Assembly: GCA_012033205.1 (NCBI GenBank)
Contig: JAAUSO010000015.1
Location: 1 to 64,000 of the forward strand
DNA from: Richelia sp. SL_2_1
GTDB lineage: Bacteria > Cyanobacteriota > Cyanobacteriia > Cyanobacteriales > Nostocaceae
Length of the DNA: 64,000 nucleotides
Direction: 5' to 3'
The translations under genes were made by a program, and so were the position numbers. Below the pieces are notes generated by a model that saw only the letters and a program-made list of their open reading frames with translations, was not told where the DNA came from and did not search any database. Shown one piece after another: positions 1-64,000 of the stretch. The number at the start of each line of letters is the position of its first letter. Positions within the stretch are counted from its first letter, which is position 1.

Positions 1-126
1 TAAACGAGTCTCGTGATAGCAGAATACTGGAGAGCCGTGTACCTGGAAATCTCGTAAGCACGGTTCGGAGGGGGCTAGTTAGAAAAGGAACCATGATTAC
101 GGAAACCTCGCTAGCTGGCTACCCAC
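1..126 (+). mobile_element. Group II intron, 3' end (domains V and VI)
   Basis: The first bases can be folded as the last two domains of a group II intron. Domain V: GAGCCGTG (about 33-40) pairs with CACGGTTC (58-65) with one G-U wobble and encloses a GGAAA-type loop; the AGC triad expected at the base is present, although the upper part of the stem is imperfect. Domain VI: CTAGTTAG (75-82) pairs with CTAGCTGG (109-116). The sequence then ends CCCAC at about 126, fitting the usual AY 3' terminus. Directly after it a WD40 reading frame resumes. The intron body, any intron-encoded reverse transcriptase and the 5' exon lie left of the window. Whether it still splices cannot be judged from here. 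Confidence 0.72.
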
Positions 127-898
127 TCTGAAAACCTTGCGAGGTCATACAGACTGGGTATGGTCGGTTATATTTATCCAAAATAATCATACCTTAATTA
201 GTGCTAGCGATGACCACACAATTCGATTATGGGATATAAACACCGAGCGATCGCAAATTTTAGGTAATTTAGAAACAGAATGGATGTGGGCGATCGCATC
301 TCATCCCCAAGCAAATATTATTGCCACAGCCGGAACAAATCAAGCGATCAATTTATGGGATATTGACAAGGGTGTTTGTTTAACTAGCTTGAAAGGACAT
401 AACCACCGCATTCGAGCCATAACTTTTAATAGTTCTGGTAAATTTCTTGCTAGCAGTAGTGATGATTTCCAGATTAAATTATGGGAAGTAGAAACACAAA
501 AATGCTTACAAAATTTTTCTGGACATCAAGGAGAAATTCGCACACTGACTTTTATCCCTCCATCTTCTACCCAACCAGAAATTTTGGTTAGCGCTAGTGA
601 TGACCGCACCATTAGATTATGGGATATTCAAATAGGAAATTGTATTCAAATATTAACAGGTCATCAACACCGTGTTTGGTCAGTTTGTTATAGTCCCCAA
701 TTAAATATTTTATTTAGCTGTAGCGAAGATCAAACTATAAAAATTTGGAATATTAATCATATTAATACAATTAAATGCATTAAAACTCTAAAAATTCCTA
801 AACCTTATCAAAAAATGAATATTCAAGGTGCGAATGGTTTAACAACAGCTACACAACAAACACTACGGGTTTTAGGTGCTGTTTCAGGTACAACATAA
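127..898 (+). CDS. WD40-repeat protein, 3' exon (partial)
   Basis: This is the C-terminal part of a beta-propeller protein. Five WD40 blades can be read, each ending in a WD dipeptide or close variant (LWDI, LWDI, LWEV, LWDI, IWNI) and most starting with GH. The frame is open through LKTLRGHTDW immediately after the predicted intron end, so the TTG at 137 is not a true start; the protein begins upstream and is interrupted by the intron. Such proteins in filamentous cyanobacteria often carry an N-terminal NB-ARC, kinase or peptidase domain, but that part is outside the window. The propeller is presumably a protein-binding platform. The last 40 residues after the fifth blade are not WD-like. 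Confidence 0.8.
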
Positions 899-1181
899 AA
901 CCTCCAAACTTACAACAAAAAAGCAGAGAAATTCCCCTCTAAACAGAGCTAGCCTCACTTTTCTAATTCGACATTAAGCGTGCATAGCCCCAATTTTATC
1001 TCTTTTTTCATATTCACAAACCCTTTAATTAATTAAAGTAATTAAATAAATATTACAACTTTCTTTAATTCTGATTACGAAAAATATAGAAATGTAAATA
1101 ACTGTTGACAATATGCCTATTCTCTTTGTCAGGCTCGATTTGGAGACAGAACCTCATATCATATATTCTCAGTTCTCAAGC

Positions 1182-2666
1182 CTAGCATGGAGGGGTGATA
1201 TCATGCTCAAGCTCAAAAAGCTGATGTCCCCTAATCTCTATACAGCGTTGTTCAAGATATTTTTGCCAGCCGTTACGGGTACCGATGTGGCTGGGATTTT
1301 CATATAATCCTAATTCAACTTCTTGCTCGGTGAGTCGGGCAAATTCTTCGTATTGTGGATATTGGGGGCTGACAAAGGTTTCTTTACGATGCAAAATAGG
1401 CGGATTTTTTCTCTCAGAGTAATCACCGCGAGCGATTCTGAAAGTTTTTAAGTCGATTACGATGCTTGCTTTTAATGCTGGATGGGCATCAGTGTCAAAG
1501 TCGGGGTAATATAGGTAAGATATTCGCGGTTGGTTGATGTGAAGTTTAACAATAGTTGTTTCTTCAGGTCTTCCGAATACACGACTGGCACAGCCTTCGT
1601 AGATTCGTAACAATGCTTCTAATTCTCCAAGTGCTGTAATGTGGACATAAAGAGCATCTGGAGTCTGTTTACCAATTTTGCTTGTTTTGCAGGCTGCTTT
1701 GATAATTTTAGATTCCCCTAAGCTAAATAACTTTTCGTCGGCTACTTCACAAGCATCCCGATATGTCCCGAAAAAAGCTTTAATATCGTGGCGGATTTTT
1801 TCGGGTAGCTCTGAAAATTTGGGACGCTCTTCCTCAAACTGTACCAAGGCAAGATAAACTTGGATATCCAAAGAACGACGGTAGGCGATTGCATCCCATT
1901 CGACTTCATCTGTTGCTTGCAATATTACTTTAAAAGCACGGCGAATACTGGCAAATTCGAGTAGTATGTTTTCTTCAACTTCTGGTTCTAATTCTCCTGG
2001 GGCTGGTAGTCTACCACGTTTGGTATAAAATTGAATCAGCGGTTCCAATTCCTGTTTGCAATCTTCATATTTCTTAGTTGCAAGACGAATTCTCGGCGCA
2101 ATTACCCCGGAGCGATACCATTCGGCCCGAAAATTCTCTTTTTCTTGTTCGTCGCGAAATACAAAGTAAATGCCTAGGGCTACGGGTACAGCATCAACTT
2201 CTAAAGCACTATCAATGTATTTTTTGAGTTCTCCCTGTTCGTAATATTTCTGAAAGGTATTGCGACTAGTTACGACACCATCTCCATAAGCTAGTTGATT
2301 TTTACTACTAATGGAACTTACTAATACTTGAGCGGCAACTATTAATACTTTATTAGTCAATTTCCAGGCATTTTTGAGACTTTCGAGGCGTTCTTCGGTA
2401 TCTTCGATAACATTAAGAATATAACCGAGATTAACAACATCCGCAGAAATTAGAGGTGTATCGGGTTTATAATAAGGGTCCCAACCGGCGCTATTAACCT
2501 CCATACTTGCCAATCTTTTTACATCACCACCATGTCCACATCCGTAATCAAAAAACGTCGTCTTGGTGTTAATGATTTCAAATTCCACTGCCAACTTGAT
2601 CGGACGGGATAAGTCTGTACGGAACATAGCTGCTCTGTGACGTTCAATAGCTAAGTCTTCCAACAT
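1182..2666 (-). CDS. DNA phosphorothioation-associated putative methyltransferase
   Basis: This protein matches the pattern of the methyltransferase-like family repeatedly found beside dnd genes: an N-terminal block with IERHRAAM and LSRP, then a Rossmann SAM-binding motif FFDYGCGHGGDVKRL and an acidic loop GWDPYY. The rest (to about 494 residues) has no motif I recognise. The longest frame begins at a TTG at 2693; I prefer the ATG at 2666, which gives the N-terminus MLEDLAIERHR and is closer to the conserved block. It is the last gene of the minus-strand dnd set (dndC, dndD, dndE, this gene), separated from dndE by heptamer repeats. Its substrate is unknown; a DNA base or modified-DNA substrate is an inference from context. 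Confidence 0.8.
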   Translation of the reverse strand: MLEDLAIERHRAAMFRTDLSRPIKLAVEFEIINTKTTFFDYGCGHGGDVKRLASMEVNSAGWDPYYKPDTPLISADVVNLGYILNVIEDTEERLESLKNAWKLTNKVLIVAAQVLVSSISSKNQLAYGDGVVTSRNTFQKYYEQGELKKYIDSALEVDAVPVALGIYFVFRDEQEKENFRAEWYRSGVIAPRIRLATKKYEDCKQELEPLIQFYTKRGRLPAPGELEPEVEENILLEFASIRRAFKVILQATDEVEWDAIAYRRSLDIQVYLALVQFEEERPKFSELPEKIRHDIKAFFGTYRDACEVADEKLFSLGESKIIKAACKTSKIGKQTPDALYVHITALGELEALLRIYEGCASRVFGRPEETTIVKLHINQPRISYLYYPDFDTDAHPALKASIVIDLKTFRIARGDYSERKNPPILHRKETFVSPQYPQYEEFARLTEQEVELGLYENPSHIGTRNGWQKYLEQRCIEIRGHQLFELEHDITPPC

Positions 2667-2708
2667 AAGACAAATCCAAATCGCGATCGACAACCATTAT
2701 CTCATAGA

Positions 2709-2806
2709 ACAGGTAATTGGTAATGGGTAATTGGTAATTGGTAATTGGTAATTGGTAATGGGTAATTGGTAATTGGTAATTGGTAATTGGTAATGGGTTA
2801 TTTGGG
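2709..2806. repeat. Heptamer tandem repeat, GGTAATT/GGTAATG units
   Basis: About fourteen tandem copies of a 7-bp unit, mostly GGTAATT with some GGTAATG, fill the gap between dndE and the methyltransferase gene. It is a short tandem repeated repeat of the kind common in heterocystous cyanobacteria. Confidence 0.9.
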
Positions 2807-2835
2807 ATTATCCATCTCCCCATCTCCTCATCCCT

Positions 2836-3222
2836 TTACTTTTCGGTGGCTAATTCAATCAAATCTTCAATTTTCTTAATATTTGGATCACCTGCTAAAT
2901 AGCCGATACCGCGATGTAGATGTAAGCGAAACTGGGTTACAAGGGTTTCTTTATCAGTTCCCAAACCGTCGTTATAACAGCGTTGTTTAAGCGCTAAAAG
3001 CAAGATATCAGACATTTCACCGCCAAATACTCGCCATGTTAATTCCACATTACTATCTTGGGGTATCGGTACCGGAGAAGGAATACTTTTTTCCGCAAGA
3101 GAACGACAAAATCCCCAGCGACAAAGGGTATTCCACTGATCGATTTTGGTAAACCGTCTCAGTTTCAAAAGTTGGTCTTTAGCTGTTTGGGATAAGCGGA
3201 TGCGTTCGATTGGTGATTCCAT
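2836..3222 (-). CDS. dndE: DNA sulfur modification protein DndE
   Basis: DndE is a small basic protein of the Dnd modification complex and is known to bind nicked double-stranded DNA. The 128-residue product has the expected size and features: an N-terminal basic segment (RIRLSQTAKDQLLKLRRFT), the conserved NTLCRWGFCRSLAE block, and TWRVFGGEMSDI in the middle. The lysine and arginine residues in the first 25 positions are those expected to touch DNA. It starts at an ATG at 3222 and lies downstream of dndD, separated by a repeat array rather than overlapping it. It is intact. Confidence 0.92.
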   Translation of the reverse strand: MESPIERIRLSQTAKDQLLKLRRFTKIDQWNTLCRWGFCRSLAEKSIPSPVPIPQDSNVELTWRVFGGEMSDILLLALKQRCYNDGLGTDKETLVTQFRLHLHRGIGYLAGDPNIKKIEDLIELATEK

Positions 3223-3345
3223 TTTGATGGTTGATGGTTGTTAGTTGATGGTTGAAAGTTGTTAGTTGATGGTTGTTAGTTGATGGTTGATGGTTGATGG
3301 TTGTTAGTTGTTGGTTGTTAGTTGATGGTTGATGGTTCTTACGTA
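3223..3345. repeat. Heptamer tandem repeat, TTGATGG/TTGTTAG units
   Basis: About seventeen 7-bp units alternating TTGATGG, TTGTTAG, TTAGTTG and similar variants separate dndD from dndE. A frame through the array on the minus strand gives a repetitive NNQQLTT-like peptide, which I treat as non-coding. Confidence 0.88.
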
Positions 3346-3376
3346 TTTTCCCTTGTCCACTAACCACTATCTTTTA

Positions 3377-5365
3377 TTACCAAAAATACCCCAATTCTAC
3401 TGTCGTTTGACGGGTGTCTTGGGAGTATTTGAGCAGGTATTCGCGAGCTATTGCTTCGTTTTTTCGTAGGGTTTTTACTTCTTTTTCACCTATTTCGGTA
3501 TCGGTGGAAAGTAATATTACTTGATGGGAAGCGGAAGGGAAGTATTTTTCTATTAGGTTACTGCGGTGAGATGAATCTAAGCGCCCCAAGGGAGTGTCGA
3601 TGGCAACGGGTAGGCGGTGTCCCGATACTCTTGCTAATGCCCAAAGAAAGGCAATCGCTAAGAGTTGTTTTTCGCCTGCTGATAGTCGATGTTTATCAAC
3701 TGGTTGAGAGTTTAAATCGTATAGGGAAAGACTGAAGGTATTGGTATTAATCACAATACGATGTACTAAGTCGGATTTATGGAGCAGGTAACGGAAGCAT
3801 TCTGTAACTTCGTTTTCTAATTTATTGAGTTTTCTTAAGGTAAGTCGTTCGCGAAACAATTTGAGGGTTTGTTGTACTCTAGTTGATGCATTTATGATGT
3901 TTTCTTTACTGTTTTGTGCGATGGTTTGTACACTATATTCTGTTAAATCTTTTTTTAATTTATCAATTTCTGATTCTAGTTCTATCAAACGACGATTAAC
4001 TGTTTCACAATTACTTTTAATGTCAATAACTTTATTTTGTGCTTTTTTAACTAAGTCTACTAATTTTTGATAATCTTCTGGCGATGCTGCTGCTTGTATT
4101 TGTCTTTCTAAAGTAATAATTTCTTCTTCTTGATTTTTTAATTGTTCTAATTGCTGTTTGGCGGTATTTTTAGCAGTTTGTAAATAGTAAAGAATATTTC
4201 CTAGTTGACTCAAATTTTCTGCATCTGCTAATAACCAAGGTGATTCTTTTAATAATGCGTTTCTGGTTTCTAAGTCTTCTTTTAAAAAGGTTTTTATTTC
4301 AGCAAATTTATCAGGAGCAATATCTATTTTATTAATCAAATTTAGTAACCGTTCATCTCTTTCGAGCAATATATCTCGCGCTATTTGTTGCTGTTGAATT
4401 TTTAATTCTGCTTCACCTCGTTGTTGAACTTGATTTAGTAGAGGTTCAATTAATGTCAATGGTAAAACACCTGCGGCTAATTCACACATTCTCTGACGAG
4501 TGTTTTCCGATTCGTTAATATGAACTATTTTCTGTTGTTCTAGCTGACTACTTTCGGAAGCAATTTTTCCACCTTCGCTCAAAAATTTATCAAAGGCTGC
4601 TTGTTGGTTTTTTTCGGCTTGCTGTAAAAATTCTAATTCCTGGGTTTTTATATTTTTGGTTTCTTCGTATTCTAACTGTAAATTATTGAGAAGTTTTTCT
4701 ATCTCTTCTAAATTAGCAAGTTCTTTTGTATCCGCTAGTTCTTTGCGTTTACGATTGACTAATATTTCTAAATCTATTGCCAAACGTTCCGCTAATTCTA
4801 ATCCTAAAAGAGCGCGAATTGCTTCAACTACCATAGTGGGCGGTTGTTCTTGTTCTGCAAGTTCTTTTACTTGTTCGCCATCAAATAAAAATAAATTAGA
4901 GATTCCTAAAGGTAATAAATTTTCAATATATTCATCCCAGATATTAACTAAACCAATATCGAGCCATTCATCATTTTCACGAATATCTAAAATACCTAAA
5001 TGGTCTTTACCATCTTTAGGATTTTTTTCCCAAGTTCTGACTATACGATATCTTACAGGTTTATCGTTTTCAATATGTTCAAAAGCTAATTCAATTCTTG
5101 TTTGTTCTGTCGGTGATTTATGGGTATTTATACATTGATTGAGGAAATCATTATAACTTAAATTATCGCGAGTAGAACATTGAGCGCGATGTCCGTAAAG
5201 TGCAAGACGAATCGCATCCATTAAAGTTGTTTTTCCCCCACCATTCATTCCCCCTAAAAGAATAATTGGATGAGGATTATCATCATCGTTGTTTGGGTCA
5301 AGATTTATTACCTGACGACCACAATAAGGACCAAAGTTTTCTAAAACAAGTTCGAGGAATATCAT
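3377..5365 (-). CDS. dndD: DNA sulfur modification ATPase DndD
   Basis: DndD is the SMC/Rad50-like ATPase of the phosphorothioation complex. In the 662-residue product the Walker A motif GMNGGGKT is at residues 39-46, the DndD-typical FLFDGEQV follows in the first lobe, a long Glu/Lys/Gln-rich coiled-coil segment spans roughly residues 200-500, and the C-terminal lobe has the ABC signature LSAGEKQ and Walker B with PVAIDTPLGRLD. The length is normal for the family. It sits between dndC and dndE in the usual order C-D-E. The start is an ATG at 5365. ATP hydrolysis is thought to drive DNA opening or nicking before sulfur insertion. Confidence 0.94.
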   Translation of the reverse strand: MIFLELVLENFGPYCGRQVINLDPNNDDDNPHPIILLGGMNGGGKTTLMDAIRLALYGHRAQCSTRDNLSYNDFLNQCINTHKSPTEQTRIELAFEHIENDKPVRYRIVRTWEKNPKDGKDHLGILDIRENDEWLDIGLVNIWDEYIENLLPLGISNLFLFDGEQVKELAEQEQPPTMVVEAIRALLGLELAERLAIDLEILVNRKRKELADTKELANLEEIEKLLNNLQLEYEETKNIKTQELEFLQQAEKNQQAAFDKFLSEGGKIASESSQLEQQKIVHINESENTRQRMCELAAGVLPLTLIEPLLNQVQQRGEAELKIQQQQIARDILLERDERLLNLINKIDIAPDKFAEIKTFLKEDLETRNALLKESPWLLADAENLSQLGNILYYLQTAKNTAKQQLEQLKNQEEEIITLERQIQAAASPEDYQKLVDLVKKAQNKVIDIKSNCETVNRRLIELESEIDKLKKDLTEYSVQTIAQNSKENIINASTRVQQTLKLFRERLTLRKLNKLENEVTECFRYLLHKSDLVHRIVINTNTFSLSLYDLNSQPVDKHRLSAGEKQLLAIAFLWALARVSGHRLPVAIDTPLGRLDSSHRSNLIEKYFPSASHQVILLSTDTEIGEKEVKTLRKNEAIAREYLLKYSQDTRQTTVELGYFW

Positions 5366-5372
5366 ATTAACA

Positions 5373-5489
5373 TGGGATGGGTAATTGGTAATGGGTAATT
5401 GGTAATGGGTAATGGGTAATGGGTAATTGGTAATAAATTTTTACTCCTAACTCCTAACTCCTAACTCCTAACTCCTAACTCCTAACTCC
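5373..5489. repeat. Heptamer tandem repeats (GGTAATT then ACTCCTA units)
   Basis: Two adjacent 7-bp arrays lie between dndC and dndD: GGTAATT/GGTAATG units (about 5378-5432) and ACTCCTA units (about 5444-5489). They are followed by a half-palindrome GCTACGTCTCTAC that resembles the palindrome at 61433. Confidence 0.88.
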
Positions 5490-5534
5490 GGTACAGACGG
5501 GGCGTATTGCTACGTCTCTACAATTCCTAACTTT

Positions 5535-7142
5535 TCATTGTTCAGCATCTGAGTTGTTTTTATTAAATTTTAGATTTGCCCAATTATGCGGTTTTTCATC
5601 TGTTACTTTCTGTGCTGTAACATCACCCAAAGTTAACTGTTTTACTTTATTAATATCACCTTCACCAGCAGCATTTTTTAAGTCGCGTTTAAAGCGAGCA
5701 TTTTTAATCGCATCTTCTTGATTTAACGAACTTGTTTCAAAACACTTTTCTAATGCATCATATATTCCCACACGCCGGGTTTTTTTGCGATACTGACGTT
5801 CGGTATCTAACAGTTTCGCCATCAATTCTAAATGCATTGCGTCGTCTGAGCAGATTTCTTCTAATACAGCCCATTCATCGCTACCTAATAAACTGTAACC
5901 CGCACCGGGACGGGGGTCAATAAATTTTTCGCCTGTCACTTCTTGATAAATTTGGGGTAAACTATCGTCGAATTCGTGTTTTTCTTCTAACCAAATACGC
6001 CTGATTTGACTGAGTTCCTCTAAAGTAATTAAAGTAATATCCCGCATATTTTCCGGCGCAGTTTGACGAACTTGTGTTTGGGCTGATAATACTCTTGTTA
6101 ACCAATGTTCGCGCCAATATTTGGTATAAGGGCCTGGTACTGGTTGAACTGAAGTTTCACCATTTATGTTACGCTCAAAAAGCTGCACGTTTCCCCAAAT
6201 TCGTCGAAAATCTCGTTTATCATGGTCATCTTGAATATCTAACTCGTTACGAATATCTAAAAGCGGTTGCATCCATTCTTTTTCTTCGTCATTTTGAATC
6301 ATCGCTTCCATCGATTTATCTTTACTTACCATTGTGCAAACCCAGCAACCAAAACGCGAATCACCGCAACTAGGGGTAGAAGTATCCACAACTAAAGGAC
6401 ATTCATTATCTGCTGTCGCACCACGGTACATGGAAAATAAATCTTTGTTATCACCACCCCAAGGATTTTCACATTGATTCAGGTAAATCCACACATCGTT
6501 GTTGCTCCAATCTTCGATGGGTGTATAAATCAAAGAATTAGGTAAACTGGCATTTGGACTCAAACGCTCCCTGATTCTACCTGCTTGATGCTTTTGCATT
6601 GTGGCTGCTCGTTTGGAACTTTCGGCTTTGCGGGTACCCAAGACAATAATTGTTTCCCCACTGGCTCTAACCATTTCCCGAATAAACTGGTTAGCTGGAT
6701 TAATTTTCAAACGCGGTGTACACCAACGAAACTGGTTGCGTGGAGCCGGATAACCTCTACCAATTAAATTTACCCAGAATGTATCTTGAATTACTGGCAA
6801 CAATAAATGAGGTTCGATAGGCAAAGATTTTTTTTTGGCAGCAGATGCCAGCAACTCCATCGAATTACGAACCCATGCTGAAACTATGGGATTTTCTACT
6901 AAGGTATCTGTAGTAATTACGTGAATTTTTTTATTTCGTTTTTTCGGCGGTAAAATCGCGATCGCATTCCAAACAAGTTGTAAAATCGTGCTAGAATCTT
7001 TACCCCAAGATACACCAATAATCCAAGGTATTTCATCTAGTAAATACAACTCTTGGATTTCTTTGGTAATCTCTGGAATTTTATCAATTACCGTAACAGG
7101 TGCTGCCTGAATTTTTTTGTCTGATTGTTGGGCAATAGTCAT
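5535..7142 (-). CDS. dndC: DNA phosphorothioation sulfurtransferase DndC
   Basis: DndC is the PAPS-reductase-like, iron-sulfur ATP pyrophosphatase that activates the DNA backbone for sulfur incorporation. The 535-residue product carries the PP-loop SWGKDSS at residues 45-51 and five conserved cysteines (C141 in RWCTPR, C248, C259, C266 and C269 in the FGCWVC block), four of which should hold a [4Fe-4S] cluster. ATG start at 7142. It heads the minus-strand dndC-dndD-dndE-methyltransferase series and is divergent from dndB at 7613. Sulfur normally arrives from cysteine desulfurase DndA, which is absent here; a housekeeping IscS/SufS elsewhere could substitute, as known in other bacteria. Confidence 0.94.
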   Translation of the reverse strand: MTIAQQSDKKIQAAPVTVIDKIPEITKEIQELYLLDEIPWIIGVSWGKDSSTILQLVWNAIAILPPKKRNKKIHVITTDTLVENPIVSAWVRNSMELLASAAKKKSLPIEPHLLLPVIQDTFWVNLIGRGYPAPRNQFRWCTPRLKINPANQFIREMVRASGETIIVLGTRKAESSKRAATMQKHQAGRIRERLSPNASLPNSLIYTPIEDWSNNDVWIYLNQCENPWGGDNKDLFSMYRGATADNECPLVVDTSTPSCGDSRFGCWVCTMVSKDKSMEAMIQNDEEKEWMQPLLDIRNELDIQDDHDKRDFRRIWGNVQLFERNINGETSVQPVPGPYTKYWREHWLTRVLSAQTQVRQTAPENMRDITLITLEELSQIRRIWLEEKHEFDDSLPQIYQEVTGEKFIDPRPGAGYSLLGSDEWAVLEEICSDDAMHLELMAKLLDTERQYRKKTRRVGIYDALEKCFETSSLNQEDAIKNARFKRDLKNAAGEGDINKVKQLTLGDVTAQKVTDEKPHNWANLKFNKNNSDAEQ

Positions 7143-7612
7143 TCGATTTTAGATTTTAGATTTTAGATTTTAGATTAGCCGTAATAATTACGCCCTTCGT
7201 CCCCTAAAATTACCTTTCACCCCTAGGGTGCGATTCATCTCTCTTCATCTCTTTCCTCCGCGCTCTCTGCGTCTGGGGCGTTTTTTTTTCAGTAATCTTT
7301 TAAAAGAAAGGGAGTAATTGCCATTAATTTTTATATAAGAAAAAACCCCAGATTATTATTTGATTAGTCTGCACTTGCTCTTGAAAAATTTATTAAACTT
7401 TGTCTTCCCTGTTTTCTGTTCCCTCTCTCAATAAATAGTTCCATTCATCAAACCAGAATCCTATACAAAGGCAAGAACTAGTATTACATAAATTTGTACC
7501 AGTTACGGTTTTTAAAAACTTATTCTTTCATGTTTTATTTTTATACCGTTTTTATATATAGTATTTGGATACCAATCAATGTTTAATTTTTTGTTGATTT
7601 TTTTTACTAATT
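7143..7612. other. Divergent dndC/dndB intergenic region with repeats
   Basis: 470 bases separate the divergent dndC and dndB starts. Next to dndC is a TTTAGAT heptamer array (7146-7177). From about 7212 to 7288 there is a degenerate copy of a dispersed repeat (CACCCCTAGGGTGCG, then GCGCTCTCTGCGTC) that recurs at 18632-18710. The rest is AT-rich and should hold both promoters. I see no regulator gene here. Confidence 0.6.
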
Positions 7613-9193
7613 ATGACCAAAAAAAATGCATCTACCGTAACAGCAGTTATTTCTAGTCAAGATCAAAAGAAATTTTCTGGCTTATTAACCAAATATCTTG
7701 GCGAAAATCAACAGCTATTAGTCCAAAAAACAGAAATGGGCGGTACTCAAGCTTATGTGGGTTCTGTGACTTTAGAATGGTTTGCCAGTCAAGTTCACTT
7801 TGCATCTTTTTTACCATTATTGCAAAGTAAGTACAATTCCGATACTGATAATATCGAAATTGACGCTTCCAGTATAGACGATATACAGCAACGCCCCTTA
7901 GATTGGTCGCGTCAAGCACCTTTAGTTCAGTATTTAGCCGCAAGAAAAAATCATAAGTTTCCTCCAGTATTAGCTGTAATTAGTCAGCCTTGGGTAGATA
8001 ATCCTCAAGCATCTGAATGGGATAATACACAAATAGCAAAAAAATCTACTACGGAATTTACGCCTTTAGATGAGGATGAAAAATTCGGTTTACTCAATAT
8101 TTCTGAACAAGATGTAACTATTTATGCATTAGATGGTCAGCATCGATTAATGGCGGTACAAGGTTTGATGGAGATACTCAAAACTGGTAAATTGCCGCGT
8201 TATAAGAAGGAGAAAGCTGTTGCTAATAGTTTTATTACCATTGATGATTTAAGTGAAAAATACCGAGTTGAAGCCGAATATTTGCAACAATTACCCCAAG
8301 AAAAAATCGGTATAGAATTTATTTGCGCTGTAGCTGCTGGAGAAACCCGTGAGGAAGCAAGACGCAGAGTAAGGTCGATTTTTGTCCACGTTAATTTGAT
8401 GGCTGTACCCTTGAGTAAAGGACAATTAGCACAGTTAAATGAAGACGATGGTTTTTCGATTGTGGCTCGCAAGATAGCGGTTAGTCATCCACTTTTAGAG
8501 CAGCGTCAAGGTAGAAAACCTCGCGTAAATTGGGATAGTGCTACAGTTGCCGCAAAATCCACAGTTTTGACAACTTTGCAGGCTTTAAAAGAAATGTCGG
8601 AGCGTTATTTAGAACACAAATATCCTCATTGGAAACCTTTAGATAAAGGTTTAATTCCTATGCGCCCGGAGGATGAAGAATTAGAATCAGCAATTAAAGA
8701 TTTTAATCAATTATTTGATAATTTAGCGACTTTAGCAAGTTATAAAGTTTTGGAATACGAAGACACTCCGATGTTTCGACGATTTAGTTTTGAAAAAGAT
8801 GGGGGAGAAGGAAATATATTATTTCGTCCCGTCGGACAAATGGCATTGGCAAAGGCTTTGGGTATTTTAATATTTGAAAAAGGATTCTCTATAGAAGAAA
8901 TTTTTGAAAAGCTGCGACTCTTTGATAGTAAAGGCGGTTTTAGTGGAATGGAATTTCCTAAATCTGTTTGGTATGGCGTTTTATATGATGCAAATCGCAA
9001 GCGGGTATTAGTTGCGGGGAAAGAATTAGCAACGCGGTTACTCGTTTATATGTTGGGTGGAATTAAAGATAAAATGGAGCGAGCCGAGCTTAGAACGGAT
9101 TTAGCTAAAGCCAGAACTTTTGAAGAGCAAACTGTGGATTTTAAAGGTAAATTTGTGGAGCCGAAGCAGGTGGGATTGCCGAGTGTTTTGTGA
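7613..9193 (+). CDS. dndB: DndB-like DGQHR-domain protein
   Basis: The protein has the DGQHR motif that defines the DndB family at residues 174-178 (YALDGQHRLMAV), followed by a basic region with EARRRVRSIFVHVN. DndB is a DNA-binding, DGQHR-type regulator that limits phosphorothioate modification frequency or represses dnd transcription in characterised hosts. At 526 residues this is clearly longer than the roughly 350-residue DndB proteins of Salmonella or Streptomyces, with an extended C-terminal half of unknown role. It is the only plus-strand gene of the island and lies between the modification genes and the Dnd-associated 4/ATPase pair. ATG start at 7613. Confidence 0.85.
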   Translation: MTKKNASTVTAVISSQDQKKFSGLLTKYLGENQQLLVQKTEMGGTQAYVGSVTLEWFASQVHFASFLPLLQSKYNSDTDNIEIDASSIDDIQQRPLDWSRQAPLVQYLAARKNHKFPPVLAVISQPWVDNPQASEWDNTQIAKKSTTEFTPLDEDEKFGLLNISEQDVTIYALDGQHRLMAVQGLMEILKTGKLPRYKKEKAVANSFITIDDLSEKYRVEAEYLQQLPQEKIGIEFICAVAAGETREEARRRVRSIFVHVNLMAVPLSKGQLAQLNEDDGFSIVARKIAVSHPLLEQRQGRKPRVNWDSATVAAKSTVLTTLQALKEMSERYLEHKYPHWKPLDKGLIPMRPEDEELESAIKDFNQLFDNLATLASYKVLEYEDTPMFRRFSFEKDGGEGNILFRPVGQMALAKALGILIFEKGFSIEEIFEKLRLFDSKGGFSGMEFPKSVWYGVLYDANRKRVLVAGKELATRLLVYMLGGIKDKMERAELRTDLAKARTFEEQTVDFKGKFVEPKQVGLPSVL

Positions 9194-9274
9194 TGTTCGT
9201 AAATTTATCCTTTTCAAAGAATATGTATTTGGAAAAGCGATATCAATAAGCAGTTCACGGTGTATTTTTAGTCT

Positions 9275-9294
9275 CCACCACCACCACCATCACC
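9275..9294. repeat. CAC/CCA trinucleotide microsatellite
   Basis: A short run of CAC triplets lies in the gap between dndB and the convergent Dnd-associated gene. It would read as six histidines in one frame, but no gene covers it. Confidence 0.7.
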
Positions 9295-9313
9295 AAGTTC
9301 TCTAGATGCTTTC

Positions 9314-9787
9314 TCAAGACAAAAACTTACTCAAATCAAATTCCTCTTCCTGTTTCTCTTCTTTAAACCTTTCCGAAGTCAGCATCAACAACAGCCTTTC
9401 CGTATAATCTACCGCGCCTCGTAACTCAGTTTGCAATATTTCCAAACCACCATTGGCATATTCTTCAAAAATTTGATTGCGCTGAGTTTGAGACTCTTCC
9501 TGACTTACTGACAGTACTTTTATATCCTTAGTTACAGTAATTCCGATCAATTTAATTACCCAGTCATATCCCATGGAAGCAAAAGTTTCCACTTTAATTG
9601 GGGAAGGTTCTCTTTTTGAAATCTCTCCTAAAGCCACGCGGCGATTATGCTTTTTACCCAAAGTAGCCGCAAAAACTACCACATCAGCAAAAGTTTCAAA
9701 AGGTCCCGTTGCACCATTCCAAGATGTTAAACTCTGTACTAACTCCGCCTTATCTTTTGCAACCCTGATTCTACCAGTTTCAGCCAT
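9314..9787 (-). CDS. Dnd system-associated protein 4 family
   Basis: This 157-residue protein resembles the small family annotated as dnd system-associated protein 4: N-terminal GRIRVAKDKAELVQSL, a central TFADVVVFAATLGKKHNRR block, and an acidic C-terminal tail (EEKQEEEFDLSKFLS). There is no catalytic motif I recognise. It follows the large ATPase gene on the same strand, with a repeat array of about 70 bases in the gap, so the two are likely co-transcribed. The family is known only by its association with dnd loci; a role with the neighbouring ATPase in sensing or acting on phosphorothioated DNA is inference. Confidence 0.78.
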   Translation of the reverse strand: MAETGRIRVAKDKAELVQSLTSWNGATGPFETFADVVVFAATLGKKHNRRVALGEISKREPSPIKVETFASMGYDWVIKLIGITVTKDIKVLSVSQEESQTQRNQIFEEYANGGLEILQTELRGAVDYTERLLLMLTSERFKEEKQEEEFDLSKFLS

Positions 9788-9789
9788 TT

Positions 9790-9860
9790 TATTAAAGGTT
9801 AAAGGTTAAAGGTTAACAACTATCAACTATCAACTATCAACTAACAACTATTAACTATCA
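9790..9860. repeat. Heptamer tandem repeat (AAAGGTT and CAACTAT units)
   Basis: Three AAAGGTT units are followed by about seven CAACTAT/CAACTAA units in the gap between the Dnd-associated 4 gene and the ATPase gene; the last unit abuts the ATPase stop codon. Confidence 0.85.
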
Positions 9861-11924
9861 ACTGTTTTCAACTTCGAGAATTTCACTATATTCAAACTCA
9901 TTCGGACTTTGCTTAACTAAAGGATATCTTCCCCCATTCAATTCAATAAAATCTTCTTCGCAATCGGGTTTAGAAGAATAATATGTCAATACATATTCTT
10001 TACCGACTCGATAGGACATTTCATCTTCAACTTCACCCCTCCATTGAGTCTTTGTTACCAACACAATTAATTGATTTGCTAATTTAGGAATGATTTGAGC
10101 TATATGTTTTCGATAAATTACATCTAAACTACCAAAAGGTGAATCCATGACAATCGGGAATGTGCTGCTATCTGTTACCATCAGCATTTTATTTTGACTC
10201 CAATCCCGCACTCGATCAATAATACTACTGATAAATGATAAGCTGAGTATTTGATTTTCTCCGGTAGATGCTGCAACTGGCATTTCTAAACCTGAAGTTT
10301 TTTCTATCAGCGTTAATTCGTATTTTTCGCTGATTGTCGGAATATAAGGTGTAAAGGATATTTCGCTAAAGATTTCTTGGACTCGTTTTTGTAATTCTAA
10401 ACGGAATTGCTGTTCTTGCAGCAGTTTGACTTGGGTTAATCTATCAATAGCGTCTTGAGTTGCGCTAATACGACGCTGTGCTAAAATTTGCTTTTCTTCG
10501 TTTAATTTATGTTTGGCAATTTGTTTATTTAAACTTGATGATTCCGATTTTAAATTAATTATTTTCTGCTGATTTGCACCTTGTTCTAAGGTTAGCTCGG
10601 TAATTTTTTCTTCAATTTTATCTAAACGTTTTTGTAAACTGCGAATTTCTTCACTAGGGTCTTTTCTTAATCTTTCTTCTATATTATCTAACTCTATTTC
10701 AATTTCAGCAATAACTTTTCTTAAATTATTAATTATAGCTTGTTCTTGATCAATCTCTTGCCAAAATATTGCTGCTTGTTTGTCGATTTGATCAACTTGA
10801 GCGCTGATTCTAATTGCTGTTTCTTCAACTTCCGAGGAAGCCGCTTTATCTAACCAGCTTTCGACATTTATACGAGCATGATTTTCTGCAAATAAACTTG
10901 TCCCGCAAATACACTTACTTGAATCTAATAAATCTTGAATAAACTCTCGTGAAATTCCTTTGGTTAATTCTCCTTTTTTCTTCAAATTATGAATAATTTC
11001 TCGAAATTGTACCGTTGTTTCTGGTAAAAATACTGTATAACCCCGTGCAGAAATTGCTTTTTTTATGGCTTCTCTACTATGTCGCAAATTATCTTGATTT
11101 AAGGTTTTCTGTTTCTCTAATTCCTGTAGTCTTTCCTGTAATTCTTTGGCTGCACTCAATTCGCGCAAACGCTTACTAGTTTCTTTTTTAAAGGTATTTT
11201 GATATTCTATTTCTTGAATAATTTCTAGATTCCGTTTGTTAATTGTTTCAATTTCAAGCTCAATTTTACCTTGCTCTTTTAACAGTTTTTGAATTTCTGA
11301 ATCACCAATTATCTTCAATTCATTTTCTAAACTCTTTTTCGCTTCTTGTAAATGTCGAATTGAACGATTGATTACTTCAACTCCTAAAAATATTTTAGTC
11401 GCTTCTGCAATTTCTGCTTTCTTATCGGAGCGCACTATTTCTTCAATTCTTTCGCCATCGAAGAAGAAATATTGATGTAAACTAGCAGGTAAAATTTGTC
11501 CGATAATCTCTTCTGGTTGTTGGGGTGGTAGATACCATTTTCCATCATCTCCCGCTACCTGCATATATAATTCTGTTTTACCAACATCATAATCTTGTTG
11601 ATTTTTGTAAACCCGACATTGACGTTTGACTCGATAGCGTTTTCCATCATGTTCCCATGCTAACTCTACCCAACATTCTACCCTCTGCCCAATTTTTGCT
11701 TCAGCAATCGCTCTTTTATTTACAAGTTGCTCAACTGAAGCAAAGGCTGCACTGAATTTTTCGTATAATACCCAGGTAAATGCATTCAATAAACTGGTTT
11801 TACCTGCTCCATTATTACCGTAAATAATAGTAGTATTATTTGAGTTTGACCCCGCAAGAGTCATTTCACAGGTTTTTCCGTAAAATGAACGAAAGTTACA
11901 AAGCTTTATGGAAGTCAGTTTCAT
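9858..11924 (-). CDS. Second DndD-like SMC/Rad50-type ATPase
   Basis: This 688-residue protein has the same architecture as DndD but is clearly a different gene. Walker A GNNGAGKT is at residues 36-43, the DndD-like FFFDGERIEEI at 153-163, long coiled coil at about 185-290 and 355-500, a Cys pair C338-x-C340 in a KCICG turn at the tip of the coil (hook-like), and Walker B PIVMDSPFGSLD near residue 600. The start ATG overlaps the stop of a short upstream ORF (ATGA). Downstream is Dnd-associated protein 4. Likely role: DNA-end or modified-DNA handling ATPase attached to the Dnd system, possibly its effector in place of DptFGH. That role is inference; RecF/Rad50-like repair function is the alternative. 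Confidence 0.8.
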   Translation of the reverse strand: MKLTSIKLCNFRSFYGKTCEMTLAGSNSNNTTIIYGNNGAGKTSLLNAFTWVLYEKFSAAFASVEQLVNKRAIAEAKIGQRVECWVELAWEHDGKRYRVKRQCRVYKNQQDYDVGKTELYMQVAGDDGKWYLPPQQPEEIIGQILPASLHQYFFFDGERIEEIVRSDKKAEIAEATKIFLGVEVINRSIRHLQEAKKSLENELKIIGDSEIQKLLKEQGKIELEIETINKRNLEIIQEIEYQNTFKKETSKRLRELSAAKELQERLQELEKQKTLNQDNLRHSREAIKKAISARGYTVFLPETTVQFREIIHNLKKKGELTKGISREFIQDLLDSSKCICGTSLFAENHARINVESWLDKAASSEVEETAIRISAQVDQIDKQAAIFWQEIDQEQAIINNLRKVIAEIEIELDNIEERLRKDPSEEIRSLQKRLDKIEEKITELTLEQGANQQKIINLKSESSSLNKQIAKHKLNEEKQILAQRRISATQDAIDRLTQVKLLQEQQFRLELQKRVQEIFSEISFTPYIPTISEKYELTLIEKTSGLEMPVAASTGENQILSLSFISSIIDRVRDWSQNKMLMVTDSSTFPIVMDSPFGSLDVIYRKHIAQIIPKLANQLIVLVTKTQWRGEVEDEMSYRVGKEYVLTYYSSKPDCEEDFIELNGGRYPLVKQSPNEFEYSEILEVENS

Positions 11925-12190
11925 TTTACAGCTTCTTTCACAATTGCTAAAATATCTTCATTTATATGACCGAAACTTTTTTTATCAAGTCTGCTTTTTT
12001 CTAAATTCCATACTCGCTCGATAATTTGGCGAACTTCCGCTGAAGCAGACTTTATTGGCTCTTGTACTTCATCTATATTATGCTGTTTTTCCACTACGGT
12101 TTTTATATAGTCAATATCGCTATATTTTACCTGTATTCACTATCCTCTGTTATCCGTAAACTCACTGTTACTATATTTGCTTGATATTAT
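11921..12190 (-). pseudogene. Remnant of a gene upstream of the DndD-like ATPase
   Basis: On the minus strand an open frame of about 70 codons ends at 11921 with a TGA that overlaps the ATPase start codon. It reads through KTVVEKQHNIDEVQEP and SASAEVRQIIERVWNLEK to INEDILAIVKEAVK, a plausible charged helical C-terminus, but it has no ATG. Just upstream, in another frame, a further coding-like stretch VSLRITEDSEYR (around 12140-12180) runs into a stop. This suggests a small protein gene that lost its 5' part or suffered frameshifts. I do not recognise the family. A GTG near 12110 could start a functional fragment of about 60 residues. Confidence 0.5.
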
Positions 12191-12272
12191 CCCTATAACC
12201 TTGATAATTAATTGTTTATTATGCGGTTATGTATGATTTAAAACAATTAATCTCAAGTTCAAACAGCAATAT

Positions 12273-12817
12273 GCCCTAAAGACTGTTTTTTTGATTTTTT
12301 TTGAATTTATCTCGAAAAAATTTTTTTTTTGGGGACTTTTTTTTGGTATTATTATTTTATCTAAATTTATTTTCTTATAATGAAATATTAGCAAAAATAA
12401 AAAAAGCGATTATATTTCCATTATATAAAATCAACTCTGACTCTAATTAATCATCCCACGTAATAGGCAAAAAAATTTTTCGCGACAAATAAATTTACAA
12501 AAAAATAATTAAAGGGTTGTGATGGAGCTTCAAGGAAATTGCCCTAAAGACTGTTTTTTTGATTTTTTTTGAATTTATCTCGAAAAAATTTTTTTTTTGG
12601 GGACTTTTTTTGATATTATTATTTTATCTAAATTTATTTTCTTATAATGAAATATTAGCAAAAATAAAAAAAGCGACTATATTTCCATTATATAAAATCA
12701 ACTCTGGCTCTAATTAATCATCCCACGTAATAGACAAAAAAATTTTTCGCGACAAATAAATTTACAAAAATTTACAAAAAAATAATTAAAGGGTTGTGAT
12801 TGAGGCTCAAGGAAATA
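12273..12817. repeat. 268-bp AT-rich tandem duplication
   Basis: The block starting GCCCTAAAGACTG at 12273 is repeated in tandem from 12541 to about 12817 with only a few differences (an extra CAAAAATTTA segment near the end of copy 2 and single-base changes). It contains long T runs, TTTTTGGGGACTTTTTTT, and no open frame of note. The duplication lies between the Dnd island and mgtE. It may mark the edge of an inserted segment. Confidence 0.9.
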
Positions 12818-12868
12818 GGGAATAAGGAGAATATAACTGCTTTATTCTGCGACTTTTTTCTATAAAAA

Positions 12869-12887
12869 GGAGGGAGCTAAACCCTCC
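12869..12887 (-). terminator. Rho-independent terminator of mgtE
   Basis: On the minus strand GGAGGG, a 7-base loop and CCCTCC are followed by TTTTTATA, just past the mgtE stop at 12893. Confidence 0.85.
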
Positions 12888-12892
12888 AAAAA

Positions 12893-14254
12893 TTAAGCGA
12901 ATAGTTGCAAAGCGAAGGAAACCAAAGATAAAAACGTCATAAAACCAACCGCATCTAAAGTAGTAGTCATCAAAGGACCACTAATTAAAGCCGGATCGAG
13001 ATTTAAACGCTTTAATCCCATGGGTAGTAAAGTTCCTAAAGTAACAGCAATCAATACATTTACAGCCATCACAGTGCCAGCAACAAGTGATACCCAACGC
13101 TCATTAGGAGGAGACCACATCATAGATAAAGTTGCTAAAGCCAAACCCAAGCCAACAGCCGTTCCTACTCCTGCGGTCAGTTCTTTACGTAGTAGAGTCA
13201 TAGTATCTTTTGGTGTAACTTCTCCCAAGCCCAATCCCCGTACAGTTACGGATAAAACTTGGAATGCAACATTGCCGCTACTATTAGCTAAAATTGGCAT
13301 GATAATTGCTAAAACCGGGACAACTTTAATCACTTCCTGAAAAGGTGCGATCGCGCTAGCAGCAGCAATATATAAACCGATATTTCCCAACAGCCAAGGT
13401 AAACGTTTGCGGAGAGTTATTCGAGGAGAACATAAAGCAGGTTCATCACCACCAGTAACCCCTGCAAGTTTTTGAATCTCTTCTGTAGCTTCTTCATCAA
13501 GAATATCTACAACATCATCGATAGTAACAATACCTACCAGCCTTTCTTCGCGGTCAACTACAGGTAAAGCGATTAAATCGTATCGCTTCATAATTTTGGC
13601 AACTTCTCGCTGGGGGGTATCAGTCGTAACTCTAATCACCTTCGCAGCCGCAATATCCCGTAATAAAGCATCAGGATAAGAAAACAGCAATTGTCGCAAA
13701 GACACAACGCTAATTAATTTGCGGTTATCATCGGTGACGTAAGCGTAATAAATGGTTTCTTTGTCTTCATCTTGAGAGCGAATTTTATTGAGAACTTCTC
13801 TAACAGTCAATCCTTCCTGCAACCGCACATATTCTGTAGTCATTACCCTTCCAGCAGTACCTTCAGGATAACCAAGAATCGTTGCAGTAACTTGTCTTTG
13901 TTGGGGACTTAACGAGTGTAATAAACGCTTGACAACCGAAGCCGGTAGTTCATCAAATAATTCTGCACGTTCGTCAGGACTCATCGCTTCCAAAATTTGC
14001 GCTACCTGTACGTCATGAAGAGAATTGATCAATTGCTCCTGTATTTGAGGAGGTAGATATTCAAAAACGTCAATAGCTCGATTTTTATTCAGTAAACGAA
14101 ACGCTATCGCTCGCTGTTTTCTGGATAAATTCGCAATATATTCCCCGACATCAACGGGTGGTAAATGGTTCAAGTCCCATTTAAGTTCATTTAAATCTGT
14201 AACGCCAAAATCAGCAATGTTGATTGCACAATTGCGAACATCTTGAATAAGCAT
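12893..14254 (-). CDS. mgtE: Magnesium transporter MgtE
   Basis: MgtE is a homodimeric, magnesium-gated inner-membrane channel. The 453-residue product has the full domain order: an N-terminal MgtE-N superhelical domain with repeated acidic motifs (PDERAELFDELP, about residues 90-105), a tandem CBS pair (about 135-260) that senses cytosolic magnesium, the connecting plug helix, and five C-terminal transmembrane segments including PILANSSGN and the GTLLPMGLKRLNLDPALISGP pore region. Length is normal. ATG start at 14254, with AGGAGG about 9 bases upstream. It has its own terminator and its leader can form alternative structures around the ribosome-binding site. Confidence 0.95.
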   Translation of the reverse strand: MLIQDVRNCAINIADFGVTDLNELKWDLNHLPPVDVGEYIANLSRKQRAIAFRLLNKNRAIDVFEYLPPQIQEQLINSLHDVQVAQILEAMSPDERAELFDELPASVVKRLLHSLSPQQRQVTATILGYPEGTAGRVMTTEYVRLQEGLTVREVLNKIRSQDEDKETIYYAYVTDDNRKLISVVSLRQLLFSYPDALLRDIAAAKVIRVTTDTPQREVAKIMKRYDLIALPVVDREERLVGIVTIDDVVDILDEEATEEIQKLAGVTGGDEPALCSPRITLRKRLPWLLGNIGLYIAAASAIAPFQEVIKVVPVLAIIMPILANSSGNVAFQVLSVTVRGLGLGEVTPKDTMTLLRKELTAGVGTAVGLGLALATLSMMWSPPNERWVSLVAGTVMAVNVLIAVTLGTLLPMGLKRLNLDPALISGPLMTTTLDAVGFMTFLSLVSFALQLFA

Positions 14255-14345
14255 AATTCCTCTCCTCCTATTGTCTCCCCCGCGCTGAGAGACAAACTCT
14301 ACAGCTCAGAGGAGGGTGCTACTACCATCTTCCGGACTTCTGTCC
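14255..14345 (-). promoter_or_regulatory. mgtE leader with possible Shine-Dalgarno sequestration
   Basis: Read on the minus strand, the mgtE leader holds a CCTCCT (14315-14310) complementary to the AGGAGG ribosome-binding site (14269-14264), and between them a hairpin TGTCTC (14294-14289) with GAGACA (14277-14272). CCTCCT could therefore close over the hairpin and mask the ribosome-binding site. It does not show the M-box (ykoK) consensus. A magnesium-responsive leader is a reasonable but untested idea. Confidence 0.45.
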
Positions 14346-15170
14346 ATACATTTTTAAAAAATCAACATCGATTACCCATCAAGGCATCGCTAAGTTATAA
14401 TACTAACCCGGAACTGTGTAATCCGGCAGATGCTGAGCTTCAGTATTATTTTGTGTGATATTCCACACTACTTAATCTCTCTATGCCCCGATTTTCATTC
14501 CAATAGTGTAGATTCTACTACTATTACTATCGATGTCAAGGTAATATATCAATTTAATTTAGCACCTTGACAGTAAAATTATTAACATTCTAGCAAGTAT
14601 TTATTATTTGGCAAAAAATATTTTTATCTGTGATAGTACTTACATTTTTATCTCTCTACCTTTTAATTAACAAGGAAAACAGATAACATTGATTGCAGAT
14701 CGGGTAAACTTCAAGATCCGAAAGTAAACTATGATCAAAATTATCAAATTTCCAAAAACCTATTCAGGCTTACTAACCAAGATCCAAGGTAAAGATTTAC
14801 TGTAACTTAATAATAGACACTGATTAAGAATATCTCTATATATGATTCAGTCTGTATTGTCAATAACCTGAAGATAAAGATCAAAAAATATGGAAAAATA
14901 ATAGTAATTGCCAATTGCGATCGCCAAGAATTTCTGACTACAGCAATTTGCTTGATAGTAGTAGACTTATGCTCAAAAATATTTGCAATATTAACAAACT
15001 TGCCGATTATTAAACTTGTGTATTTTGGATAGTAAAAAATTAATAATTAAGACGCTAACGAAAGTTTGTCATATTGCTAGTAACGATTACAAAAGTTAAG
15101 CTGTTTTTGCTTCTATAATTTACTTTGCGCTTACAGGATAAAACCTCGGCAAGAGTCATTGAATTAAATT
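14346..15170. other. Long AT-rich intergenic region
   Basis: About 800 bases between the divergent mgtE and the GH15-like gene with no convincing ORF, tRNA or rRNA. It contains an inverted repeat GTCAAGGT (14535-14542) and ACCTTGAC (14564-14571) with a 21-base AT-rich spacer, and one GCGATCGC at about 14919. It presumably carries both promoters. Confidence 0.6.
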
Positions 15171-18100
15171 ATGTTTAGAACTCTACAGTTACTTCCTCGT
15201 TTAGAATACTATTATCAGCAAATCAAGACGATTATTCTTTCGCGGCAAAATCCGATTACAGGTTTGCTACCTGCTTCAACAGCAATAACGGCTCACGGAG
15301 ACTATACAGACGCTTGGGTACGTGATAACGTTTATAGTATTTTAGCGGTTTGGGGATTAGCCTTAGCTTATCGCAAAGTTGATGAAGATAAAGGACGTAC
15401 TTACGAATTAGAACACAGCGTTATCAAGTTAATGCGGGGATTATTATTCTCGATGATGCGACAGGCACATAAAGTAGAACAATTTAAGCATACTCAATCA
15501 CCCTTAGATGCATTACACGCTAAATACAACACTGCGACTGGGGATATTGTTGTCGGTGATGATGAATGGGGACATTTACAGCTTGACGCAACATCAATAT
15601 ATTTACTGATGTTGGCGCAAATGACAGCTTCGGGAGTGCAATTAGTTTACACTCTTGATGAGGTGGATTTTGTCCAAAATTTGGTTTACTATATCGGACG
15701 AGCTTATCGTACCCCAGATTATGGAATTTGGGAACGAGGCAATAAAATCAATCATGGGAATGCAGAATTAAATGCTAGTTCCGTTGGTATGGCAAAAGCT
15801 GCGTTGGAAGCAGTTAACGGACTAGATTTATTTGGAGTACATGGAAGTAGAGCATCGGTAATTCACGTATTACCGGATGAAATAGCTCGCGCTCGCATTA
15901 CCTTAGAATATTTATTGCCAAGGGAATCGGCTTCTAAAGAAATTGATGCAGCACTTTTGAGCGTGATTAGTTTTCCGGCTTTTGCAGTGGAAGATGAAAG
16001 TTTACGTCAGCGTACTTTAGAAGAGATAATTAATAAGTTAGAAGGTAATTACGGTTGCAAAAGGTTTTTACGCGATGGACATCAAACGGTTTTAGAAGAT
16101 AGTCAACGCTTGCATTACGAACCCAACGAATTAAAGCAATTTGAGCATATAGAATGTGAATGGCCTTTATTTTTCACTTATTTACTATTAGATGGATTAT
16201 TTCGGGGAGAGCAAGAAAAAATTAAGCATTATCAACAAAGTTTAGAATTTACCTTAGTTGAACGCGATAATTTGCCTTTGCTACCGGAAGTTTATTACGT
16301 AACTGAAGAAAATATCGAAGCCGAAAAACAAGCACCTGGAACTCAAAAACGTTTACCCAATGAAAATATTCCTTTAGTATGGGCGCAAAGTTTGTATTTA
16401 CTGGGACAAATGTTGAGTGAAAAATTGCTTTCTGTGGGAGATATTGACCCCTTGGGAAGATATTTATCTGTAGGAAGAGAGCGACAGCCGATAGTACAAA
16501 TTGCTTTATTAGCCGAAGATGAAGATTTACAAGCTAAATTAGCAGTTAGGGGAATTCAAACAGAAACTTTGTTACAAATAAAACCAATTCAAGTCCGTCA
16601 AGCAGCAGATTTAATCGCAATTTATCAAGGAATTGGCTGTAATGAAAAGCTAGGTTTAAGTGGAAGACCACCAAGACTTCCTCGCAGTTTAACTACTTCG
16701 AGAATTTTTCGTATTGATAATGAAACTGTTGTATTTTTACCTTCTTTCTTAGATTCTGAGCAGTTTTACTTGACTTTAGATTACCACTTTTTAGTAGATC
16801 AACTCAAAAGTGAACTTGCTTACATTGAAAAATATTGGAGTGATAATGGTCGTCCGACTTTAACTTTAATGTTAACCCGCACCATGTTAGAAACAGGTAG
16901 CGAAGCATTATTATCATTAATGGAAGAACTTAAAGAAGGTGTTTGTAACGGTGTACGGGTGAAATTGGGCAGACTAAATCAGTTAATGCTCACCGCTAAC
17001 ATTCAAAGAATTGATTTACAACAAAATTTTGAGTTTCAACAATCACCAGTTACAAACATTGCTCCTCGTAGCTGCTATTTACTTTATAATCCCAACAATA
17101 ACTGGTTATTAGAACATACTCAAGAATTTCAAATGGAATGCGAAACCAATTTGAAATTATTGCTTGATTCCTTACGTTCTTCCGATAATCTTTACGAACA
17201 AATTGAATTATTACAGGCATTAACTCGCTTACAAGGACTTGATTTTGATACCGGCTTTGGTGAAATTAATCATACTGTAAAAGTATCGGATTTACTCGAT
17301 GAAGTTTACTATAAAGCAGGGGAAATTGGACTTTGGGCTGTCGTGCGTCGCGCTGCGGGATTGCTGCAAATGGCAGATATGCGCTTGTCAGATATAGTCA
17401 CCAGCCTTTTAGCACGGGGGAAACAAATTGCAGTCGGCAAAGCCTACAGTGAAGCATCCTTAATCATCGTACCCCTTTCCCACAAAGAAATAGTCGAGAA
17501 AATCAAAAACTTTTGTCGTGAAGATGTTAGAGATGGTGTTTTAACTCAAGAAATACTGATTTATCTACGTACCTTAATTAATTCCGAACCAGAATTATTT
17601 CAAGGATTACTTACTATTAGAACAGGACATCTCATCTTATTTATTACCAGCAAACTTGCTAGAGAATTAGATATTACTCAAGATGAAGCTTATGAACATT
17701 TGATGCAATTATCACCTTTTCAAGTAAAAACACAGTTAAAAGACTGTTTGTTAGAATACTCCGGAATGAATCAGTTATTACGTCAGCAAGAATCACTGCA
17801 TATCAAACAGAAAGAAAACGAAATAGATTGGCTATTGCAACCAGTTAATATAGACACAATAGAAGTACCAACAGGAGGATGGCGAAGATATCGCCAAGCA
17901 GAAGGAGCAATCAACCGCGTACCCGAAGATTTCTTTGCACGAGTCTGGCAATTAATGCATCATTGTAAAGGCTTGGTAATTGGCGATAAACTAGAACGTC
18001 GCAACCGCTTGGATAGTCAATTACTGATATCAGAAATGACTGCCGGAGAAAAGAATTTTGCCTTAAGAGTCGAACATTTATTAAACAAAATCGAAGCTCC

Positions 18101-18404
18101 AGAATACCGTCAAGTAAACGTTGAAGCCCTAATGGAATTAGCGGCGATCGCCAAAAATAATCCCGAATTACAAATCCGTGAATATATTGTGTTAGATGTA
18201 TTAATTGGTCACGCTGTAAGATTAAACTGGTTAAATAATCAACCCGAAAGAAGCGATCAATATGATAAAGATAAAGCCGCAGCATGGCGATATTTTTATA
18301 ATACTTCTGCTCAAGAATGTGCAAGTAACATTGTCAAAGCCTTAAGATATCTGACAGAATTCGGCGATGAGTTTGTAGTTAGTGACGTGGAAGTAGAAGT
18401 TTAG
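15171..18404 (+). CDS. GH15-related / phosphorylase kinase alpha-beta-like protein
   Basis: This 1077-residue protein belongs to the large cyanobacterial family related to glucoamylase-type (GH15) and phosphorylase kinase alpha/beta subunits. The N-terminal 400 residues look like an (alpha/alpha)6 barrel with the landmarks LLPASTAITAHGDYTDAWVRDN near residue 35, GDDEWGHLQLDATSIYLL near 125 and WERGNKINHGNAELNASSVGM near 185. The C-terminal half contains helical segments resembling the phosphorylase kinase regulatory region (VRRAAGLLQMADMRLSD). No signal peptide is visible, so it is probably cytosolic. A role in glycogen metabolism or its control is inferred from family membership; substrate is unknown. 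Monocistronic, ATG at 15171. Confidence 0.82.
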   Translation: MFRTLQLLPRLEYYYQQIKTIILSRQNPITGLLPASTAITAHGDYTDAWVRDNVYSILAVWGLALAYRKVDEDKGRTYELEHSVIKLMRGLLFSMMRQAHKVEQFKHTQSPLDALHAKYNTATGDIVVGDDEWGHLQLDATSIYLLMLAQMTASGVQLVYTLDEVDFVQNLVYYIGRAYRTPDYGIWERGNKINHGNAELNASSVGMAKAALEAVNGLDLFGVHGSRASVIHVLPDEIARARITLEYLLPRESASKEIDAALLSVISFPAFAVEDESLRQRTLEEIINKLEGNYGCKRFLRDGHQTVLEDSQRLHYEPNELKQFEHIECEWPLFFTYLLLDGLFRGEQEKIKHYQQSLEFTLVERDNLPLLPEVYYVTEENIEAEKQAPGTQKRLPNENIPLVWAQSLYLLGQMLSEKLLSVGDIDPLGRYLSVGRERQPIVQIALLAEDEDLQAKLAVRGIQTETLLQIKPIQVRQAADLIAIYQGIGCNEKLGLSGRPPRLPRSLTTSRIFRIDNETVVFLPSFLDSEQFYLTLDYHFLVDQLKSELAYIEKYWSDNGRPTLTLMLTRTMLETGSEALLSLMEELKEGVCNGVRVKLGRLNQLMLTANIQRIDLQQNFEFQQSPVTNIAPRSCYLLYNPNNNWLLEHTQEFQMECETNLKLLLDSLRSSDNLYEQIELLQALTRLQGLDFDTGFGEINHTVKVSDLLDEVYYKAGEIGLWAVVRRAAGLLQMADMRLSDIVTSLLARGKQIAVGKAYSEASLIIVPLSHKEIVEKIKNFCREDVRDGVLTQEILIYLRTLINSEPELFQGLLTIRTGHLILFITSKLARELDITQDEAYEHLMQLSPFQVKTQLKDCLLEYSGMNQLLRQQESLHIKQKENEIDWLLQPVNIDTIEVPTGGWRRYRQAEGAINRVPEDFFARVWQLMHHCKGLVIGDKLERRNRLDSQLLISEMTAGEKNFALRVEHLLNKIEAPEYRQVNVEALMELAAIAKNNPELQIREYIVLDVLIGHAVRLNWLNNQPERSDQYDKDKAAAWRYFYNTSAQECASNIVKALRYLTEFGDEFVVSDVEVEV

Positions 18405-18803
18405 TTTTTCATAAATTGTAGGGGAGGCAAATTGGGGTGTAGATTTTCTTCCCCCAATATTGCCGTTGTGTTAGACGCACAACTATTTATGAAATAAACG
18501 ATAATTGTGAAAATCGTCTAACGCACCATCCGAGATTAGTTAATTGCAGAGAATTTTCAAAGAATTAACTTTGATTACTTGGCATTCTCGTTTTTCCTCC
18601 ACAAAAGATTACTCCTATTCCGCTGTAAGATTTCCTTTCACCCGTAGGGTGCGGTTCATCTCTTTTTACCTCTTTCCTCTGCGCTCTCTGCGTCTCTGCG
18701 GTTTTTTATTTCTCCCTGGGGGAGACGCTGCGCGAACGGTAATCTTCTGCCGGTAAGGGAGTAAAATAATTATCTCAACTCCGTGCATCTACCGCTTTCA
18801 TGA
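18405..18803. other. Intergenic region with a dispersed repeat copy
   Basis: About 400 bases. From 18632 to 18710 it carries a relative of the sequence at 7212-7288 (CACCCGTAGGGTGCGG followed by GCGCTCTCTGCGTCTCTGCGG). No gene is apparent. Confidence 0.6.
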
Positions 18804-19358
18804 CAAAATCCGCCGACATCAGCAGCAAAAGAAAAGCTTCTAGGACTTACGCATTGACAGAAAATACAAAATATGTATATGAGGAAAACCACATCCATCG
18901 TAGGGGTTTAGCACTGCTAAACCCCTACATATAATAAACTGTCAAAGCCTGAAATGACATATTTTCGTAAACGCATACCATAATTAATTTGTACAGTGCG
19001 TAAGTCCTAGCTTCGCGCAGATGAAAACTTAAATCAATTAGAAACTGTTTTAGCTTTTTTTGCTACCTTCGTAATAGATAGCGCACTTGTTCAACAAATA
19101 ATGAGGTGGGATATGGCAATATTAACTGAATCTCCTTGGTATCAGCAGATTTTGAGAGAAGGGGAAGCACGAGGAAGACGAGAAGGAATGATATCTGGAA
19201 TCGAACTCGATTTAGAAATTAAGTTCGGTAATGAAGGATTGCAATTAATGCCACAAATCTCGCAAATTAGCGATTTAGAACAGTTAAAGGTGATTCAAAG
19301 AGGTGTTAAAACTGTTAATTCACTAGAAGAATTGCGTGGATTAATCCAGAGTGTTTAA
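18804..19358 (+). pseudogene. Rpn/PD-(D/E)XK-type nuclease-transposase gene, truncated and split by a MITE
   Basis: Only the C-terminal third of a cyanobacterial Rpn family recombination-promoting nuclease is present. Upstream of the MITE the frame reads NPPTSAAKEKL; after removing the element and one copy of the GCTTC duplication it joins in frame to RADENLNQLETVLAFFATF, LVQQIMRWDMAILTESPWYQ, the GEARGRREGM hinge and a DUF4351-like end with LELR-type helices, stopping at 19358. A stop codon at 18801 precedes the fragment and the catalytic N-terminus is absent, so the gene is dead. An 85-codon frame from an alternative start at 19101 survives but is unlikely to be functional. Confidence 0.75.
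18841..19009. mobile_element. MITE, 169 bp, 13-bp terminal inverted repeats
   Basis: TAGGACTTACGCA at 18841 is the exact reverse complement of TGCGTAAGTCCTA ending at 19009. Both ends are flanked by GCTTC (18836-18840 and 19010-19014), a 5-bp target duplication. The interior encodes nothing but holds a perfect 14-bp palindrome around TTAGCACTGCTAA (18900-18928). It is a non-autonomous element inserted in the Rpn gene remnant. Confidence 0.88.
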
Positions 19359-19367
19359 ACCTCTCAA

Positions 19368-19403
19368 GTTCAACAAATAATCAGGTGGGATATGGCAATA
19401 TTA
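19368..19403 (+). repeat. 36-bp duplicated fragment of the Rpn gene
   Basis: This stretch differs at one base from 19089-19124, the part of the Rpn remnant encoding QQIMRWDMAIL. It lies just beyond the trkH stop, so it appears to be a leftover of a second copy or of a partial deletion-duplication. Confidence 0.85.
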
Positions 19404-19419
19404 TGGGAACGAAATCGAA

Positions 19420-20916
19420 TCACGCCAAAATCGGACGAGTATCGCGCAATAAACGTACTAATCCCACAAACACCGTAAAGAATTCCAAACGCCCTAAAAA
19501 CATTCCCACAGTTTCTGCCCATAATAAACTAGGTGCAGCATCCGCAGCAGTGACTCCTACAGATAAACCCACAGTTCCCATGGCGCTGGCATATTCAAAC
19601 AAACTTTCTTGCAACGTGTAACCGTGAGCGGCGATAATCGCGCTACCAATACCAAAAATCATTAAGTAAAGAAATACAAATATACTAATTTGTTTAAGTT
19701 GGTCGTTTTGCAGAAATTGCCGCTTGTCACCTTGCCAAATATGAGCTTCATTCACTGCCCCCGATGGCATTAACATCCGCCGTATTTCCCACATCAAAGC
19801 GCGGTAAAGAATGTATATGCGTATCTGTTTTATACCGCCTGCCGTTGAACCGCTTCCTCCGCCAATTAACATTAAAAGTATTAATATTAACCAACCCAAC
19901 CCATTCCAGTCAGTATATCCGACAGTAGAAAAGCCGGTTGTAGAAAGAGCAGTAATAGTTTCAAATATAGATACTCGAATCGCTTTACCCAAGTTCGGAT
20001 AAAGTGGCAAAATTACACCAAAGAACAAAATTATGCTGCATAAGACGTATAAGAAAAATTGCAGCCGGATTTCTCCGTTACGCATTACCGACTTGAACTT
20101 ACCCGTCAGTAACATATAGCTGGTAACAAAATTTAATGCTCCCAGTATCATTAATATATTTGTTACTACTTCGACGGCAGTATTATCCCAGTAACCGATA
20201 GATTCGGGACGAGTGGAAAACCCTCCCGTAGAAACAGCAGCGAAGGAATGGTTAACCGCATCAAAGAAACTCATTCCTGCTAAATTTAGGGCAATGGTTC
20301 CGACTATGATATATCCTAAATAAATAGCTAGAACTAGCTTTGCAGAACGTCGCACGTTAGGAACCAACTGCTCGGTACGTCCTTCCGCACTCGTTAAACC
20401 AGAACCACTAGGTCCTGCGTTCGGCGCAGCCGCGTGGCTGATCGCGCTTAATGTAATAATCGCCAATCCCGCACCACCAAACAGTTCTATCGTGCTGCGA
20501 TAAAGTAATATCAACCGCGAAGCTTTGGTTACATCTACCACCGAAAGTCCGGTAGTTGTCCAACCGCTGGTAGATTCAAACATTGCTTGAGTAAAGTTCA
20601 ATCCCTGCACCAGCATCAACGGTACCGTACCCACAACAATTGCTACCAACCACGATAAAACGACAATTACCGCACCTTCCTGTAATGTCAGACTGGTGGC
20701 TTTTTTAGGAGCTAAACTACGCCATAGAATAAAGCCTACAGCGCTAAGTATGATACCCGGAATTAAAAAAGCCCAAGCTAGTGAAACTTCTTGGGGGTAA
20801 AAAATTAATGCAATTAGAGGTGAAAGTATACCGAGTCCAGAAATTATGCACACCAAACCTGTATAACCGAAAATAGCACGGTAACGCTGGCGTAAAAAGC
20901 TTTTATAACGACTCAT
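19420..20916 (-). CDS. TrkH/KtrB-type potassium uptake channel subunit
   Basis: This membrane protein is the ion-conducting subunit of a Trk/Ktr potassium uptake system. The 498-residue product has four repeated membrane-pore-membrane units; the four filter loops can be read as TTTGLS, STGGFS, STTGFS and GTVGLS. It is slightly longer than KtrB and close to TrkH. Its ATG (20916) abuts the stop of the TrkA gene with no gap, so it is the last gene of the operon kinase - regulator - TrkA - TrkA - TrkH. The C-terminus ends next to the Rpn gene debris but is complete. Confidence 0.9.
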   Translation of the reverse strand: MSRYKSFLRQRYRAIFGYTGLVCIISGLGILSPLIALIFYPQEVSLAWAFLIPGIILSAVGFILWRSLAPKKATSLTLQEGAVIVVLSWLVAIVVGTVPLMLVQGLNFTQAMFESTSGWTTTGLSVVDVTKASRLILLYRSTIELFGGAGLAIITLSAISHAAAPNAGPSGSGLTSAEGRTEQLVPNVRRSAKLVLAIYLGYIIVGTIALNLAGMSFFDAVNHSFAAVSTGGFSTRPESIGYWDNTAVEVVTNILMILGALNFVTSYMLLTGKFKSVMRNGEIRLQFFLYVLCSIILFFGVILPLYPNLGKAIRVSIFETITALSTTGFSTVGYTDWNGLGWLILILLMLIGGGSGSTAGGIKQIRIYILYRALMWEIRRMLMPSGAVNEAHIWQGDKRQFLQNDQLKQISIFVFLYLMIFGIGSAIIAAHGYTLQESLFEYASAMGTVGLSVGVTAADAAPSLLWAETVGMFLGRLEFFTVFVGLVRLLRDTRPILA

Positions 20917-21579
20917 TTAAACCTTCTCTCCCATAATTACACGTTGAGCCTTAGCACAGTAGTCTGATTGACTGATTAAAATTAGGCGATCGCCACTCCG
21001 CAAACGGCTGTATTCCTTAGCTTGTAAGACAGTTCCACCGCGAATAATGCAGGCGATCGCCGCTCCTTTTAAATTCAGTTGTTCGGGGGTTTTCTCAACA
21101 GCAGGACTATCATCTTGCAGTGTCATTTCGGTTAAAGTAACTTCCGTATCCGATACAGGTAGTAAACTCTTAATATCTTGAATATCTGCTTGTTGTTCAA
21201 TTAAAGAACCGAGAATTTCTGTTGCTGAAAAAGCTTGAGTCACACCCAATTTTTGGAAAACTTCGCGGTTATCGGGGTCATTAACTAAAGCAATAGTCCG
21301 AGGTACCCCATAACGGTCTTGAGCAATTTGACAAGCAACCAAATTATCTTGGTCAAAAGCCGTCAAAGCCAATAAAACATCAGCACTATAAGCACCAGAT
21401 TCTTGAAGTATTGTCGGGTTGCTACCATCACCTTTAATCACTGTTGCTTTCAGCTTGCGAGATAACATTAAAGCTTGGGTTTCATCGGGAGTAATAATAG
21501 TTAATTGATAGCCTTTACTAGCAAACTGTCTGCCTAAAAAATAAACTAATTTATCACTACCAATTAGAATGATTTTCAT
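20917..21579 (-). CDS. TrkA/KtrA-type potassium channel regulatory subunit (RCK-N plus RCK-C)
   Basis: A 220-residue cytosolic regulator that gates the adjacent TrkH by binding nucleotide. It has an N-terminal Rossmann domain (MKIILIGSDKLVYFLGRQFA, acidic switch at TPDE, GDGSNP) and a C-terminal TrkA-C domain (GAAIACIIRGG, LRSGDRLILIS). The first glycine motif is GSDKLVYFLG rather than the classical GxGxxG, so NAD binding may be weakened; the partner gene at 21710 has the canonical motif. The end of this gene abuts trkH. Confidence 0.87.
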   Translation of the reverse strand: MKIILIGSDKLVYFLGRQFASKGYQLTIITPDETQALMLSRKLKATVIKGDGSNPTILQESGAYSADVLLALTAFDQDNLVACQIAQDRYGVPRTIALVNDPDNREVFQKLGVTQAFSATEILGSLIEQQADIQDIKSLLPVSDTEVTLTEMTLQDDSPAVEKTPEQLNLKGAAIACIIRGGTVLQAKEYSRLRSGDRLILISQSDYCAKAQRVIMGEKV

Positions 21580-21589
21580 AAAATATCAT

Positions 21590-21716
21590 AAAAGGTCAGA
21601 GGTCAAAGGTTAGAGGTCAAAGGTTAGAGGTCAAAGGTTAGAGGTCAAAGGTTAGAGGTCAAAGGTCAAAATTACTAACAACTATCTACTAACAACTAAC
21701 AACTATCTACTAACTC
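21590..21716. repeat. Heptamer-type tandem repeats (AGGTCAA/AGGTTAG, ACTAACA units)
   Basis: Units AGGTCAA and AGGTTAG alternate from about 21595 to 21668, then ACTAACA/ACTATCT units to 21716, between the two trkA-like genes. Confidence 0.85.
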
Positions 21717-22114
21717 AAAGTTTTCACAAAAGCTTGTGCAGAAAGTTGCGTCGGACTAATCGTTTCAATGCCAAATTCTCGGTAAATTGCTTCGCGATTT
21801 GGGTCAAATACGCGAGCTAATACCGTGGGAACTTCAAACAACTTTTTGGCAATTTGCGCCACCATAATATTTATATTGTCAGAGTCGGTAACGGCTAGCA
21901 AGCAATCGGCTTTCTCAGCTTTCGCACTTCGTAATACTGCTAATTCAGTTGCATCACCAACAATTTGAAAACCGCTGAATTCACCCCCCAAATTGTCAAA
22001 AACAGATTCATGACGGTCGATAACTACAACAGAATTACCTTCACCACTTAATTGACTAGCCAGAATCGAACCCAAACGACCACAACCTACAACTACAATG
22101 TATTGATTTGCCAT
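21710..22114 (-). CDS. TrkA-N domain protein (single RCK-N)
   Basis: A 134-residue protein consisting of one Rossmann RCK-N domain with canonical GCGRLGSILA near residue 10 and the GDAT motif. It lacks a TrkA-C domain. It is probably a second nucleotide-binding subunit of the same potassium transporter, pairing with the longer TrkA protein. It precedes that gene in the operon, with heptamer repeats in the 130-base gap. The C-terminus reads into the first bases of the repeat array (TLS stop), so the normal end may have been replaced. Confidence 0.85.
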   Translation of the reverse strand: MANQYIVVVGCGRLGSILASQLSGEGNSVVVIDRHESVFDNLGGEFSGFQIVGDATELAVLRSAKAEKADCLLAVTDSDNINIMVAQIAKKLFEVPTVLARVFDPNREAIYREFGIETISPTQLSAQAFVKTLS

Positions 22115-22156
22115 ACAATTTGTTTATTTAGTACAATTATTCCCCATACCCAATTT

Positions 22157-22813
22157 TTACATTTTCAACCGTGATTTCGGCGAACTTGTGGCTCGTTCCA
22201 AGTTCTTTTGTGCTGGCCTGTAAGCTGGATCTAAATCTGTAGCAACACGATAATTTTTCATTGCTTGCAGATTATCACCAGTTACTTCTAACAATTCTCC
22301 TAACATATTGAATGTTTCAGCATTATTAGGATTTGTAGCAATTGCTTGTTTGACTAACGTGATCGCTTCATCAAATTGACGTTTGCTAATCCGGTGTTTG
22401 GCTGCTGACATCAATGAGTCGTAATCTGATGGTAAATCTGTAATGTTTTCTCTACCTAATACTCTTGCGACTAATTCGCGAATTTCCTTGGGAGTAAAAG
22501 GCTTTTGCATAAAGTCTACGGCTCCTAATTTCATCGCATCTACGGCATTTTCAACGTTAGCGTGAGCCGATATCATAATTACGTGTAAATCAGGTAGACG
22601 TTCTTTTGCTTTTTCCAATACTTCTAAACCGTTCATTCCCGGCATTTGTAAATCTAGAAGCATTAATTGAGGATCATATTCTTCAAGTTGAGCAAGTGCT
22701 TCTTGTCCGTTGATAGCTGTTTTAACGGTATAACCTTGGGGTTGCAAACATTGGGTTACAGTCAATCGAATATTTTTTTCATCATCTACAACTAAAATGC
22801 GTGCTTCAGACAT
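22157..22813 (-). CDS. Response regulator with C-terminal TPR repeats
   Basis: The N-terminal 120 residues form a receiver domain with acidic pocket DDE at 10-12, phospho-acceptor D54 in LLDLQMPG, and K104 in FMQKPF. There is no DNA-binding domain; residues 140-210 instead form two TPR-like helices pairs (NNAETFNMLGELLEVTGD, DPAYRPAQKNLE). Output is therefore probably by protein contact. The start overlaps the end of the histidine kinase gene by 8 bases, so kinase and regulator are translationally coupled and lead the potassium-uptake operon. Confidence 0.92.
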   Translation of the reverse strand: MSEARILVVDDEKNIRLTVTQCLQPQGYTVKTAINGQEALAQLEEYDPQLMLLDLQMPGMNGLEVLEKAKERLPDLHVIMISAHANVENAVDAMKLGAVDFMQKPFTPKEIRELVARVLGRENITDLPSDYDSLMSAAKHRISKRQFDEAITLVKQAIATNPNNAETFNMLGELLEVTGDNLQAMKNYRVATDLDPAYRPAQKNLERATSSPKSRLKM

Positions 22814-24674
22814 TGGTTAATTCTCCTTGTTTATTGGAATGTTGATCGGAATTTAAAACAATTGGCAGTGTAAAATTGAATGTGCTACCTTCTCCCACTG
22901 TGGAATCTACCCAGATGATACCGCCATGAGCTTTGACAATTTCCTTACATATAGATAATCCCAAGCCGCTACCGCCGATATCCCGTTCTGTTTTGACCTG
23001 CACAAACTTGTCAAAAATTTTGCTTTGAAATGCGGGGTCAATTCCAGCCCCGTCATCGCTTACTGAAAAGTAAATTGAGTTGCCATGTTGTGTCGCTGCA
23101 ATTTCAATTTGCGATTGTGCATAGCGTAAAGCGTTTGCGACCAAATTTGTTAATACCCAAGTAATTTTATTCGCATCGGCGTTTACCTCCGGTAATTCTT
23201 CGATTAGTTTTTTATTTAGTTTGATATTCTTTTCTTGAGTTTGTACTTTAAATAATGATATTACTTTATCGATAATAAAATTAGCTTTAATAGGAACTCT
23301 TTCCATATCAATTCGACCGGATTCTATCTTAGAAAGGTCGAGTAAATCATTAACTAAACTCCGCAACCGCTGTACATCTTCGGAAGCAGCTTGTAATAAT
23401 TCCTGTTCTGATTCCGATAATTTTTGTTGTGCAGTTTCCAAAAGTAAATTAATACTCATTGCCATTCCCGTCAAAGGAGTTCGCAATTCGTGAGAAGCAG
23501 TCATCACAAAATCACTTTTTAACTGGTCAATTTGCTTAAACTTGGTCACATCTTGCAACAGCAAAACTACACCTAAACGTTTACCATTTTCAGTTTTTAC
23601 CGGAGTAGTAACGTAGCGATAAAAATACTCCTTACCATTTTTTTCTATAGTTAAAACCGATTTCTCTGGATTTAATTGTGAAGACTCGCCAGCTTCGGCT
23701 GTAGCTTGAATTTGATTATATAAAGTCCTATCTTCAACAACTTCTAAATAATGTCTTCCTTCAGCTAATTTAGGTTTAGCATTAAATAAACTGGCAGCTG
23801 TAGGATTAATATCAATAATATTACAGCGGTCGTCTACTACTATAATTCCGTCAGTAATGCTATCAATAATCGCTTCATTGCGCTGTTTTTGAGCAATAAT
23901 CGTATTAACATTTAAAGCGTGAAAACTCTTGAGTTTTTGACTCATTGAGTTAATTTCTTTTGCCAAATTTCCTAACTCATCATCCGACTGCACCGGGATA
24001 TTCACATCATAATTACCTTCCGCAATTTCCTCAGTAGCTTGGGTAATTTTCTTCAGCGGGCGCGTTAAATTTTTAGAAAGAATCAAACTGAAAATTAATC
24101 CCAATACAGCAGCAGAAGAACCTGCAAAAATCATTGATGCAATGGCATTTCGAGAAGTAACTTGTGCTTGCTGTGAAGCTGCTTCCATGGTTTGCTGATT
24201 CAAATTCTGCAACTTAATAGAAGCTTGACGTACTGCTTCAAACTTCGGTAAAACAGATTGATTGTAAAAATTTCTCGCCGTTTCGGGCTGATTTTGTAAA
24301 GAACGAAATTGAACAACACTGCTCAGATACTCTCGATAACTCTTTTCTAAATTAGCTAAAATCTCCGCTTCGCCATCAATCGTAATATTATCTTTAGCCC
24401 GCGACAACCATTGCAAAAACTCAACTTGATTATTTGCAAATAAATCAATCCCGCTAGTACCACCTTCGGATAGCGAAATTAAATTAGCACTATCTTGACG
24501 CTCCAAAGCTTCCACCATTCCCTGAGCAGCGCGGATACTGCGATAATTCTCCCGCAAAATCGCTTCACTAGCTTGCCCCAAACGCCAAAGATTTGCCACA
24601 CCCCAAACACCCACAAGGATAATTAGAGCAAGACTAACACCATAACCAGCGAGAATCTTGGTTCTCAGCTTCAC
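22806..24674 (-). CDS. Sensor histidine kinase (membrane, HAMP-PAS-HisKA-HATPase)
   Basis: A 622-residue membrane kinase. It has a first transmembrane segment at about 8-28, a roughly 150-residue helical extracytoplasmic four-helix-bundle-type sensor, a second membrane segment at about 178-200, HAMP (200-255), PAS (265-375), HisKA with phospho-acceptor H395 in SHELRTP, and an HATPase domain with N, G1 (DDGAGIDP) and G2 (GGSGLGLSI) boxes. It is the first gene of the operon with the response regulator and Trk genes; the arrangement suggests sensing of osmotic or ionic state linked to potassium uptake. The signal itself is unknown. Confidence 0.92.
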   Translation of the reverse strand: MKLRTKILAGYGVSLALIILVGVWGVANLWRLGQASEAILRENYRSIRAAQGMVEALERQDSANLISLSEGGTSGIDLFANNQVEFLQWLSRAKDNITIDGEAEILANLEKSYREYLSSVVQFRSLQNQPETARNFYNQSVLPKFEAVRQASIKLQNLNQQTMEAASQQAQVTSRNAIASMIFAGSSAAVLGLIFSLILSKNLTRPLKKITQATEEIAEGNYDVNIPVQSDDELGNLAKEINSMSQKLKSFHALNVNTIIAQKQRNEAIIDSITDGIIVVDDRCNIIDINPTAASLFNAKPKLAEGRHYLEVVEDRTLYNQIQATAEAGESSQLNPEKSVLTIEKNGKEYFYRYVTTPVKTENGKRLGVVLLLQDVTKFKQIDQLKSDFVMTASHELRTPLTGMAMSINLLLETAQQKLSESEQELLQAASEDVQRLRSLVNDLLDLSKIESGRIDMERVPIKANFIIDKVISLFKVQTQEKNIKLNKKLIEELPEVNADANKITWVLTNLVANALRYAQSQIEIAATQHGNSIYFSVSDDGAGIDPAFQSKIFDKFVQVKTERDIGGSGLGLSICKEIVKAHGGIIWVDSTVGEGSTFNFTLPIVLNSDQHSNKQGELTNV

Positions 24675-24873
24675 CGCATTCTACCCTCTCCAAATGCAAA
24701 TGAAATTACAGTACCAAAATTAGGTTTACATTCTTCTCATACCTGCGACGGAATGTTAGTTTATCTTTAGATAGTGGTTGTATTTAAAGTATTAAGAAAA
24801 GCAAGAATTAAATAAATCTCTCCTCCGCGAAACTTTGCGTTTCCCTCCGCGTACCTTAGCGTTAAAAAAATAA

Positions 24874-25710
24874 TCACTCAAAATCACCAGCAAACCCCCG
24901 CACCGCAGTAATCAAATCATCCGGAGTCCCAATATCTAAATAACTACCATTTGTAAAAGCTTCCGCTTCCACTTGAAAACCTTGATTTATAGCAGCTTGA
25001 ATTACATTACCAATGGGAATTTCAGGTAATTGTGGTAAATTGGTATCTTGTTTAATTGTAATCAAATACTCGTGCAAAAACTCACTAAACTGAGGTTGCC
25101 AAACAGCAATTCCCCACATAAAACGCAAATCTGAATGAAGTGGTTTTTCAAGAATAGAACGAACTTTACCCGTATCATCAAAATCGACCATACCAGCTTT
25201 TTGGGGATTATCCGTAGGAAATAGCCCTAAAACCACATCAGCTTTACTAGCTTCCAATCTTTTTAATATATGTATATAAGCATCTTTTGGTTGAAATAAA
25301 ATATCAGGAAAACCCAAAGCTACCACAGCATCCTTTATAAAAGGATAAGCACTATCTAAAGTAAAAGGTACACCATAAGGTAAACCCATAATTAAATAGC
25401 CCAAATTCATTGAAAGTATAGAGCCATCGCCGAAATATGCCGGAATATCCCATTTACCCGGACGTAAAATAAAATAGGCTTTACCAATACCTGCCAACTG
25501 CATCTTTTCTAGCAAATAATGAGAAACAACTTTAGGGCGTAAATAATTTTGATTGTTAATTTGAGTATTTTTACCAATATTATTATTATTATTACTATTA
25601 CTATTACCTTGAAAACCCACAGGATATAATTCCTTACTCAAAGGTAAAGGAGAAATCCGTGTAGCCTTTCCACCAGCAGGAATCAATCCGATCAGAGGAC
25701 GCTTGTTCAT
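24874..25710 (-). CDS. Sugar nucleotidyltransferase (NTP_transferase family)
   Basis: A 278-residue nucleotidyltransferase of the glucose-1-phosphate thymidylyl/uridylyl-transferase fold. The nucleotide-binding loop is LIPAGGKATRISPLPLSKEL (10-29) with the conserved signature Lys, followed later by DAVVALGFPDIL and the sugar-binding EKPLHSDLRFMWGIAVW. The normal compact loop after the signature is expanded by an Asn/Ser-rich stretch (about residues 37-55) encoded by an AAT/AGT-type microsatellite. Which sugar is activated cannot be told. It is monocistronic on the minus strand. Confidence 0.82.
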   Translation of the reverse strand: MNKRPLIGLIPAGGKATRISPLPLSKELYPVGFQGNSNSNNNNNIGKNTQINNQNYLRPKVVSHYLLEKMQLAGIGKAYFILRPGKWDIPAYFGDGSILSMNLGYLIMGLPYGVPFTLDSAYPFIKDAVVALGFPDILFQPKDAYIHILKRLEASKADVVLGLFPTDNPQKAGMVDFDDTGKVRSILEKPLHSDLRFMWGIAVWQPQFSEFLHEYLITIKQDTNLPQLPEIPIGNVIQAAINQGFQVEAEAFTNGSYLDIGTPDDLITAVRGFAGDFE

Positions 25711-25798
25711 AATATTAAGTAATTTCTAACTTCTAACTGGTTGGTGAGCTTGTCGAACCACTAACTCCTAACTGTTTACTGCTCACTGATAACTGAAA

Positions 25799-25846
25799 AA
25801 AATATCCCCCTTTCTCGACGGATTATTCTTCCAGAAAAAGGAGGTT
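25799..25846 (-). terminator. Rho-independent terminator of the DUF1232 gene
   Basis: On the minus strand CCTCCTTTTTCT pairs with AGAAAGGGGG across a 16-base loop, followed by ATATTTTTTTC, downstream of the YkvA-like gene. Confidence 0.7.
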
Positions 25847-25871
25847 AATAAGTTTTATTTCGCAATCGATA

Positions 25872-26189
25872 TTATTTTACAGAGACAGCATCAACATCGA
25901 TAGTACCTGCGTTCTTAGTAGCATCCTCAGAAGAATTAGCTGCTGTTTCCTTGTCTGTAACTCCTCTACGTGCTTTAAAACCTTCGATTACAACTTGTGA
26001 AAACTCGCTAACCAATAGAGTTAACAGAAAAACATCGTCAACTTGCCCAACAATCGGGAAAATGTCAGGAAGTACATCTAGGGGACTAACAAAGTATAAG
26101 AGGGTTCCTAAAACTACCCACCAACGGTATTTAGGATTACGAATCAAACCACGATACCATTCGTAAACTGATTGAATTGAAAATTTCAT
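25872..26189 (-). CDS. YkvA-like DUF1232 membrane protein
   Basis: A 105-residue protein with the DUF1232 core: YRGLIRNPKYRWWVVLGTLLYFVSPLDVLPDIFPIVGQVDD, recognised by the SPLDxxPD motif followed by GxxDD. One or two hydrophobic segments suggest membrane association. The C-terminal 35 residues are polar and low in complexity. Function unknown. It has its own terminator and lies divergent from the exbB-like gene at 26415. Confidence 0.85.
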   Translation of the reverse strand: MKFSIQSVYEWYRGLIRNPKYRWWVVLGTLLYFVSPLDVLPDIFPIVGQVDDVFLLTLLVSEFSQVVIEGFKARRGVTDKETAANSSEDATKNAGTIDVDAVSVK

Positions 26190-26414
26190 GATTTTAGCTT
26201 CTATTTAACTTTAATTTTGGCAAAATATGACCTAAACTTCCTGTGGGAATAACCGTCCTATGAGGGTATGGAATATGCTACCAGTTTTATAGGGGTTGGT
26301 GCAGGCTTGTAATATACACGATAGTTCACATTCAATGTAGAACTTGTACATTAATCTCTAAAATTAAAGTGGTGTGAGATATATGGTTGAGGATGAACGG
26401 AGGAGACTAAAAAT

Positions 26415-27206
26415 ATGAATATTCAAGAAATTGTACGCAAGATCGGACCAGTAGTATGGCCTTTGCTATTCTTTTCGGTTTTATCTTTGAGCGTGATTTT
26501 TGAGCGGATATGGTTCTGGTTAAGAATTTTAACTCAAGAAAGGAAGATTGTTGACCGTGTACTAGATGCCGCTCAAGATGATTGGAGTGTGGCAACGGAA
26601 ATTGCTGAACGAGCAACCCACCAACCTATTGGGAGATTTCTTTATGCTCCTTTAGTTTTACCAAGAAGAGATCCCGAAACTTTTAGATTGGCTCTTGAAT
26701 CCACCGCAGAGCATGAATTAGCTTTAATGCGTCGTGGCGAAAAAGTTTTAGAATTGGTGATTGCTGTTGCACCTCTACTCGGATTATTTGGTACGGTTTG
26801 GGGTTTGATTCAATCTCTCGAATCAATTAAAATTTCGGATTTGGGTACGGAAGCTAGTGCTGGAGTTCCAACTGGTATCGGAGAAGCGTTATACAGTACT
26901 TTAGCTGGACTAGTGGTGGCGATTTTCAGTTTGATATTCTATCGATGGTTTCAAGCTTTGTTAGTTAATCAAGTCAAAGTTTTTCGTAAAGCTGGAAATG
27001 AGTTGGAGTTACTTTATCGTCAATTTCCTCCAACTGATAGCGATATTAAACCTGCTAGAAAAGCGTTATCTGAAGTAGTTCTTAGAGATAAGGATACTCC
27101 AGAAAATTCTCCGACTCCACGCAGACGAGGAAGAAACAAGTTTTCCGAACCTCCCGAAACAACAGATTCCGATTCACCCCCATCGGACGATCAAGAATCA
27201 CAATAA
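26415..27206 (+). CDS. MotA/TolQ/ExbB proton channel protein
   Basis: A 263-residue inner-membrane protein of the ExbB/TolQ family. It has an N-terminal membrane helix (about 12-35), the cytosolic loop, and the two conserved C-terminal helices containing LGLFGTVWGLIQSLESI and GIGEALYSTLAGLVVAIFSLIFY. The tail (from about 215) is charged and Pro/Ser/Asp-rich. With the ExbD-like product encoded 258 bases downstream it should form a proton-driven energiser for outer-membrane transport or gliding-type processes; no tonB gene is in view. The start is supported by GAGGAGAC upstream of the ATG. Confidence 0.9.
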   Translation: MNIQEIVRKIGPVVWPLLFFSVLSLSVIFERIWFWLRILTQERKIVDRVLDAAQDDWSVATEIAERATHQPIGRFLYAPLVLPRRDPETFRLALESTAEHELALMRRGEKVLELVIAVAPLLGLFGTVWGLIQSLESIKISDLGTEASAGVPTGIGEALYSTLAGLVVAIFSLIFYRWFQALLVNQVKVFRKAGNELELLYRQFPPTDSDIKPARKALSEVVLRDKDTPENSPTPRRRGRNKFSEPPETTDSDSPPSDDQESQ

Positions 27207-27464
27207 AACTATTCCTAAAACTATTCCTAAAATTATCCCTGGATAATATACGCTCCACACACACTCCATAAACGTAATTATCTGCTCTGCAAACCCGTGT
27301 TTTGATCTTACATACAAAACAGTAATAATATGGAGTACGACTGTTTTTCAAAAGTTTTCAAATAAATTACGTTCAATCGTTTTCTCTCCTTAAGGGTAAA
27401 TTCTTCATTAGATATTTGCAATTTATCATTTAGATGGCTTTCTAACATCACTAGAATTAATCAG

Positions 27465-28196
27465 ATGAAAATAAACCTGAATAATCCCACCGAAGACATT
27501 CAAATTCAAATTATTCCCTTACTTGATGTTATTTTTTGCATTCTGACATTTTTTATTTTGGCATCCTTACAATTGACTCGCCAACAATCAATAAACATTG
27601 ATTTACCTCAAGCTGAAACTGCAACATCTAGTTTACAATCACAGGAACAGCGAGAAATTTTACCTGTCACCATTGATGCTGTTGGTCAAATTTATGTAGA
27701 AAAACAACCCGTACAACGCTTTCAATTGGAAGAAATTTTGAGGAACTATCTTGCAGCTAATCCTAAAGGTATTTTAGCTCTGTATGCTTCGCGATCGGCT
27801 ACTTATAATGATGTAATTGAAATACTAGATTTGCTGCGAAAAGTCGGTGGCGATCGCGTATCTTTAGCAATTATACCTGGTTCTGGGGAACAACCCCCAA
27901 ACCCAACAGCACCGCTTCCTGGTTTCCCTCTCAACCCACCAGGAACGACTCCAGGTGTAACACTACCATTACCAAATACTTCACCACTTGCTCCCAACTT
28001 CCCTCAAAACAACCCCGATCTTAATTTACCTCCCGGTAGTACCCAAATTCCCCTTCCTAGCATCCCCAATCAACCCCAAACCGAACAAGGAATTCCCCCA
28101 AGAAGCCCTAGCGACAACAGCGGTTCTACAGTTCCTCCAGCATCGGCTCCAACTGTTCCATCTACACCCACTCAGGTGAATCCTAGTCCTCAGTAA
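27465..28196 (+). CDS. ExbD/TolR biopolymer transport protein with Pro-rich tail
   Basis: This 243-residue protein has the ExbD/TolR pattern: an N-terminal single membrane helix starting IIPLLDVIFCILTFFILAS, with the critical aspartate at D21 or so, then a periplasmic domain ending near residue 130 (VGGDRVSLAIIPGS). Residues 140-243 are an unusual Pro/Asn/Ser-rich low-complexity extension, probably spanning the periplasm or peptidoglycan. It pairs with the upstream ExbB-like protein. Confidence 0.9.
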   Translation: MKINLNNPTEDIQIQIIPLLDVIFCILTFFILASLQLTRQQSINIDLPQAETATSSLQSQEQREILPVTIDAVGQIYVEKQPVQRFQLEEILRNYLAANPKGILALYASRSATYNDVIEILDLLRKVGGDRVSLAIIPGSGEQPPNPTAPLPGFPLNPPGTTPGVTLPLPNTSPLAPNFPQNNPDLNLPPGSTQIPLPSIPNQPQTEQGIPPRSPSDNSGSTVPPASAPTVPSTPTQVNPSPQ

Positions 28197-28306
28197 AAGA
28201 AGATGGGGAGATGGGGAGAAATTAACTGATAACTCTCAACTGTCAACTGTTAACTCCTAACTTATAAATCCGCTAGTCCAATCCAAAATCCAAAATCTAA
28301 AATCAA

Positions 28307-28671
28307 ATGAATATCATGTCACTTTTGGTTGCTTGGTTAGTAACAGCGTTATCGTTTTTGATTATTAGCAAAATTCCGTTTATGGGGGTTGAAGTTGATT
28401 CTTTGAACAAAAGCTTTGTTTCGGCTGCTGTTTTAGGTATTGTTACCGTATTGGTTCAGCCAATCCTTAGACTATTTTTGCAATACCAAATCTTCTCACG
28501 CTGACTTTATTTCAAGGTTTATTTACCTTTATTATCTCCGCGATTTGTTTCGGTATTGCAGCATTTTTAGTGCAAGGTTTCCGTTTGCGTTACGGAATTT
28601 GGAGCGCAATCATGGGAGCGCTAACACTATCAGTTGTTAGCAACTTAATTTACAAAATTTTGCCCCTATAA
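28307..28671 (+). pseudogene. Phage holin family membrane protein, frameshifted
   Basis: The first frame reads SLLVAWLVTALSFLIISKIPFMGVEVDS and continues to LRLFLQ at about 28480, then shifts into a dead end. The next frame carries the rest of the family: PNLLTLTLFQGLFTFIISAI and FGIAAFLVQGFRLRYGIWSA to a stop at 28669-28671. Restoring one A at CAATACC (28481-28487) gives LQIPNLLT and a normal protein of about 121 residues with four membrane segments. It is a widespread small membrane protein in cyanobacteria; function not established. The break may be a sequencing error. Confidence 0.8.
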
Positions 28672-28675
28672 GCCT

Positions 28676-28726
28676 AAAAGTTAGGAGATTTATCTATAAC
28701 CAACTAAAATTTTTCTCCTAACTTTT
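28676..28726. terminator. Bidirectional hairpin terminator
   Basis: AAAAGTTAGGAGA (28676-28688) pairs exactly with TCTCCTAACTTTT (28714-28726), between the convergent holin-like gene and psb29. Confidence 0.75.
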
Positions 28727-28747
28727 TCATGAGTCATTGACAAACAA

Positions 28748-29449
28748 TCATTCCTTACTCGGAGGTGTAACTGTAGTATCGGATTTTTGAGCGCGTTGCT
28801 CCCGTCTTTTACGCTCCGCTGCAATCATATCCGCCATCACTATCGCAGCTTGTGCCATTTTATCCAAGTTAGAGCGGTATAAGTCTAAATCTTTGCTTAG
28901 TTTATCGTCAGATAGATGCAAGCTATTTGCAATAGTTTTGAAGGCTTCGTTGCGAAGTTTTTCGTCTTTAACCATTTCTGGATCTGACGATTCCAACAAA
29001 GTATATAACCCAATTGCAAATAAACGACTGTATTTAAATTTGGGATTGTTAGTAATGTTTTCTAATAATTCTTGCAAGTCAGAATCATTACCTAAGCGCT
29101 TCTCGCTCAGATTGCTAACTAAATCTTTTCCCGGTAAGCTTTTAGCTATAGCTTCTAATCGTTGAGCATCTTGTCTGTATTTTTGTGGGTCTTCTTCCAC
29201 AGACTTAATCAAAGCATTATAAATCGATTCAAAGTCTTCGTCGGGCTTATAACCCTGCATAAATCTATCAAAGGTAGTCACAACACCCAAAGCATAAATG
29301 GGGTCGTATTGGAAATCACTATTTACACTCAGTAGGTGCATTTCTACCATTAATTCTTCTACCACCCGACGATAAATCGTGTTGATTGGACGGGTGTGAA
29401 GACTGTAGAAAGTTCGCTTTGTTTCAGAGACTGTACGGACGTTATTCAC
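28748..29449 (-). CDS. thf1: Photosystem II biogenesis protein Psb29/Thf1
   Basis: This 233-residue protein matches Psb29 (thylakoid formation protein 1), which interacts with FtsH proteases and is needed for photosystem II repair under high light. Landmarks: TVSETKRTFYSLHTRPINTI at the N-terminus, VVEELMVEMHLL, DPIYALGVVTTFDRFMQGY and FKYSRLFAIGLYTLLE. The C-terminal tail is coiled coil, ending in a charged RRREQRAQK segment. Length is normal. It is transcribed away from the cpcT-like gene. Confidence 0.93.
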   Translation of the reverse strand: MNNVRTVSETKRTFYSLHTRPINTIYRRVVEELMVEMHLLSVNSDFQYDPIYALGVVTTFDRFMQGYKPDEDFESIYNALIKSVEEDPQKYRQDAQRLEAIAKSLPGKDLVSNLSEKRLGNDSDLQELLENITNNPKFKYSRLFAIGLYTLLESSDPEMVKDEKLRNEAFKTIANSLHLSDDKLSKDLDLYRSNLDKMAQAAIVMADMIAAERKRREQRAQKSDTTVTPPSKE

Positions 29450-29735
29450 TACGTAATTTTTTTTTGAAATTTAAGGGCAATGTAAACTTATTCTCGCGCT
29501 TGTAGGCGACTTTGCCAAGTAATAGTTCACGTTCCTAAGCAAGGCTCGTGAAAATTATCTTCGGTGGTAGTAAACAATTGTGGCTCTACAAATGGTTATT
29601 TTAGGTTGCAATCGATTGATTACAACCATTTTGAAGGTATGGCGTTGAGAAATCTAACTTGTTTTTTTATCTAATCAACCCATATTAATCATAATAATTT
29701 AATATTTAATTTATATTTAATTTATATTTATATTT

Positions 29736-30332
29736 ATGAGTTCATCACCAAACTTAAGTACCTTAAAAGAATATCTAGCAGGTGAGTTTGAGAATAAACA
29801 CCAAGCAATTGCAGAACCTGCTTGGTACGTTCATTTATATATGTGGCAAAGACCTATACCTTTATTTCAGGAAGATAGTTTGACCTTATTCGCCGAGCAA
29901 GCGAATATCCTTAATTTAGAACAACCTTACCGTCAGCGTTTGTTGCGAATTACACAGCATATCGCCGATGCATCCTTTAAGGTACAATATTATATGTTTA
30001 AAAACCCAGCAGCTTGGCGTGGTGCAGGTCGCAATTTTGAGTTACTTAACGCTCTTACCTCCGAAGAAGTAGATATACTACCCGGATGCGTTTTGAAAGT
30101 TAATGTGGAAACTCTTGCTCAAAACCAATACAAATTTATTGCAAAACCCATACCAGAGACTCACTGTACTTTTGATTATGATGGCAAAACCGTAGAAGTT
30201 TCTTTAGGATTTGAAGCAACTCAAAACGAATTTCTCAGTTATGACAAAGGAATTGATCGCGAAACCAGAAAAGCCACTTGGGGCGCGATTTTAGGTCCTT
30301 ATCGCTACACGAAGTTAGTGGTTAGTGGATAG
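29736..30332 (+). CDS. Phycobiliprotein chromophore lyase, CpcT/CpeT family
   Basis: A 198-residue member of the T-type bilin lyases, which attach phycocyanobilin to Cys-153-type sites on phycobiliprotein beta subunits. The family pattern is visible: FENKHQAIAEPAWYVHLYMWQRP near the N-terminus, FKVQYYMFKNPAAWRGAG in the middle, PGCVLKVN and PIPETHCTFDYDGKTVEVSLGF towards the end. The beta-barrel fold is expected. It is not near phycobilisome structural genes here. Whether it is CpcT itself or a CpeT relative cannot be decided from the sequence alone. Confidence 0.88.
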   Translation: MSSSPNLSTLKEYLAGEFENKHQAIAEPAWYVHLYMWQRPIPLFQEDSLTLFAEQANILNLEQPYRQRLLRITQHIADASFKVQYYMFKNPAAWRGAGRNFELLNALTSEEVDILPGCVLKVNVETLAQNQYKFIAKPIPETHCTFDYDGKTVEVSLGFEATQNEFLSYDKGIDRETRKATWGAILGPYRYTKLVVSG

Positions 30333-30420
30333 TAGATAGTGGATAGTGGTTAGTAGATAGTGGATAGTGGTTAGTGGTTAGTGGATCAACCAACAACTAA
30401 CAACTAACAACTAACAACCA
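30310..30420. repeat. Heptamer tandem repeat (GTGGATA/GTGGTTA, then ACAACTA units)
   Basis: Starting inside the last codons of the CpcT/CpeT gene (LVVSG), about ten GTGGATA, GTAGATA and GTGGTTA units are followed by ACAACTA units up to the STAS gene. Confidence 0.88.
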
Positions 30421-30426
30421 ACCATT

Positions 30427-30795
30427 TTAGCTAGCAATACTACGAGGTACACCTTCTAAAGCTTCCTCTTCAGTTTCAAATATTTCAAATACAGTATCCA
30501 TCATAGTCACTTCAAATACTAGCTTTGCTTCCGGATGTACGTTACAAATACGGAAACTACCCTTTACTTTGTCCGCATCACGCATTCCAGCAACTAAAGA
30601 AGTAAGACCAGAACTATCAATAAAATTTACTTGTCCTAAATTTACAACTATATGAGGGCTAAGTTTAGAAATACATTCTTGTAGCTTCAGACGAAATTGC
30701 CAAGCTGTGGTTATGTCCAAACGACCAACAGGTGCTAAAACAATAACGGTACTTCCGTCCCCAGTTGTATAACTTTTTTGTTCTATATGAATCAC
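30427..30795 (-). CDS. STAS-domain anti-sigma factor antagonist
   Basis: A 122-residue single STAS domain of the SpoIIAA/RsbV type. The phosphorylatable serine is in NFIDSSGLTSLV (about residues 56-67). Such proteins bind an anti-sigma kinase in a phosphorylation-dependent partner switch. No kinase or phosphatase partner gene is adjacent. ATG at 30795. Confidence 0.9.
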   Translation of the reverse strand: MIHIEQKSYTTGDGSTVIVLAPVGRLDITTAWQFRLKLQECISKLSPHIVVNLGQVNFIDSSGLTSLVAGMRDADKVKGSFRICNVHPEAKLVFEVTMMDTVFEIFETEEEALEGVPRSIAS

Positions 30796-30951
30796 AAAGT
30801 TTTCCCCTAAGACTGTTCAAACTAATGAATTAAATATTCCTATTTCTGCAAAATACTGCTCAAACTCATAGATGCTAATTTATCATCTCTATAAAAATAT
30901 CTTATAGATAGTTTCAAATAGCGAGTTGAATCAGCAATAGGATTGATTAAT

Positions 30952-30980
30952 GCTGTAGCTAGAGGATAACAAGCTACAGC
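30952..30980 (-). terminator. Hairpin downstream of hemF
   Basis: GCTGTAGCT and AGCTACAGC form a perfect 9-bp stem with an 11-base loop just past the hemF stop. There is no T run, so termination is possible but not certain. Confidence 0.45.
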
Positions 30981-31031
30981 CTTAATTGTCACCTGGCAAA
31001 AATATATATTTAGTAGTTTAACTCACATAAT

Positions 31032-32072
31032 TTAAGTATGGCTCTGTTGCCAATTCACCCAATCTTGAGGTTTGAGAAAGGTTTCGTACAATTCAGCTTC
31101 TGCGGTGTTGGGTTCTGGCTTATACCCATATTCCCAGCGTACCATCGGTGGCAAGGACATTAAAATAGACTCAGTACGTCCATTGGTTTGCAGACCAAAA
31201 ATTGTGCCTCTGTCGTAAACTAAATTAAATTCCACATATCTACCGCGACGATAGAGCTGAAAATTACGCTGGCGATCGCCATATTCCATCGGGTGTCTTT
31301 TTTTGACGATTGGTAGATAAGCAGGTAAAAACGCTTTACTGCATTCCTGAACAAAACTAAATACTTCTTCCCAATTACGAGTGGGTAATTCCCCGATTTC
31401 ATTGCTATATTTAGCGGCTGCTTTATCTTCATGGGGGCCGCGATACAAAGCACCTGTTCCGTCTTGATAATCGAAAAATAATCCGCCGATACCCCTAGTT
31501 TCTTGACGATGCTTGAGGTAGAAATATTCATCACACCAGTGTTTGAACACCGGATAATATTCTTGATGATGGCGATCGCAAGCTTGTTTAAAAGTTTGAT
31601 GAAAATGCATTGCATCTTCAGCAAAAGCATAGTATGGAGTCATATCGGCACCACCACCAAACCACCAAACTGGACCGGCTTCAAAATAGCGATAATTCAA
31701 ATGAACAGTGGGAACATAAGGATTGCGGGGGTGCAGCACCATTGAAGTTCCCGTGGCATAAAACTTGTGTCCTTCAGCTTCCGGACGGTTAGCTAGAATT
31801 GAAGGTGGTAAATGAAAACCCCAAACTTCAGAAAAATTTACACCACCTTGTTCAAAGATTGCACCCTCGCGTAAAACTCGCGAACGTCCACCACCGCCTT
31901 CGGGACGTTCCCAACTATCTTCTTGAAATTCTCCCACACCATCAAGTTCAGCTAAAGCTTGAGAAATCTCATCTTGCAATTGTTTCATAAACTCACTGAC
32001 TCTAGCTTTCGCGTCAGATGGTGGTAAAGATTGAGCAGAAGATGATATTTGGGAGGTTGGTGATGTCAACAT
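31032..32072 (-). CDS. hemF: Oxygen-dependent coproporphyrinogen III oxidase
   Basis: HemF converts coproporphyrinogen III to protoporphyrinogen IX with oxygen, a shared step of haem and chlorophyll synthesis. The 346-residue product shows [20 protein letters not shown] near residue 63, [18 protein letters not shown] near 137, and [20 protein letters not shown] near 274, all hallmarks of the family. ATG at 32072. It is a single-gene unit here, without the oxygen-independent HemN beside it. Confidence 0.96.
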
Positions 32073-32763
32073 AATAAATTTTTAGACCTAAATCAAATGA
32101 CGATTTTTACTTTTATTATTTGGAACTGTGCGGCTTGTTAAATCCCACATTCCGGTTTCACCCGTATATTTGGGATCGAATCTAACAGGACTAACGCTAT
32201 TTCCCGGTTACGTGAATAAAATTATTCTCTCTCAAATAGGTATAAGCTTGTATATTGATTAATGTTTTGCAACTTTTTTAGATCAAAACTCCAGCATTGA
32301 GACTAAATTCTGTAACAATAACTTGTAAGCATCTGTTCCTGTTTGCGGCAGTTTGGGAATAAGGCATTCCCGATCCAAGCAGCAGTTATCAAGTAAGTTT
32401 AGCGTTCTGTGTCAGGATATCAAAGCTTTACTTAAACAACTGTAACTACTACTATCTTTGCCTTTTTCTCAAATTGATCTGATAAAAGTCCGGATTTTAT
32501 ATCGTAGTTTACATCAATTAGCAAGCATTTCCTCTGAGAGGAAGAGGTTATTTGTTGCTTGCTTAATGTATCTAAATATAAGTAGCACATAAAATTTTGA
32601 TTCGGATGCTGCTTTTGATCAATTATTTGCTGGTGGTACAAGTGTGGTGATGCAGGTTCTTAATCTCGCTCGTCACCCGTACCTCGTCAATCCCAAATCT
32701 CAAATCGGTTGACCGAAAAGACCAGAGTCACATTTTAAGTCTGTAGCCAGGAGGATTAAGAGA
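32073..32763. other. Intergenic region between hemF and the SRPBCC gene
   Basis: About 690 bases, divergent. It holds a small hairpin GGGAAT/ATTCCC (32356-32372) but no convincing gene; a 69-codon minus-strand frame at 32432-32641 has no recognisable features. GGAGG at about 32751 serves the downstream ATG. Confidence 0.55.
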
Positions 32764-33270
32764 ATGCAAGGTTGGTTATCAAAATCTATCAACCGCAAAC
32801 GTCGTCAAGTTTGTGTCTCTTTGGTGCGAAGTTATCGCGAAATTAGTTCTGCTTCCGTGGATGAAATATGGCAGAAAGTTGTTGACTTGGCAGACGTTTC
32901 CTGGCATCCATTACTTAAAAGCACTAACGTACCTTATGGATTAGTACCCAAACCAGGATTAATTTATCAAGCAGTAACACGTTTCTCGCCGATTCCCATC
33001 CGGATTTTTGTCGAACGTGTTAATCCCAGAGAACTATTAAGTGTGAGAATTCTGGCAATTCCCGGCTTAGAAGAACGAATTAGTTACCAAATAGAATCTA
33101 CGGTGTGCGGTAGTTGTGTGTCTTATTCTGTTACCTTACGCGGTTGGTTGTCTCCTTTAGTTTGGTCTTTTTCTCGTCCTTATGCTGACAAAGTAGCGCG
33201 GGCTTTAATTGAAGCTGTTGAAGAAGCCGCAATCAAAGCAGTATCAAGGAAAAGAAAATCGACGGTTTAA
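32764..33270 (+). CDS. SRPBCC (START/polyketide cyclase-like) family protein
   Basis: A 168-residue protein with the SRPBCC pattern: a first strand and helix ISSASVDEIWQKVVDLADVSWHPLLKST, then a run of beta strands and a long C-terminal helix (ADKVARALIEAVEEAAIKAV). The fold makes a hydrophobic ligand cavity; the ligand is unknown. A clear GGAGG ribosome-binding site precedes the ATG. It lies 120 bases upstream of mrp and may be co-transcribed. Confidence 0.75.
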   Translation: MQGWLSKSINRKRRQVCVSLVRSYREISSASVDEIWQKVVDLADVSWHPLLKSTNVPYGLVPKPGLIYQAVTRFSPIPIRIFVERVNPRELLSVRILAIPGLEERISYQIESTVCGSCVSYSVTLRGWLSPLVWSFSRPYADKVARALIEAVEEAAIKAVSRKRKSTV

Positions 33271-33389
33271 TGTCAAAGGTCAAAGGTTAAAGGTTAAAAA
33301 TTACTGTCAACTGTTAACTGTCAACTGACTGTCCCAAGATAATATTTTTTGTTGTTAAAAATTGTTACAAAAATAAGGGTGAAAATACC

Positions 33390-34460
33390 ATGCATAGTGT
33401 TCTTGATTCAAGTTCGGTTTTAGAAGTGTTGCGACCAGTGGAAGATCCGGAACTTCGCAAAAGTTTGGTGGAACTCAACATGATTCGTAATGTCAAAATC
33501 GAAGATGGTAAGGTGAGTTTCACACTGGTTTTAACTACACCTGCTTGTCCGTTACGTGAATTTATTGTTGAGGACTGTCAAAAAGCTGTGAAAAAGCTGC
33601 CGGGTGTTACGGATGTAGCAGTGGAAGTAACGGCAGAAACACCCCAACAGAAAAGTTTACCAGACCGTAATGGTGTACCAGGGATCAAAAATATTATTGC
33701 TGTTTCGAGTGGTAAAGGTGGTGTAGGTAAAAGCACAGTAGCTGTAAATATAGCTGTAGCATTAGCTCAAACCGGAGCTAAAGTAGGTTTGCTTGATGCC
33801 GATATTTACGGACCTAACGACCCGACAATGTTGGGGCTGGAGTCAGCTAAAATCAACGTCCGTCAAGGAGAGAAAGGGGAAATCCTTGAACCTGCTTTTA
33901 ATCATGGAGTCAAACTAGTTTCAATGGGTTTTCTCATTGATCGCGATCAACCTGTAATCTGGCGCGGACCAATGCTCAATGGAGTGATTCGCCAGTTTTT
34001 GTATCAAGTGGAATGGGGAGAATTAGATTATTTAATAGTAGATATGCCTCCAGGAACAGGTGATGCTCAGCTAACATTGACACAAGCCGTACCAATGGCT
34101 GGTGCTGTAATTGTAACTACACCCCAAAATGTGGCTTTACTCGATTCTCGTAAAGGTTTGCGGATGTTTCAACAAATGAAAGTACCAGTTTTGGGGATTA
34201 TTGAAAATATGAGTTACTTTATACCCCCAGATATGCCCGATAAACAGTATGATATTTTCGGTTCCGGTGGTGGCTCCAAAACAGCGACCGAACTTGGAAT
34301 ACCTTTATTGGGGTGCGTACCGTTAGAAATATCGACAAGAATTGGGGGAGACAATGGTATCCCGATAGTTGTAGCCGACTCAGATTCCGCTTCGGCAATT
34401 GCTTTAAAGAAAATTGCCTTCGCGATCGCCGCTCAAGTATCAGTAGCTGCTTTGACATAA
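33390..34460 (+). CDS. mrp: Mrp/NBP35-family iron-sulfur cluster carrier ATPase
   Basis: Cytosolic P-loop scaffold (ApbC/Mrp) that carries and transfers [4Fe-4S] clusters. The 356-residue product has an N-terminal MIP18-like (DUF59) domain (residues 1-90, with TTPACPLREF), the deviant Walker A GKGGVGKST at about 108-116, switch I DADIYGPN, and Walker B LIVDMPPGTGD. The usual CxxC pair near the C-terminus is not obvious: NMSYFIPPDMPDKQYDIFGSGG has lost both cysteines, as often seen in cyanobacterial Mrp. So its cluster-binding mode may differ. Confidence 0.92.
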   Translation: MHSVLDSSSVLEVLRPVEDPELRKSLVELNMIRNVKIEDGKVSFTLVLTTPACPLREFIVEDCQKAVKKLPGVTDVAVEVTAETPQQKSLPDRNGVPGIKNIIAVSSGKGGVGKSTVAVNIAVALAQTGAKVGLLDADIYGPNDPTMLGLESAKINVRQGEKGEILEPAFNHGVKLVSMGFLIDRDQPVIWRGPMLNGVIRQFLYQVEWGELDYLIVDMPPGTGDAQLTLTQAVPMAGAVIVTTPQNVALLDSRKGLRMFQQMKVPVLGIIENMSYFIPPDMPDKQYDIFGSGGGSKTATELGIPLLGCVPLEISTRIGGDNGIPIVVADSDSASAIALKKIAFAIAAQVSVAALT

Positions 34461-34575
34461 TCTGACATCAAAAAATCTGGATTTCTGTCTGGGTAGCGGA
34501 CTGAGTACTGAGAATAAAGATAAAAAGACATTTGTGAAATCTAGTATTTAAAAGCTCAGGTATCAATTAAGCTCA

Positions 34576-35901
34576 ATGTTATTAAAAAAGTCACGCTACT
34601 CACGCAACAGAAATCCCTGGCAGAATCTTTTTAAACCCTGGCAGCAAATAGATTTACTTTTATTTTTGCTACCAATTGCCATCACTATATTTGGCGGCTT
34701 TATGATTCTGAGTACGGAATTAAATCAAGGAAATACCGACTCAAAGTGGCCCGTACACTTAATACTTGCTGGTGTTGGTGTATTTTTAGCGTTACTGATA
34801 GCCCGCACCCGTTATGAAAATTTGCAACGTTTGCACTGGATTACCTATACGCTAACTAATGTCAGTTTGATAGCGGTTATGGTCGTAGGTGTTGCTGCTA
34901 AAGGCGCACAGCGATGGATTAGTGTTTTTGGCTTTAACATACAACCGTCAGAATTTGCCAAAATAGGTGTAATTATCACCTTAGCCGCGTTGTTACACAA
35001 GCGCACGGCTGACACTCTGCCCAACTTTTTCAGAACTTTAGCAGTAACGGCAGTTCCTTGGGCGTTGGTATTTTTGCAGCCAGACTTAGCAACATCGTTG
35101 GTATTTGGCGCGATTGTATTAGCAATGCTGTATTGGGCAAATGCTAATCCGGGTTGGTTAATACTGTTAGTTTCTCCAGTAGTAGCGGCAATTTTATTTA
35201 GCATACCTTGGCCCTGGGCTGAGCCAATGATTGTATCTAAGGAACTATTTTTTACGCCTTTAGGATTGATTTGGTCTATTACTATGGGCTTAGTAGGCTG
35301 GTACACACTTCCAGGAAAAAGATTTGGTCTGGGTGGTATAGGGGCATTAGCTTTGAATCTTTTGGGTGGAGAAATAGGAATCTTTGCTTGGAATCATGTA
35401 CTCAAAGAATATCAAAAAGGTCGAATCACTTCATTTCTCAACCCCGAATTAGATCCCCTCGGCACTGGATACCACCTAATTCAATCCCGTATCGCGATTG
35501 GTGCTGGTACATGGTTCGGATGGGGTCCTTTTAACGGTCCGATGACTCAACTCAATTTCGTTCCCGAACAGCATACAGACTTTATTTTCTCAGCCGTTGG
35601 CGAACAATTCGGTTTTATTGGCTGTTTGGTATTATTGCTGGGCTTTTGCTTGGTTTGTCAGCGTCTACTCTATGTTGCTTCAACCGCTAAAGATAATTTT
35701 GGCTCTTTATTAGCAATTGGCGTTTTGGCAAAGATTGTCTTCCAGATGGTTGTTAATATTGGTATGACCATAGGTTTAGCACCAGTTGCAGGAATTCCTT
35801 TACCATTTATGAGTTACGGTGGTTCGGCAATGTTAGCTAATTTTATCGGGATTGGATTAGTTGAATCAGTAGCAAATTTCCGCATTCTTAAAAAATATTA
35901 G
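34576..35901 (+). CDS. rodA: Rod shape-determining protein RodA (SEDS glycosyltransferase)
   Basis: A 441-residue polytopic membrane protein of the SEDS family, the peptidoglycan polymerase that works with class B penicillin-binding proteins during elongation. Recognisable blocks are FNIQPSEFAKIGVII, PDLATSLVFGAIVLAMLYWA, the large periplasmic loop with DPLGTGYHLIQSRIAIGAGTWFGWG, and FVPEQHTDFIFSAVGEQFGF, which is the RodA signature near the C-terminus. About ten membrane segments. Start at the ATG 34576, though an ATG-proximal ribosome-binding site is weak. Confidence 0.93.
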   Translation: MLLKKSRYSRNRNPWQNLFKPWQQIDLLLFLLPIAITIFGGFMILSTELNQGNTDSKWPVHLILAGVGVFLALLIARTRYENLQRLHWITYTLTNVSLIAVMVVGVAAKGAQRWISVFGFNIQPSEFAKIGVIITLAALLHKRTADTLPNFFRTLAVTAVPWALVFLQPDLATSLVFGAIVLAMLYWANANPGWLILLVSPVVAAILFSIPWPWAEPMIVSKELFFTPLGLIWSITMGLVGWYTLPGKRFGLGGIGALALNLLGGEIGIFAWNHVLKEYQKGRITSFLNPELDPLGTGYHLIQSRIAIGAGTWFGWGPFNGPMTQLNFVPEQHTDFIFSAVGEQFGFIGCLVLLLGFCLVCQRLLYVASTAKDNFGSLLAIGVLAKIVFQMVVNIGMTIGLAPVAGIPLPFMSYGGSAMLANFIGIGLVESVANFRILKKY

Positions 35902-35902
35902 C

Positions 35903-35932
35903 CAGTTATCAGTTATCAGTTATCAGTTATCA
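35903..35932. repeat. TTATCAG heptamer repeat
   Basis: Four tandem TTATCAG units directly after the rodA stop. Confidence 0.85.
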
Positions 35933-36116
35933 GTTGCGACGGTGTATGGATGGATATAAGCTAGGAAGCATATCAATAGATATACTGTTCAGTGTTTACT
36001 GATAACTGCTCACTGATTTAATTATTCTGCTAACCTTATTCTGTGATAAGTGAATAACTGATAATTGATGATTAATCATTGATAATTGATCGAGAAAGCA
36101 ACAGAGAGCAACAATT

Positions 36117-36308
36117 ATGATTTTGCCTGGAGCAACCGTTCGCGTTAAAAACCCCGCAGATACCTACTACCGCTTTGAAGGGCTTGTACAAAGAGTCAGT
36201 AGCGGTAAGGTCGCTGTACTATTTGAAGGTGGTAATTGGGATAAATTAATCATCTTTCGACCCAGCGAGTTAGAAGCTGTAGACCCCACCGCAGGACGTA
36301 AAAAATGA
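36117..36308 (+). CDS. ndhS: NAD(P)H-quinone oxidoreductase subunit S
   Basis: A 63-residue soluble subunit of the photosynthetic NDH-1 complex with an SH3-like fold that docks ferredoxin. The sequence [20 protein letters not shown], followed by [20 protein letters not shown], is nearly the family consensus. ATG at 36117. It is alone, with heptamer-type TGATAAC repeats upstream. Confidence 0.92.
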
Positions 36309-36423
36309 TTAGGAATTAGTTATAGTTAAGAGTTTAGGGTTTTGGATTATTTGTTATTATCTTTTAACTGATAATTCATAAATCCTAACTCCAGACCTAT
36401 CGCTCATAACCTGATTTTTATTT

Positions 36424-37068
36424 ATGCGTCTTCCTTTACCGCAGTTTAGTAACAGTAATCGCCACCCCAATCACTTTGCCGAAGTGATTGAAACTGCGAC
36501 AACTGAATTTTTAGCACAGTGTTTAGATCCAGAAGATTTGAGCTTTCCAGCAATGCCTCCCTTCGGTAGTTGGATATGTTCGGTGGATGAAGAATCAGCA
36601 AATAAGGTGTTTGCCGTTGTATTTCATGCAACTACAATGCCCATAGATTCCGTACATCGACCAGTAGCTTTAGGGTTATCGCTACAAGATTTGCGAGAGG
36701 AACAACCTCAAATATTTGCCATGCTCAAAACCGAATTTCGTGCCGCGATTGTCGGATTTGAACAGCAAATGCAGGGTAACAAAATTTACCAGTATCTACC
36801 ACCCCGTCCGCCACAAATTCATCAAGCAGTTCATCGATGCGAACCAGAAGAGGTATTGAAATTTACCGAAGAATTTGATTTTTTACAAACACTGCTTTCG
36901 GTAAATGGTGCGCCGGTTGAAGCTTTGAGTGCAGCAGCAATTCGAGATGTGTATCAGTTACGTAAAGCTGATCGACAATGGTTAATTGAAGCTGGACGTT
37001 ACTTGAGTGTGTTGCTTAAAGATGACTATGACCGTTTACGATTCATTTTGAATCAAATCCATCCATAG
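36424..37068 (+). CDS. Conserved cyanobacterial protein, HAS-barrel-like
   Basis: A 214-residue protein of a family that seems restricted to cyanobacteria. The N-terminal 110 residues (HFAEVIETATTEFLAQC, PPFGSWICSVDEESANKVFAVVFHATTMPID) look like the HAS-barrel found at the start of HerA-type ATPases; the C-terminal half is helical (LLKDDYDRLRFILNQI). There is no catalytic motif. HAS-barrel assignment is from memory of family patterns and is moderate. Confidence 0.65.
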   Translation: MRLPLPQFSNSNRHPNHFAEVIETATTEFLAQCLDPEDLSFPAMPPFGSWICSVDEESANKVFAVVFHATTMPIDSVHRPVALGLSLQDLREEQPQIFAMLKTEFRAAIVGFEQQMQGNKIYQYLPPRPPQIHQAVHRCEPEEVLKFTEEFDFLQTLLSVNGAPVEALSAAAIRDVYQLRKADRQWLIEAGRYLSVLLKDDYDRLRFILNQIHP

Positions 37069-37227
37069 ATAGTGACTTTTTAGATAATTTTTAAGGTATT
37101 CTAGGTATAATTTTTTGATTTTTTTGCAGCATCAGTTTCAGATTTTTATTTCAAAAAATTTTAGTAATCACAACTGCGATCGCAGTAGCAAACAGCACGT
37201 TTTTGCTTTGTCCGCAATAAATTAAAT

Positions 37228-39387
37228 ATGGTACTTTTAGAGCGAATAGCAGTCTTACCATACAGTCAAGTTATTGAAAAGGAACCAATTTTTCCCTTGT
37301 TTTTGATATTGGTAGTTATTTTAGTCGTACCGATTCTATTTGAACGACTACGATTACCAAGATTAATTGGTTTAATTTTATCGGGAATATTAATTGGTAA
37401 TTCCGGGTGGGAATTATTTGATATCAATAATTCTACTTGGACATTATTATCAAAAATCGGTTTAGCTTATTTGTTATTTGTCGCAGGTTTAGAAGTTGAC
37501 TTAAATCAATTCCATCGTCGGCGAAATCGCGCTTTGGGTTTTGGTAGTTTTGCTTTTGCTATACCTTTGCTATTGGGAACTTTACTGGGAAGAATCTTTG
37601 AATTTGACTGGTTAAGTTCGATATTAATTGGCTCAATACTTGCTTCCTATAGCCTTTTGGCATATCCGATTATTAATCGTTTGGGATTAGTGAATAATAA
37701 TGAAGCAGTAGGCATCACAATTGGAGCCAGTATTTTGACAGATATTGCTGCATTATTGATGTTGGCTATATGTGTAGCAATTCATCTCAAAGATTTGAAT
37801 CCAGGGCAAACCATTGCACTACTTGGTTGGTTAATTGTCTATTGTGTGGTAGTTTTAATAGGCTTTGAATGGGCTGGTAAAGAATTTTTGCGAAGGTCGG
37901 GAGAAGATGAAGGAAATCAATTTTTGTTTGTACTGCTAGCGTTATTTATAGCAGCTATTGGCGCTCAATTAATTGGGATTGAAATAATAGTCGCAGCCTT
38001 TTTTGCTGGATTAGCAGTTAATCAAGTTATCGAAGATGGACCAGTAAAACAAAAGATTGTCTTTGTGGGTAGCCTGTTATTTATCCCAATTTTCTTTGTT
38101 GATCTTGGCTTTAAACTTGATTTGCCTATGTTTATCAAAAACATTGGTATGTTAAGTTTCACGTTATTTCTGATTTTAAGTTTAATCATAAGCAAATTTA
38201 TTGCCGCATTATTAGCAAAATTAATTTACCATTACAATTGGCGCGAAATATTCACAATGTGGTCTATTTCATTACCTCAAGTAGGAATAACCTCTTGTGT
38301 GACTTTAGTAGGATATCAAGCAGAATTGTTGCCTTTAGAAGTTTTCAATAGCGTCATAATTTTAATATTAGTAACTTCGTTGATTGGACCGATAATTACC
38401 AGTCGAGTTGCGGTGGGTTTACATTCTTCATTAATAAAACAACAAGAAACCCCTGCTAATTACGATGTTTCCCAGAAAATAGACAGTCCTTTCAGTATCA
38501 TAGTACCCGTTTATAATCCCCAAACACAGCAGCATTTAATGGAAATGGCTGCATTATTAGCCCATCAAACCCAAGGGAAAATTATACCGTTAGCAATTGC
38601 AACCGCTGCGGCTCATATGGATGCACCCCAGTTGGAAAATTCCCTAAAAAGAAGCGAAATATTGTTAAATAAAGCTACAGCATTAAGTCGTATTTTAGAT
38701 GTAGAAGCAGAACCATTATTACGAATAGATGATGCCTTTGCTCAAGGAATTAGTCGAGCTGCTAGAGAAAAAAAAGCAAATTTGATTGTCATGGGTTGGG
38801 GTAAGCGTACTGGGTTGAAAGCACGTTTATTTGGTAATGTGATTGATGGAGTATTATGGGCATCTCATTGTCCTGTTGCTGTAACCCGTCTTGTAGAGTC
38901 ACCCTCGAAAATCCAGCGCATCTTAGTACCAGTAGAAAATTTAACTGCGCCGATATTACAGCCAGTGCAGTTTGCTCAAATTCTCGCCTTGGCAAATCAA
39001 GCCCAAGTTACCGTACTCAACGTTTGCGATCGCCGTACTAGTTCTAGTAAAATATCTTGGCGGCGATCGCAACTTTCACTATTAGTATCTAAACTCGGTT
39101 TATCCAATCCACCCGAAATTCAAATTGTCGCTCACGAAAATGTTGCTCAAGCAATATTACAAGCAGCCAGACTATATGATTTAGTGGTTCTACCTTTTAT
39201 TCGCAATCGTACTATTCCTGGTGGATTAGCTATTAGTGATGTGACAACCCAGTTAGCAAGTCAACTCACTTGTTCTATTATCATGCTCGGAGAACCAGCA
39301 CAGCGTACCAATAATGCCGCAGTGACTGCTGATGTTGCTAGTAATCAGTTACCAGTTATCAGTAAACAGTTGACAGTTGACAGTTGA
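37228..39387 (+). CDS. CPA2 cation:proton antiporter with two universal-stress-protein domains
   Basis: A 719-residue fusion protein. Residues 1-400 are a Kef/Nap-type (CPA2) antiporter with about twelve membrane helices (LIGLILSGILIGNSGW, GLAYLLFVAGLEVDLNQF, ITIGASILTDIAAL, FFAGLAVNQVIEDGPV). Residues 415-545 and 560-690 are UspA-like cytosolic domains (the first with ANLIVMGWGKRTGLKARLFG). It probably exchanges Na+ or K+ for H+ under stress control. The last dozen residues (LPVISKQLTVDS) are encoded by heptamer repeat sequence, so the original C-terminus has been replaced or extended. Confidence 0.88.
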   Translation: MVLLERIAVLPYSQVIEKEPIFPLFLILVVILVVPILFERLRLPRLIGLILSGILIGNSGWELFDINNSTWTLLSKIGLAYLLFVAGLEVDLNQFHRRRNRALGFGSFAFAIPLLLGTLLGRIFEFDWLSSILIGSILASYSLLAYPIINRLGLVNNNEAVGITIGASILTDIAALLMLAICVAIHLKDLNPGQTIALLGWLIVYCVVVLIGFEWAGKEFLRRSGEDEGNQFLFVLLALFIAAIGAQLIGIEIIVAAFFAGLAVNQVIEDGPVKQKIVFVGSLLFIPIFFVDLGFKLDLPMFIKNIGMLSFTLFLILSLIISKFIAALLAKLIYHYNWREIFTMWSISLPQVGITSCVTLVGYQAELLPLEVFNSVIILILVTSLIGPIITSRVAVGLHSSLIKQQETPANYDVSQKIDSPFSIIVPVYNPQTQQHLMEMAALLAHQTQGKIIPLAIATAAAHMDAPQLENSLKRSEILLNKATALSRILDVEAEPLLRIDDAFAQGISRAAREKKANLIVMGWGKRTGLKARLFGNVIDGVLWASHCPVAVTRLVESPSKIQRILVPVENLTAPILQPVQFAQILALANQAQVTVLNVCDRRTSSSKISWRRSQLSLLVSKLGLSNPPEIQIVAHENVAQAILQAARLYDLVVLPFIRNRTIPGGLAISDVTTQLASQLTCSIIMLGEPAQRTNNAAVTADVASNQLPVISKQLTVDS

Positions 39388-39417
39388 CAGTTGGGAATTG
39401 GTAATTGGGAATTGGTA
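39348..39417. repeat. Heptamer repeats overlapping the antiporter 3' end
   Basis: TTATCAG, CAGTTGA and GGTAATT/GGGAATT-type units run from within the last codons of the antiporter gene into the intergenic region. Confidence 0.8.
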
Positions 39418-39819
39418 TCCCTGTTCCCTGATCTCCTCAACTTATTAAATCTTCAATATAAATGCAACTCTCCACAATAACTTTAATTTGTCTCCTTGTC
39501 TCCCCATCTCTTGATCCAATGGCATCAATTTCCTAAATCTTCAATGTAAATGTAGTCCCCTACAATAACTTTACGTGATTAAATTTTTGATAAATTTTAC
39601 TATGATACTTCACAGTAACCATACAATCTTTGTTATTTTTCTGATGGAATTGTTAAAAAATTAGACATAATAGGAATAATTTTGCATCTAGAGGTTTAAG
39701 ACGGATTGAAAATTTATTTTCAATTATCCGTACTTTTACTATATTTTTGTCCTCAGGCTGGGTATCCTAAAAACAAGCACAATCGAATAAAGTAAATATT
39801 TGTAGTTAACTGGTAAATT
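39418..39819. other. Intergenic region upstream of the UXS gene
   Basis: About 400 AT-rich bases containing two diverged copies of TCTTCAATRTAAATG (near 39450 and 39538). No gene seen; it should carry the promoter of the nucleotide-sugar gene pair. Confidence 0.55.
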
Positions 39820-40782
39820 ATGAGAATATTGGTGACTGGCGGAGCTGGGTTTATTGGTTCTCATCTGATCGACAGATTGATGAATGATGGGCATGAAGTA
39901 ATTTGTTTGGATAATTTCTACACCGGACACAAGCGAAATATCGTCAAGTGGTTGAATCATCCGTATTTTGAACTGATTCGTCACGATATCACCGAACCAA
40001 TTAGGTTGGAAGTAGCACAGATTTATCATTTGGCTTGTCCGGCTTCTCCGGTACATTATCAATACAACCCTGTAAAAACAGTTAAAACCAATGTCATGGG
40101 TACGCTGAATATGCTGGGTTTGGCTAAGCGTGTTAAAGCAAGAATTTTACTAGCTTCCACTAGTGAAGTTTATGGTGATCCGGAAGTTCATCCCCAAAGT
40201 GAAGATTATCGGGGTAATGTTAATCCCATTGGACTTCGTTCTTGCTATGACGAAGGTAAGCGGATTGCTGAAACGCTGATGTTCGATTATCACCGACAAA
40301 ATGATGTTGATATTCGGGTTGCTCGTATATTTAATACCTACGGTCCTCGGATGTTTGAACATGACGGACGAGTAGTTAGCAATTTTATAGTTCAAGCTTT
40401 GCAAGGTATACCTTTAACCGTCTACGGAGATGGTTCCCAAACTCGTAGTTTTTGCTATGTTGACAACTTAGTAGATGGATTGATGCGTTTGATGAATGGT
40501 GACCATATCGGCCCAATTAATTTGGGTAATCCGGATGAATACACCATTTTACAATTAGCCCAAACCATTCAAAATATGGTCAATCCAGATGCAAAAATCA
40601 ACTTTGAACCATTACCTTCTGATGACCCCCGTCGTCGTCGCCCTGACATCACCAAAGCGAGGACTTTGTTGAATTGGGAACCTAGCATTCCTCTTCAAGA
40701 AGGGTTAAAACAGACTATAGAAGATTTTCGGCAGCGGGTACAAACTACTGAAAAGACGATTGTCAATAGTAGTGTTAAGTAA
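39820..40782 (+). CDS. UDP-glucuronate decarboxylase (UDP-xylose synthase)
   Basis: Extended SDR enzyme converting UDP-glucuronate to UDP-xylose. The 320-residue product has the NAD-binding [10 protein letters not shown] at 7-16, the catalytic Ser/Thr region STSEVYGDP at 113-121, and the Tyr-Lys pair Y143 and K147 in SCYDEGKR, which is characteristic for UXS rather than for 4-epimerases. It directly precedes UDP-glucose dehydrogenase, so the two genes make UDP-glucuronate and then UDP-xylose for exopolysaccharide or glycan synthesis. ATG at 39820. Confidence 0.93.
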
Positions 40783-40870
40783 AAAAAATACTTTTGCTCC
40801 AAATTTTTGTGGCTATAAACCATAGACTTCTTGACTATCGACTAATAAACAAAGTGAGGAATTAGATAAT

Positions 40871-42256
40871 ATGCGAGTTTGCGTAATTGGTACTGGTTAT
40901 GTTGGTTTGGTAACTGGAGCTTGTTTGGCTCACATCGGGCATGATGTCATTTGTATAGATAATAACGAAGAGAAAGTTAAGTTGATGAAGTCCGGGCAAT
41001 CGCCAATTTTTGAGCCAGGACTTTCGGAAATTATGCAGAATGCTATTAAAGCAGGAAAAATTGAGTTTTCCAGTGACTTAGCTGCGGGAGTTGCTCATGG
41101 AGAAATTTTATTTATTGCTGTCGGAACTCCACCTTTACCTACAGGTGAAAGCGATACCCGTTATGTAGAAGCAGTTGCTAAAGGTATCGGAACTAATTTA
41201 AGCGGCGGTTATAAAGTTATCGTTAACAAATCCACAGTACCCATTGGTTCGGGAGACTGGGTACGGATGATTGTTCTCGATGGAATTGCCGAACGTCAAA
41301 AAGAATTAGTACCCGCAGGTGGAAACAAGAGTGAAGATAAATTGCCTACTGGTGATTTTGATGTCATTAGTAACCCAGAGTTTTTACGCGAAGGTTCGGC
41401 TATTTACGATACTTTTAACCCCGACCGGATTGTTTTGGGAGGCAATTCTCAAAAAGCGATTTCGATGATGAAAGAACTGTATGCTCCGATTGTCGAGCGT
41501 CAGTATGCAGAAGATAAATCTTTGCCTCCAGTACCTGTACTCTCAACAGATTTATCTTCCGCTGAGATGGTTAAATATGCTGCAAATGCTTTCCTCGCAA
41601 CTAAAATTAGCTTTATTAACGAAGTTGCTAACATTTGCGATCGCGTTGGTGCGGATGTAACTCAAGTTGCGAAAGGTATCGGTTTAGATTCCCGGATTGG
41701 TAGTAAGTTCTTGAATGCTGGTATCGGTTGGGGTGGTTCTTGTTTTCCCAAAGATGTATCCGCATTGGTTCATACTGCTGATGACTATGGTTACGAAGCA
41801 CAACTACTCAAAGCCACTGTCAGTGTCAACGAACGTCAGCGTTTGATTGCATTAGAAAAACTCCAGCAAGCTTTAAAAATTCTTAAAGGTAAAACTGTAG
41901 GTTTACTTGGTTTAACCTTTAAACCGGATACTGACGATATGCGCGATGCACCAGCGTTGAATTTAATCGAGCAATTAAATCGATTGGGAGCGAAAGTTAA
42001 AGCATACGACCCAATTATCTCTCAATCTGGTATGCGTCACGGTCTTTCCGGTGTGCAGGTAGAAACCGATGCTGAAAGACTTGCTGATAGCTGCGATGCT
42101 TTGGTACTCGTTACCGAATGGGAACAGTTTAATAATCTCGATTACAGCAAAATGGCGCAATTGATGAACAACCCTGTTATTATTGACGGTCGTAACTTCC
42201 TCGATCCTGAAGCAATCATTAGGGCTGGTTTTCAATACATTGGTGTTGGTCGTTGA
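40871..42256 (+). CDS. UDP-glucose 6-dehydrogenase
   Basis: Oxidises UDP-glucose to UDP-glucuronate with two NAD+. The 461-residue product has the Rossmann start VCVIGTGYVGLVTGACLA (3-20), the conserved FIAVGTPPLP, the middle-domain NPEFLREGSAI, and the catalytic cysteine C291 in GGSCFPKD. A GTGAGGA ribosome-binding site is just upstream. It lies 88 bases after the UXS gene in the same orientation, so they probably form an operon. Confidence 0.95.
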   Translation: MRVCVIGTGYVGLVTGACLAHIGHDVICIDNNEEKVKLMKSGQSPIFEPGLSEIMQNAIKAGKIEFSSDLAAGVAHGEILFIAVGTPPLPTGESDTRYVEAVAKGIGTNLSGGYKVIVNKSTVPIGSGDWVRMIVLDGIAERQKELVPAGGNKSEDKLPTGDFDVISNPEFLREGSAIYDTFNPDRIVLGGNSQKAISMMKELYAPIVERQYAEDKSLPPVPVLSTDLSSAEMVKYAANAFLATKISFINEVANICDRVGADVTQVAKGIGLDSRIGSKFLNAGIGWGGSCFPKDVSALVHTADDYGYEAQLLKATVSVNERQRLIALEKLQQALKILKGKTVGLLGLTFKPDTDDMRDAPALNLIEQLNRLGAKVKAYDPIISQSGMRHGLSGVQVETDAERLADSCDALVLVTEWEQFNNLDYSKMAQLMNNPVIIDGRNFLDPEAIIRAGFQYIGVGR

Positions 42257-42260
42257 CCTC

Positions 42261-42470
42261 TCCGGTCTAAAGACACAGCGATTCTACATTCGTCCTAGCG
42301 ACTTACTCAACCAGGTTTTCACCAAGAAGAGTAGAGGTTGCTAGTCCTGTAGCGTTACCCTTCACTGCGTTCAAGGGCAGGCTTTGGGAATGCCCTTCCC
42401 TAGATGAAGGCAACAATGATTAAAGTCAGTGAGGGAGTCACCTCCCCCACTGCTCTCCAAAACGCTGCGT
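42261..42470 (+). ncRNA. Structured element resembling HEARO / IscB omega RNA, without iscB
   Basis: Immediately after ugd is a dense run of stems: CTAGCGACTT...ACTC (42295 onward) with GAGT...AGAGGTTGCTAG ending 42344; CCCTT/AAGGG (42358-42377); GGGCA/TGCCC (42375-42395); and CAGTG-GGGAG with CTCCC-CACTG (42427-42452). The lead-in GGTCTAAAGACACAGCGATTCT resembles, as I remember it, the RNA that sits upstream of IscB (RRXRR/HNH) genes in cyanobacteria. No IscB frame follows. I read it as a solo or decayed omega-RNA element; the class assignment is uncertain, the structure is clear. Confidence 0.5.
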
Positions 42471-42513
42471 GAGTATAAAGACAGAGTTTTCAGCGTATTT
42501 CCGATAAAAAAGC

Positions 42514-42537
42514 CAACAGAAGTAGATACTTCGGTTG
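42514..42537 (+). terminator. Hairpin, possible terminator or part of the mobile element
   Basis: CAAC-GAAGTA pairs with TACTTC-GTTG around a GA loop, followed by ACTTTTGGGATTT. Confidence 0.5.
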
Positions 42538-42667
42538 ACTTTTGGGATTTGATTTTACAAAAAAGGCAGGCTGAAAGCCCTTGAGGAACAGGCGCACAGC
42601 GCCGTATTCCGTACTTCAGGCAAGGGATGAAAGCCGCATGAAGGCGTTTACGCCGTACTTGATGTTT

Positions 42668-43071
42668 TCAATCACGCTGTTGTTCAATATATCGTTTTAC
42701 CGATTCTGTGCTGATATTGCCAGCAGTTGATACAAAATAACTGGGTGTCCACAGTGTTGGAAGTTTAAGTAATTCAGGAAACTCTTTTCTAAGGTGATGG
42801 CTAGCCCTTCCCTTGATTTTGTTCATCATTTGAGATGGGTTGTCTGTTGGCTTGGCATTTAGAAATAAATGTACATGGTCAGGCATGATTTCCATAGCAA
42901 TAATTTTCCATCTGTTCTCATTGCAAATATCACAGATGATTTGTTGTAACCGTTCTGCTATTTTATCTATCAACACTTTTTTTCTACGCTTAGGGATAAA
43001 AACAAATGGTAATTGAGTAATGATATTGCATTCCCTTCATGTCTGTATTCATCTGGAGAAAAACTTGCCAT
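42668..43071 (-). pseudogene. tnpA: IS200/IS605 TnpA (Y1 HUH transposase), frameshifted
   Basis: The minus-strand frame from the ATG at 43071 reads MASFSPDEYRHEGNAISLLN and YHL, the normal TnpA start, then must shift by one base to continue VFIPKRRKKVLIDKIAERL. The rest is intact: the HUH motif in MPDHVHLFLN, WTPSYFVSTAG, and the catalytic tyrosine region VKRYIEQQ. Restoring one T in CATTTG (about 43005) repairs it to about 134 residues. As it stands the element cannot make active TnpA, unless this is a sequencing error. Confidence 0.85.
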
Positions 43072-43152
43072 ATTTCCGGAATTCCTCTTGTCCCTTTGTA
43101 TATTAATATAGTATAATAAACTTAGCTCATAAACACAAGGAGGTGATTAAAC

Positions 43153-44466
43153 TTGCTAACAAACTATGTATACAAACTCAAACCAAATACAACACAATCA
43201 ACAAAAATGAATCATTGGGTAGATATGCTACGTTCGCACTATAACTGGTGTTTGAATGACCGTTTAACCCAATACGCTCAACAATTTATCATGGGTGAAT
43301 ATTGTGATATCAGAACTAAGGCTGAGGCTTGTCCGTTGACTTGTTTTGTTAGCAAGAATGGTGCAACAGGTGAACCATGGAAAGCCAGCAATCTCGACAA
43401 GAAAGGTAACCCAGTAAACCCACGTCGTAATGCTGGAATGATTCAAGATGCTGCATTACCTGACCTCAAAAAAGCTAGACCTTGGTTTGCTGGCATTGAT
43501 TCAACAGCATTGCAGCAAAATATTAAACGTCTAGATACGGCGTATAAAAACTTTTTTGATGGTCGTGGGTTTCCTAAGTTTAAAAACCGCTCTAATTTCA
43601 CATCTTTCACGGTGACTATGGGTATTAAGGTACAGAAAAATAAAATCTATCTACCCAAATTAGGATGGATGAAATTTTATAATTCTCGCCCAATACCCAT
43701 TGGATTCACAATTAAAGCAGCAACAATCCGTAAACGTCAGGATGGTTGGTATATTTCTCTTAGAATAGAAGATAAAACAATACCTGACTATGTTGCGAAA
43801 CCATTAATTGAAGTTAAATCTGTTATTGGTTGTGATTTAGGATTAACTAAATTAGTACATCTTTCTGATAACCATCAAATTGATAATCCTAGATTTGCAA
43901 CTAATAAGAAAACTAAACGGGCTTTAAAAATACGTCAGCGTCGTGTTAGTCGCAAAGTCAAAGGGAGTGCTAATCGCAAAAAAGCAGCAACAAATGTAGG
44001 TAGAATTCATCAAAAAATTGTTGATAAACGTCAAGCGTATCAGTGGAAAGTCGCAAATATAATTGTTTCTAGAAATGTTGATGCTATTGCGATTGAAAAT
44101 TTAAACGTTTCTGGCATGATGAGACGTTGCAAAGTAAAAGTAGACTCATCAACTGGCAGATTTTTAAGCAATGGTCAATCTAGAAAGAAAGCTTTGAATA
44201 GGTCTATAGCTGATGCAAGTTGGAGTGATTTAACTTTAAAGATTGAGTATCTCGCTGCAAAGCAAGGAAAGGTTGTAGTCAAAGTTAATCCGAAACACTC
44301 TAGCCAAGAATGCCGTAAATGTGGTCATGTGGACAAATCCAATAGAGACGGTGAAAAATTCATCTGTGTTAAATGTGGACACATCGAACACGCCGATATT
44401 GGCGCGGCTAAAACCATCAGGGATAGAGCATTAAATATGGTACGTGGGGACGGGAGCGAAACCTAA
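43153..44466 (+). CDS. tnpB: TnpB RNA-guided nuclease of the IS200/IS605 family
   Basis: TnpB is the ancestor-like relative of Cas12, a nuclease guided by an omega RNA from the element's right end. The 437-residue protein has an N-terminal wedge/REC region, then the split RuvC domain with D228 (VIGCDLGLTK), E315 (IAIENLNVSG) and D415 (EHADIGAA), and a zinc finger with C387, C390, C405 and C408. All catalytic residues are present, so it looks active. A strong AGGAGGTG precedes a TTG start at 43153. The 3' end and the adjacent right end should form the guide RNA. Confidence 0.93.
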   Translation: MLTNYVYKLKPNTTQSTKMNHWVDMLRSHYNWCLNDRLTQYAQQFIMGEYCDIRTKAEACPLTCFVSKNGATGEPWKASNLDKKGNPVNPRRNAGMIQDAALPDLKKARPWFAGIDSTALQQNIKRLDTAYKNFFDGRGFPKFKNRSNFTSFTVTMGIKVQKNKIYLPKLGWMKFYNSRPIPIGFTIKAATIRKRQDGWYISLRIEDKTIPDYVAKPLIEVKSVIGCDLGLTKLVHLSDNHQIDNPRFATNKKTKRALKIRQRRVSRKVKGSANRKKAATNVGRIHQKIVDKRQAYQWKVANIIVSRNVDAIAIENLNVSGMMRRCKVKVDSSTGRFLSNGQSRKKALNRSIADASWSDLTLKIEYLAAKQGKVVVKVNPKHSSQECRKCGHVDKSNRDGEKFICVKCGHIEHADIGAAKTIRDRALNMVRGDGSET

Positions 44467-44600
44467 ACGCCCGAAAAATCGTAAGGAGACATCAACACGC
44501 TCTATGAGCAAACGTGTTGAGCCTGGGAACCTGAGTAATCAGGATATTAAGATAGCGATATCTTAAGAATCCCCGTACCTTTAGGTCGGGGAGTGTCAAA
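44440..44600 (+). ncRNA. Predicted TnpB omega RNA / IS right end
   Basis: By analogy with characterised TnpB systems, the transcript spanning the tnpB 3' end to the IS right end is the guide scaffold. The two hairpins at 44547-44566 and 44571-44591 support this. The guide itself would be the bases just beyond the right end, at about 44600 onward. Exact boundaries are inferred. Confidence 0.5.
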
Positions 44601-44622
44601 AATTGAAATTTGTCTAACTGTT

Positions 44623-45621
44623 TCAACGACGCAGATAATACTTGAAATTAGTCGGCCCTTGATAACCAGAAGCTTTAGCTAATGCTTCAAGATTTTGCGC
44701 TCCATTATAGGTTTTACCTTTTATTTTCCAAGTGGGATAACTTTCAATACCAGCTGCTTTACACTCAGGTTTTATATTATTGGGATTATCCGCAGGAGCG
44801 CAATCAATATGAGGCACTTCTTTATAGGCTTCCTTACCAAACAATAGCTTTTGGTCGTGACAATGAGGACACCACCAAGCAATATATTCCATAGCCCCAA
44901 TTTCTTTGAGATGACGTGCTAAGGCTATTTCTGCTTCCCCAGAAGTAGTGGTAATTTCCCAACCAACTCCCGGTATTGGATTTTGTTGGGGAACAAAACT
45001 AATTGGTACGGGTTTACCATCCGACTGAGCAGCAGTTCCATCAGTCGTGACACCAGCATAAACACCTAATGTCCCAATCAGCGTTACCATTCCGACAATA
45101 ATTGCAGTAAAGAAAATTTGTCCTATATCTTCCCAACTACGACCGATAATAGTTAATACCAGCATCGTTAAAGAAAATAGAGCCGATGCAATACAGTAAG
45201 GACAAATAGTTTTGATTTGGCTAAATAACACATACATTAAATAGCTGCTGAAAACCGTCATGGAAATTGAGCCAATTAGCAAAAACATCCATGTTAAGTT
45301 TTCTAACTTCTGACGCTGTTCTTTATTTTCTCCACTTTTGAAAAGCAAAGGTGCCAGAGCAAATACTAGCATACTAAAATATGCCAGAAAGCCGAACAAA
45401 GCTAGTGGTTGTCCGAGAATTGTAGCCCAAGGACTAGAAAGAACACTATTACATCCAGCAGCAGAACCGGCAGTTGCAGAGGAAGCGGTACAAGCAGCTT
45501 CTCCTCCGCTCAACTTAACGATGGTTAGATAACCAGTTACTAAAGCGCCACAGGAAGCGATTCCTGCGATTAGTAAACGCGAAAAGCGATGAATCCAAGG
45601 AGTAGAACGACGACGAATCAT
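44623..45621 (-). CDS. Vitamin K epoxide reductase-thioredoxin-like fusion protein
   Basis: A 332-residue membrane protein that forms disulfide bonds in exported proteins, taking the role of DsbA/DsbB in cyanobacteria. The VKOR part (about 15-195, five membrane helices) has loop cysteines C44 and C57 and the active CPYC at 140-143. The C-terminal thioredoxin-like domain (about 225-332) has the CPHC motif at 251-254 in AWWCPHCHDQK. All four functional cysteines plus the thioredoxin pair are present. Monocistronic. Confidence 0.93.
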   Translation of the reverse strand: MIRRRSTPWIHRFSRLLIAGIASCGALVTGYLTIVKLSGGEAACTASSATAGSAAGCNSVLSSPWATILGQPLALFGFLAYFSMLVFALAPLLFKSGENKEQRQKLENLTWMFLLIGSISMTVFSSYLMYVLFSQIKTICPYCIASALFSLTMLVLTIIGRSWEDIGQIFFTAIIVGMVTLIGTLGVYAGVTTDGTAAQSDGKPVPISFVPQQNPIPGVGWEITTTSGEAEIALARHLKEIGAMEYIAWWCPHCHDQKLLFGKEAYKEVPHIDCAPADNPNNIKPECKAAGIESYPTWKIKGKTYNGAQNLEALAKASGYQGPTNFKYYLRR

Positions 45622-45907
45622 AAGCTAAAACATTATTAATTGGGAATAATAAATCGGAAATAGTGAATAAACTAGGATGTTATATTCTCAATCTCCATAA
45701 CACTAGCAATTAAAACCTGATATCTTATAGTTTAATTTAGTTAAAACTAACTTCTGGTGCAAGAACCGAAATTCAGTTTAGGCTAACTTTACTAAAAAGA
45801 AGTAACTATGACAGTAATTCAGACAATACAATATTATTGTTTTGCTTGTTGAATGACCATTACTAACTACTACAATTGCTAACCACTACAATTCCCAATT
45901 TCCGTTG

Positions 45908-46756
45908 TTAAGAATGTAGCTTCAGAGAAGAAATTGATTCGGTTTGACCTTTGGAATTAAAATTAGACCGAGCAGCTTCTACAAACTGGCTGACACGGAT
46001 TGGATCTATTGTTTGCTCGCGATTCCCGTGACGTTTCAAAGAACTCGAAACAATTACACCATCCGCAGCTTGCATTAGTGTAGCAATATTATCCCAACTC
46101 GCCCCACTACCAACAAATACCGGAGTCCCTTTCGCTGCTCTCGATGCTAATTCCAAATCTTCAGGATTGGGAGGATTACCTGTAGCCCAACCCGATAAAA
46201 TCACTCCATCCGCCAATCCCCGCTCAATTGTATCTTCAACAGCATTCGTTAAATTAACCGAACCCAACGGACGAGCGTGCTTCACCAACACATCCGCCAG
46301 AATTTTCACATCAGAGCCTAATTCTCGCCGGTACCTGAGTAATTGATGCGCTTCTCCTTCAATTAATCCTTGATCTGTTGCCATTACCCCCGTTAGTACA
46401 TTTACCCGGATAAATTGAGCTTGAGTACAACTGGCGATCGCGATCGCACTTCTGGCATCATTCCTTAACACATTCAAGCCGATGGGTACAGTTACAAGAT
46501 TTTGTATGCGCTGTACTACAATAGTCATGGCACTGACAATCGCCGGGTCTACCTGACTCTTGGTAAAGGGCGCATCAAAAAAATTTTCGACAATAATACC
46601 ATCAATTCCCCCGCTAGCAAGGGCGACTGCTTCTTGTTCGGCACGGTCAATAATGGCTTTGAGACTACCTCCCCAGCGCGGTGAGGTAGGCAGTGGTAAC
46701 AGATGAACCACACCAATAATTGGTCTTCGGGTTTTAAATAACTGATATAGATCCAC
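45908..46756 (-). CDS. btpA: Photosystem I biogenesis protein BtpA
   Basis: BtpA is a thylakoid-associated TIM-barrel-like protein needed to keep photosystem I stable, especially in the cold. The family block LFKTRRPIIGVVHLLPLPTS opens the protein, followed by GIDGIIVENFFDAPF, PIGLNVLRNDARSAIAIA and VILSGWATGNPP. The longest frame starts at a GTG at 46810, but I prefer the GTG at 46756 giving VDLYQLFKTRRP, which fits known BtpA N-termini. Length then is about 282 residues. Confidence 0.9.
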   Translation of the reverse strand: MDLYQLFKTRRPIIGVVHLLPLPTSPRWGGSLKAIIDRAEQEAVALASGGIDGIIVENFFDAPFTKSQVDPAIVSAMTIVVQRIQNLVTVPIGLNVLRNDARSAIAIASCTQAQFIRVNVLTGVMATDQGLIEGEAHQLLRYRRELGSDVKILADVLVKHARPLGSVNLTNAVEDTIERGLADGVILSGWATGNPPNPEDLELASRAAKGTPVFVGSGASWDNIATLMQAADGVIVSSSLKRHGNREQTIDPIRVSQFVEAARSNFNSKGQTESISSLKLHS

Positions 46757-46810
46757 GTCTTTTTCTTTTACGGACTTTATGTGGTTTCCCGACTTGAAGG
46801 TAAATGTCAC

Positions 46811-47136
46811 CTGATAATAAAGTAACCTTAGTTGCTACAATCGATATTATCCTGTGTCCTGTTTGACTGGCAGGAATCAAAAAATACCGTGCTTACATCC
46901 TCAGCGATTCTTACCATAAGTTTGGCTTTTACCCAAGCAAAAAACACACAAAGACTATTTTACCTGGATTACCGTCATCTCTTGGTCAATAATTCCTTAA
47001 TGGTACAAGCCCCCAGATTTATCAACTGACAATTGACAATTAATTTAGTTCAAGCACAAGTATTGAAGTGGTTTTAATCCTTTCCCGATTTAACGAGAGG
47101 TAAAAAATCGAAAAGACCTCCCCCAATAGATGTAAA
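46811..47136. other. Intergenic region upstream of the RNA candidate
   Basis: No gene or clear structure seen apart from promoters implied for btpA. Confidence 0.5.
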
Positions 47137-47165
47137 TTGACACCAAAAATTTCATAAGATATGTT
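47137..47165 (+). promoter_or_regulatory. Strong sigma-70-type promoter
   Basis: A perfect -35 TTGACA (47137-47142), a 17-base spacer and TATGTT (47160-47165) as -10; transcription should start near 47172, entering the structured region below. Confidence 0.65.
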
Positions 47166-47171
47166 AAGATA

Positions 47172-47330
47172 ACAACTGACACGAGAGGAGTCTGCCGCTC
47201 AAATTCCTGCGGCTTGCAGCCTTACCTAGAATAGTGTATGGTCTGCCACAGATACAGGCAATCGTTCGGGAAAATGCCAAAGCGTAACTCAGCCTGCGAT
47301 TTCCTTTAGGGTAGCGACTTCTCTACAAAA
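47172..47330 (+). ncRNA. Candidate structured non-coding RNA of unknown class
   Basis: Downstream of the promoter, a closing stem is formed by GAGA-AGTC-GCT on the 5' side (47183-47199, with bulges) and AGC-GACT-TCTC on the 3' side (47313-47323). Inside, further hairpins can form (CTGC/GCAG at about 47208-47220, GGCA/TGCC around 47250-47271). The GC content is above the surroundings and there is no open frame. The size and rod-like shape would suit a 6S-like RNA, but I cannot confirm that. It lies about 250 bases upstream of rimO. Confidence 0.4.
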
Positions 47331-47583
47331 GCCGATATTGTTCGGTTGCTTCCTAACGAGCAAATGAGGGTGTTGTTTACGGATTGAGGTAATGTAAAAT
47401 ACCATAAATTAACAATATGTAAATCAAGCGAAATAGACTCAATGGCAGATTTAAAAACTGTTTTAGGTCTATGGAGAATGGATAAATTTTAGGTAAGGTT
47501 TAAATGATGTTTTACCTAATGTGGGTGTATATTGCTTAAGAATAGAAACCTTTAGCTCGAAACAGCAAAATATCTTTTATAAT
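47331..47583. other. Region between the RNA candidate and rimO
   Basis: Contains CCGATATTGTTCGG-type short hairpin near 47332 and AT-rich sequence with the rimO promoter; no gene seen. Confidence 0.4.
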
Positions 47584-48897
47584 ATGGGTGATAAGCCAAC
47601 AATTGCAATTTCTCACCTAGGCTGCGAGAAAAATAGAATTGATACAGAGCATATGCTCGGTCTGCTTGTAGAAGCAGGTTACAGCGTAGATTGTAATGAA
47701 GAATTAGCAGATTACGTTATTGTCAATACTTGTAGTTTTATCGCAGCAGCGCGAGAAGAATCTGTTAAAACTTTAGTAGAATTAGCAGAAGCAGATAAGA
47801 AGATAGTGATAACTGGCTGCATGGCGCAGCATTTTCAAGAGCAATTATTAGAAGAGTTGCCAGAAGCGGTAGCCGTAGTAGGTACAGGCGATTACAATCA
47901 AATCGTCAATGTAATTGAGCGAACCCAGCTTGGCGAACGTGTCAAGCAAGTAAGTGCCGAACCTACCTTTATTGCCGATGAAACAACGCCTCGCTATCGG
48001 ACGACTTCAGAAGGTGTCGCTTATTTAAGGGTTGCGGAAGGGTGTGATTATCGATGTGCATTTTGTATAATTCCTCATCTACGGGGAAAGCAACGTTCGC
48101 GTACTATTGAATCAATTGTCGCCGAAGCGGAGCATTTGGCATCTCAAGGAGTACGGGAGATTATATTAATTTCCCAAATTACGACAAATTACGGTATAGA
48201 TATTTACAATAAACCTCAGTTGGCAGAATTATTGCGCGCTCTGGGCAAGGTAGATATACCGTGGATTAGAATGCACTATGCTTATCCAACGGGACTAACC
48301 CCAGATGTGATTACAGCGATAAAAGAAACACCAAATGTTTTGCCTTACTTAGATTTACCATTACAACATTCCCATCCTGAAATTCTTCGCACCATGAATC
48401 GTCCCTGGCAAGGACAGGTGAACGATGCAGTCATCGAACGCATAAAACAGGCGTTACCAAATGCCGTGCTGCGAACAACCTTCATTGTGGGTTTTCCTGG
48501 GGAGACAGACGAGCATTTTAATCATCTGTGTGAGTTTGTCGAACGTCATGAATTTGACCATGTAGGTGTTTTCACTTTTTCAGCGGAGGAAGGAACCGAA
48601 GCCTACAACTTACCAGAGCAGCTGCCGCAACAAATAATGGATGAGCGGCGAGATACACTGATGGAAATTCAGCAGCCAATTTCTGGGAAGAAAAACCAAC
48701 TTGAAATTGGCAAAGTAGTTGATGTGTTAATTGAGCAAGAAAATCCGATTACGGGACAACTGATAGGTCGTTCGGCTAGATTTGCGCCGTTCGTAGACGG
48801 ACAAGTATATGTTCGTGGAGAAGCCTGTTTAGGGGCGATTGTGCCGGTAAAAATAGACAAAGCTGACGCATATGACTTATACGGTAAATTCGTTTGA
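47584..48897 (+). CDS. rimO: Ribosomal protein uS12 methylthiotransferase RimO
   Basis: Radical SAM enzyme that methylthiolates an aspartate of ribosomal protein S12. From the ATG at 47584 ([20 protein letters not shown]) the 437-residue protein has the N-terminal UPF0004 domain with cysteines at 14, in VNTCSF and in ITGCMAQ for the auxiliary cluster, the radical SAM motif CDYRCAFC, and a C-terminal TRAM domain ([19 protein letters not shown]). The longer frame starting at 47521 adds 21 residues that do not fit the family. Intact. Confidence 0.94.
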
Positions 48898-48982
48898 ATT
48901 TAACTTGCCGGCGTTGGTTAAATCGACAAATTAATTAACACAAATATCGATTGAAAATTAAACTTAAAACATAGGAGAATTG

Positions 48983-50503
48983 ATGAGTCTTACATTTGAA
49001 GATTTAGGAATTTCAGAGCAACGTCTTGCACAATTAGAAAAACTTGGTTTTACAACACCGACTAATATTCAAGAACAGGCAATTCCTCAACTTTTATCAG
49101 GTCGTGATGTAGTAGGTCAATCCCAGACCGGAACTGGTAAAACCGCAGCATTTTCTCTGCCAATTTTAGAGCGGATAGATGCTAATGAAAAAGCAGTACA
49201 AGCGATAGTTTTAGCTCCAACTCGTGAACTTGCAATGCAGGTTCATAGTGCGATTGCAGAATTTGTTGGTACTCAAAAATTGAAAATTGTGGCAATTTAT
49301 GGTGGTCAGTCAATCGACCGCCAAATGATGCAATTAAAGCGTGGTGTTCATGTTGTTGTGGGTACACCAGGACGAGTAATTGATTTATTGGATAGAGGTT
49401 GTTTGAAGCTCGACCATGTAAAGTGGTTTGTATTGGATGAAGCCGATGAAATGCTGAGCATGGGCTTTATTGATGATGTAGAGAAAATCCTTTCTAAAGC
49501 ACCAAAAGAGCGCCAAACAGCTTTATTCTCGGCGACAATGCCGCCCTCAATTCGCCAGTTGGTGAATAAGTTTTTAAATGACCCCGTAACAGTAACGGTT
49601 CAACAACCAAAAGCAGCTCCGAATAAAATTAATCAGGTAGCTTACTTAATACCGCGTCACTGGACGAAAGCAAGAGCTTTGCAGCCTATTTTGGAGATGG
49701 AAGATCCGGAAACTGCGTTGATTTTCGTGCGTACTCGACGTACCGCAGCAGAATTAACCAATCAGTTACAGTCAGCTGGTCACAGTGTTGATGAATATCA
49801 CGGTGATTTGTCTCAACAAGCGCGGGAAAGATTGTTAGGACGTTTCCGCAATCGTCAAGTTCGTTGGGTAGTTGCAACTGATATTGCTGCAAGGGGTTTA
49901 GATGTTGATGAACTTTCTCACGTAATCAACTTTGATTTACCTGATAGTGTAGAAACTTATGTTCACCGTATTGGTCGTACTGGTAGGGCAGGTAAAGAAG
50001 GAACCGCTATTTCATTAGTACAACCTTTTGAGCGACGCAAACAGCAAACTATTGAACGGCACAACCGCCAGAATTGGCAAATGCTTCCTATTCCTACCCG
50101 CGCTCAAATTGAAGCACGACAGTTGGAAAAACTGCAACTTCAGGTTAAAGAAGCTTTGAGTGGTGAACGTTTGGCTTCGTTTTTACCGATAGTGCGGGAA
50201 TTAAGCGAAGAATATGATGCTCACGCCATTGCAGCAGCAGCTTTACAAATCGCTTATGACCAAACCCGTCCGGATTGGTTAAAAGCAGAAAGTATTCCCG
50301 AAGAAGAAGAGAACTATTCTTCTTCAGGTAAACCCAGATTGCGTTCTTCTTCACCACGTCGTTCTTCGGGGGATAAAAGCCGCCGTTGGTCGCAATCGGA
50401 AGGCAACAATAGAGATGGAAATGGCAAGCGTGGTGGTGGAACTCCCAAACCCAAACTTAAAACAAACCATCGAGAAATTTCTTCGGTACATCAGAATCAA
50501 TAG
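48983..50503 (+). CDS. DEAD-box RNA helicase, CrhR/DeaD-like
   Basis: ATP-dependent RNA helicase. The 506-residue product has the Q motif (GFTTPTNIQEQAIPQ), motif I SQTGTGKT, PTRELA, TPGR, motif II DEAD, SAT, and in the second lobe ARGLD and HRIGRTGRAGK. The C-terminal tail from about 455 is basic and low in complexity (RSSSPRRSSGDKSRRW) and probably contacts RNA. Length and tail resemble the cold- and redox-responsive CrhR of Synechocystis. AGGAGAATTG precedes the ATG at 48983. Confidence 0.93.
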   Translation: MSLTFEDLGISEQRLAQLEKLGFTTPTNIQEQAIPQLLSGRDVVGQSQTGTGKTAAFSLPILERIDANEKAVQAIVLAPTRELAMQVHSAIAEFVGTQKLKIVAIYGGQSIDRQMMQLKRGVHVVVGTPGRVIDLLDRGCLKLDHVKWFVLDEADEMLSMGFIDDVEKILSKAPKERQTALFSATMPPSIRQLVNKFLNDPVTVTVQQPKAAPNKINQVAYLIPRHWTKARALQPILEMEDPETALIFVRTRRTAAELTNQLQSAGHSVDEYHGDLSQQARERLLGRFRNRQVRWVVATDIAARGLDVDELSHVINFDLPDSVETYVHRIGRTGRAGKEGTAISLVQPFERRKQQTIERHNRQNWQMLPIPTRAQIEARQLEKLQLQVKEALSGERLASFLPIVRELSEEYDAHAIAAAALQIAYDQTRPDWLKAESIPEEEENYSSSGKPRLRSSSPRRSSGDKSRRWSQSEGNNRDGNGKRGGGTPKPKLKTNHREISSVHQNQ

Positions 50504-50816
50504 AATCAATTCGGTTCTATCACCGCAAAAGAATCGGCATTTTCTTAAGTACTAAATTGGTTTTGTTTTAGAAATAATCTCTACTAGTTAGTAAATTTCA
50601 AATTTAATTTAGAACAACTTTACTGGTAGAGAAATCAAATTTCCATCAATCAGCAAGTAACTGGTTCCAATGCAAGTTTCATGCTTCCGAATACGGAAGA
50701 AGAAAGTTTAAAAGATAGCAATGGAGCCAGTAATTATTTGATTTTAGATTAGATTAGTCAGTGGACAGTTGACAGTTGACAGTTGTTTTAAAGCTTTAAC
50801 CTTTAACCTTTAACCT
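50504..50816. other. Intergenic region with TTAACCT and CAGTTGA repeats
   Basis: AT-rich sequence; at its right end a short CAGTTGA array (about 50760-50782) and TTTAACC units (50792-50820) that run up to the stop of the aldo/keto reductase gene. Confidence 0.6.
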
Positions 50817-51767
50817 TTAATTCAGCCAAGGACGACTAATTTCATCTAACTGAGTAATTTCATCATCGTTTAATTTCCAGTCTAAAGCACCAGCATTTTG
50901 TTTGACTTGTTCTGCTGTTTTGACTCCAGAGATGGGAATTACATTACCTTGAGCAATTAACCAGTTGAGAGCTACTTGGGCGGGAGTACGATTGTATTTT
51001 TCGCCAATAGTTCGTAATAATGATATGACTGGCTCTATTTTTTGTAAATTGTCTTTATTAAATCGCGGGTCTATTTTTCTGGCACCAGTCGGATTTATAT
51101 TACTATCGGTGGCATATTTACCTGTAAGTAATCCTTGAGCTAAAGGACTATATGCCAAAATTGTTACACCTAATTGTTTTGCTGTGGTGATAATTCCTTG
51201 GGTTTCAACTTGACGAGTTAATAAAGAATAACGCACCTGATTAACTGCTAAAGATATGCCACGACGAGCTAAAATTTGGTGTGCTTCTTGCATTTGACTT
51301 TGGGAGTAATTACTCACACCAATTGCTTTAATTCTACCTTTTTCCACCTCAGTTGCTAAAGCATTCATTAATGTTTCTTGGCTCATAAAAAAAGCAAAAG
51401 GCCAATGTACTTGATACAATGCAACTTGTTCTAATTGGAGACGTTTGAGACTTTCGGTTAAGGCATCGCTGACAGATTGAGCCGTAAATCGCCAAGGTAA
51501 AGGACCGAACTTAGTAGCAATTTCCACTTGTTTATCGGTTTTTTTAATAAACTTTGCCAGCAATTCTTCTGAAAGTCCTAACCCGTAGACTTCCGCAGTA
51601 TCAAAAAACGTAATACCCGCTTCAATTGCAGCGTTAAAAGCTTGTTCTACTTGTTCTGAACCGTAATCATTGCCGTAATTCCAAAATAGTTTATCACCCC
51701 AAGCCCAAGTACCCAGACACAAAGGAGTAACTGATACCGCATTTTGTCCTAATGTGATGCTTTCCAC
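50817..51767 (-). CDS. Aldo/keto reductase
   Basis: NADPH-dependent oxidoreductase of the AKR superfamily, (beta/alpha)8 barrel of 316 residues. The catalytic set is present: D56 and Y61 in FFDTAEVYGLGLSEELL, K87 in IATKFG and H120 in QVHWPF. The coenzyme-binding end ISGVKTAEQVKQNAGALDWKL is also clear. Substrate unknown. Single gene, ATG at 51767; its 3' end adjoins heptamer repeats. Confidence 0.9.
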   Translation of the reverse strand: MESITLGQNAVSVTPLCLGTWAWGDKLFWNYGNDYGSEQVEQAFNAAIEAGITFFDTAEVYGLGLSEELLAKFIKKTDKQVEIATKFGPLPWRFTAQSVSDALTESLKRLQLEQVALYQVHWPFAFFMSQETLMNALATEVEKGRIKAIGVSNYSQSQMQEAHQILARRGISLAVNQVRYSLLTRQVETQGIITTAKQLGVTILAYSPLAQGLLTGKYATDSNINPTGARKIDPRFNKDNLQKIEPVISLLRTIGEKYNRTPAQVALNWLIAQGNVIPISGVKTAEQVKQNAGALDWKLNDDEITQLDEISRPWLN

Positions 51768-51966
51768 TGTTACTTAAATATTTTGATAATTTTGATAATA
51801 CTTTATATTTAAGTGTAGCGCTGTTAATGATATTGAAAGCTTTCTTGATCAATAGTTAGTGAGATAATAGCAGAGTAGCTACCGATTAAATTAGATAATT
51901 GTGTCAGTCTAATTGTAGTGACTTCCACTAATCATTGATATTTTTACATTTAAATAGTAAATAGTT

Positions 51967-53451
51967 ATGACAAGTAGCAATTCTCTACCCAATCCAGAAT
52001 CCAATAACTCCGAACAAATCAAATCTCTTCCTCAAATCAATATTTTAACCATGTTCCGTTTGGGTTTATTTCAAATGGGACTGGGGATTATGTCCCTGTT
52101 GACATTAGGAGTACTCAATCGAGTTATGATTGACGAACTTAAGGTTTTACCCTTGGTTGCAGCAGGTGCGATCGCCATGTACCAGTTTGTCAGTCCAGTA
52201 CGAATTTGGTTTGGTCAAATGTCCGATACGAAACCGATTAAGGGTTATTATCGTTCTGGGTATGTATGGATTGGTGCAGTTTTTTTTACTACTCTTTCTT
52301 TTGTGGCGCTACAAGTTGTGTGGCAATTGGGCTATAGCTTACAAGCAAATGGGTGGAATTTTCAAACTTCTGGTTGGGCTGCAATACTAGCATTAATTTT
52401 TGCACTTTACGGGTTAGCTCTGAGTGCAAGTTCTACACCTTTTACGGCATTATTAGTAGATGTAACTGACGAAGACAACCGTTCTCAATTGGTTGGGGTT
52501 GTGTGGTCAATGTTGATGGTTGGGATTGTGATTGGAGCGATTGTCAGTTCTAGATTGCTAGAAACACCAGAAATTTGTGGCTCTGCTATTTTATCTTATG
52601 ACCCTTCTCAAAGTGGAAAAATAGCAAATATTTCGCAATTAAAAGCTACAATTAATCCTGTATTTATAATTATGCCAGCGTTAGTTTTCGGACTATGTAT
52701 TTTGGCAACATTTGGAATAGAAAAAAAATATTCTCGTTACTCTTTAAGTTCGCAAGCTGTAGAAAGAGAAGACCAAATAAGTTTAAAAAAAGCCTTAAAA
52801 GTTCTAACTGCTAGTCGTCAAACTGGATTATTTTTCAGTTTTTTGCTGGTATTAACTATCAGTTTGTTTATGCAAGATTCAATTTTAGAACCTTATGGTG
52901 GAGAAGTGTTTGGAATGTGTATTGCTGAAACCACCAGATTAAACATTCCTTTTGGAATTGGTACTTTAATTGGAATTGCTTCAACTGGTTTTTTATTAGT
53001 ACCGCGTTTGGGAAAGAAAAACACTACTAAATTTGGATGTATCAGTGCGGCACTCTGCAATGGTTTAATTATTATGGCTGGATTTAGTGGTAGTAAAACT
53101 TTGTTAATGGGTAGTTTGTTGTTCTTTGGTTTAGCATCTGGAATGCTGACAGCAGGGGCTACTAGTTTGATGTTAGATTTAACAGCAGCGGAAACTGCGG
53201 GAACGTTTATTGGTGCTTGGGGATTATCTCAAGCAATGGCAAGAGGTTCGGCAACGGTACTTGGTGGAGGATTTTTAAATTTAGGGAAAACGCTGTTTGA
53301 ATTACCAGTAATGGCTTATGGATTAGTGTTTTTTCTACAAGGAATAGGAATGATTTTTGCGATTTTATTATTGGGTAGAATTAACGTTAAAGAATTTCAA
53401 AAAAATGCTAAATTGGCGATTAGTTCGATATTAGAAAATGAATTAGATTAA
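51967..53451 (+). CDS. BCD-family MFS transporter (PucC/LhaA-like)
   Basis: A 494-residue polytopic membrane protein of the bacteriochlorophyll-delivery family, which is implicated in pigment handling and light-harvesting assembly. The N-terminal block MFRLGLFQMGLGIMSLLTLG, RVMIDELKVLPLVAAGAIA and the loop WFGQMSDTKPIKGYYRSGYV are typical. Twelve membrane segments. The cytosolic N-terminus is Ser/Asn-rich. ATG at 51967. Confidence 0.88.
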   Translation: MTSSNSLPNPESNNSEQIKSLPQINILTMFRLGLFQMGLGIMSLLTLGVLNRVMIDELKVLPLVAAGAIAMYQFVSPVRIWFGQMSDTKPIKGYYRSGYVWIGAVFFTTLSFVALQVVWQLGYSLQANGWNFQTSGWAAILALIFALYGLALSASSTPFTALLVDVTDEDNRSQLVGVVWSMLMVGIVIGAIVSSRLLETPEICGSAILSYDPSQSGKIANISQLKATINPVFIIMPALVFGLCILATFGIEKKYSRYSLSSQAVEREDQISLKKALKVLTASRQTGLFFSFLLVLTISLFMQDSILEPYGGEVFGMCIAETTRLNIPFGIGTLIGIASTGFLLVPRLGKKNTTKFGCISAALCNGLIIMAGFSGSKTLLMGSLLFFGLASGMLTAGATSLMLDLTAAETAGTFIGAWGLSQAMARGSATVLGGGFLNLGKTLFELPVMAYGLVFFLQGIGMIFAILLLGRINVKEFQKNAKLAISSILENELD

Positions 53452-53454
53452 GTT

Positions 53455-53631
53455 AGTTGACAGTTGACAGTTGACAGTGGACAGTTGACAGTTGACAGTT
53501 GACAGTGGACAGTGGACAGTTGACAGTTGACAGTTGACAGTTCATTGAATTATTGGTAGTGGTTGCGTTTCCTTTAACCTTTAACCTTTAACCTTTAACC
53601 TTTAACCTTTAACCTTTAACCTTTAACCTTC
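53455..53631. repeat. Heptamer repeats (CAGTTGA/CAGTGGA, then TTTAACC units)
   Basis: About twelve CAGTTGA/CAGTGGA units (53457-53544) and eight TTTAACC units (about 53571-53628) occupy the whole gap between the BCD transporter and the inositol monophosphatase-like gene. Confidence 0.92.
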
Positions 53632-54425
53632 ATGAACGATTTTTGGAATAATATTTTAGAGTTTTCTCAAAGTATTACTACTAGAATTGGCAAGCAGTTA
53701 ATGCAAGATTTTGGTAGGGTACAAGCTGATAGTAAAGCTGATGGTAGTTTGGTGACGAAAGCGGACAAATGGGCTGATAATCAAATTAGAGATGCGATTA
53801 CCACCCAATTTCCCGATCATGGTATTCTCAGTGAAGAAAATAATACGGTTTTTCCCGATAATCAATGGTGTTGGATAGTTGACCCTTTAGACGGTACTAC
53901 TAACTTTACAAGGGGAATTCCTATTTGGTGTATTTCTTTGGGGTTGCTCTACAAAGGTATCCCTGTATTTGGTTATGTTTATGCACCACCAACTGATGAA
54001 GCTTTTTATGGATATTGGCAAGGTGATTCTGGATTAAGTTTACCTTCAGGAGCATTTTACAATCATCATCAAATCAAAACCAGTGACGATAATATAAGTA
54101 AAAATCATTTTTTCAATGTATGTTCTCGCAGCACTTCGGTAATTAATCCCGATTTTCCCTGTAAAATCAGAATGCTTGGTGTTGCTAGCTATAATTTCCT
54201 TACCATGCTACAGGAGCGGTATTAGGTGCCATTGAAGCCACACCCAAAGTATGGGATATAGCTGGTGCTTGGGTAATTTTACAAGGTGCTGGAGGTTGTT
54301 GGATATCTTTGAAATCCCAGCCTTTTCCTTTGGTAGTAGGTGAAGATTATAGTGCAAAATGTTTACCTACATTAGCTGTAAGTAAACCAGAGTTAATTGA
54401 GATTTTTAAAGCTTTGGTGGATTAA
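53632..54425 (+). pseudogene. Inositol monophosphatase family protein, frameshifted
   Basis: The gene encodes a Mg2+-dependent sugar/inositol phosphatase: GSLVTKADKWAD, the metal ligands ILSEENN and the signature WIVDPLDGTTNFTRGIP are all present. At about 54206 the frame breaks after NFLT; in the next frame it continues GAVLGAIEATPKVWDIAGAW, containing the second metal-binding signature, to a stop at 54423-54425. Adding one T in ACCATGCT (ACCATTGCT) restores an NFLTIATGAVLG joint and a protein of about 264 residues. Either a recent inactivation or a base-calling error. Confidence 0.87.
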
Positions 54426-54427
54426 TT

Positions 54428-54594
54428 AGGGAATAGGGAATAGGGAATAGGGAATAGAAAATATTGCTATGTAATTAGGGCTTGCTGAATAAGTTATTAT
54501 TCCCACATTTGTACTAAAACTAAAAATCCTTTTCCTCTTTGTTACCAATTACCAATTACCAATTACCAATTACCGATTCCCTATTCCCTATTAC
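54428..54594. repeat. Heptamer repeats (GGGAATA and ACCAATT units)
   Basis: Four GGGAATA units at 54428-54460, and ACCAATT units followed by CCCTATT units at 54541-54594, inverted relative to the first array, so the two arrays could pair. They end in the stop region of the ABC ATPase gene. Confidence 0.82.
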
Positions 54595-55358
54595 AAATAA
54601 TTATCGGTAATTTCACCATCTTCCAAGAATGCCACATTGTCGGCAAAACTCTGAATTCGAGAATCATGAGTTACCATAACAACGGTACTTCCACCTTCTT
54701 TAGCTAAATTACATAGTAACTCGATAACAGCTTGTCCGTTATGAGAATCTAGTGCGGCAGTTGGCTCATCTGCCATAATTAATTGAGGATTTCCTGCTAA
54801 AGCACGGGCGATGGCAATTCGCTGTTTTTGTCCACCAGATAAGTCACGAGGCAGTAGATTGGCTTTATTAGCTAATCCTACCATATCTAATAATTCTAAA
54901 GCCTGGTGAGTAGCAGATTTTCCCTTAATACCTTTGATTTCTAAAGCGACTTGCACATTTTCTACTGCATTTAAAGCACCGAACAAGTTAAAGCCTTGAA
55001 AAATAAAACCAATATGATCCCTTCTAAATCGAGATAATTTTTTCCGAGACATCCGGGTAATTTCCTCTCCTAAAAGATGCACCTTCCCATTGGTAGGAGT
55101 CAAAATTCCTGCCAAAATTGATAATAAAGTGGTTTTTCCCGAACCGGAATGTCCCATTAACAGTTGAATGGTACCCTTGCTCACATCCAAATCAATTCCT
55201 TTGAGTGCTACGTAGCGCTGTCTCCCAGATTGATATACCATTTCTATTCCTTTAGCAGAAATAGCAGAGGTTTTCAATTTACTTACATCAGTAGATTGTG
55301 AATTATTCCAACTGTCGATTCTGTTCGTCACTATACATTGATTTTGAGAAATAGTCAT
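54591..55358 (-). CDS. ABC transporter ATP-binding protein, DevA/LolD/MacB-type
   Basis: A 255-residue ATPase with Walker A GHSGSGKTT, Q-loop FQGFNLFGALN, signature LSGGQKQR and Walker B LIMADEPTAALD. The pattern is that of the DevA/LolD group, which drives tripartite exporters. The N-terminus has about 35 extra polar residues before the domain. It lies 120 bases downstream of the permease gene on the same strand. The usual membrane-fusion (DevB-like) gene is not adjacent. Confidence 0.9.
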   Translation of the reverse strand: MTISQNQCIVTNRIDSWNNSQSTDVSKLKTSAISAKGIEMVYQSGRQRYVALKGIDLDVSKGTIQLLMGHSGSGKTTLLSILAGILTPTNGKVHLLGEEITRMSRKKLSRFRRDHIGFIFQGFNLFGALNAVENVQVALEIKGIKGKSATHQALELLDMVGLANKANLLPRDLSGGQKQRIAIARALAGNPQLIMADEPTAALDSHNGQAVIELLCNLAKEGGSTVVMVTHDSRIQSFADNVAFLEDGEITDNYL

Positions 55359-55481
55359 TTCTTTTAGGGAAGGATATTAATTTTTAGGCTTTGTACAAGA
55401 AATAGATAAAATTACTTATAAGTTTTTAAGATAAGAACAAAAATTAACTCTTAAGATAGAACAATTTACTTAGGAAAAATA

Positions 55482-56732
55482 CTATGCTTTGAATACAATT
55501 GCCGGATCAACTTTGCTGACTTTCTGAATTGCGAATAAAGCCGAACCCACGCACATCAACACCGTTACGCCAAAAACTCCCACGGCTGTTAATGGAGTAA
55601 TCAAAATTACGATGCCTTGAGTTGCTAGCGTCCAAGCTCCTAACCCCCAACAAAGCAACATTCCGGGAATATAGCCAAGAATCGCCATCCACAAAGCCTG
55701 CTCGATGATAATGCCGTATATGACTCTATTGGACGCTCCCATAGCTTTGAGTGTTCCAAATTCTTTGAGATGATCGGCAACTGCTGAGTATAAGATTTGA
55801 CCGACAATTACGACACCAACAACTATACCTACACCGGCACCTAAGCCTAAAATAAACCCGATCCCCGTTGACTGCTGCCAAAATAGACGTATCTTTTGAG
55901 ACAATTCTGCGGTGGTATATGCTTTAGTTTCAGGGAAGGTAGCTTCTAAACGTTTTTTGAGTTGTGGGATATTTTCGCCGGGTTGTGCTTGAATTAACAC
56001 GTAAGAAATCGGACTATTTAAGCTTAATGTTGGTGGTGGTTCGTTGGTAGATTGTTGTTTTTGAGCATTAGTATCTTTTTGGTAAACGTTTCGACATTGC
56101 AGTTCTTCTCCCACCCAGGTACAGTTAACATTCGTGGTGACGCTAGCATTAACGTAAGCGTTTGCAGTTTCCAAGGAAGTAAATAGTACTGCACTGGAAA
56201 CAACTGATTGGGTATTTTGGGTGAATCCGACTACCTGTACTGGTAAAGAACCAACTTGAGCGGTATCTCCAATTTGTTTGACTTTGAGAGATTTCAAGTT
56301 GCTTTGATCAAGGATTACTGTATAAGGGTTTCTCAGAGATTTTACATTACCTTCAACCATCTCTCCGGGTACAAATAATTGTCCTGTGGCAGGAAATCCA
56401 AATATTTTGACTACATTGAGTTTGCCATTGGGTACATTCCATCGAGCAGAACCTTGGAGTAAAGCTTCGGCTCGTCTGACACCATCAACTTTTCTCGCTC
56501 TCACGGCATAATCGAATAGAAGCGGTTGAGTTAGTTCGAGGTGTACCATTTTATCGGATGCTAACCAGATATCGGCTCGAGAATTTTCTACTAAAGTTGC
56601 CGTAGAACGAATTACCCCATTGAAAACTCCAGTTTGGATAGTCACTAAGCTAACAGCAAACATGATTCCGGCTTGAGCAACTAAAAACCGAGGAATATCT
56701 TCAAATAAGTTTTTGCGAGCAATAGAAACCAT
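55482..56732 (-). CDS. FtsX/DevC-like ABC exporter permease
   Basis: A 416-residue permease with the four-helix MacB/FtsX topology: the first membrane helix IPRFLVAQAGIMFAVSLVT, a large periplasmic domain (about 45-270) and three C-terminal helices (FILGLGAGVGIVVGVVIVGQ, FGTLKAMGASNRVIYGIIIEQ). A Cys pair in the insert (NVNCTWVGEELQCRN) could form a disulfide and is unusual. Start at the ATG 56732 (MVSIARKNLFEDI). With the downstream ATPase it forms an export system; substrate unknown. Confidence 0.87.
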   Translation of the reverse strand: MVSIARKNLFEDIPRFLVAQAGIMFAVSLVTIQTGVFNGVIRSTATLVENSRADIWLASDKMVHLELTQPLLFDYAVRARKVDGVRRAEALLQGSARWNVPNGKLNVVKIFGFPATGQLFVPGEMVEGNVKSLRNPYTVILDQSNLKSLKVKQIGDTAQVGSLPVQVVGFTQNTQSVVSSAVLFTSLETANAYVNASVTTNVNCTWVGEELQCRNVYQKDTNAQKQQSTNEPPPTLSLNSPISYVLIQAQPGENIPQLKKRLEATFPETKAYTTAELSQKIRLFWQQSTGIGFILGLGAGVGIVVGVVIVGQILYSAVADHLKEFGTLKAMGASNRVIYGIIIEQALWMAILGYIPGMLLCWGLGAWTLATQGIVILITPLTAVGVFGVTVLMCVGSALFAIQKVSKVDPAIVFKA

Positions 56733-57557
56733 GAACAGAATTACCAAGAGAATTTATTTGATTTGCAACTTATACCCTAAATTAGATTTTAGATTTTAAA
56801 AAAGCTTTTAAGATTCCATCTGTCCCCATCATTTTTGATGTTTGGTATTATTTTTTCCCGTTAATTGATGCAATTTTAGTAATACTTAAGTAATTAGGCA
56901 TAAATAATTCATAAATAATTATCGTTATGTAACATACAAGGTAAACTTGGCTCAAAACTTTACCTCTAGTCCCTACTCCCTACTCATAACAACAATTTTG
57001 AACGCCTATCTACTTAGGGGTGGGAATTGATTTAAAATGCAGATTTTTTTAATTTTAGATTTCATCTTATATTTCATGAAAATTTCTCCTAAAAAATGGT
57101 TTTAATCGGTGTTAAAGTAAATATCTCTAAATAAATTCATCAATAGAACAGGAACATTTTCATCAAAAAATGCCTATTATAAATGAATTCAAGCAGTTTA
57201 GAATATGCAACTTTTTGATAATTTTCAAGTCTACCGGATAAAATATTTTATCTCACAGACTTGATGTCAATTTGAAATCCCTGCATCCAAAATTTATTGA
57301 CTGTAGGTTAAATTGCAAAAGTTCCGGAGATTAATACACCATGCAGGAAAATCGATCAAATATTCGTACATATGTACGCTTTTCTTGGAACTACTTAAAA
57401 CATCATAAGTTCTTTTATTGTAGGTTAGCTCTCTCGACAGACCGGGATATGAGTAGTAATATCTTCCTCACTTTAGAACTTTAGTTAGTTTTAAATACTT
57501 TTGTAAAGACGCTTCAAGGATTGTTTATATTTACTTAATAATTTGTGTGGAGGTGAA
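56733..57557. other. Long intergenic region, divergent
   Basis: About 820 AT-rich bases between the ABC permease and the GH3 gene, without a credible ORF or stable RNA. It should hold promoters for both directions. Confidence 0.55.
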
Positions 57558-59231
57558 ATGGTAAATTTTACATTAGCGTTACTTACTAATGCGGCAAGAT
57601 TATCTAAAGCAAATTTTGTCCGTAAAACCCGTAACCCGACAGTAATTCAAGAGGAATTTTTGCTGTCGCTGCTTAATGCTTATCAAGAAACCGAATTTGG
57701 ACAAGAGTATCGGTTTGCAGAAATTAAAAGTGTCGATCAATTTCGAGAACGTCTACCAATTCTACCTTACAGCAGTTATGAACCTTATTTAGAGCGTATT
57801 GCTAAGGGAGAGCCAAATATTCTCACACCCAACCCCGTTATTTACCTGAATTTAACGAGCGGTTCTACTGGTAAACAAAAATTGATTCCAGTTACCGAAC
57901 AATCCCGTAAAATTTTGAATCGTAATAATCAGGTTAGCATTGGTTTTGCTGCTGAAGCCGCGCAAAAACGAGGTTTATCAATTGGTACAATCCTTTTAAC
58001 AAGTTCGGTACAATTATACGGACGTACCAGCGGTGGAATTGATTATGGCCCGGTTAGCGTTGGTGATTTACGTCTGAATAGTTTTCTGTATCAGCAAGTA
58101 TTTGCGCTTCCTTATGAAGCATTGCAGCCACAAGATAATTTAGCACGTCATTACGTTTGTTTGCTTTTTGCTTTAAAGAATCCGTCTTTGAGAATTATCG
58201 CTGCCAATTTCCCGATTTTAGGGCTACAACTGTGTCAGTATTTGGAATCTCAAGCTTTAGAACTAATTGAAGATTTAGAACAAGGAACTATTGCTCCCTG
58301 GTTGAATTTGAAACCAGAATTACGAGCAAAATTAGAAAATAAATTATCTCCATCCCCGAAACGAGCTGCTCAATTACGTCAGATTTTACAAGATGAAGGA
58401 AGACTTACACCAAAATCGGTTTGGCCAAGTCTCTCATTCATTACTACTGCTCGTGGTGGCACATCCGATTTTTATCTGCAAAAATTTCCCGAATATTTTG
58501 GTGACACCCCGATTTTTGGCGGAGTTTATTCTTCTGCGGAAGGTACTTTTGGTATTTATCCCGACTTTAATAATGATGGGGCAATTTTAGCGATTCAAAC
58601 TGGTTTCTTTGAATTTATCCCCGAAGAGGAATGGGATATTTCCCAACCAAAAACACTTTTAGCTCATCAAGTAGAAGTCGGAAAATATTATCGTATTTTG
58701 TTGTCTAACTACAGCGGTTTGTATCGTTACGATATTGGAGATGTGGTAGAAGTTGTCGGCTGGTACCAAAAAACTCCTTTAATTACATTCCGACATCGTA
58801 AGGGAGGTGTGTTATCTTCAACAACAGAAAAAACCTCGGAATTTCACGTTATTCAGGTAATGCAGCAATTAGAAAAGAAATTTAATTTATCTTTAGAAAA
58901 CTTTTGTATTACTTTATCTGAAGATGGAATTTTTCCTCATTATTTAGTAAACATTGAATTAGCATCGGGTCATAATCTTAATAATCCTCAACAATTTATC
59001 ATTGAGTTCGACCGTTTGTTACAAGAAATTCAGATTTCTTATGCAGCTAAAAGACCAAATCCAATACCATCACCCAGGCTAAGAATTATGGCTGCGGGAA
59101 GTTTTGCGACTATTCGACAGCGGCTTTTAAACACAGGAATTCCGGCTTCGCAATTAAAATTTCCTCATCTAAGCGACGATAGACAATTTCTCGCTGGATT
59201 AACTGTTGAGAAAGAAATAACTCTAGTATAA
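57558..59231 (+). CDS. GH3 auxin-responsive-promoter family protein (acyl amide synthetase-like)
   Basis: This 557-residue protein belongs to the GH3 family of ANL-superfamily adenylating enzymes, which in plants join amino acids to carboxylic acid hormones. Visible are an N-terminal RLPILPYSSYEPYLERIAKGE, the ATP-binding NLTSGSTGKQKLIPVT (P-loop-like), the second motif GGVYSSAEGTFGI and YRYDIGDVVEVVG with the adenylate-contacting Asp. GGAGGTGAA precedes the ATG at 57558. The acid and amine are unknown. It opens a group of accessory genes with two oxygenases. Confidence 0.9.
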   Translation: MVNFTLALLTNAARLSKANFVRKTRNPTVIQEEFLLSLLNAYQETEFGQEYRFAEIKSVDQFRERLPILPYSSYEPYLERIAKGEPNILTPNPVIYLNLTSGSTGKQKLIPVTEQSRKILNRNNQVSIGFAAEAAQKRGLSIGTILLTSSVQLYGRTSGGIDYGPVSVGDLRLNSFLYQQVFALPYEALQPQDNLARHYVCLLFALKNPSLRIIAANFPILGLQLCQYLESQALELIEDLEQGTIAPWLNLKPELRAKLENKLSPSPKRAAQLRQILQDEGRLTPKSVWPSLSFITTARGGTSDFYLQKFPEYFGDTPIFGGVYSSAEGTFGIYPDFNNDGAILAIQTGFFEFIPEEEWDISQPKTLLAHQVEVGKYYRILLSNYSGLYRYDIGDVVEVVGWYQKTPLITFRHRKGGVLSSTTEKTSEFHVIQVMQQLEKKFNLSLENFCITLSEDGIFPHYLVNIELASGHNLNNPQQFIIEFDRLLQEIQISYAAKRPNPIPSPRLRIMAAGSFATIRQRLLNTGIPASQLKFPHLSDDRQFLAGLTVEKEITLV

Positions 59232-59470
59232 CTTAAAATGAATAACAATTTAATGCCATATTTATGAGGAAAATATTGTAAATTAAAATAGTATTGGTAG
59301 GCGATAAAAAAATGTGATTTACTTTGCCAATTACTTATAGATAACAATCGATTAATGATTATTTAATAAATAGTTAATTTTTCGATTGTTAATTAAGGAA
59401 AATAAAATTAACTTAAACTCAATTAAATTAATTTTATTTAACCTTACTTGTTAATTTAAATAATAGAAAA

Positions 59471-60445
59471 ATGAGGACACCATCACAAGAGAAGCATCTA
59501 TCAGCAACTGAGAGCAAAAAGCAAATTGCAAGGGTTGATGGAAATACTTTAACTCCAGAGATTTTTGCGACAAAATATCAAAAACATGGTATACCAGTTG
59601 TAATTACTGGTTTACTAGATTCCGACGAACTTAATTGGGATTTAGACTATTTACGCAAAAAATTGGGACAAAAAAAGTTTCCGGTTAGATTTTACGGGCG
59701 TGAAAGATATCAGCAAGACAAGCGAAACTGGGAAAATATGGGAAGTGGAGTAGAATCACGCACTATACCTTTTAGCGACTATGCTGAAAAACTGTTAAGT
59801 GGAGAAGCTGATGAAAAAGATATTTATTTAGGTAAATGCTCCCTCACAAATACTCCCCTTGCAGATAACCCCAGTTTTCAGCGTTTAGAATCGCAACTTG
59901 GTTTGAGCATACCCGTAACTCCTTTAAATCTCTGGGTTGGTTTGGGGGGACATACAACTTGTCTGCACTGCGATGCCTTTGATGGTACTCTAATTCAACT
60001 CTATGGAGCTAAGAAACTGATTCTGTTTCCACCCAATCAACTATATAATCTATATCCTTTTTCACTATTAAATAATTTACTTTATGGGTTCAAACGACGA
60101 GCTTCTTACAGTCAGATATATCCCCAAAAACCTGATTTTCAAGCCTTTCCTAAATTTAAAAAAGCACTTTCCCAATCTTACGAAGTAGTTCTTAATCAAA
60201 GAGAGATTCTCTACATACCTGTAGGATGGTGGCATGAAGTTACTTGTTTGGGTGATGGAGTAGTGTGTTCAGTAAATCGTTTTTGGCGAGTATTGCCTAT
60301 TTACCGTTCGTTTTTTTCTTGGAATAAATGGCGTATTCATTTATCTAGTATATTAGCGATACCTCATTTTTTCGCGATTGGGTTAACAAATATTATCGGT
60401 AAAGATAGGAAAGAAAATTTAAATCGATTATTGCAAAGACTTTAA
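59471..60445 (+). CDS. Cupin-like JmjC-domain Fe(II)/2-oxoglutarate oxygenase
   Basis: A 324-residue protein of the cupin_8/JmjC type, whose members hydroxylate proteins or small molecules. The iron facial triad is H166-x-D168 in LHCDAFDG and H255 in GWWHEV; the 2-oxoglutarate-binding lysine would be in GAKKLILFPP. The N-terminal IPVVITGLLD is the usual beginning of such domains. It lies 240 bases after the GH3 gene and is followed by another 2-oxoglutarate-type oxygenase. Substrate unknown. Confidence 0.88.
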   Translation: MRTPSQEKHLSATESKKQIARVDGNTLTPEIFATKYQKHGIPVVITGLLDSDELNWDLDYLRKKLGQKKFPVRFYGRERYQQDKRNWENMGSGVESRTIPFSDYAEKLLSGEADEKDIYLGKCSLTNTPLADNPSFQRLESQLGLSIPVTPLNLWVGLGGHTTCLHCDAFDGTLIQLYGAKKLILFPPNQLYNLYPFSLLNNLLYGFKRRASYSQIYPQKPDFQAFPKFKKALSQSYEVVLNQREILYIPVGWWHEVTCLGDGVVCSVNRFWRVLPIYRSFFSWNKWRIHLSSILAIPHFFAIGLTNIIGKDRKENLNRLLQRL

Positions 60446-60483
60446 TTAGTTAGGAGTTATTACCACCGGAGTCTCGTCGGATG

Positions 60484-60547
60484 AGAAGTCGGGTTTTTAC
60501 GATAATTGTGTTTTATCACAGAGATTTCTCTTAAAAACCCGACTTCT
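60484..60547. repeat. Imperfect-loop inverted repeat, 16-bp arms
   Basis: AGAAGTCGGGTTTTTA (60484-60499) and TAAAAACCCGACTTCT (60532-60547) are perfect complements around a 32-base spacer that has a second small stem (GTGTTTTATCAC). Such AAGTCGGGTTTTT palindromes are frequent small repeats in cyanobacterial genomes; here it also could terminate transcription. Confidence 0.82.
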
Positions 60548-60599
60548 GATTATATATTTCTCGTAGTTTACTTTTCCGCTAATTTTATATATTTAAAAT

Positions 60600-61361
60600 A
60601 TGCAAAACTTATCTAAGATAGCCGTCACACAACTAGAAAAATTACTTAGTAAAGATGGTTGGTTAGAAACCTTAGTCGCGAAAAACTCTAAGGTAGAAAA
60701 TTCTGTCTTTTTTGATGTCGAACAGTTCCCTTGGGCTAAAAATTTAGAAGCTAATTGGATGACGATTCGTAAGGAATTAGAACAAGTACTGGAAAGAGTA
60801 GATGAATTACCAAATTTTCAAGATATTTCTAAACGTCAAACTCGCATTGCTAACGATAATCTTTGGAAAACCTATTTTTTCTATGCCTTTGGATTTAAAG
60901 CTACTAAAAATTGCCAAAGATGTCCCGAAACTACTAAATTGATTGAACAAATTCCGGGAATGAAAGTGGCATTTTTCTCAATTCTTGCTCCTGGTAAACA
61001 TATTCCCAAACATCGTGGTAAACTCAAAACTTTGATTCGCTATCATTTGGGTTTAATTGTTCCAGAACCCAAAGAAAAATGTAAAATTCAAATAGCAGAT
61101 GAAATTAGATATTGGCAAGAAGGTAAAAGTTTAATTTTCGACGATACTTTTTACCATGAAGTTTGGAATGATACGGATGGATATCGTGTAGTATTATTTT
61201 TAGATATTCTTCGTCCCTTAAAATTTCCTCTTTCTTTGATCAGTTCTTTAGCTAATAAATTTATTGCTGCATCTCCCATAGTTCAAGAAGCAAAAGCTAG
61301 TCATAATACTTGGGAAAATAAGTTTGAAAAAGAGCAGAAATCTCAAGAACTAATTTCTTAG
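60600..61361 (+). CDS. Aspartyl/asparaginyl beta-hydroxylase family protein
   Basis: A 253-residue Fe/2-oxoglutarate oxygenase of the AspH type. Core motifs: HIPKHRGKLKTLIRYHLGL (134-152), with H138 as the probable iron ligand and R139/R147 as substrate contacts, IFDDTFYHEVWN with H186, and R196 for 2-oxoglutarate. Cysteines C105 and C108 (NCQRC) form a pair. It could act on a peptide, lipid or the product of the GH3 enzyme. It ends 100 bases before the convergent MFS gene. Confidence 0.88.
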   Translation: MQNLSKIAVTQLEKLLSKDGWLETLVAKNSKVENSVFFDVEQFPWAKNLEANWMTIRKELEQVLERVDELPNFQDISKRQTRIANDNLWKTYFFYAFGFKATKNCQRCPETTKLIEQIPGMKVAFFSILAPGKHIPKHRGKLKTLIRYHLGLIVPEPKEKCKIQIADEIRYWQEGKSLIFDDTFYHEVWNDTDGYRVVLFLDILRPLKFPLSLISSLANKFIAASPIVQEAKASHNTWENKFEKEQKSQELIS

Positions 61362-61432
61362 TTTGTAGTTGCGCTTTAGCGCTAAATTTTGTCATTATTT
61401 CGCTAAATTCTTCATAGAACCCAGAATACTGG

Positions 61433-61455
61433 GAGACGTAGCACTGCTACGTCTC
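61433..61455. terminator. Perfect palindrome, bidirectional terminator-like
   Basis: GAGACGTAGCA and TGCTACGTCTC flank a single C; T-rich sequence follows on the plus strand. It lies between two convergent genes. Its core TAGCACTGCTA is shared with the MITE palindrome at 18900. Confidence 0.7.
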
Positions 61456-61462
61456 TACATTT

Positions 61463-62662
61463 TTAAAAACGGTCGTATTTTGCTTTTTCCAGGGCTTTAC
61501 TTTGTTTGATACTCAAAAATGTAGTTACTAAAGATACCGCTGCACCTACAAAAAATACCGCGATTCCACCATTCTTCCAAACTGGACCTAGAAAAATTGG
61601 CGAAAAAAATTGTCCTAAATTACTCGCTCCCGTACCAATTGCTAAAACGCTAGAACGTACTTCTGGAGGATTTGATTTTGATAACGCATCGTATAAATTA
61701 GGCATAACGATACCGAATCCCATGCCGAAAACAATCGCTGTGGGCAGAATCAAATAAACTTGTTCCACAAACGGTATAGTTATTAATGTGACTGCCATTA
61801 AAATAAAGCCTAGAGCGATCGCCCTCGCACTCCCCAAACGCTTGGCTAACTTGCTCGCACCCACGGCAGAAATTACAGCCGCACCAATGGCTCGCGATGC
61901 TAAAATTGCTCCATTCAATACTGTATCGGCTCCAATTGCTTGTTTAAAATGTAGGGGAGCGTAGATAATTACTACATAAAATATGGCGGATGTCAAGGCT
62001 AAGGCTGTAAATAAAGTTAAAGTACTCGAAGATGTCAAGCTTTGAATAAGTTGGTCTTTTTGATTTAGACCTATTGATAAAGTACTTTGACGCTTTTGCT
62101 TTGGTAATATCAAATAGGCAATCAGGGCGGCTGGTAAACCTAAACCATAGAGAAAAAAGGTAAATCGCCAATTGATTGAACCAAGTAAACCACCTAAAAG
62201 CGGAAAAATAATGCTGGCGATAGCCAATGCACTGGTTGTATAACCAAGGATGCGGGTTCGTCTTTCTCCTTCATACATACTGCTGAGAATACCGATACTA
62301 GCAGCAGCAACCCCTCCACTGGCAGCCCCCAATAATGCTCGTGATATTAATAAAGGGGTAAAACTCTGCATCAAACCTCCAATACTGCCGAAAATTGCGT
62401 AGCAAACCAGTGATGGAATTAGCACCTTGACTTTACCAATCCGGTCAGCGAGAATACCAAAAATCGGACTAAATAAAAAGATTGTCAAACAATGCATACT
62501 CACCAATGTACCTGTCCAACGCGGATCGATGGCAAGTTGTTCTTTGATTTCCGGCATTATTGGTGACACAACACTTCCCGTCATCGTGGTTAAGCTACCG
62601 CAAACAAGTAATACCAGTAACGTCGGAATTTGCTTGCGATTTTCTTTAGCTAGAAGCGACAT
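61463..62662 (-). CDS. MFS drug/proton antiporter-type exporter
   Basis: A 399-residue, twelve-helix member of the major facilitator superfamily. The N-terminal half has the family motif A at GILADRIGKVKVLI and motif C-like GAASGGVAAASIGI, which fits drug:proton exporters of the 12-TM group. It is transcribed towards the GH3/oxygenase genes, with a shared terminator, so it could export their product. Substrate unknown. Confidence 0.85.
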   Translation of the reverse strand: MSLLAKENRKQIPTLLVLLVCGSLTTMTGSVVSPIMPEIKEQLAIDPRWTGTLVSMHCLTIFLFSPIFGILADRIGKVKVLIPSLVCYAIFGSIGGLMQSFTPLLISRALLGAASGGVAAASIGILSSMYEGERRTRILGYTTSALAIASIIFPLLGGLLGSINWRFTFFLYGLGLPAALIAYLILPKQKRQSTLSIGLNQKDQLIQSLTSSSTLTLFTALALTSAIFYVVIIYAPLHFKQAIGADTVLNGAILASRAIGAAVISAVGASKLAKRLGSARAIALGFILMAVTLITIPFVEQVYLILPTAIVFGMGFGIVMPNLYDALSKSNPPEVRSSVLAIGTGASNLGQFFSPIFLGPVWKNGGIAVFFVGAAVSLVTTFLSIKQSKALEKAKYDRF

Positions 62663-62849
62663 AGATTATATAAAAATTCCTGAATAAATTTATCAGCCTT
62701 AAAAGTACACTAACCCAACTCATTCACGGTGAATAGGCAATTAGGAGAACAAAATCCCCTGCAAAGAAATAATGCAAGGGAAATGGTACCTTAGTATTTG
62801 AATTGTTTAAAGCTGTAACTGTTCCGCTGATAAATCTCTTGGTGAATCT

Positions 62850-64000
62850 CTAAGCAATCAAAGATTGATTGATCTCAACTTGCTGGGGTTTTTGGGAAAG
62901 ATTCAACTTGCGGTAATCAGCGATTTGTCCCTCAATTTCATTTTTGACAATTTGACGGTATTCAATATGATGTTCTAAAAGAGCGCACATAGATATATAA
63001 GATACTAATACTTTCGGATTATGTTTAAGTATTAAGAAAAGTTGAATCCAGAATTGAAAGCGTGTATTACGTTTAATTCCTTGTCGCCAGACTATAATCA
63101 ATAGCGCTCTTAATTCGATTAATTTCAGCATCTGGAACTTTTTCTGATAAGTTCGAGGTTCCATTTCCAAATAATGGCGATAAACTCGTCCCAGGAATTT
63201 CTTTGGTTCGTATAATTCCCAGAAACAGTTTACATATTCGGAAGCTAATTCTTCTATAGGACGAGTTGGAATAAAATTAGTTAAAGAAGTTGTTTGATTT
63301 CCCGTGTTACCTTTTTGATCAATCTCTAATAAACGTCCTTCTTTTTCCAATCGATGCCATAATGCTGTATTTGGCAAAGCTTGTAGCAAACCAAACATTG
63401 CATTGGGAATTGCAGTCGTCTCCACAAAATCAATAATACGATCGCCAGCTCCAGCTTTTTCACCATCGAAACCGAGAATAAAGCCAGCCATGACTCGTAA
63501 ACCTTTACGATTAATTGTTTGAACCGCTTCTGCTAGTGAATTGCGGGTATTTTGATGCTTTTTAGTTAGTGATAAACTATCCGTATCAGGAGTTTCAATT
63601 CCCAAAAATACGGAGGTAAAGTTAGCCGCAATCATTAAATCGAGCAGTTCCTCATCTTGTGCTAAATCTACTGAAGCTTCTGTTTGCAAGCTGAATGGAT
63701 AACCGCGCTCTACCATCCAGGGAATCAGTTCTTTGAGTAAAAGCTTGACATTACGTTTATTGCCGATGAAATTATCATCCACCATAAACACGGAATTTCG
63801 CCAGCCTAAATCATAGAGTGTTTGTAATTCCTCAAGCAGTTGGGCTGGATTCTTAGTACGCGGTTTGCGTCCATAAAGCACAATGATATCGCAAAACTCA
63901 CACTCAAACGGACAACCGCGAGAAAACTGCACCGACATCATGTCATAAGCGCTCATCTCAAGTAAATCGTATCGGGGTATCGGCGTACCAGTAATATCGG
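62850..64000 (-). CDS. B12-binding-type radical SAM protein, 5' partial
   Basis: The reading frame extends beyond the right edge: before the internal Met at 63956 it continues with DITGTPIPRYDLLEMSAYDM, so the true start is outside. The radical SAM cluster motif is CPFECEFC, followed by the family block RKPRTKNPAQLLEELQ and a DUF4070-like C-terminal half (SEYVNCFWELYEPKKFLGRV). Such proteins usually have an N-terminal cobalamin-binding domain, which is not visible. Possible roles include methyl transfer; it resembles the hopanoid C2 methylase group but I would not assign that. Confidence 0.85.
   Translation of the reverse strand, partial: DITGTPIPRYDLLEMSAYDMMSVQFSRGCPFECEFCDIIVLYGRKPRTKNPAQLLEELQTLYDLGWRNSVFMVDDNFIGNKRNVKLLLKELIPWMVERGYPFSLQTEASVDLAQDEELLDLMIAANFTSVFLGIETPDTDSLSLTKKHQNTRNSLAEAVQTINRKGLRVMAGFILGFDGEKAGAGDRIIDFVETTAIPNAMFGLLQALPNTALWHRLEKEGRLLEIDQKGNTGNQTTSLTNFIPTRPIEELASEYVNCFWELYEPKKFLGRVYRHYLEMEPRTYQKKFQMLKLIELRALLIIVWRQGIKRNTRFQFWIQLFLILKHNPKVLVSYISMCALLEHHIEYRQIVKNEIEGQIADYRKLNLSQKPQQVEINQSLIA

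Follow-up and report, generated by a model that had tools for sequence, protein, structure and literature searches.

What does a GH3-family acyl-acid amide synthetase do in a cyanobacterium, next to two different 2-oxoglutarate (2OG) oxygenases and an exporter gene? The locus lies in a window of 64,000 nucleotides (the whole stretch of Richelia sp. SL_2_1 DNA that was analysed), and the original prediction was that its genes could make, hydroxylate and export an acyl-amino-acid product. Coordinates and Pfam domains bear out the arrangement that it described, GH3 followed on one strand by a JmjC-type and an AspH-type oxygenase, with a convergent MFS transporter:

54591..55358, minus strand: DevA-like ABC ATPase (by family models)
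55482..56747, minus strand: DevC-like FtsX/MacB permease, divergent from GH3
57558..59231, plus strand: GH3-family acyl-acid amide synthetase, 557 aa, complete
59471..60445, plus strand: FIH-like JmjC/Cupin_8 2OG oxygenase, 324 aa (Pfam Cupin_8 9.9e-38, JmjC_2 5.1e-7)
60484..60547, no strand: perfect 15-nt inverted repeat (hairpin) in the JmjC-AspH spacer (RNA fold -33.9 kcal/mol, z -3.7)
60600..61361, plus strand: AspH-family oxygenase, 253 aa (Pfam Asp_Arg_Hydrox 6.9e-56)
61432..61456, plus strand: terminator-like stem (from sequence), where the AspH and MFS genes converge
61463..62662, minus strand: MFS transporter, 399 aa (Pfam MFS_1 5.4e-47), convergent to AspH
62850..63956, minus strand: B12-binding radical SAM/DUF4070 gene, truncated by the end of the window (531 aa in full, to C255:64445)

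The GH3 open reading frame spans 57543-59231 (plus strand), and its ATG at 57558, the start used in the prediction, matches the first methionine of 18 homologues in an alignment of the window with 18 of 22 fetched orthologue loci (L040, L042, L052 and L053 were left out). All three Pfam regions score above cut-off (N-terminal 1.4e-84, central 1.6e-25, C-terminal 6.5e-19). Nucleotide motifs I (TSGSTGKQK), II (YSSAEG) and III (GLYRYDIGD), as defined in PMC12493201, are all conserved; S101-G102-S103-T104-G105, K108, E328, G387, R390-Y391-D392, G394-D395 and K534 are invariant across the 19 sequences. Bacterial GH3 enzymes are commoner than the prediction held when it called them rare, with more than 7500 matches reported in the OlsH paper (PMC12493201), although an orthologue of the window type was found in no more than 16 of the 292 genomes sampled from the phylum. 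The genome itself carries two more GH3 genes, both of other subfamilies.

A GH3 enzyme that uses free fatty acids to acylate an amine, in the making of membrane lipids, has a precedent in OlsH of Singulisphaera acidiphila (PMC12493201). Both proteins are bacterial GH3 family members with the three nucleotide motifs, and the essential motif I serine of OlsH (PMC12493201) is matched by S101. We dropped an identification of the window protein as OlsH, as it scores 97 bits against an NCBIfam cut-off of 620. Unlike olsH, the gene has no OlsI- or OlsG-like neighbour (alpha/beta-hydrolase or N-methyltransferase) among 11 Pfam-scanned window proteins (48980-63956), and is tied instead to genes for an alpha-oxoamine synthase (AOS) and a bCerS-like GNAT.

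Catalytic residues are retained in the locus enzymes, and the fold of every enzyme is clear as judged from sequence. In the JmjC protein, whose nearest solved relative is FIH (5e-20), H166, D168, K181 and H255 are invariant across 8 sequences, as are H138, R147, H186 and R196 in the AspH protein, aligned with human AspH; the metal- and 2OG-binding residues are retained in both. The closest named family of the AspH protein is OlsC, an ornithine-lipid acyl 2-hydroxylase. It resembles OlsC and LpxO, both AspH-family acyl-chain 2-hydroxylases, in domain, catalytic residues and length, but lies under both curated NCBIfam cut-offs (263 bits versus 450 for OlsC, 131 versus 500 for LpxO). GH3 and the oxygenase genes share a strand, with spacers of 239 bp (GH3-JmjC) and 154 bp (JmjC-AspH), and may form a single transcript. 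Terminator-like stems number 8 in the region versus 4.1 expected from shuffles (about twofold), a stem thus being weak evidence.

The prediction was to be given up if the genes proved not to be neighbours in related genomes. They are neighbours: among 60 relatives, 12 have a close AspH (at least 65% identity) and 11 a close JmjC (at least 48%), and these genes lie within 3.5 kb of GH3 in 10 and 9 of them, respectively. Coordinates were compared by hand, and the window's own genus supplies 8 of the AspH genomes and 6 of the JmjC genomes. The close JmjC of one relative, counted among the 11, is interrupted by a stop. JmjC is a non-fixed member of the locus; in the close relative G002, AspH directly follows GH3 and no JmjC match occurs anywhere in the genome. 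We also compared 80 GH3 loci (the window plus 79 loci from the best 80 of 138 confirmed matches, weaker relatives being absent), 35 of which have less than 5 kb on one side or both. Within 3 kb of GH3 in this best-match set lie AspH in 26 loci (27 or 26 according to the anchor copy chosen where there are two GH3s; 26 is used), JmjC in 20, MFS in 29, the DevC-like permease in 14 and the DevA-like ATPase in 16; AspH, JmjC and MFS all lie within 5 kb in 8. The radical SAM/DUF4070 gene is more loosely linked (19 of these best-match 80 loci, 8 within 3 kb), and 15 of the 80 have no AspH, JmjC, MFS, FA_hydroxylase or AOS nearby. The data support that the GH3, oxygenase and MFS genes belong together.

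Of the 80 best-match GH3 loci, 20 have AOS in the stretch that was fetched; in GH3-AspH loci it is often absent from the stretch. An Mpo1-like gene, of the family of a 2-hydroxy-palmitic-acid dioxygenase, occurs in 20 of the same best-match 80; both it and FA_hydroxylase belong to families tied to sphingolipid metabolism. AspH and FA_hydroxylase each stand beside GH3 in 27 of these 80 loci, with 1 shared, but we rejected displacement of one by the other because all 12 close-AspH genomes of the 60-genome sample also have FA_hydroxylase. Conversely, among 20 fetched AOS loci, the stretch contains GNAT in 13 and MFS in 8, 7 of those 8 being without GH3. The genes concerned lie outside the window in the Richelia genome:

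C255:66459-67757: AOS, just past the window end and adjoining the GH3 locus
Just past the window end, like AOS: Rieske oxygenase
C336:2054-4131, another contig: bCerS-related GNAT, with an SDR reductase directly after it
C336:4305-4778, the same contig as GNAT and SDR: the genome's own FA_hydroxylase

AOS is the enzyme class of serine palmitoyltransferase (SPT). The Richelia protein passes none of three NCBIfam SPT models (183, 165 and 116 bits versus cut-offs of 640, 500 and 670), whereas all four positive controls (L174, L162, L180 and L182) pass one or more; its best NCBIfam score, for BioF, also falls short (236 versus 426). By BLAST, its best non-cyanobacterial match among 12 controls is BioF (183 bits; Bacteroides SPT 163), and the top-scoring solved relative is an SPT (145 bits; next 116). 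In a tree of 13 of about 40 available cyanobacterial AOS sequences and the 12 controls (9 of 45 listed, from 208 matching records, and 3 locus-derived; L177 left out), it forms part of a separate, very long branch that is not placed with SPT. Neither the cut-offs nor the tree supports calling this AOS an SPT by sequence.

The GNAT aligns full-length (26-30% identity, at most 5e-44) with N-acyltransferases of plasmid clusters from Sphingomonas, Pseudomonas veronii and Rahnella, whose AOS proteins do pass NCBIfam SPT models (833 versus 670, 615 versus 500 and 613 versus 500, respectively) and which resemble the published Caulobacter ceramide cluster. Homology to the genes of these three curated-SPT clusters places it in the bCerS family of N-acyltransferases; a solved-structure search gave a chance match only. 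The AOS-GNAT-SDR order also occurs on Rubrobacter and Streptomyces plasmids. In 8 plasmid contexts of GNAT relatives, a non-random choice from 44 records, 5 lie beside AOS, 2 have LptF/LptG-type neighbours and no AOS in the stretch, and 1 has neither. The best family models for the SDR, HpnA and SdmB, score below cut-off, and its similarity to cluster SDRs is at superfamily level only (23-34%, partial in most), with 32% to the Streptomyces operon SDR over 232 aa and 23-25% to those of Rahnella and P. veronii.

Phylogenetic profiles tie these genes to GH3. In the 60 relatives, the GH3 orthologue (at least 51%), AOS (at least 70%), GNAT and SDR occur in exactly the same 21 genomes; FA_hydroxylase at 70% or more occurs in these 21 as well, with 4 more genomes at 49-64%. 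The naive chance of such a 21-genome match is 1e-16, or 4e-13 by genus, uncorrected for descent. Rieske (at least 55%), AspH (at least 65%) and JmjC (at least 48%) are found in 19, 12 and 11 of the 21 GH3 genomes, respectively, and in 0 of the 39 others. Across a phylum sample of 292 genomes, GH3 occurs in 16 and AOS in 22, GNAT (at least 55%) occurs in the same 22 (and at 33% or less in 7 further genomes), and all 16 GH3 genomes fall inside the 22, leaving 6 without GH3. Carrier strains include Calothrix parasitica NIES-267 and Plectonema cf. radiosum LEGE 06105. No window-type GH3 was found apart from AOS and a bCerS-like GNAT in either sample (21 of 21 in the 60; 16 of 16 in the 292). These counts hold for E limits of 1e-100 (AOS, and GH3 in the phylum), 1e-60 (SDR) and 1e-50 (Rieske), weaker homologues not being listed, and for at most 4 (GH3) or 6 (AOS) first-look candidates scored per genome in the phylum searches.

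On balance, we favour a view in which a minority of cyanobacteria have a ceramide-type (sphingolipid) biosynthetic system, of which the GH3-JmjC-AspH-MFS locus forms one arm and GH3 is an accessory, pathway-dependent amide synthetase. GH3 probably helps to build a ceramide-type lipid, because it lies beside lipid-hydroxylase and exporter genes and was found only in genomes with the likely ceramide gene set. What was observed here is the gene content, the retained catalytic residues, the conserved neighbourhood and the agreement of the phylogenetic profiles; substrates, step order, co-transcription and export are our inference, as follows. AOS would carry out the condensation of fatty acyl thioester and amino acid, the bCerS-family GNAT would N-acylate the AOS product, and the SDR would reduce the ketone. 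GH3 would use ATP to adenylate a free fatty acid (or an oxidised lipid acid) and join it to a lipid amine, most likely as a second, free-fatty-acid route to the ceramide amide, or to form a head-group amide. AspH may then hydroxylate the acyl chain in the manner of OlsC or LpxO; further oxidation may come from JmjC, Rieske and FA_hydroxylase, and transport of the product from MFS (and DevAC). As the bCerS-like GNAT is already present, GH3 would be unneeded for making ceramide as such. We rejected GH3 as the missing, sole N-acyltransferase of a pathway without bCerS because all AOS genomes, in either sample, have GNAT, and 6 of them lack GH3. It is still plausible that an acyl amide is made, hydroxylated and exported, as predicted. 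Since all genomes with this GH3 in the two samples also have AOS and the bCerS-like GNAT, we rate a ceramide-type lipid as likelier than a free-standing acyl-amino-acid product.

That constancy also weighs against the suggestion that GH3 makes an OlsH-like N-acyl amino acid lipid, with AspH hydroxylating its chain like OlsC, MFS exporting it and the ceramide genes forming a separate system in the same hosts. OlsH does make N-acyl-ornithine from free fatty acid and ATP (PMC12493201), AspH is nearest to OlsC, and the fetched GH3-AspH stretches often have no AOS, but the low OlsH score and the missing hydrolase and methyltransferase among the scanned proteins also count against this reading, and we consider it unlikely. 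Similarly improbable to us is that AOS, GNAT and SDR make another acyl-amino-ketone or amino-alcohol (1-deoxy-type, or from another amino acid) that GH3 and the oxygenases tailor into a specialised metabolite for export. The AOS that neither NCBIfam nor the tree assigns to SPT, the several oxygenase families around the locus, the linked MFS gene and the patchiness of the set (22 of 292 genomes) would suit this, whereas the full-length homology of GNAT to genes of three curated-SPT clusters argues against it, and FA_hydroxylase and the Mpo1-like gene fit sphingolipid metabolism. Very unlikely is a role for GH3 in place of the fatty acyl-AMP ligase of proteobacterial SPT clusters, supplying the AOS or GNAT step with an activated fatty acid but forming no amide itself: the Rahnella and Roseomonas clusters have an annotated ligase (that of Rahnella passing its model) and GH3 also forms an acyl-adenylate, but known GH3s transfer the acyl group to an amine (PMC12493201), 6 of the 22 AOS/GNAT genomes have no GH3, and GH3 has no BLAST match to either ligase at E 1e-3. 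Least likely of all is a plant-like role, in which GH3 would couple an amino acid to a small acid or a hormone-like molecule; all 10 matches in a PDB profile search are GH3s of plants, JAR1 and auxin-conjugating enzymes among them, but the phylogenetic profile of the window GH3 is tied to lipid genes and the neighbouring AspH is nearest to a lipid hydroxylase.

The ceramide-type reading can be set against the Spt-bCerS-CerR scheme of Caulobacter and other Proteobacteria, as outlined in PMC11324152 and PMC11087976. The likeness is that AOS, a full-length bCerS-family GNAT and an SDR share the same 21 of 60 genomes here, often as neighbours; the difference is that AOS and SDR are unrecognisable as Spt and CerR by family models or tree, and that GH3, Rieske, AspH, JmjC and MFS would be additions to that scheme. 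Another cyanobacterial AOS, Npun_R3567, is described in PMC8895605: no other AOS was found in Nostoc punctiforme, and the protein is reported to group with cyanobacterial BioF and to have given no 3-ketosphinganine in E. coli; its source strain, with no detected sphingolipids, reportedly makes no common ones. The same source records ceramides from two cyanobacteria and, as of 2022, no reported genetic basis and no characterised enzyme for cyanobacterial sphingolipids. Open-access literature searches found no paper for cyanobacterial ceramide or sphingolipid phrases, and none linking GH3 to sphingolipids in cyanobacteria.

More tentatively, this cyanobacterial group may make a hydroxylated ceramide-type lipid with GH3 as a second, ATP-dependent ceramide synthase (or a salvage or head-group amide synthetase) using free fatty acids. 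GH3 would then be the first of its family in sphingolipid metabolism, and the gene set the first for sphingolipids in cyanobacteria. Genes for ceramide-type lipids have hardly been described in cyanobacteria so far. The analysis names a concrete candidate set (AOS, bCerS-like GNAT, SDR, FA_hydroxylase, GH3 and tailoring oxygenases), which serves to predict the cyanobacteria that produce such lipids, and bacterial GH3 enzymes gain a possible role beyond ornithine lipids.

The four genes of the original prediction, GH3, JmjC, AspH and MFS (57558-62662), are present as it laid them out. JmjC keeps the residues aligned with FIH, and AspH those aligned with human AspH, each invariant in 8 sequences; we take these to be metal- and 2OG-binding. 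The GH3 start, ATG 57558, matches the first methionine of its homologues in the alignment, and the protein retains three GH3 Pfam domains and all of the nucleotide motifs. Its motif I serine, S101, is invariant in 19 aligned sequences and stands at the same place as S115, described as essential in OlsH, the GH3-like N-acyl-ornithine synthetase of Singulisphaera acidiphila (PMC12493201). With a spacer of 239 bp between GH3 and JmjC and one of 154 bp between JmjC and AspH, the second holding a strong hairpin, it is possible that these three genes form one transcript:

60484-60547, JmjC-AspH spacer: perfect 15-nt inverted repeat, strong hairpin (fold z -3.7)

Within the window this 15-mer occurs in those two copies alone, allowing at most 1 mismatch.

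The GH3 scan yielded 138 confirmed matches, of which the best 80 were retained as 79 loci; with the window these make 80 loci, which group into 58 clusters at 80% GH3 identity. Among these best 80 of 138 matches, Plectonema cf. radiosum LEGE 06105 holds the closest named GH3 relative (97%), placing the window in a cyanobacterium, and all are cyanobacterial by title bar one MAG labelled Tatlockia. The GH3 locus of this "Tatlockia sp." MAG (L106, JACCVJ010000530.1) shows cyanobacterial synteny, and the MAG is probably a mislabelled or contaminated bin. The proposed gene set is conserved beyond the window, with AspH, JmjC and MFS recurring near GH3 across the 80 loci from the best 80 of 138 matches. 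AspH lies within 3 kb of GH3 in 26 of the 80 (18 clusters), on the same strand in 24 of 26; JmjC does so in 20 (15 clusters), on the same strand in 11, and MFS in 29 (26 clusters), with 6 of 30 copies on the same strand. All three fall within 5 kb of GH3 in 8 loci, namely the window and seven from Plectonema, Phormidium, Calothrix, Mastigocoleus (2), Halothece and Rivularia; 15 of the 80 have no AspH, JmjC, MFS, FA_hydroxylase or AOS (alpha-oxoamine synthase) nearby. Every such count is lowered by the 35 loci with less than 5 kb of sequence on one side or both. As a rough background for linkage, neighbours unlikely to take part (inositol phosphatase, PucC, aldo-keto reductase and DEAD helicase, by Pfam) occur in 6 to 11 stretches each, at any distance. 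Upstream of GH3 in the window lies a further gene pair:

54591-56747 (-): DevA/DevC-like ABC pair, divergent from GH3

No DevB gene was seen adjoining this pair, and DevC is within 3 kb of GH3 in 14 of the 80 loci (best 80 of 138 matches). In four loci (L077:14305-15672, L094, L100 and L118), from one Calothrix genome, two of Mastigocoleus and one of Rivularia, AspH and MFS are separated by a gene for a PGA_cap-family protein. In the distant genome G051, the AspH match beside GH3 (L054:13734-14324) contains one in-frame stop codon.

Clustering open reading frames around the GH3 loci revealed additional partners: a divergent group of FA_hydroxylase (PF04116), an Mpo1-like protein and an amidohydrolase, along with a Rieske oxygenase, an AOS (the enzyme class of serine palmitoyltransferase, SPT), a GNAT resembling bacterial ceramide synthase (bCerS) and a reductase (SDR). 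Two of them lie just past the window end on its own contig, C255, and the genome's own GNAT, SDR and FA_hydroxylase form one run on another contig, C336:

C255:65201-66361: Rieske oxygenase
C255:66459-67757: AOS

Among 60 related genomes, 21 hold a GH3 orthologue (at least 51% identity; next-best matches reach at most 33% over long stretches and 38% over short ones), and AOS (E <= 1e-100), GNAT (E <= 1e-30) and SDR (E <= 1e-60) each occur in exactly those 21. FA_hydroxylase at 70% or above picks out the same 21, with 4 others at 49-64%, and Rieske at 55% or above is found in 19 of them (absent from G044 and G047); the other 39 genomes hold no match above 38%. AspH (at least 65%) is present in 12 of the 21 and JmjC (at least 48%) in 11, one split by a stop, and neither in the other 39; weaker AspH homologues outside the 21 stand at 51-56% in three genomes and lower in others. 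The naive odds of such a profile match are below 1e-12, a figure that treats related genomes as independent; the 21 span 14 genera, and 8 belong to the window's own genus. Linkage alone does not explain the matching profiles, since pathway genes are far apart in several genomes (G051, G044, G047). The window's genome has two further GH3s of other subfamilies (C334:96992-98530 and C262:17625 onward; L167, L003), which match the window GH3 at 32% and, along a stretch of about 110 residues, at 26%. Related GH3s are present as well where no AOS is found at E 1e-100, for instance in G032, and two cyanobacterial GH3s are among the tree sequences of the OlsH paper (PMC12493201).

In a sample of 292 genomes from the phylum, sharing 7 GH3-positive genomes with the first, GH3 occurs in 16 and AOS in 22; GNAT at 55% or above marks exactly the AOS genomes, 7 others reaching no more than 33%, and all 16 GH3 genomes fall within the 22. 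Because six AOS/GNAT genomes (G161, G087, G098, G179, G227 and G329) lack GH3, GH3 appears to depend on the AOS/GNAT pathway and not the reverse. MFS likewise seems to be part of the pathway and not of GH3 alone, as 8 of 20 AOS stretches contain it and 7 of these 8 have no GH3.

The GNAT of the window's genome matches over its full length, at 26-30%, the N-acyltransferases of three plasmid clusters with a curated-SPT AOS, from Sphingomonas parapaucimobilis, Pseudomonas veronii and Rahnella aquatilis. Annotation gives the Rahnella cluster AOS, ACP, an epimerase/dehydratase, a fatty acyl-AMP ligase and an N-acetyltransferase, and the Sphingomonas cluster AOS, ACP, LptF, LptG and an N-acetyltransferase; both match the ceramide set described for Caulobacter (aasR, cerR, acpR, spt, LptF2/G2 and cerS; PMC11324152). 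Of 44 plasmid records carrying this GNAT family, 8 chosen non-randomly were inspected: 5 have AOS in the stretch, 2 have LptF/LptG-type neighbours without AOS there, and 1 has neither. The top-scoring solved relative of the cyanobacterial AOS is an SPT, but in BLAST against the tree controls its strongest match from outside the cyanobacteria is a BioF, and it forms a separate long branch in a tree of 25 rows, with deep joins flagged as unsafe. Since this AOS passes no SPT model (the top score, to BioF, is also below cut-off) and the SDR is not recognisable as CerR by family models or BLAST, we infer the label "ceramide-type" from the pathway and not from family assignment. E. coli YghO is a homologue of the bCerS-like GNATs (29.7%, 1e-41, 99% of query; plasmid matches H22-H24), and in the P. 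veronii plasmid locus (L180) a gene named yghO lies in the curated-SPT cluster alongside yghS and yghR.

Ceramides have been reported from two cyanobacteria, Scytonema julianum and Moorea producens, with a genetic basis still unreported according to PMC8895605, which describes Nostoc punctiforme as making no common unbranched sphingolipids. The C25 acyl chain of mooreaside A is given as unhydroxylated (PMC6272925) and so lends no support to hydroxylase steps. In the open-access papers searched, we found none linking GH3 to sphingolipids or describing this gene set.

Past gene content, we infer every step. GH3 enzymes are described as adenylating an acid and then transferring it to an amine, and OlsH as joining free fatty acids to ornithine in this way for a membrane lipid (PMC12493201). 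Most simply, the amine acceptor of the cyanobacterial GH3 would be the long-chain base or a head-group amine of the AOS-derived lipid. The nearest named family to AspH is OlsC, the ornithine-lipid acyl 2-hydroxylase, which hydroxylates the fatty acyl chain; given this kinship and its usual placement on the GH3 strand (24 of 26 near cases), AspH could, by analogy, act on the same lipid as GH3.
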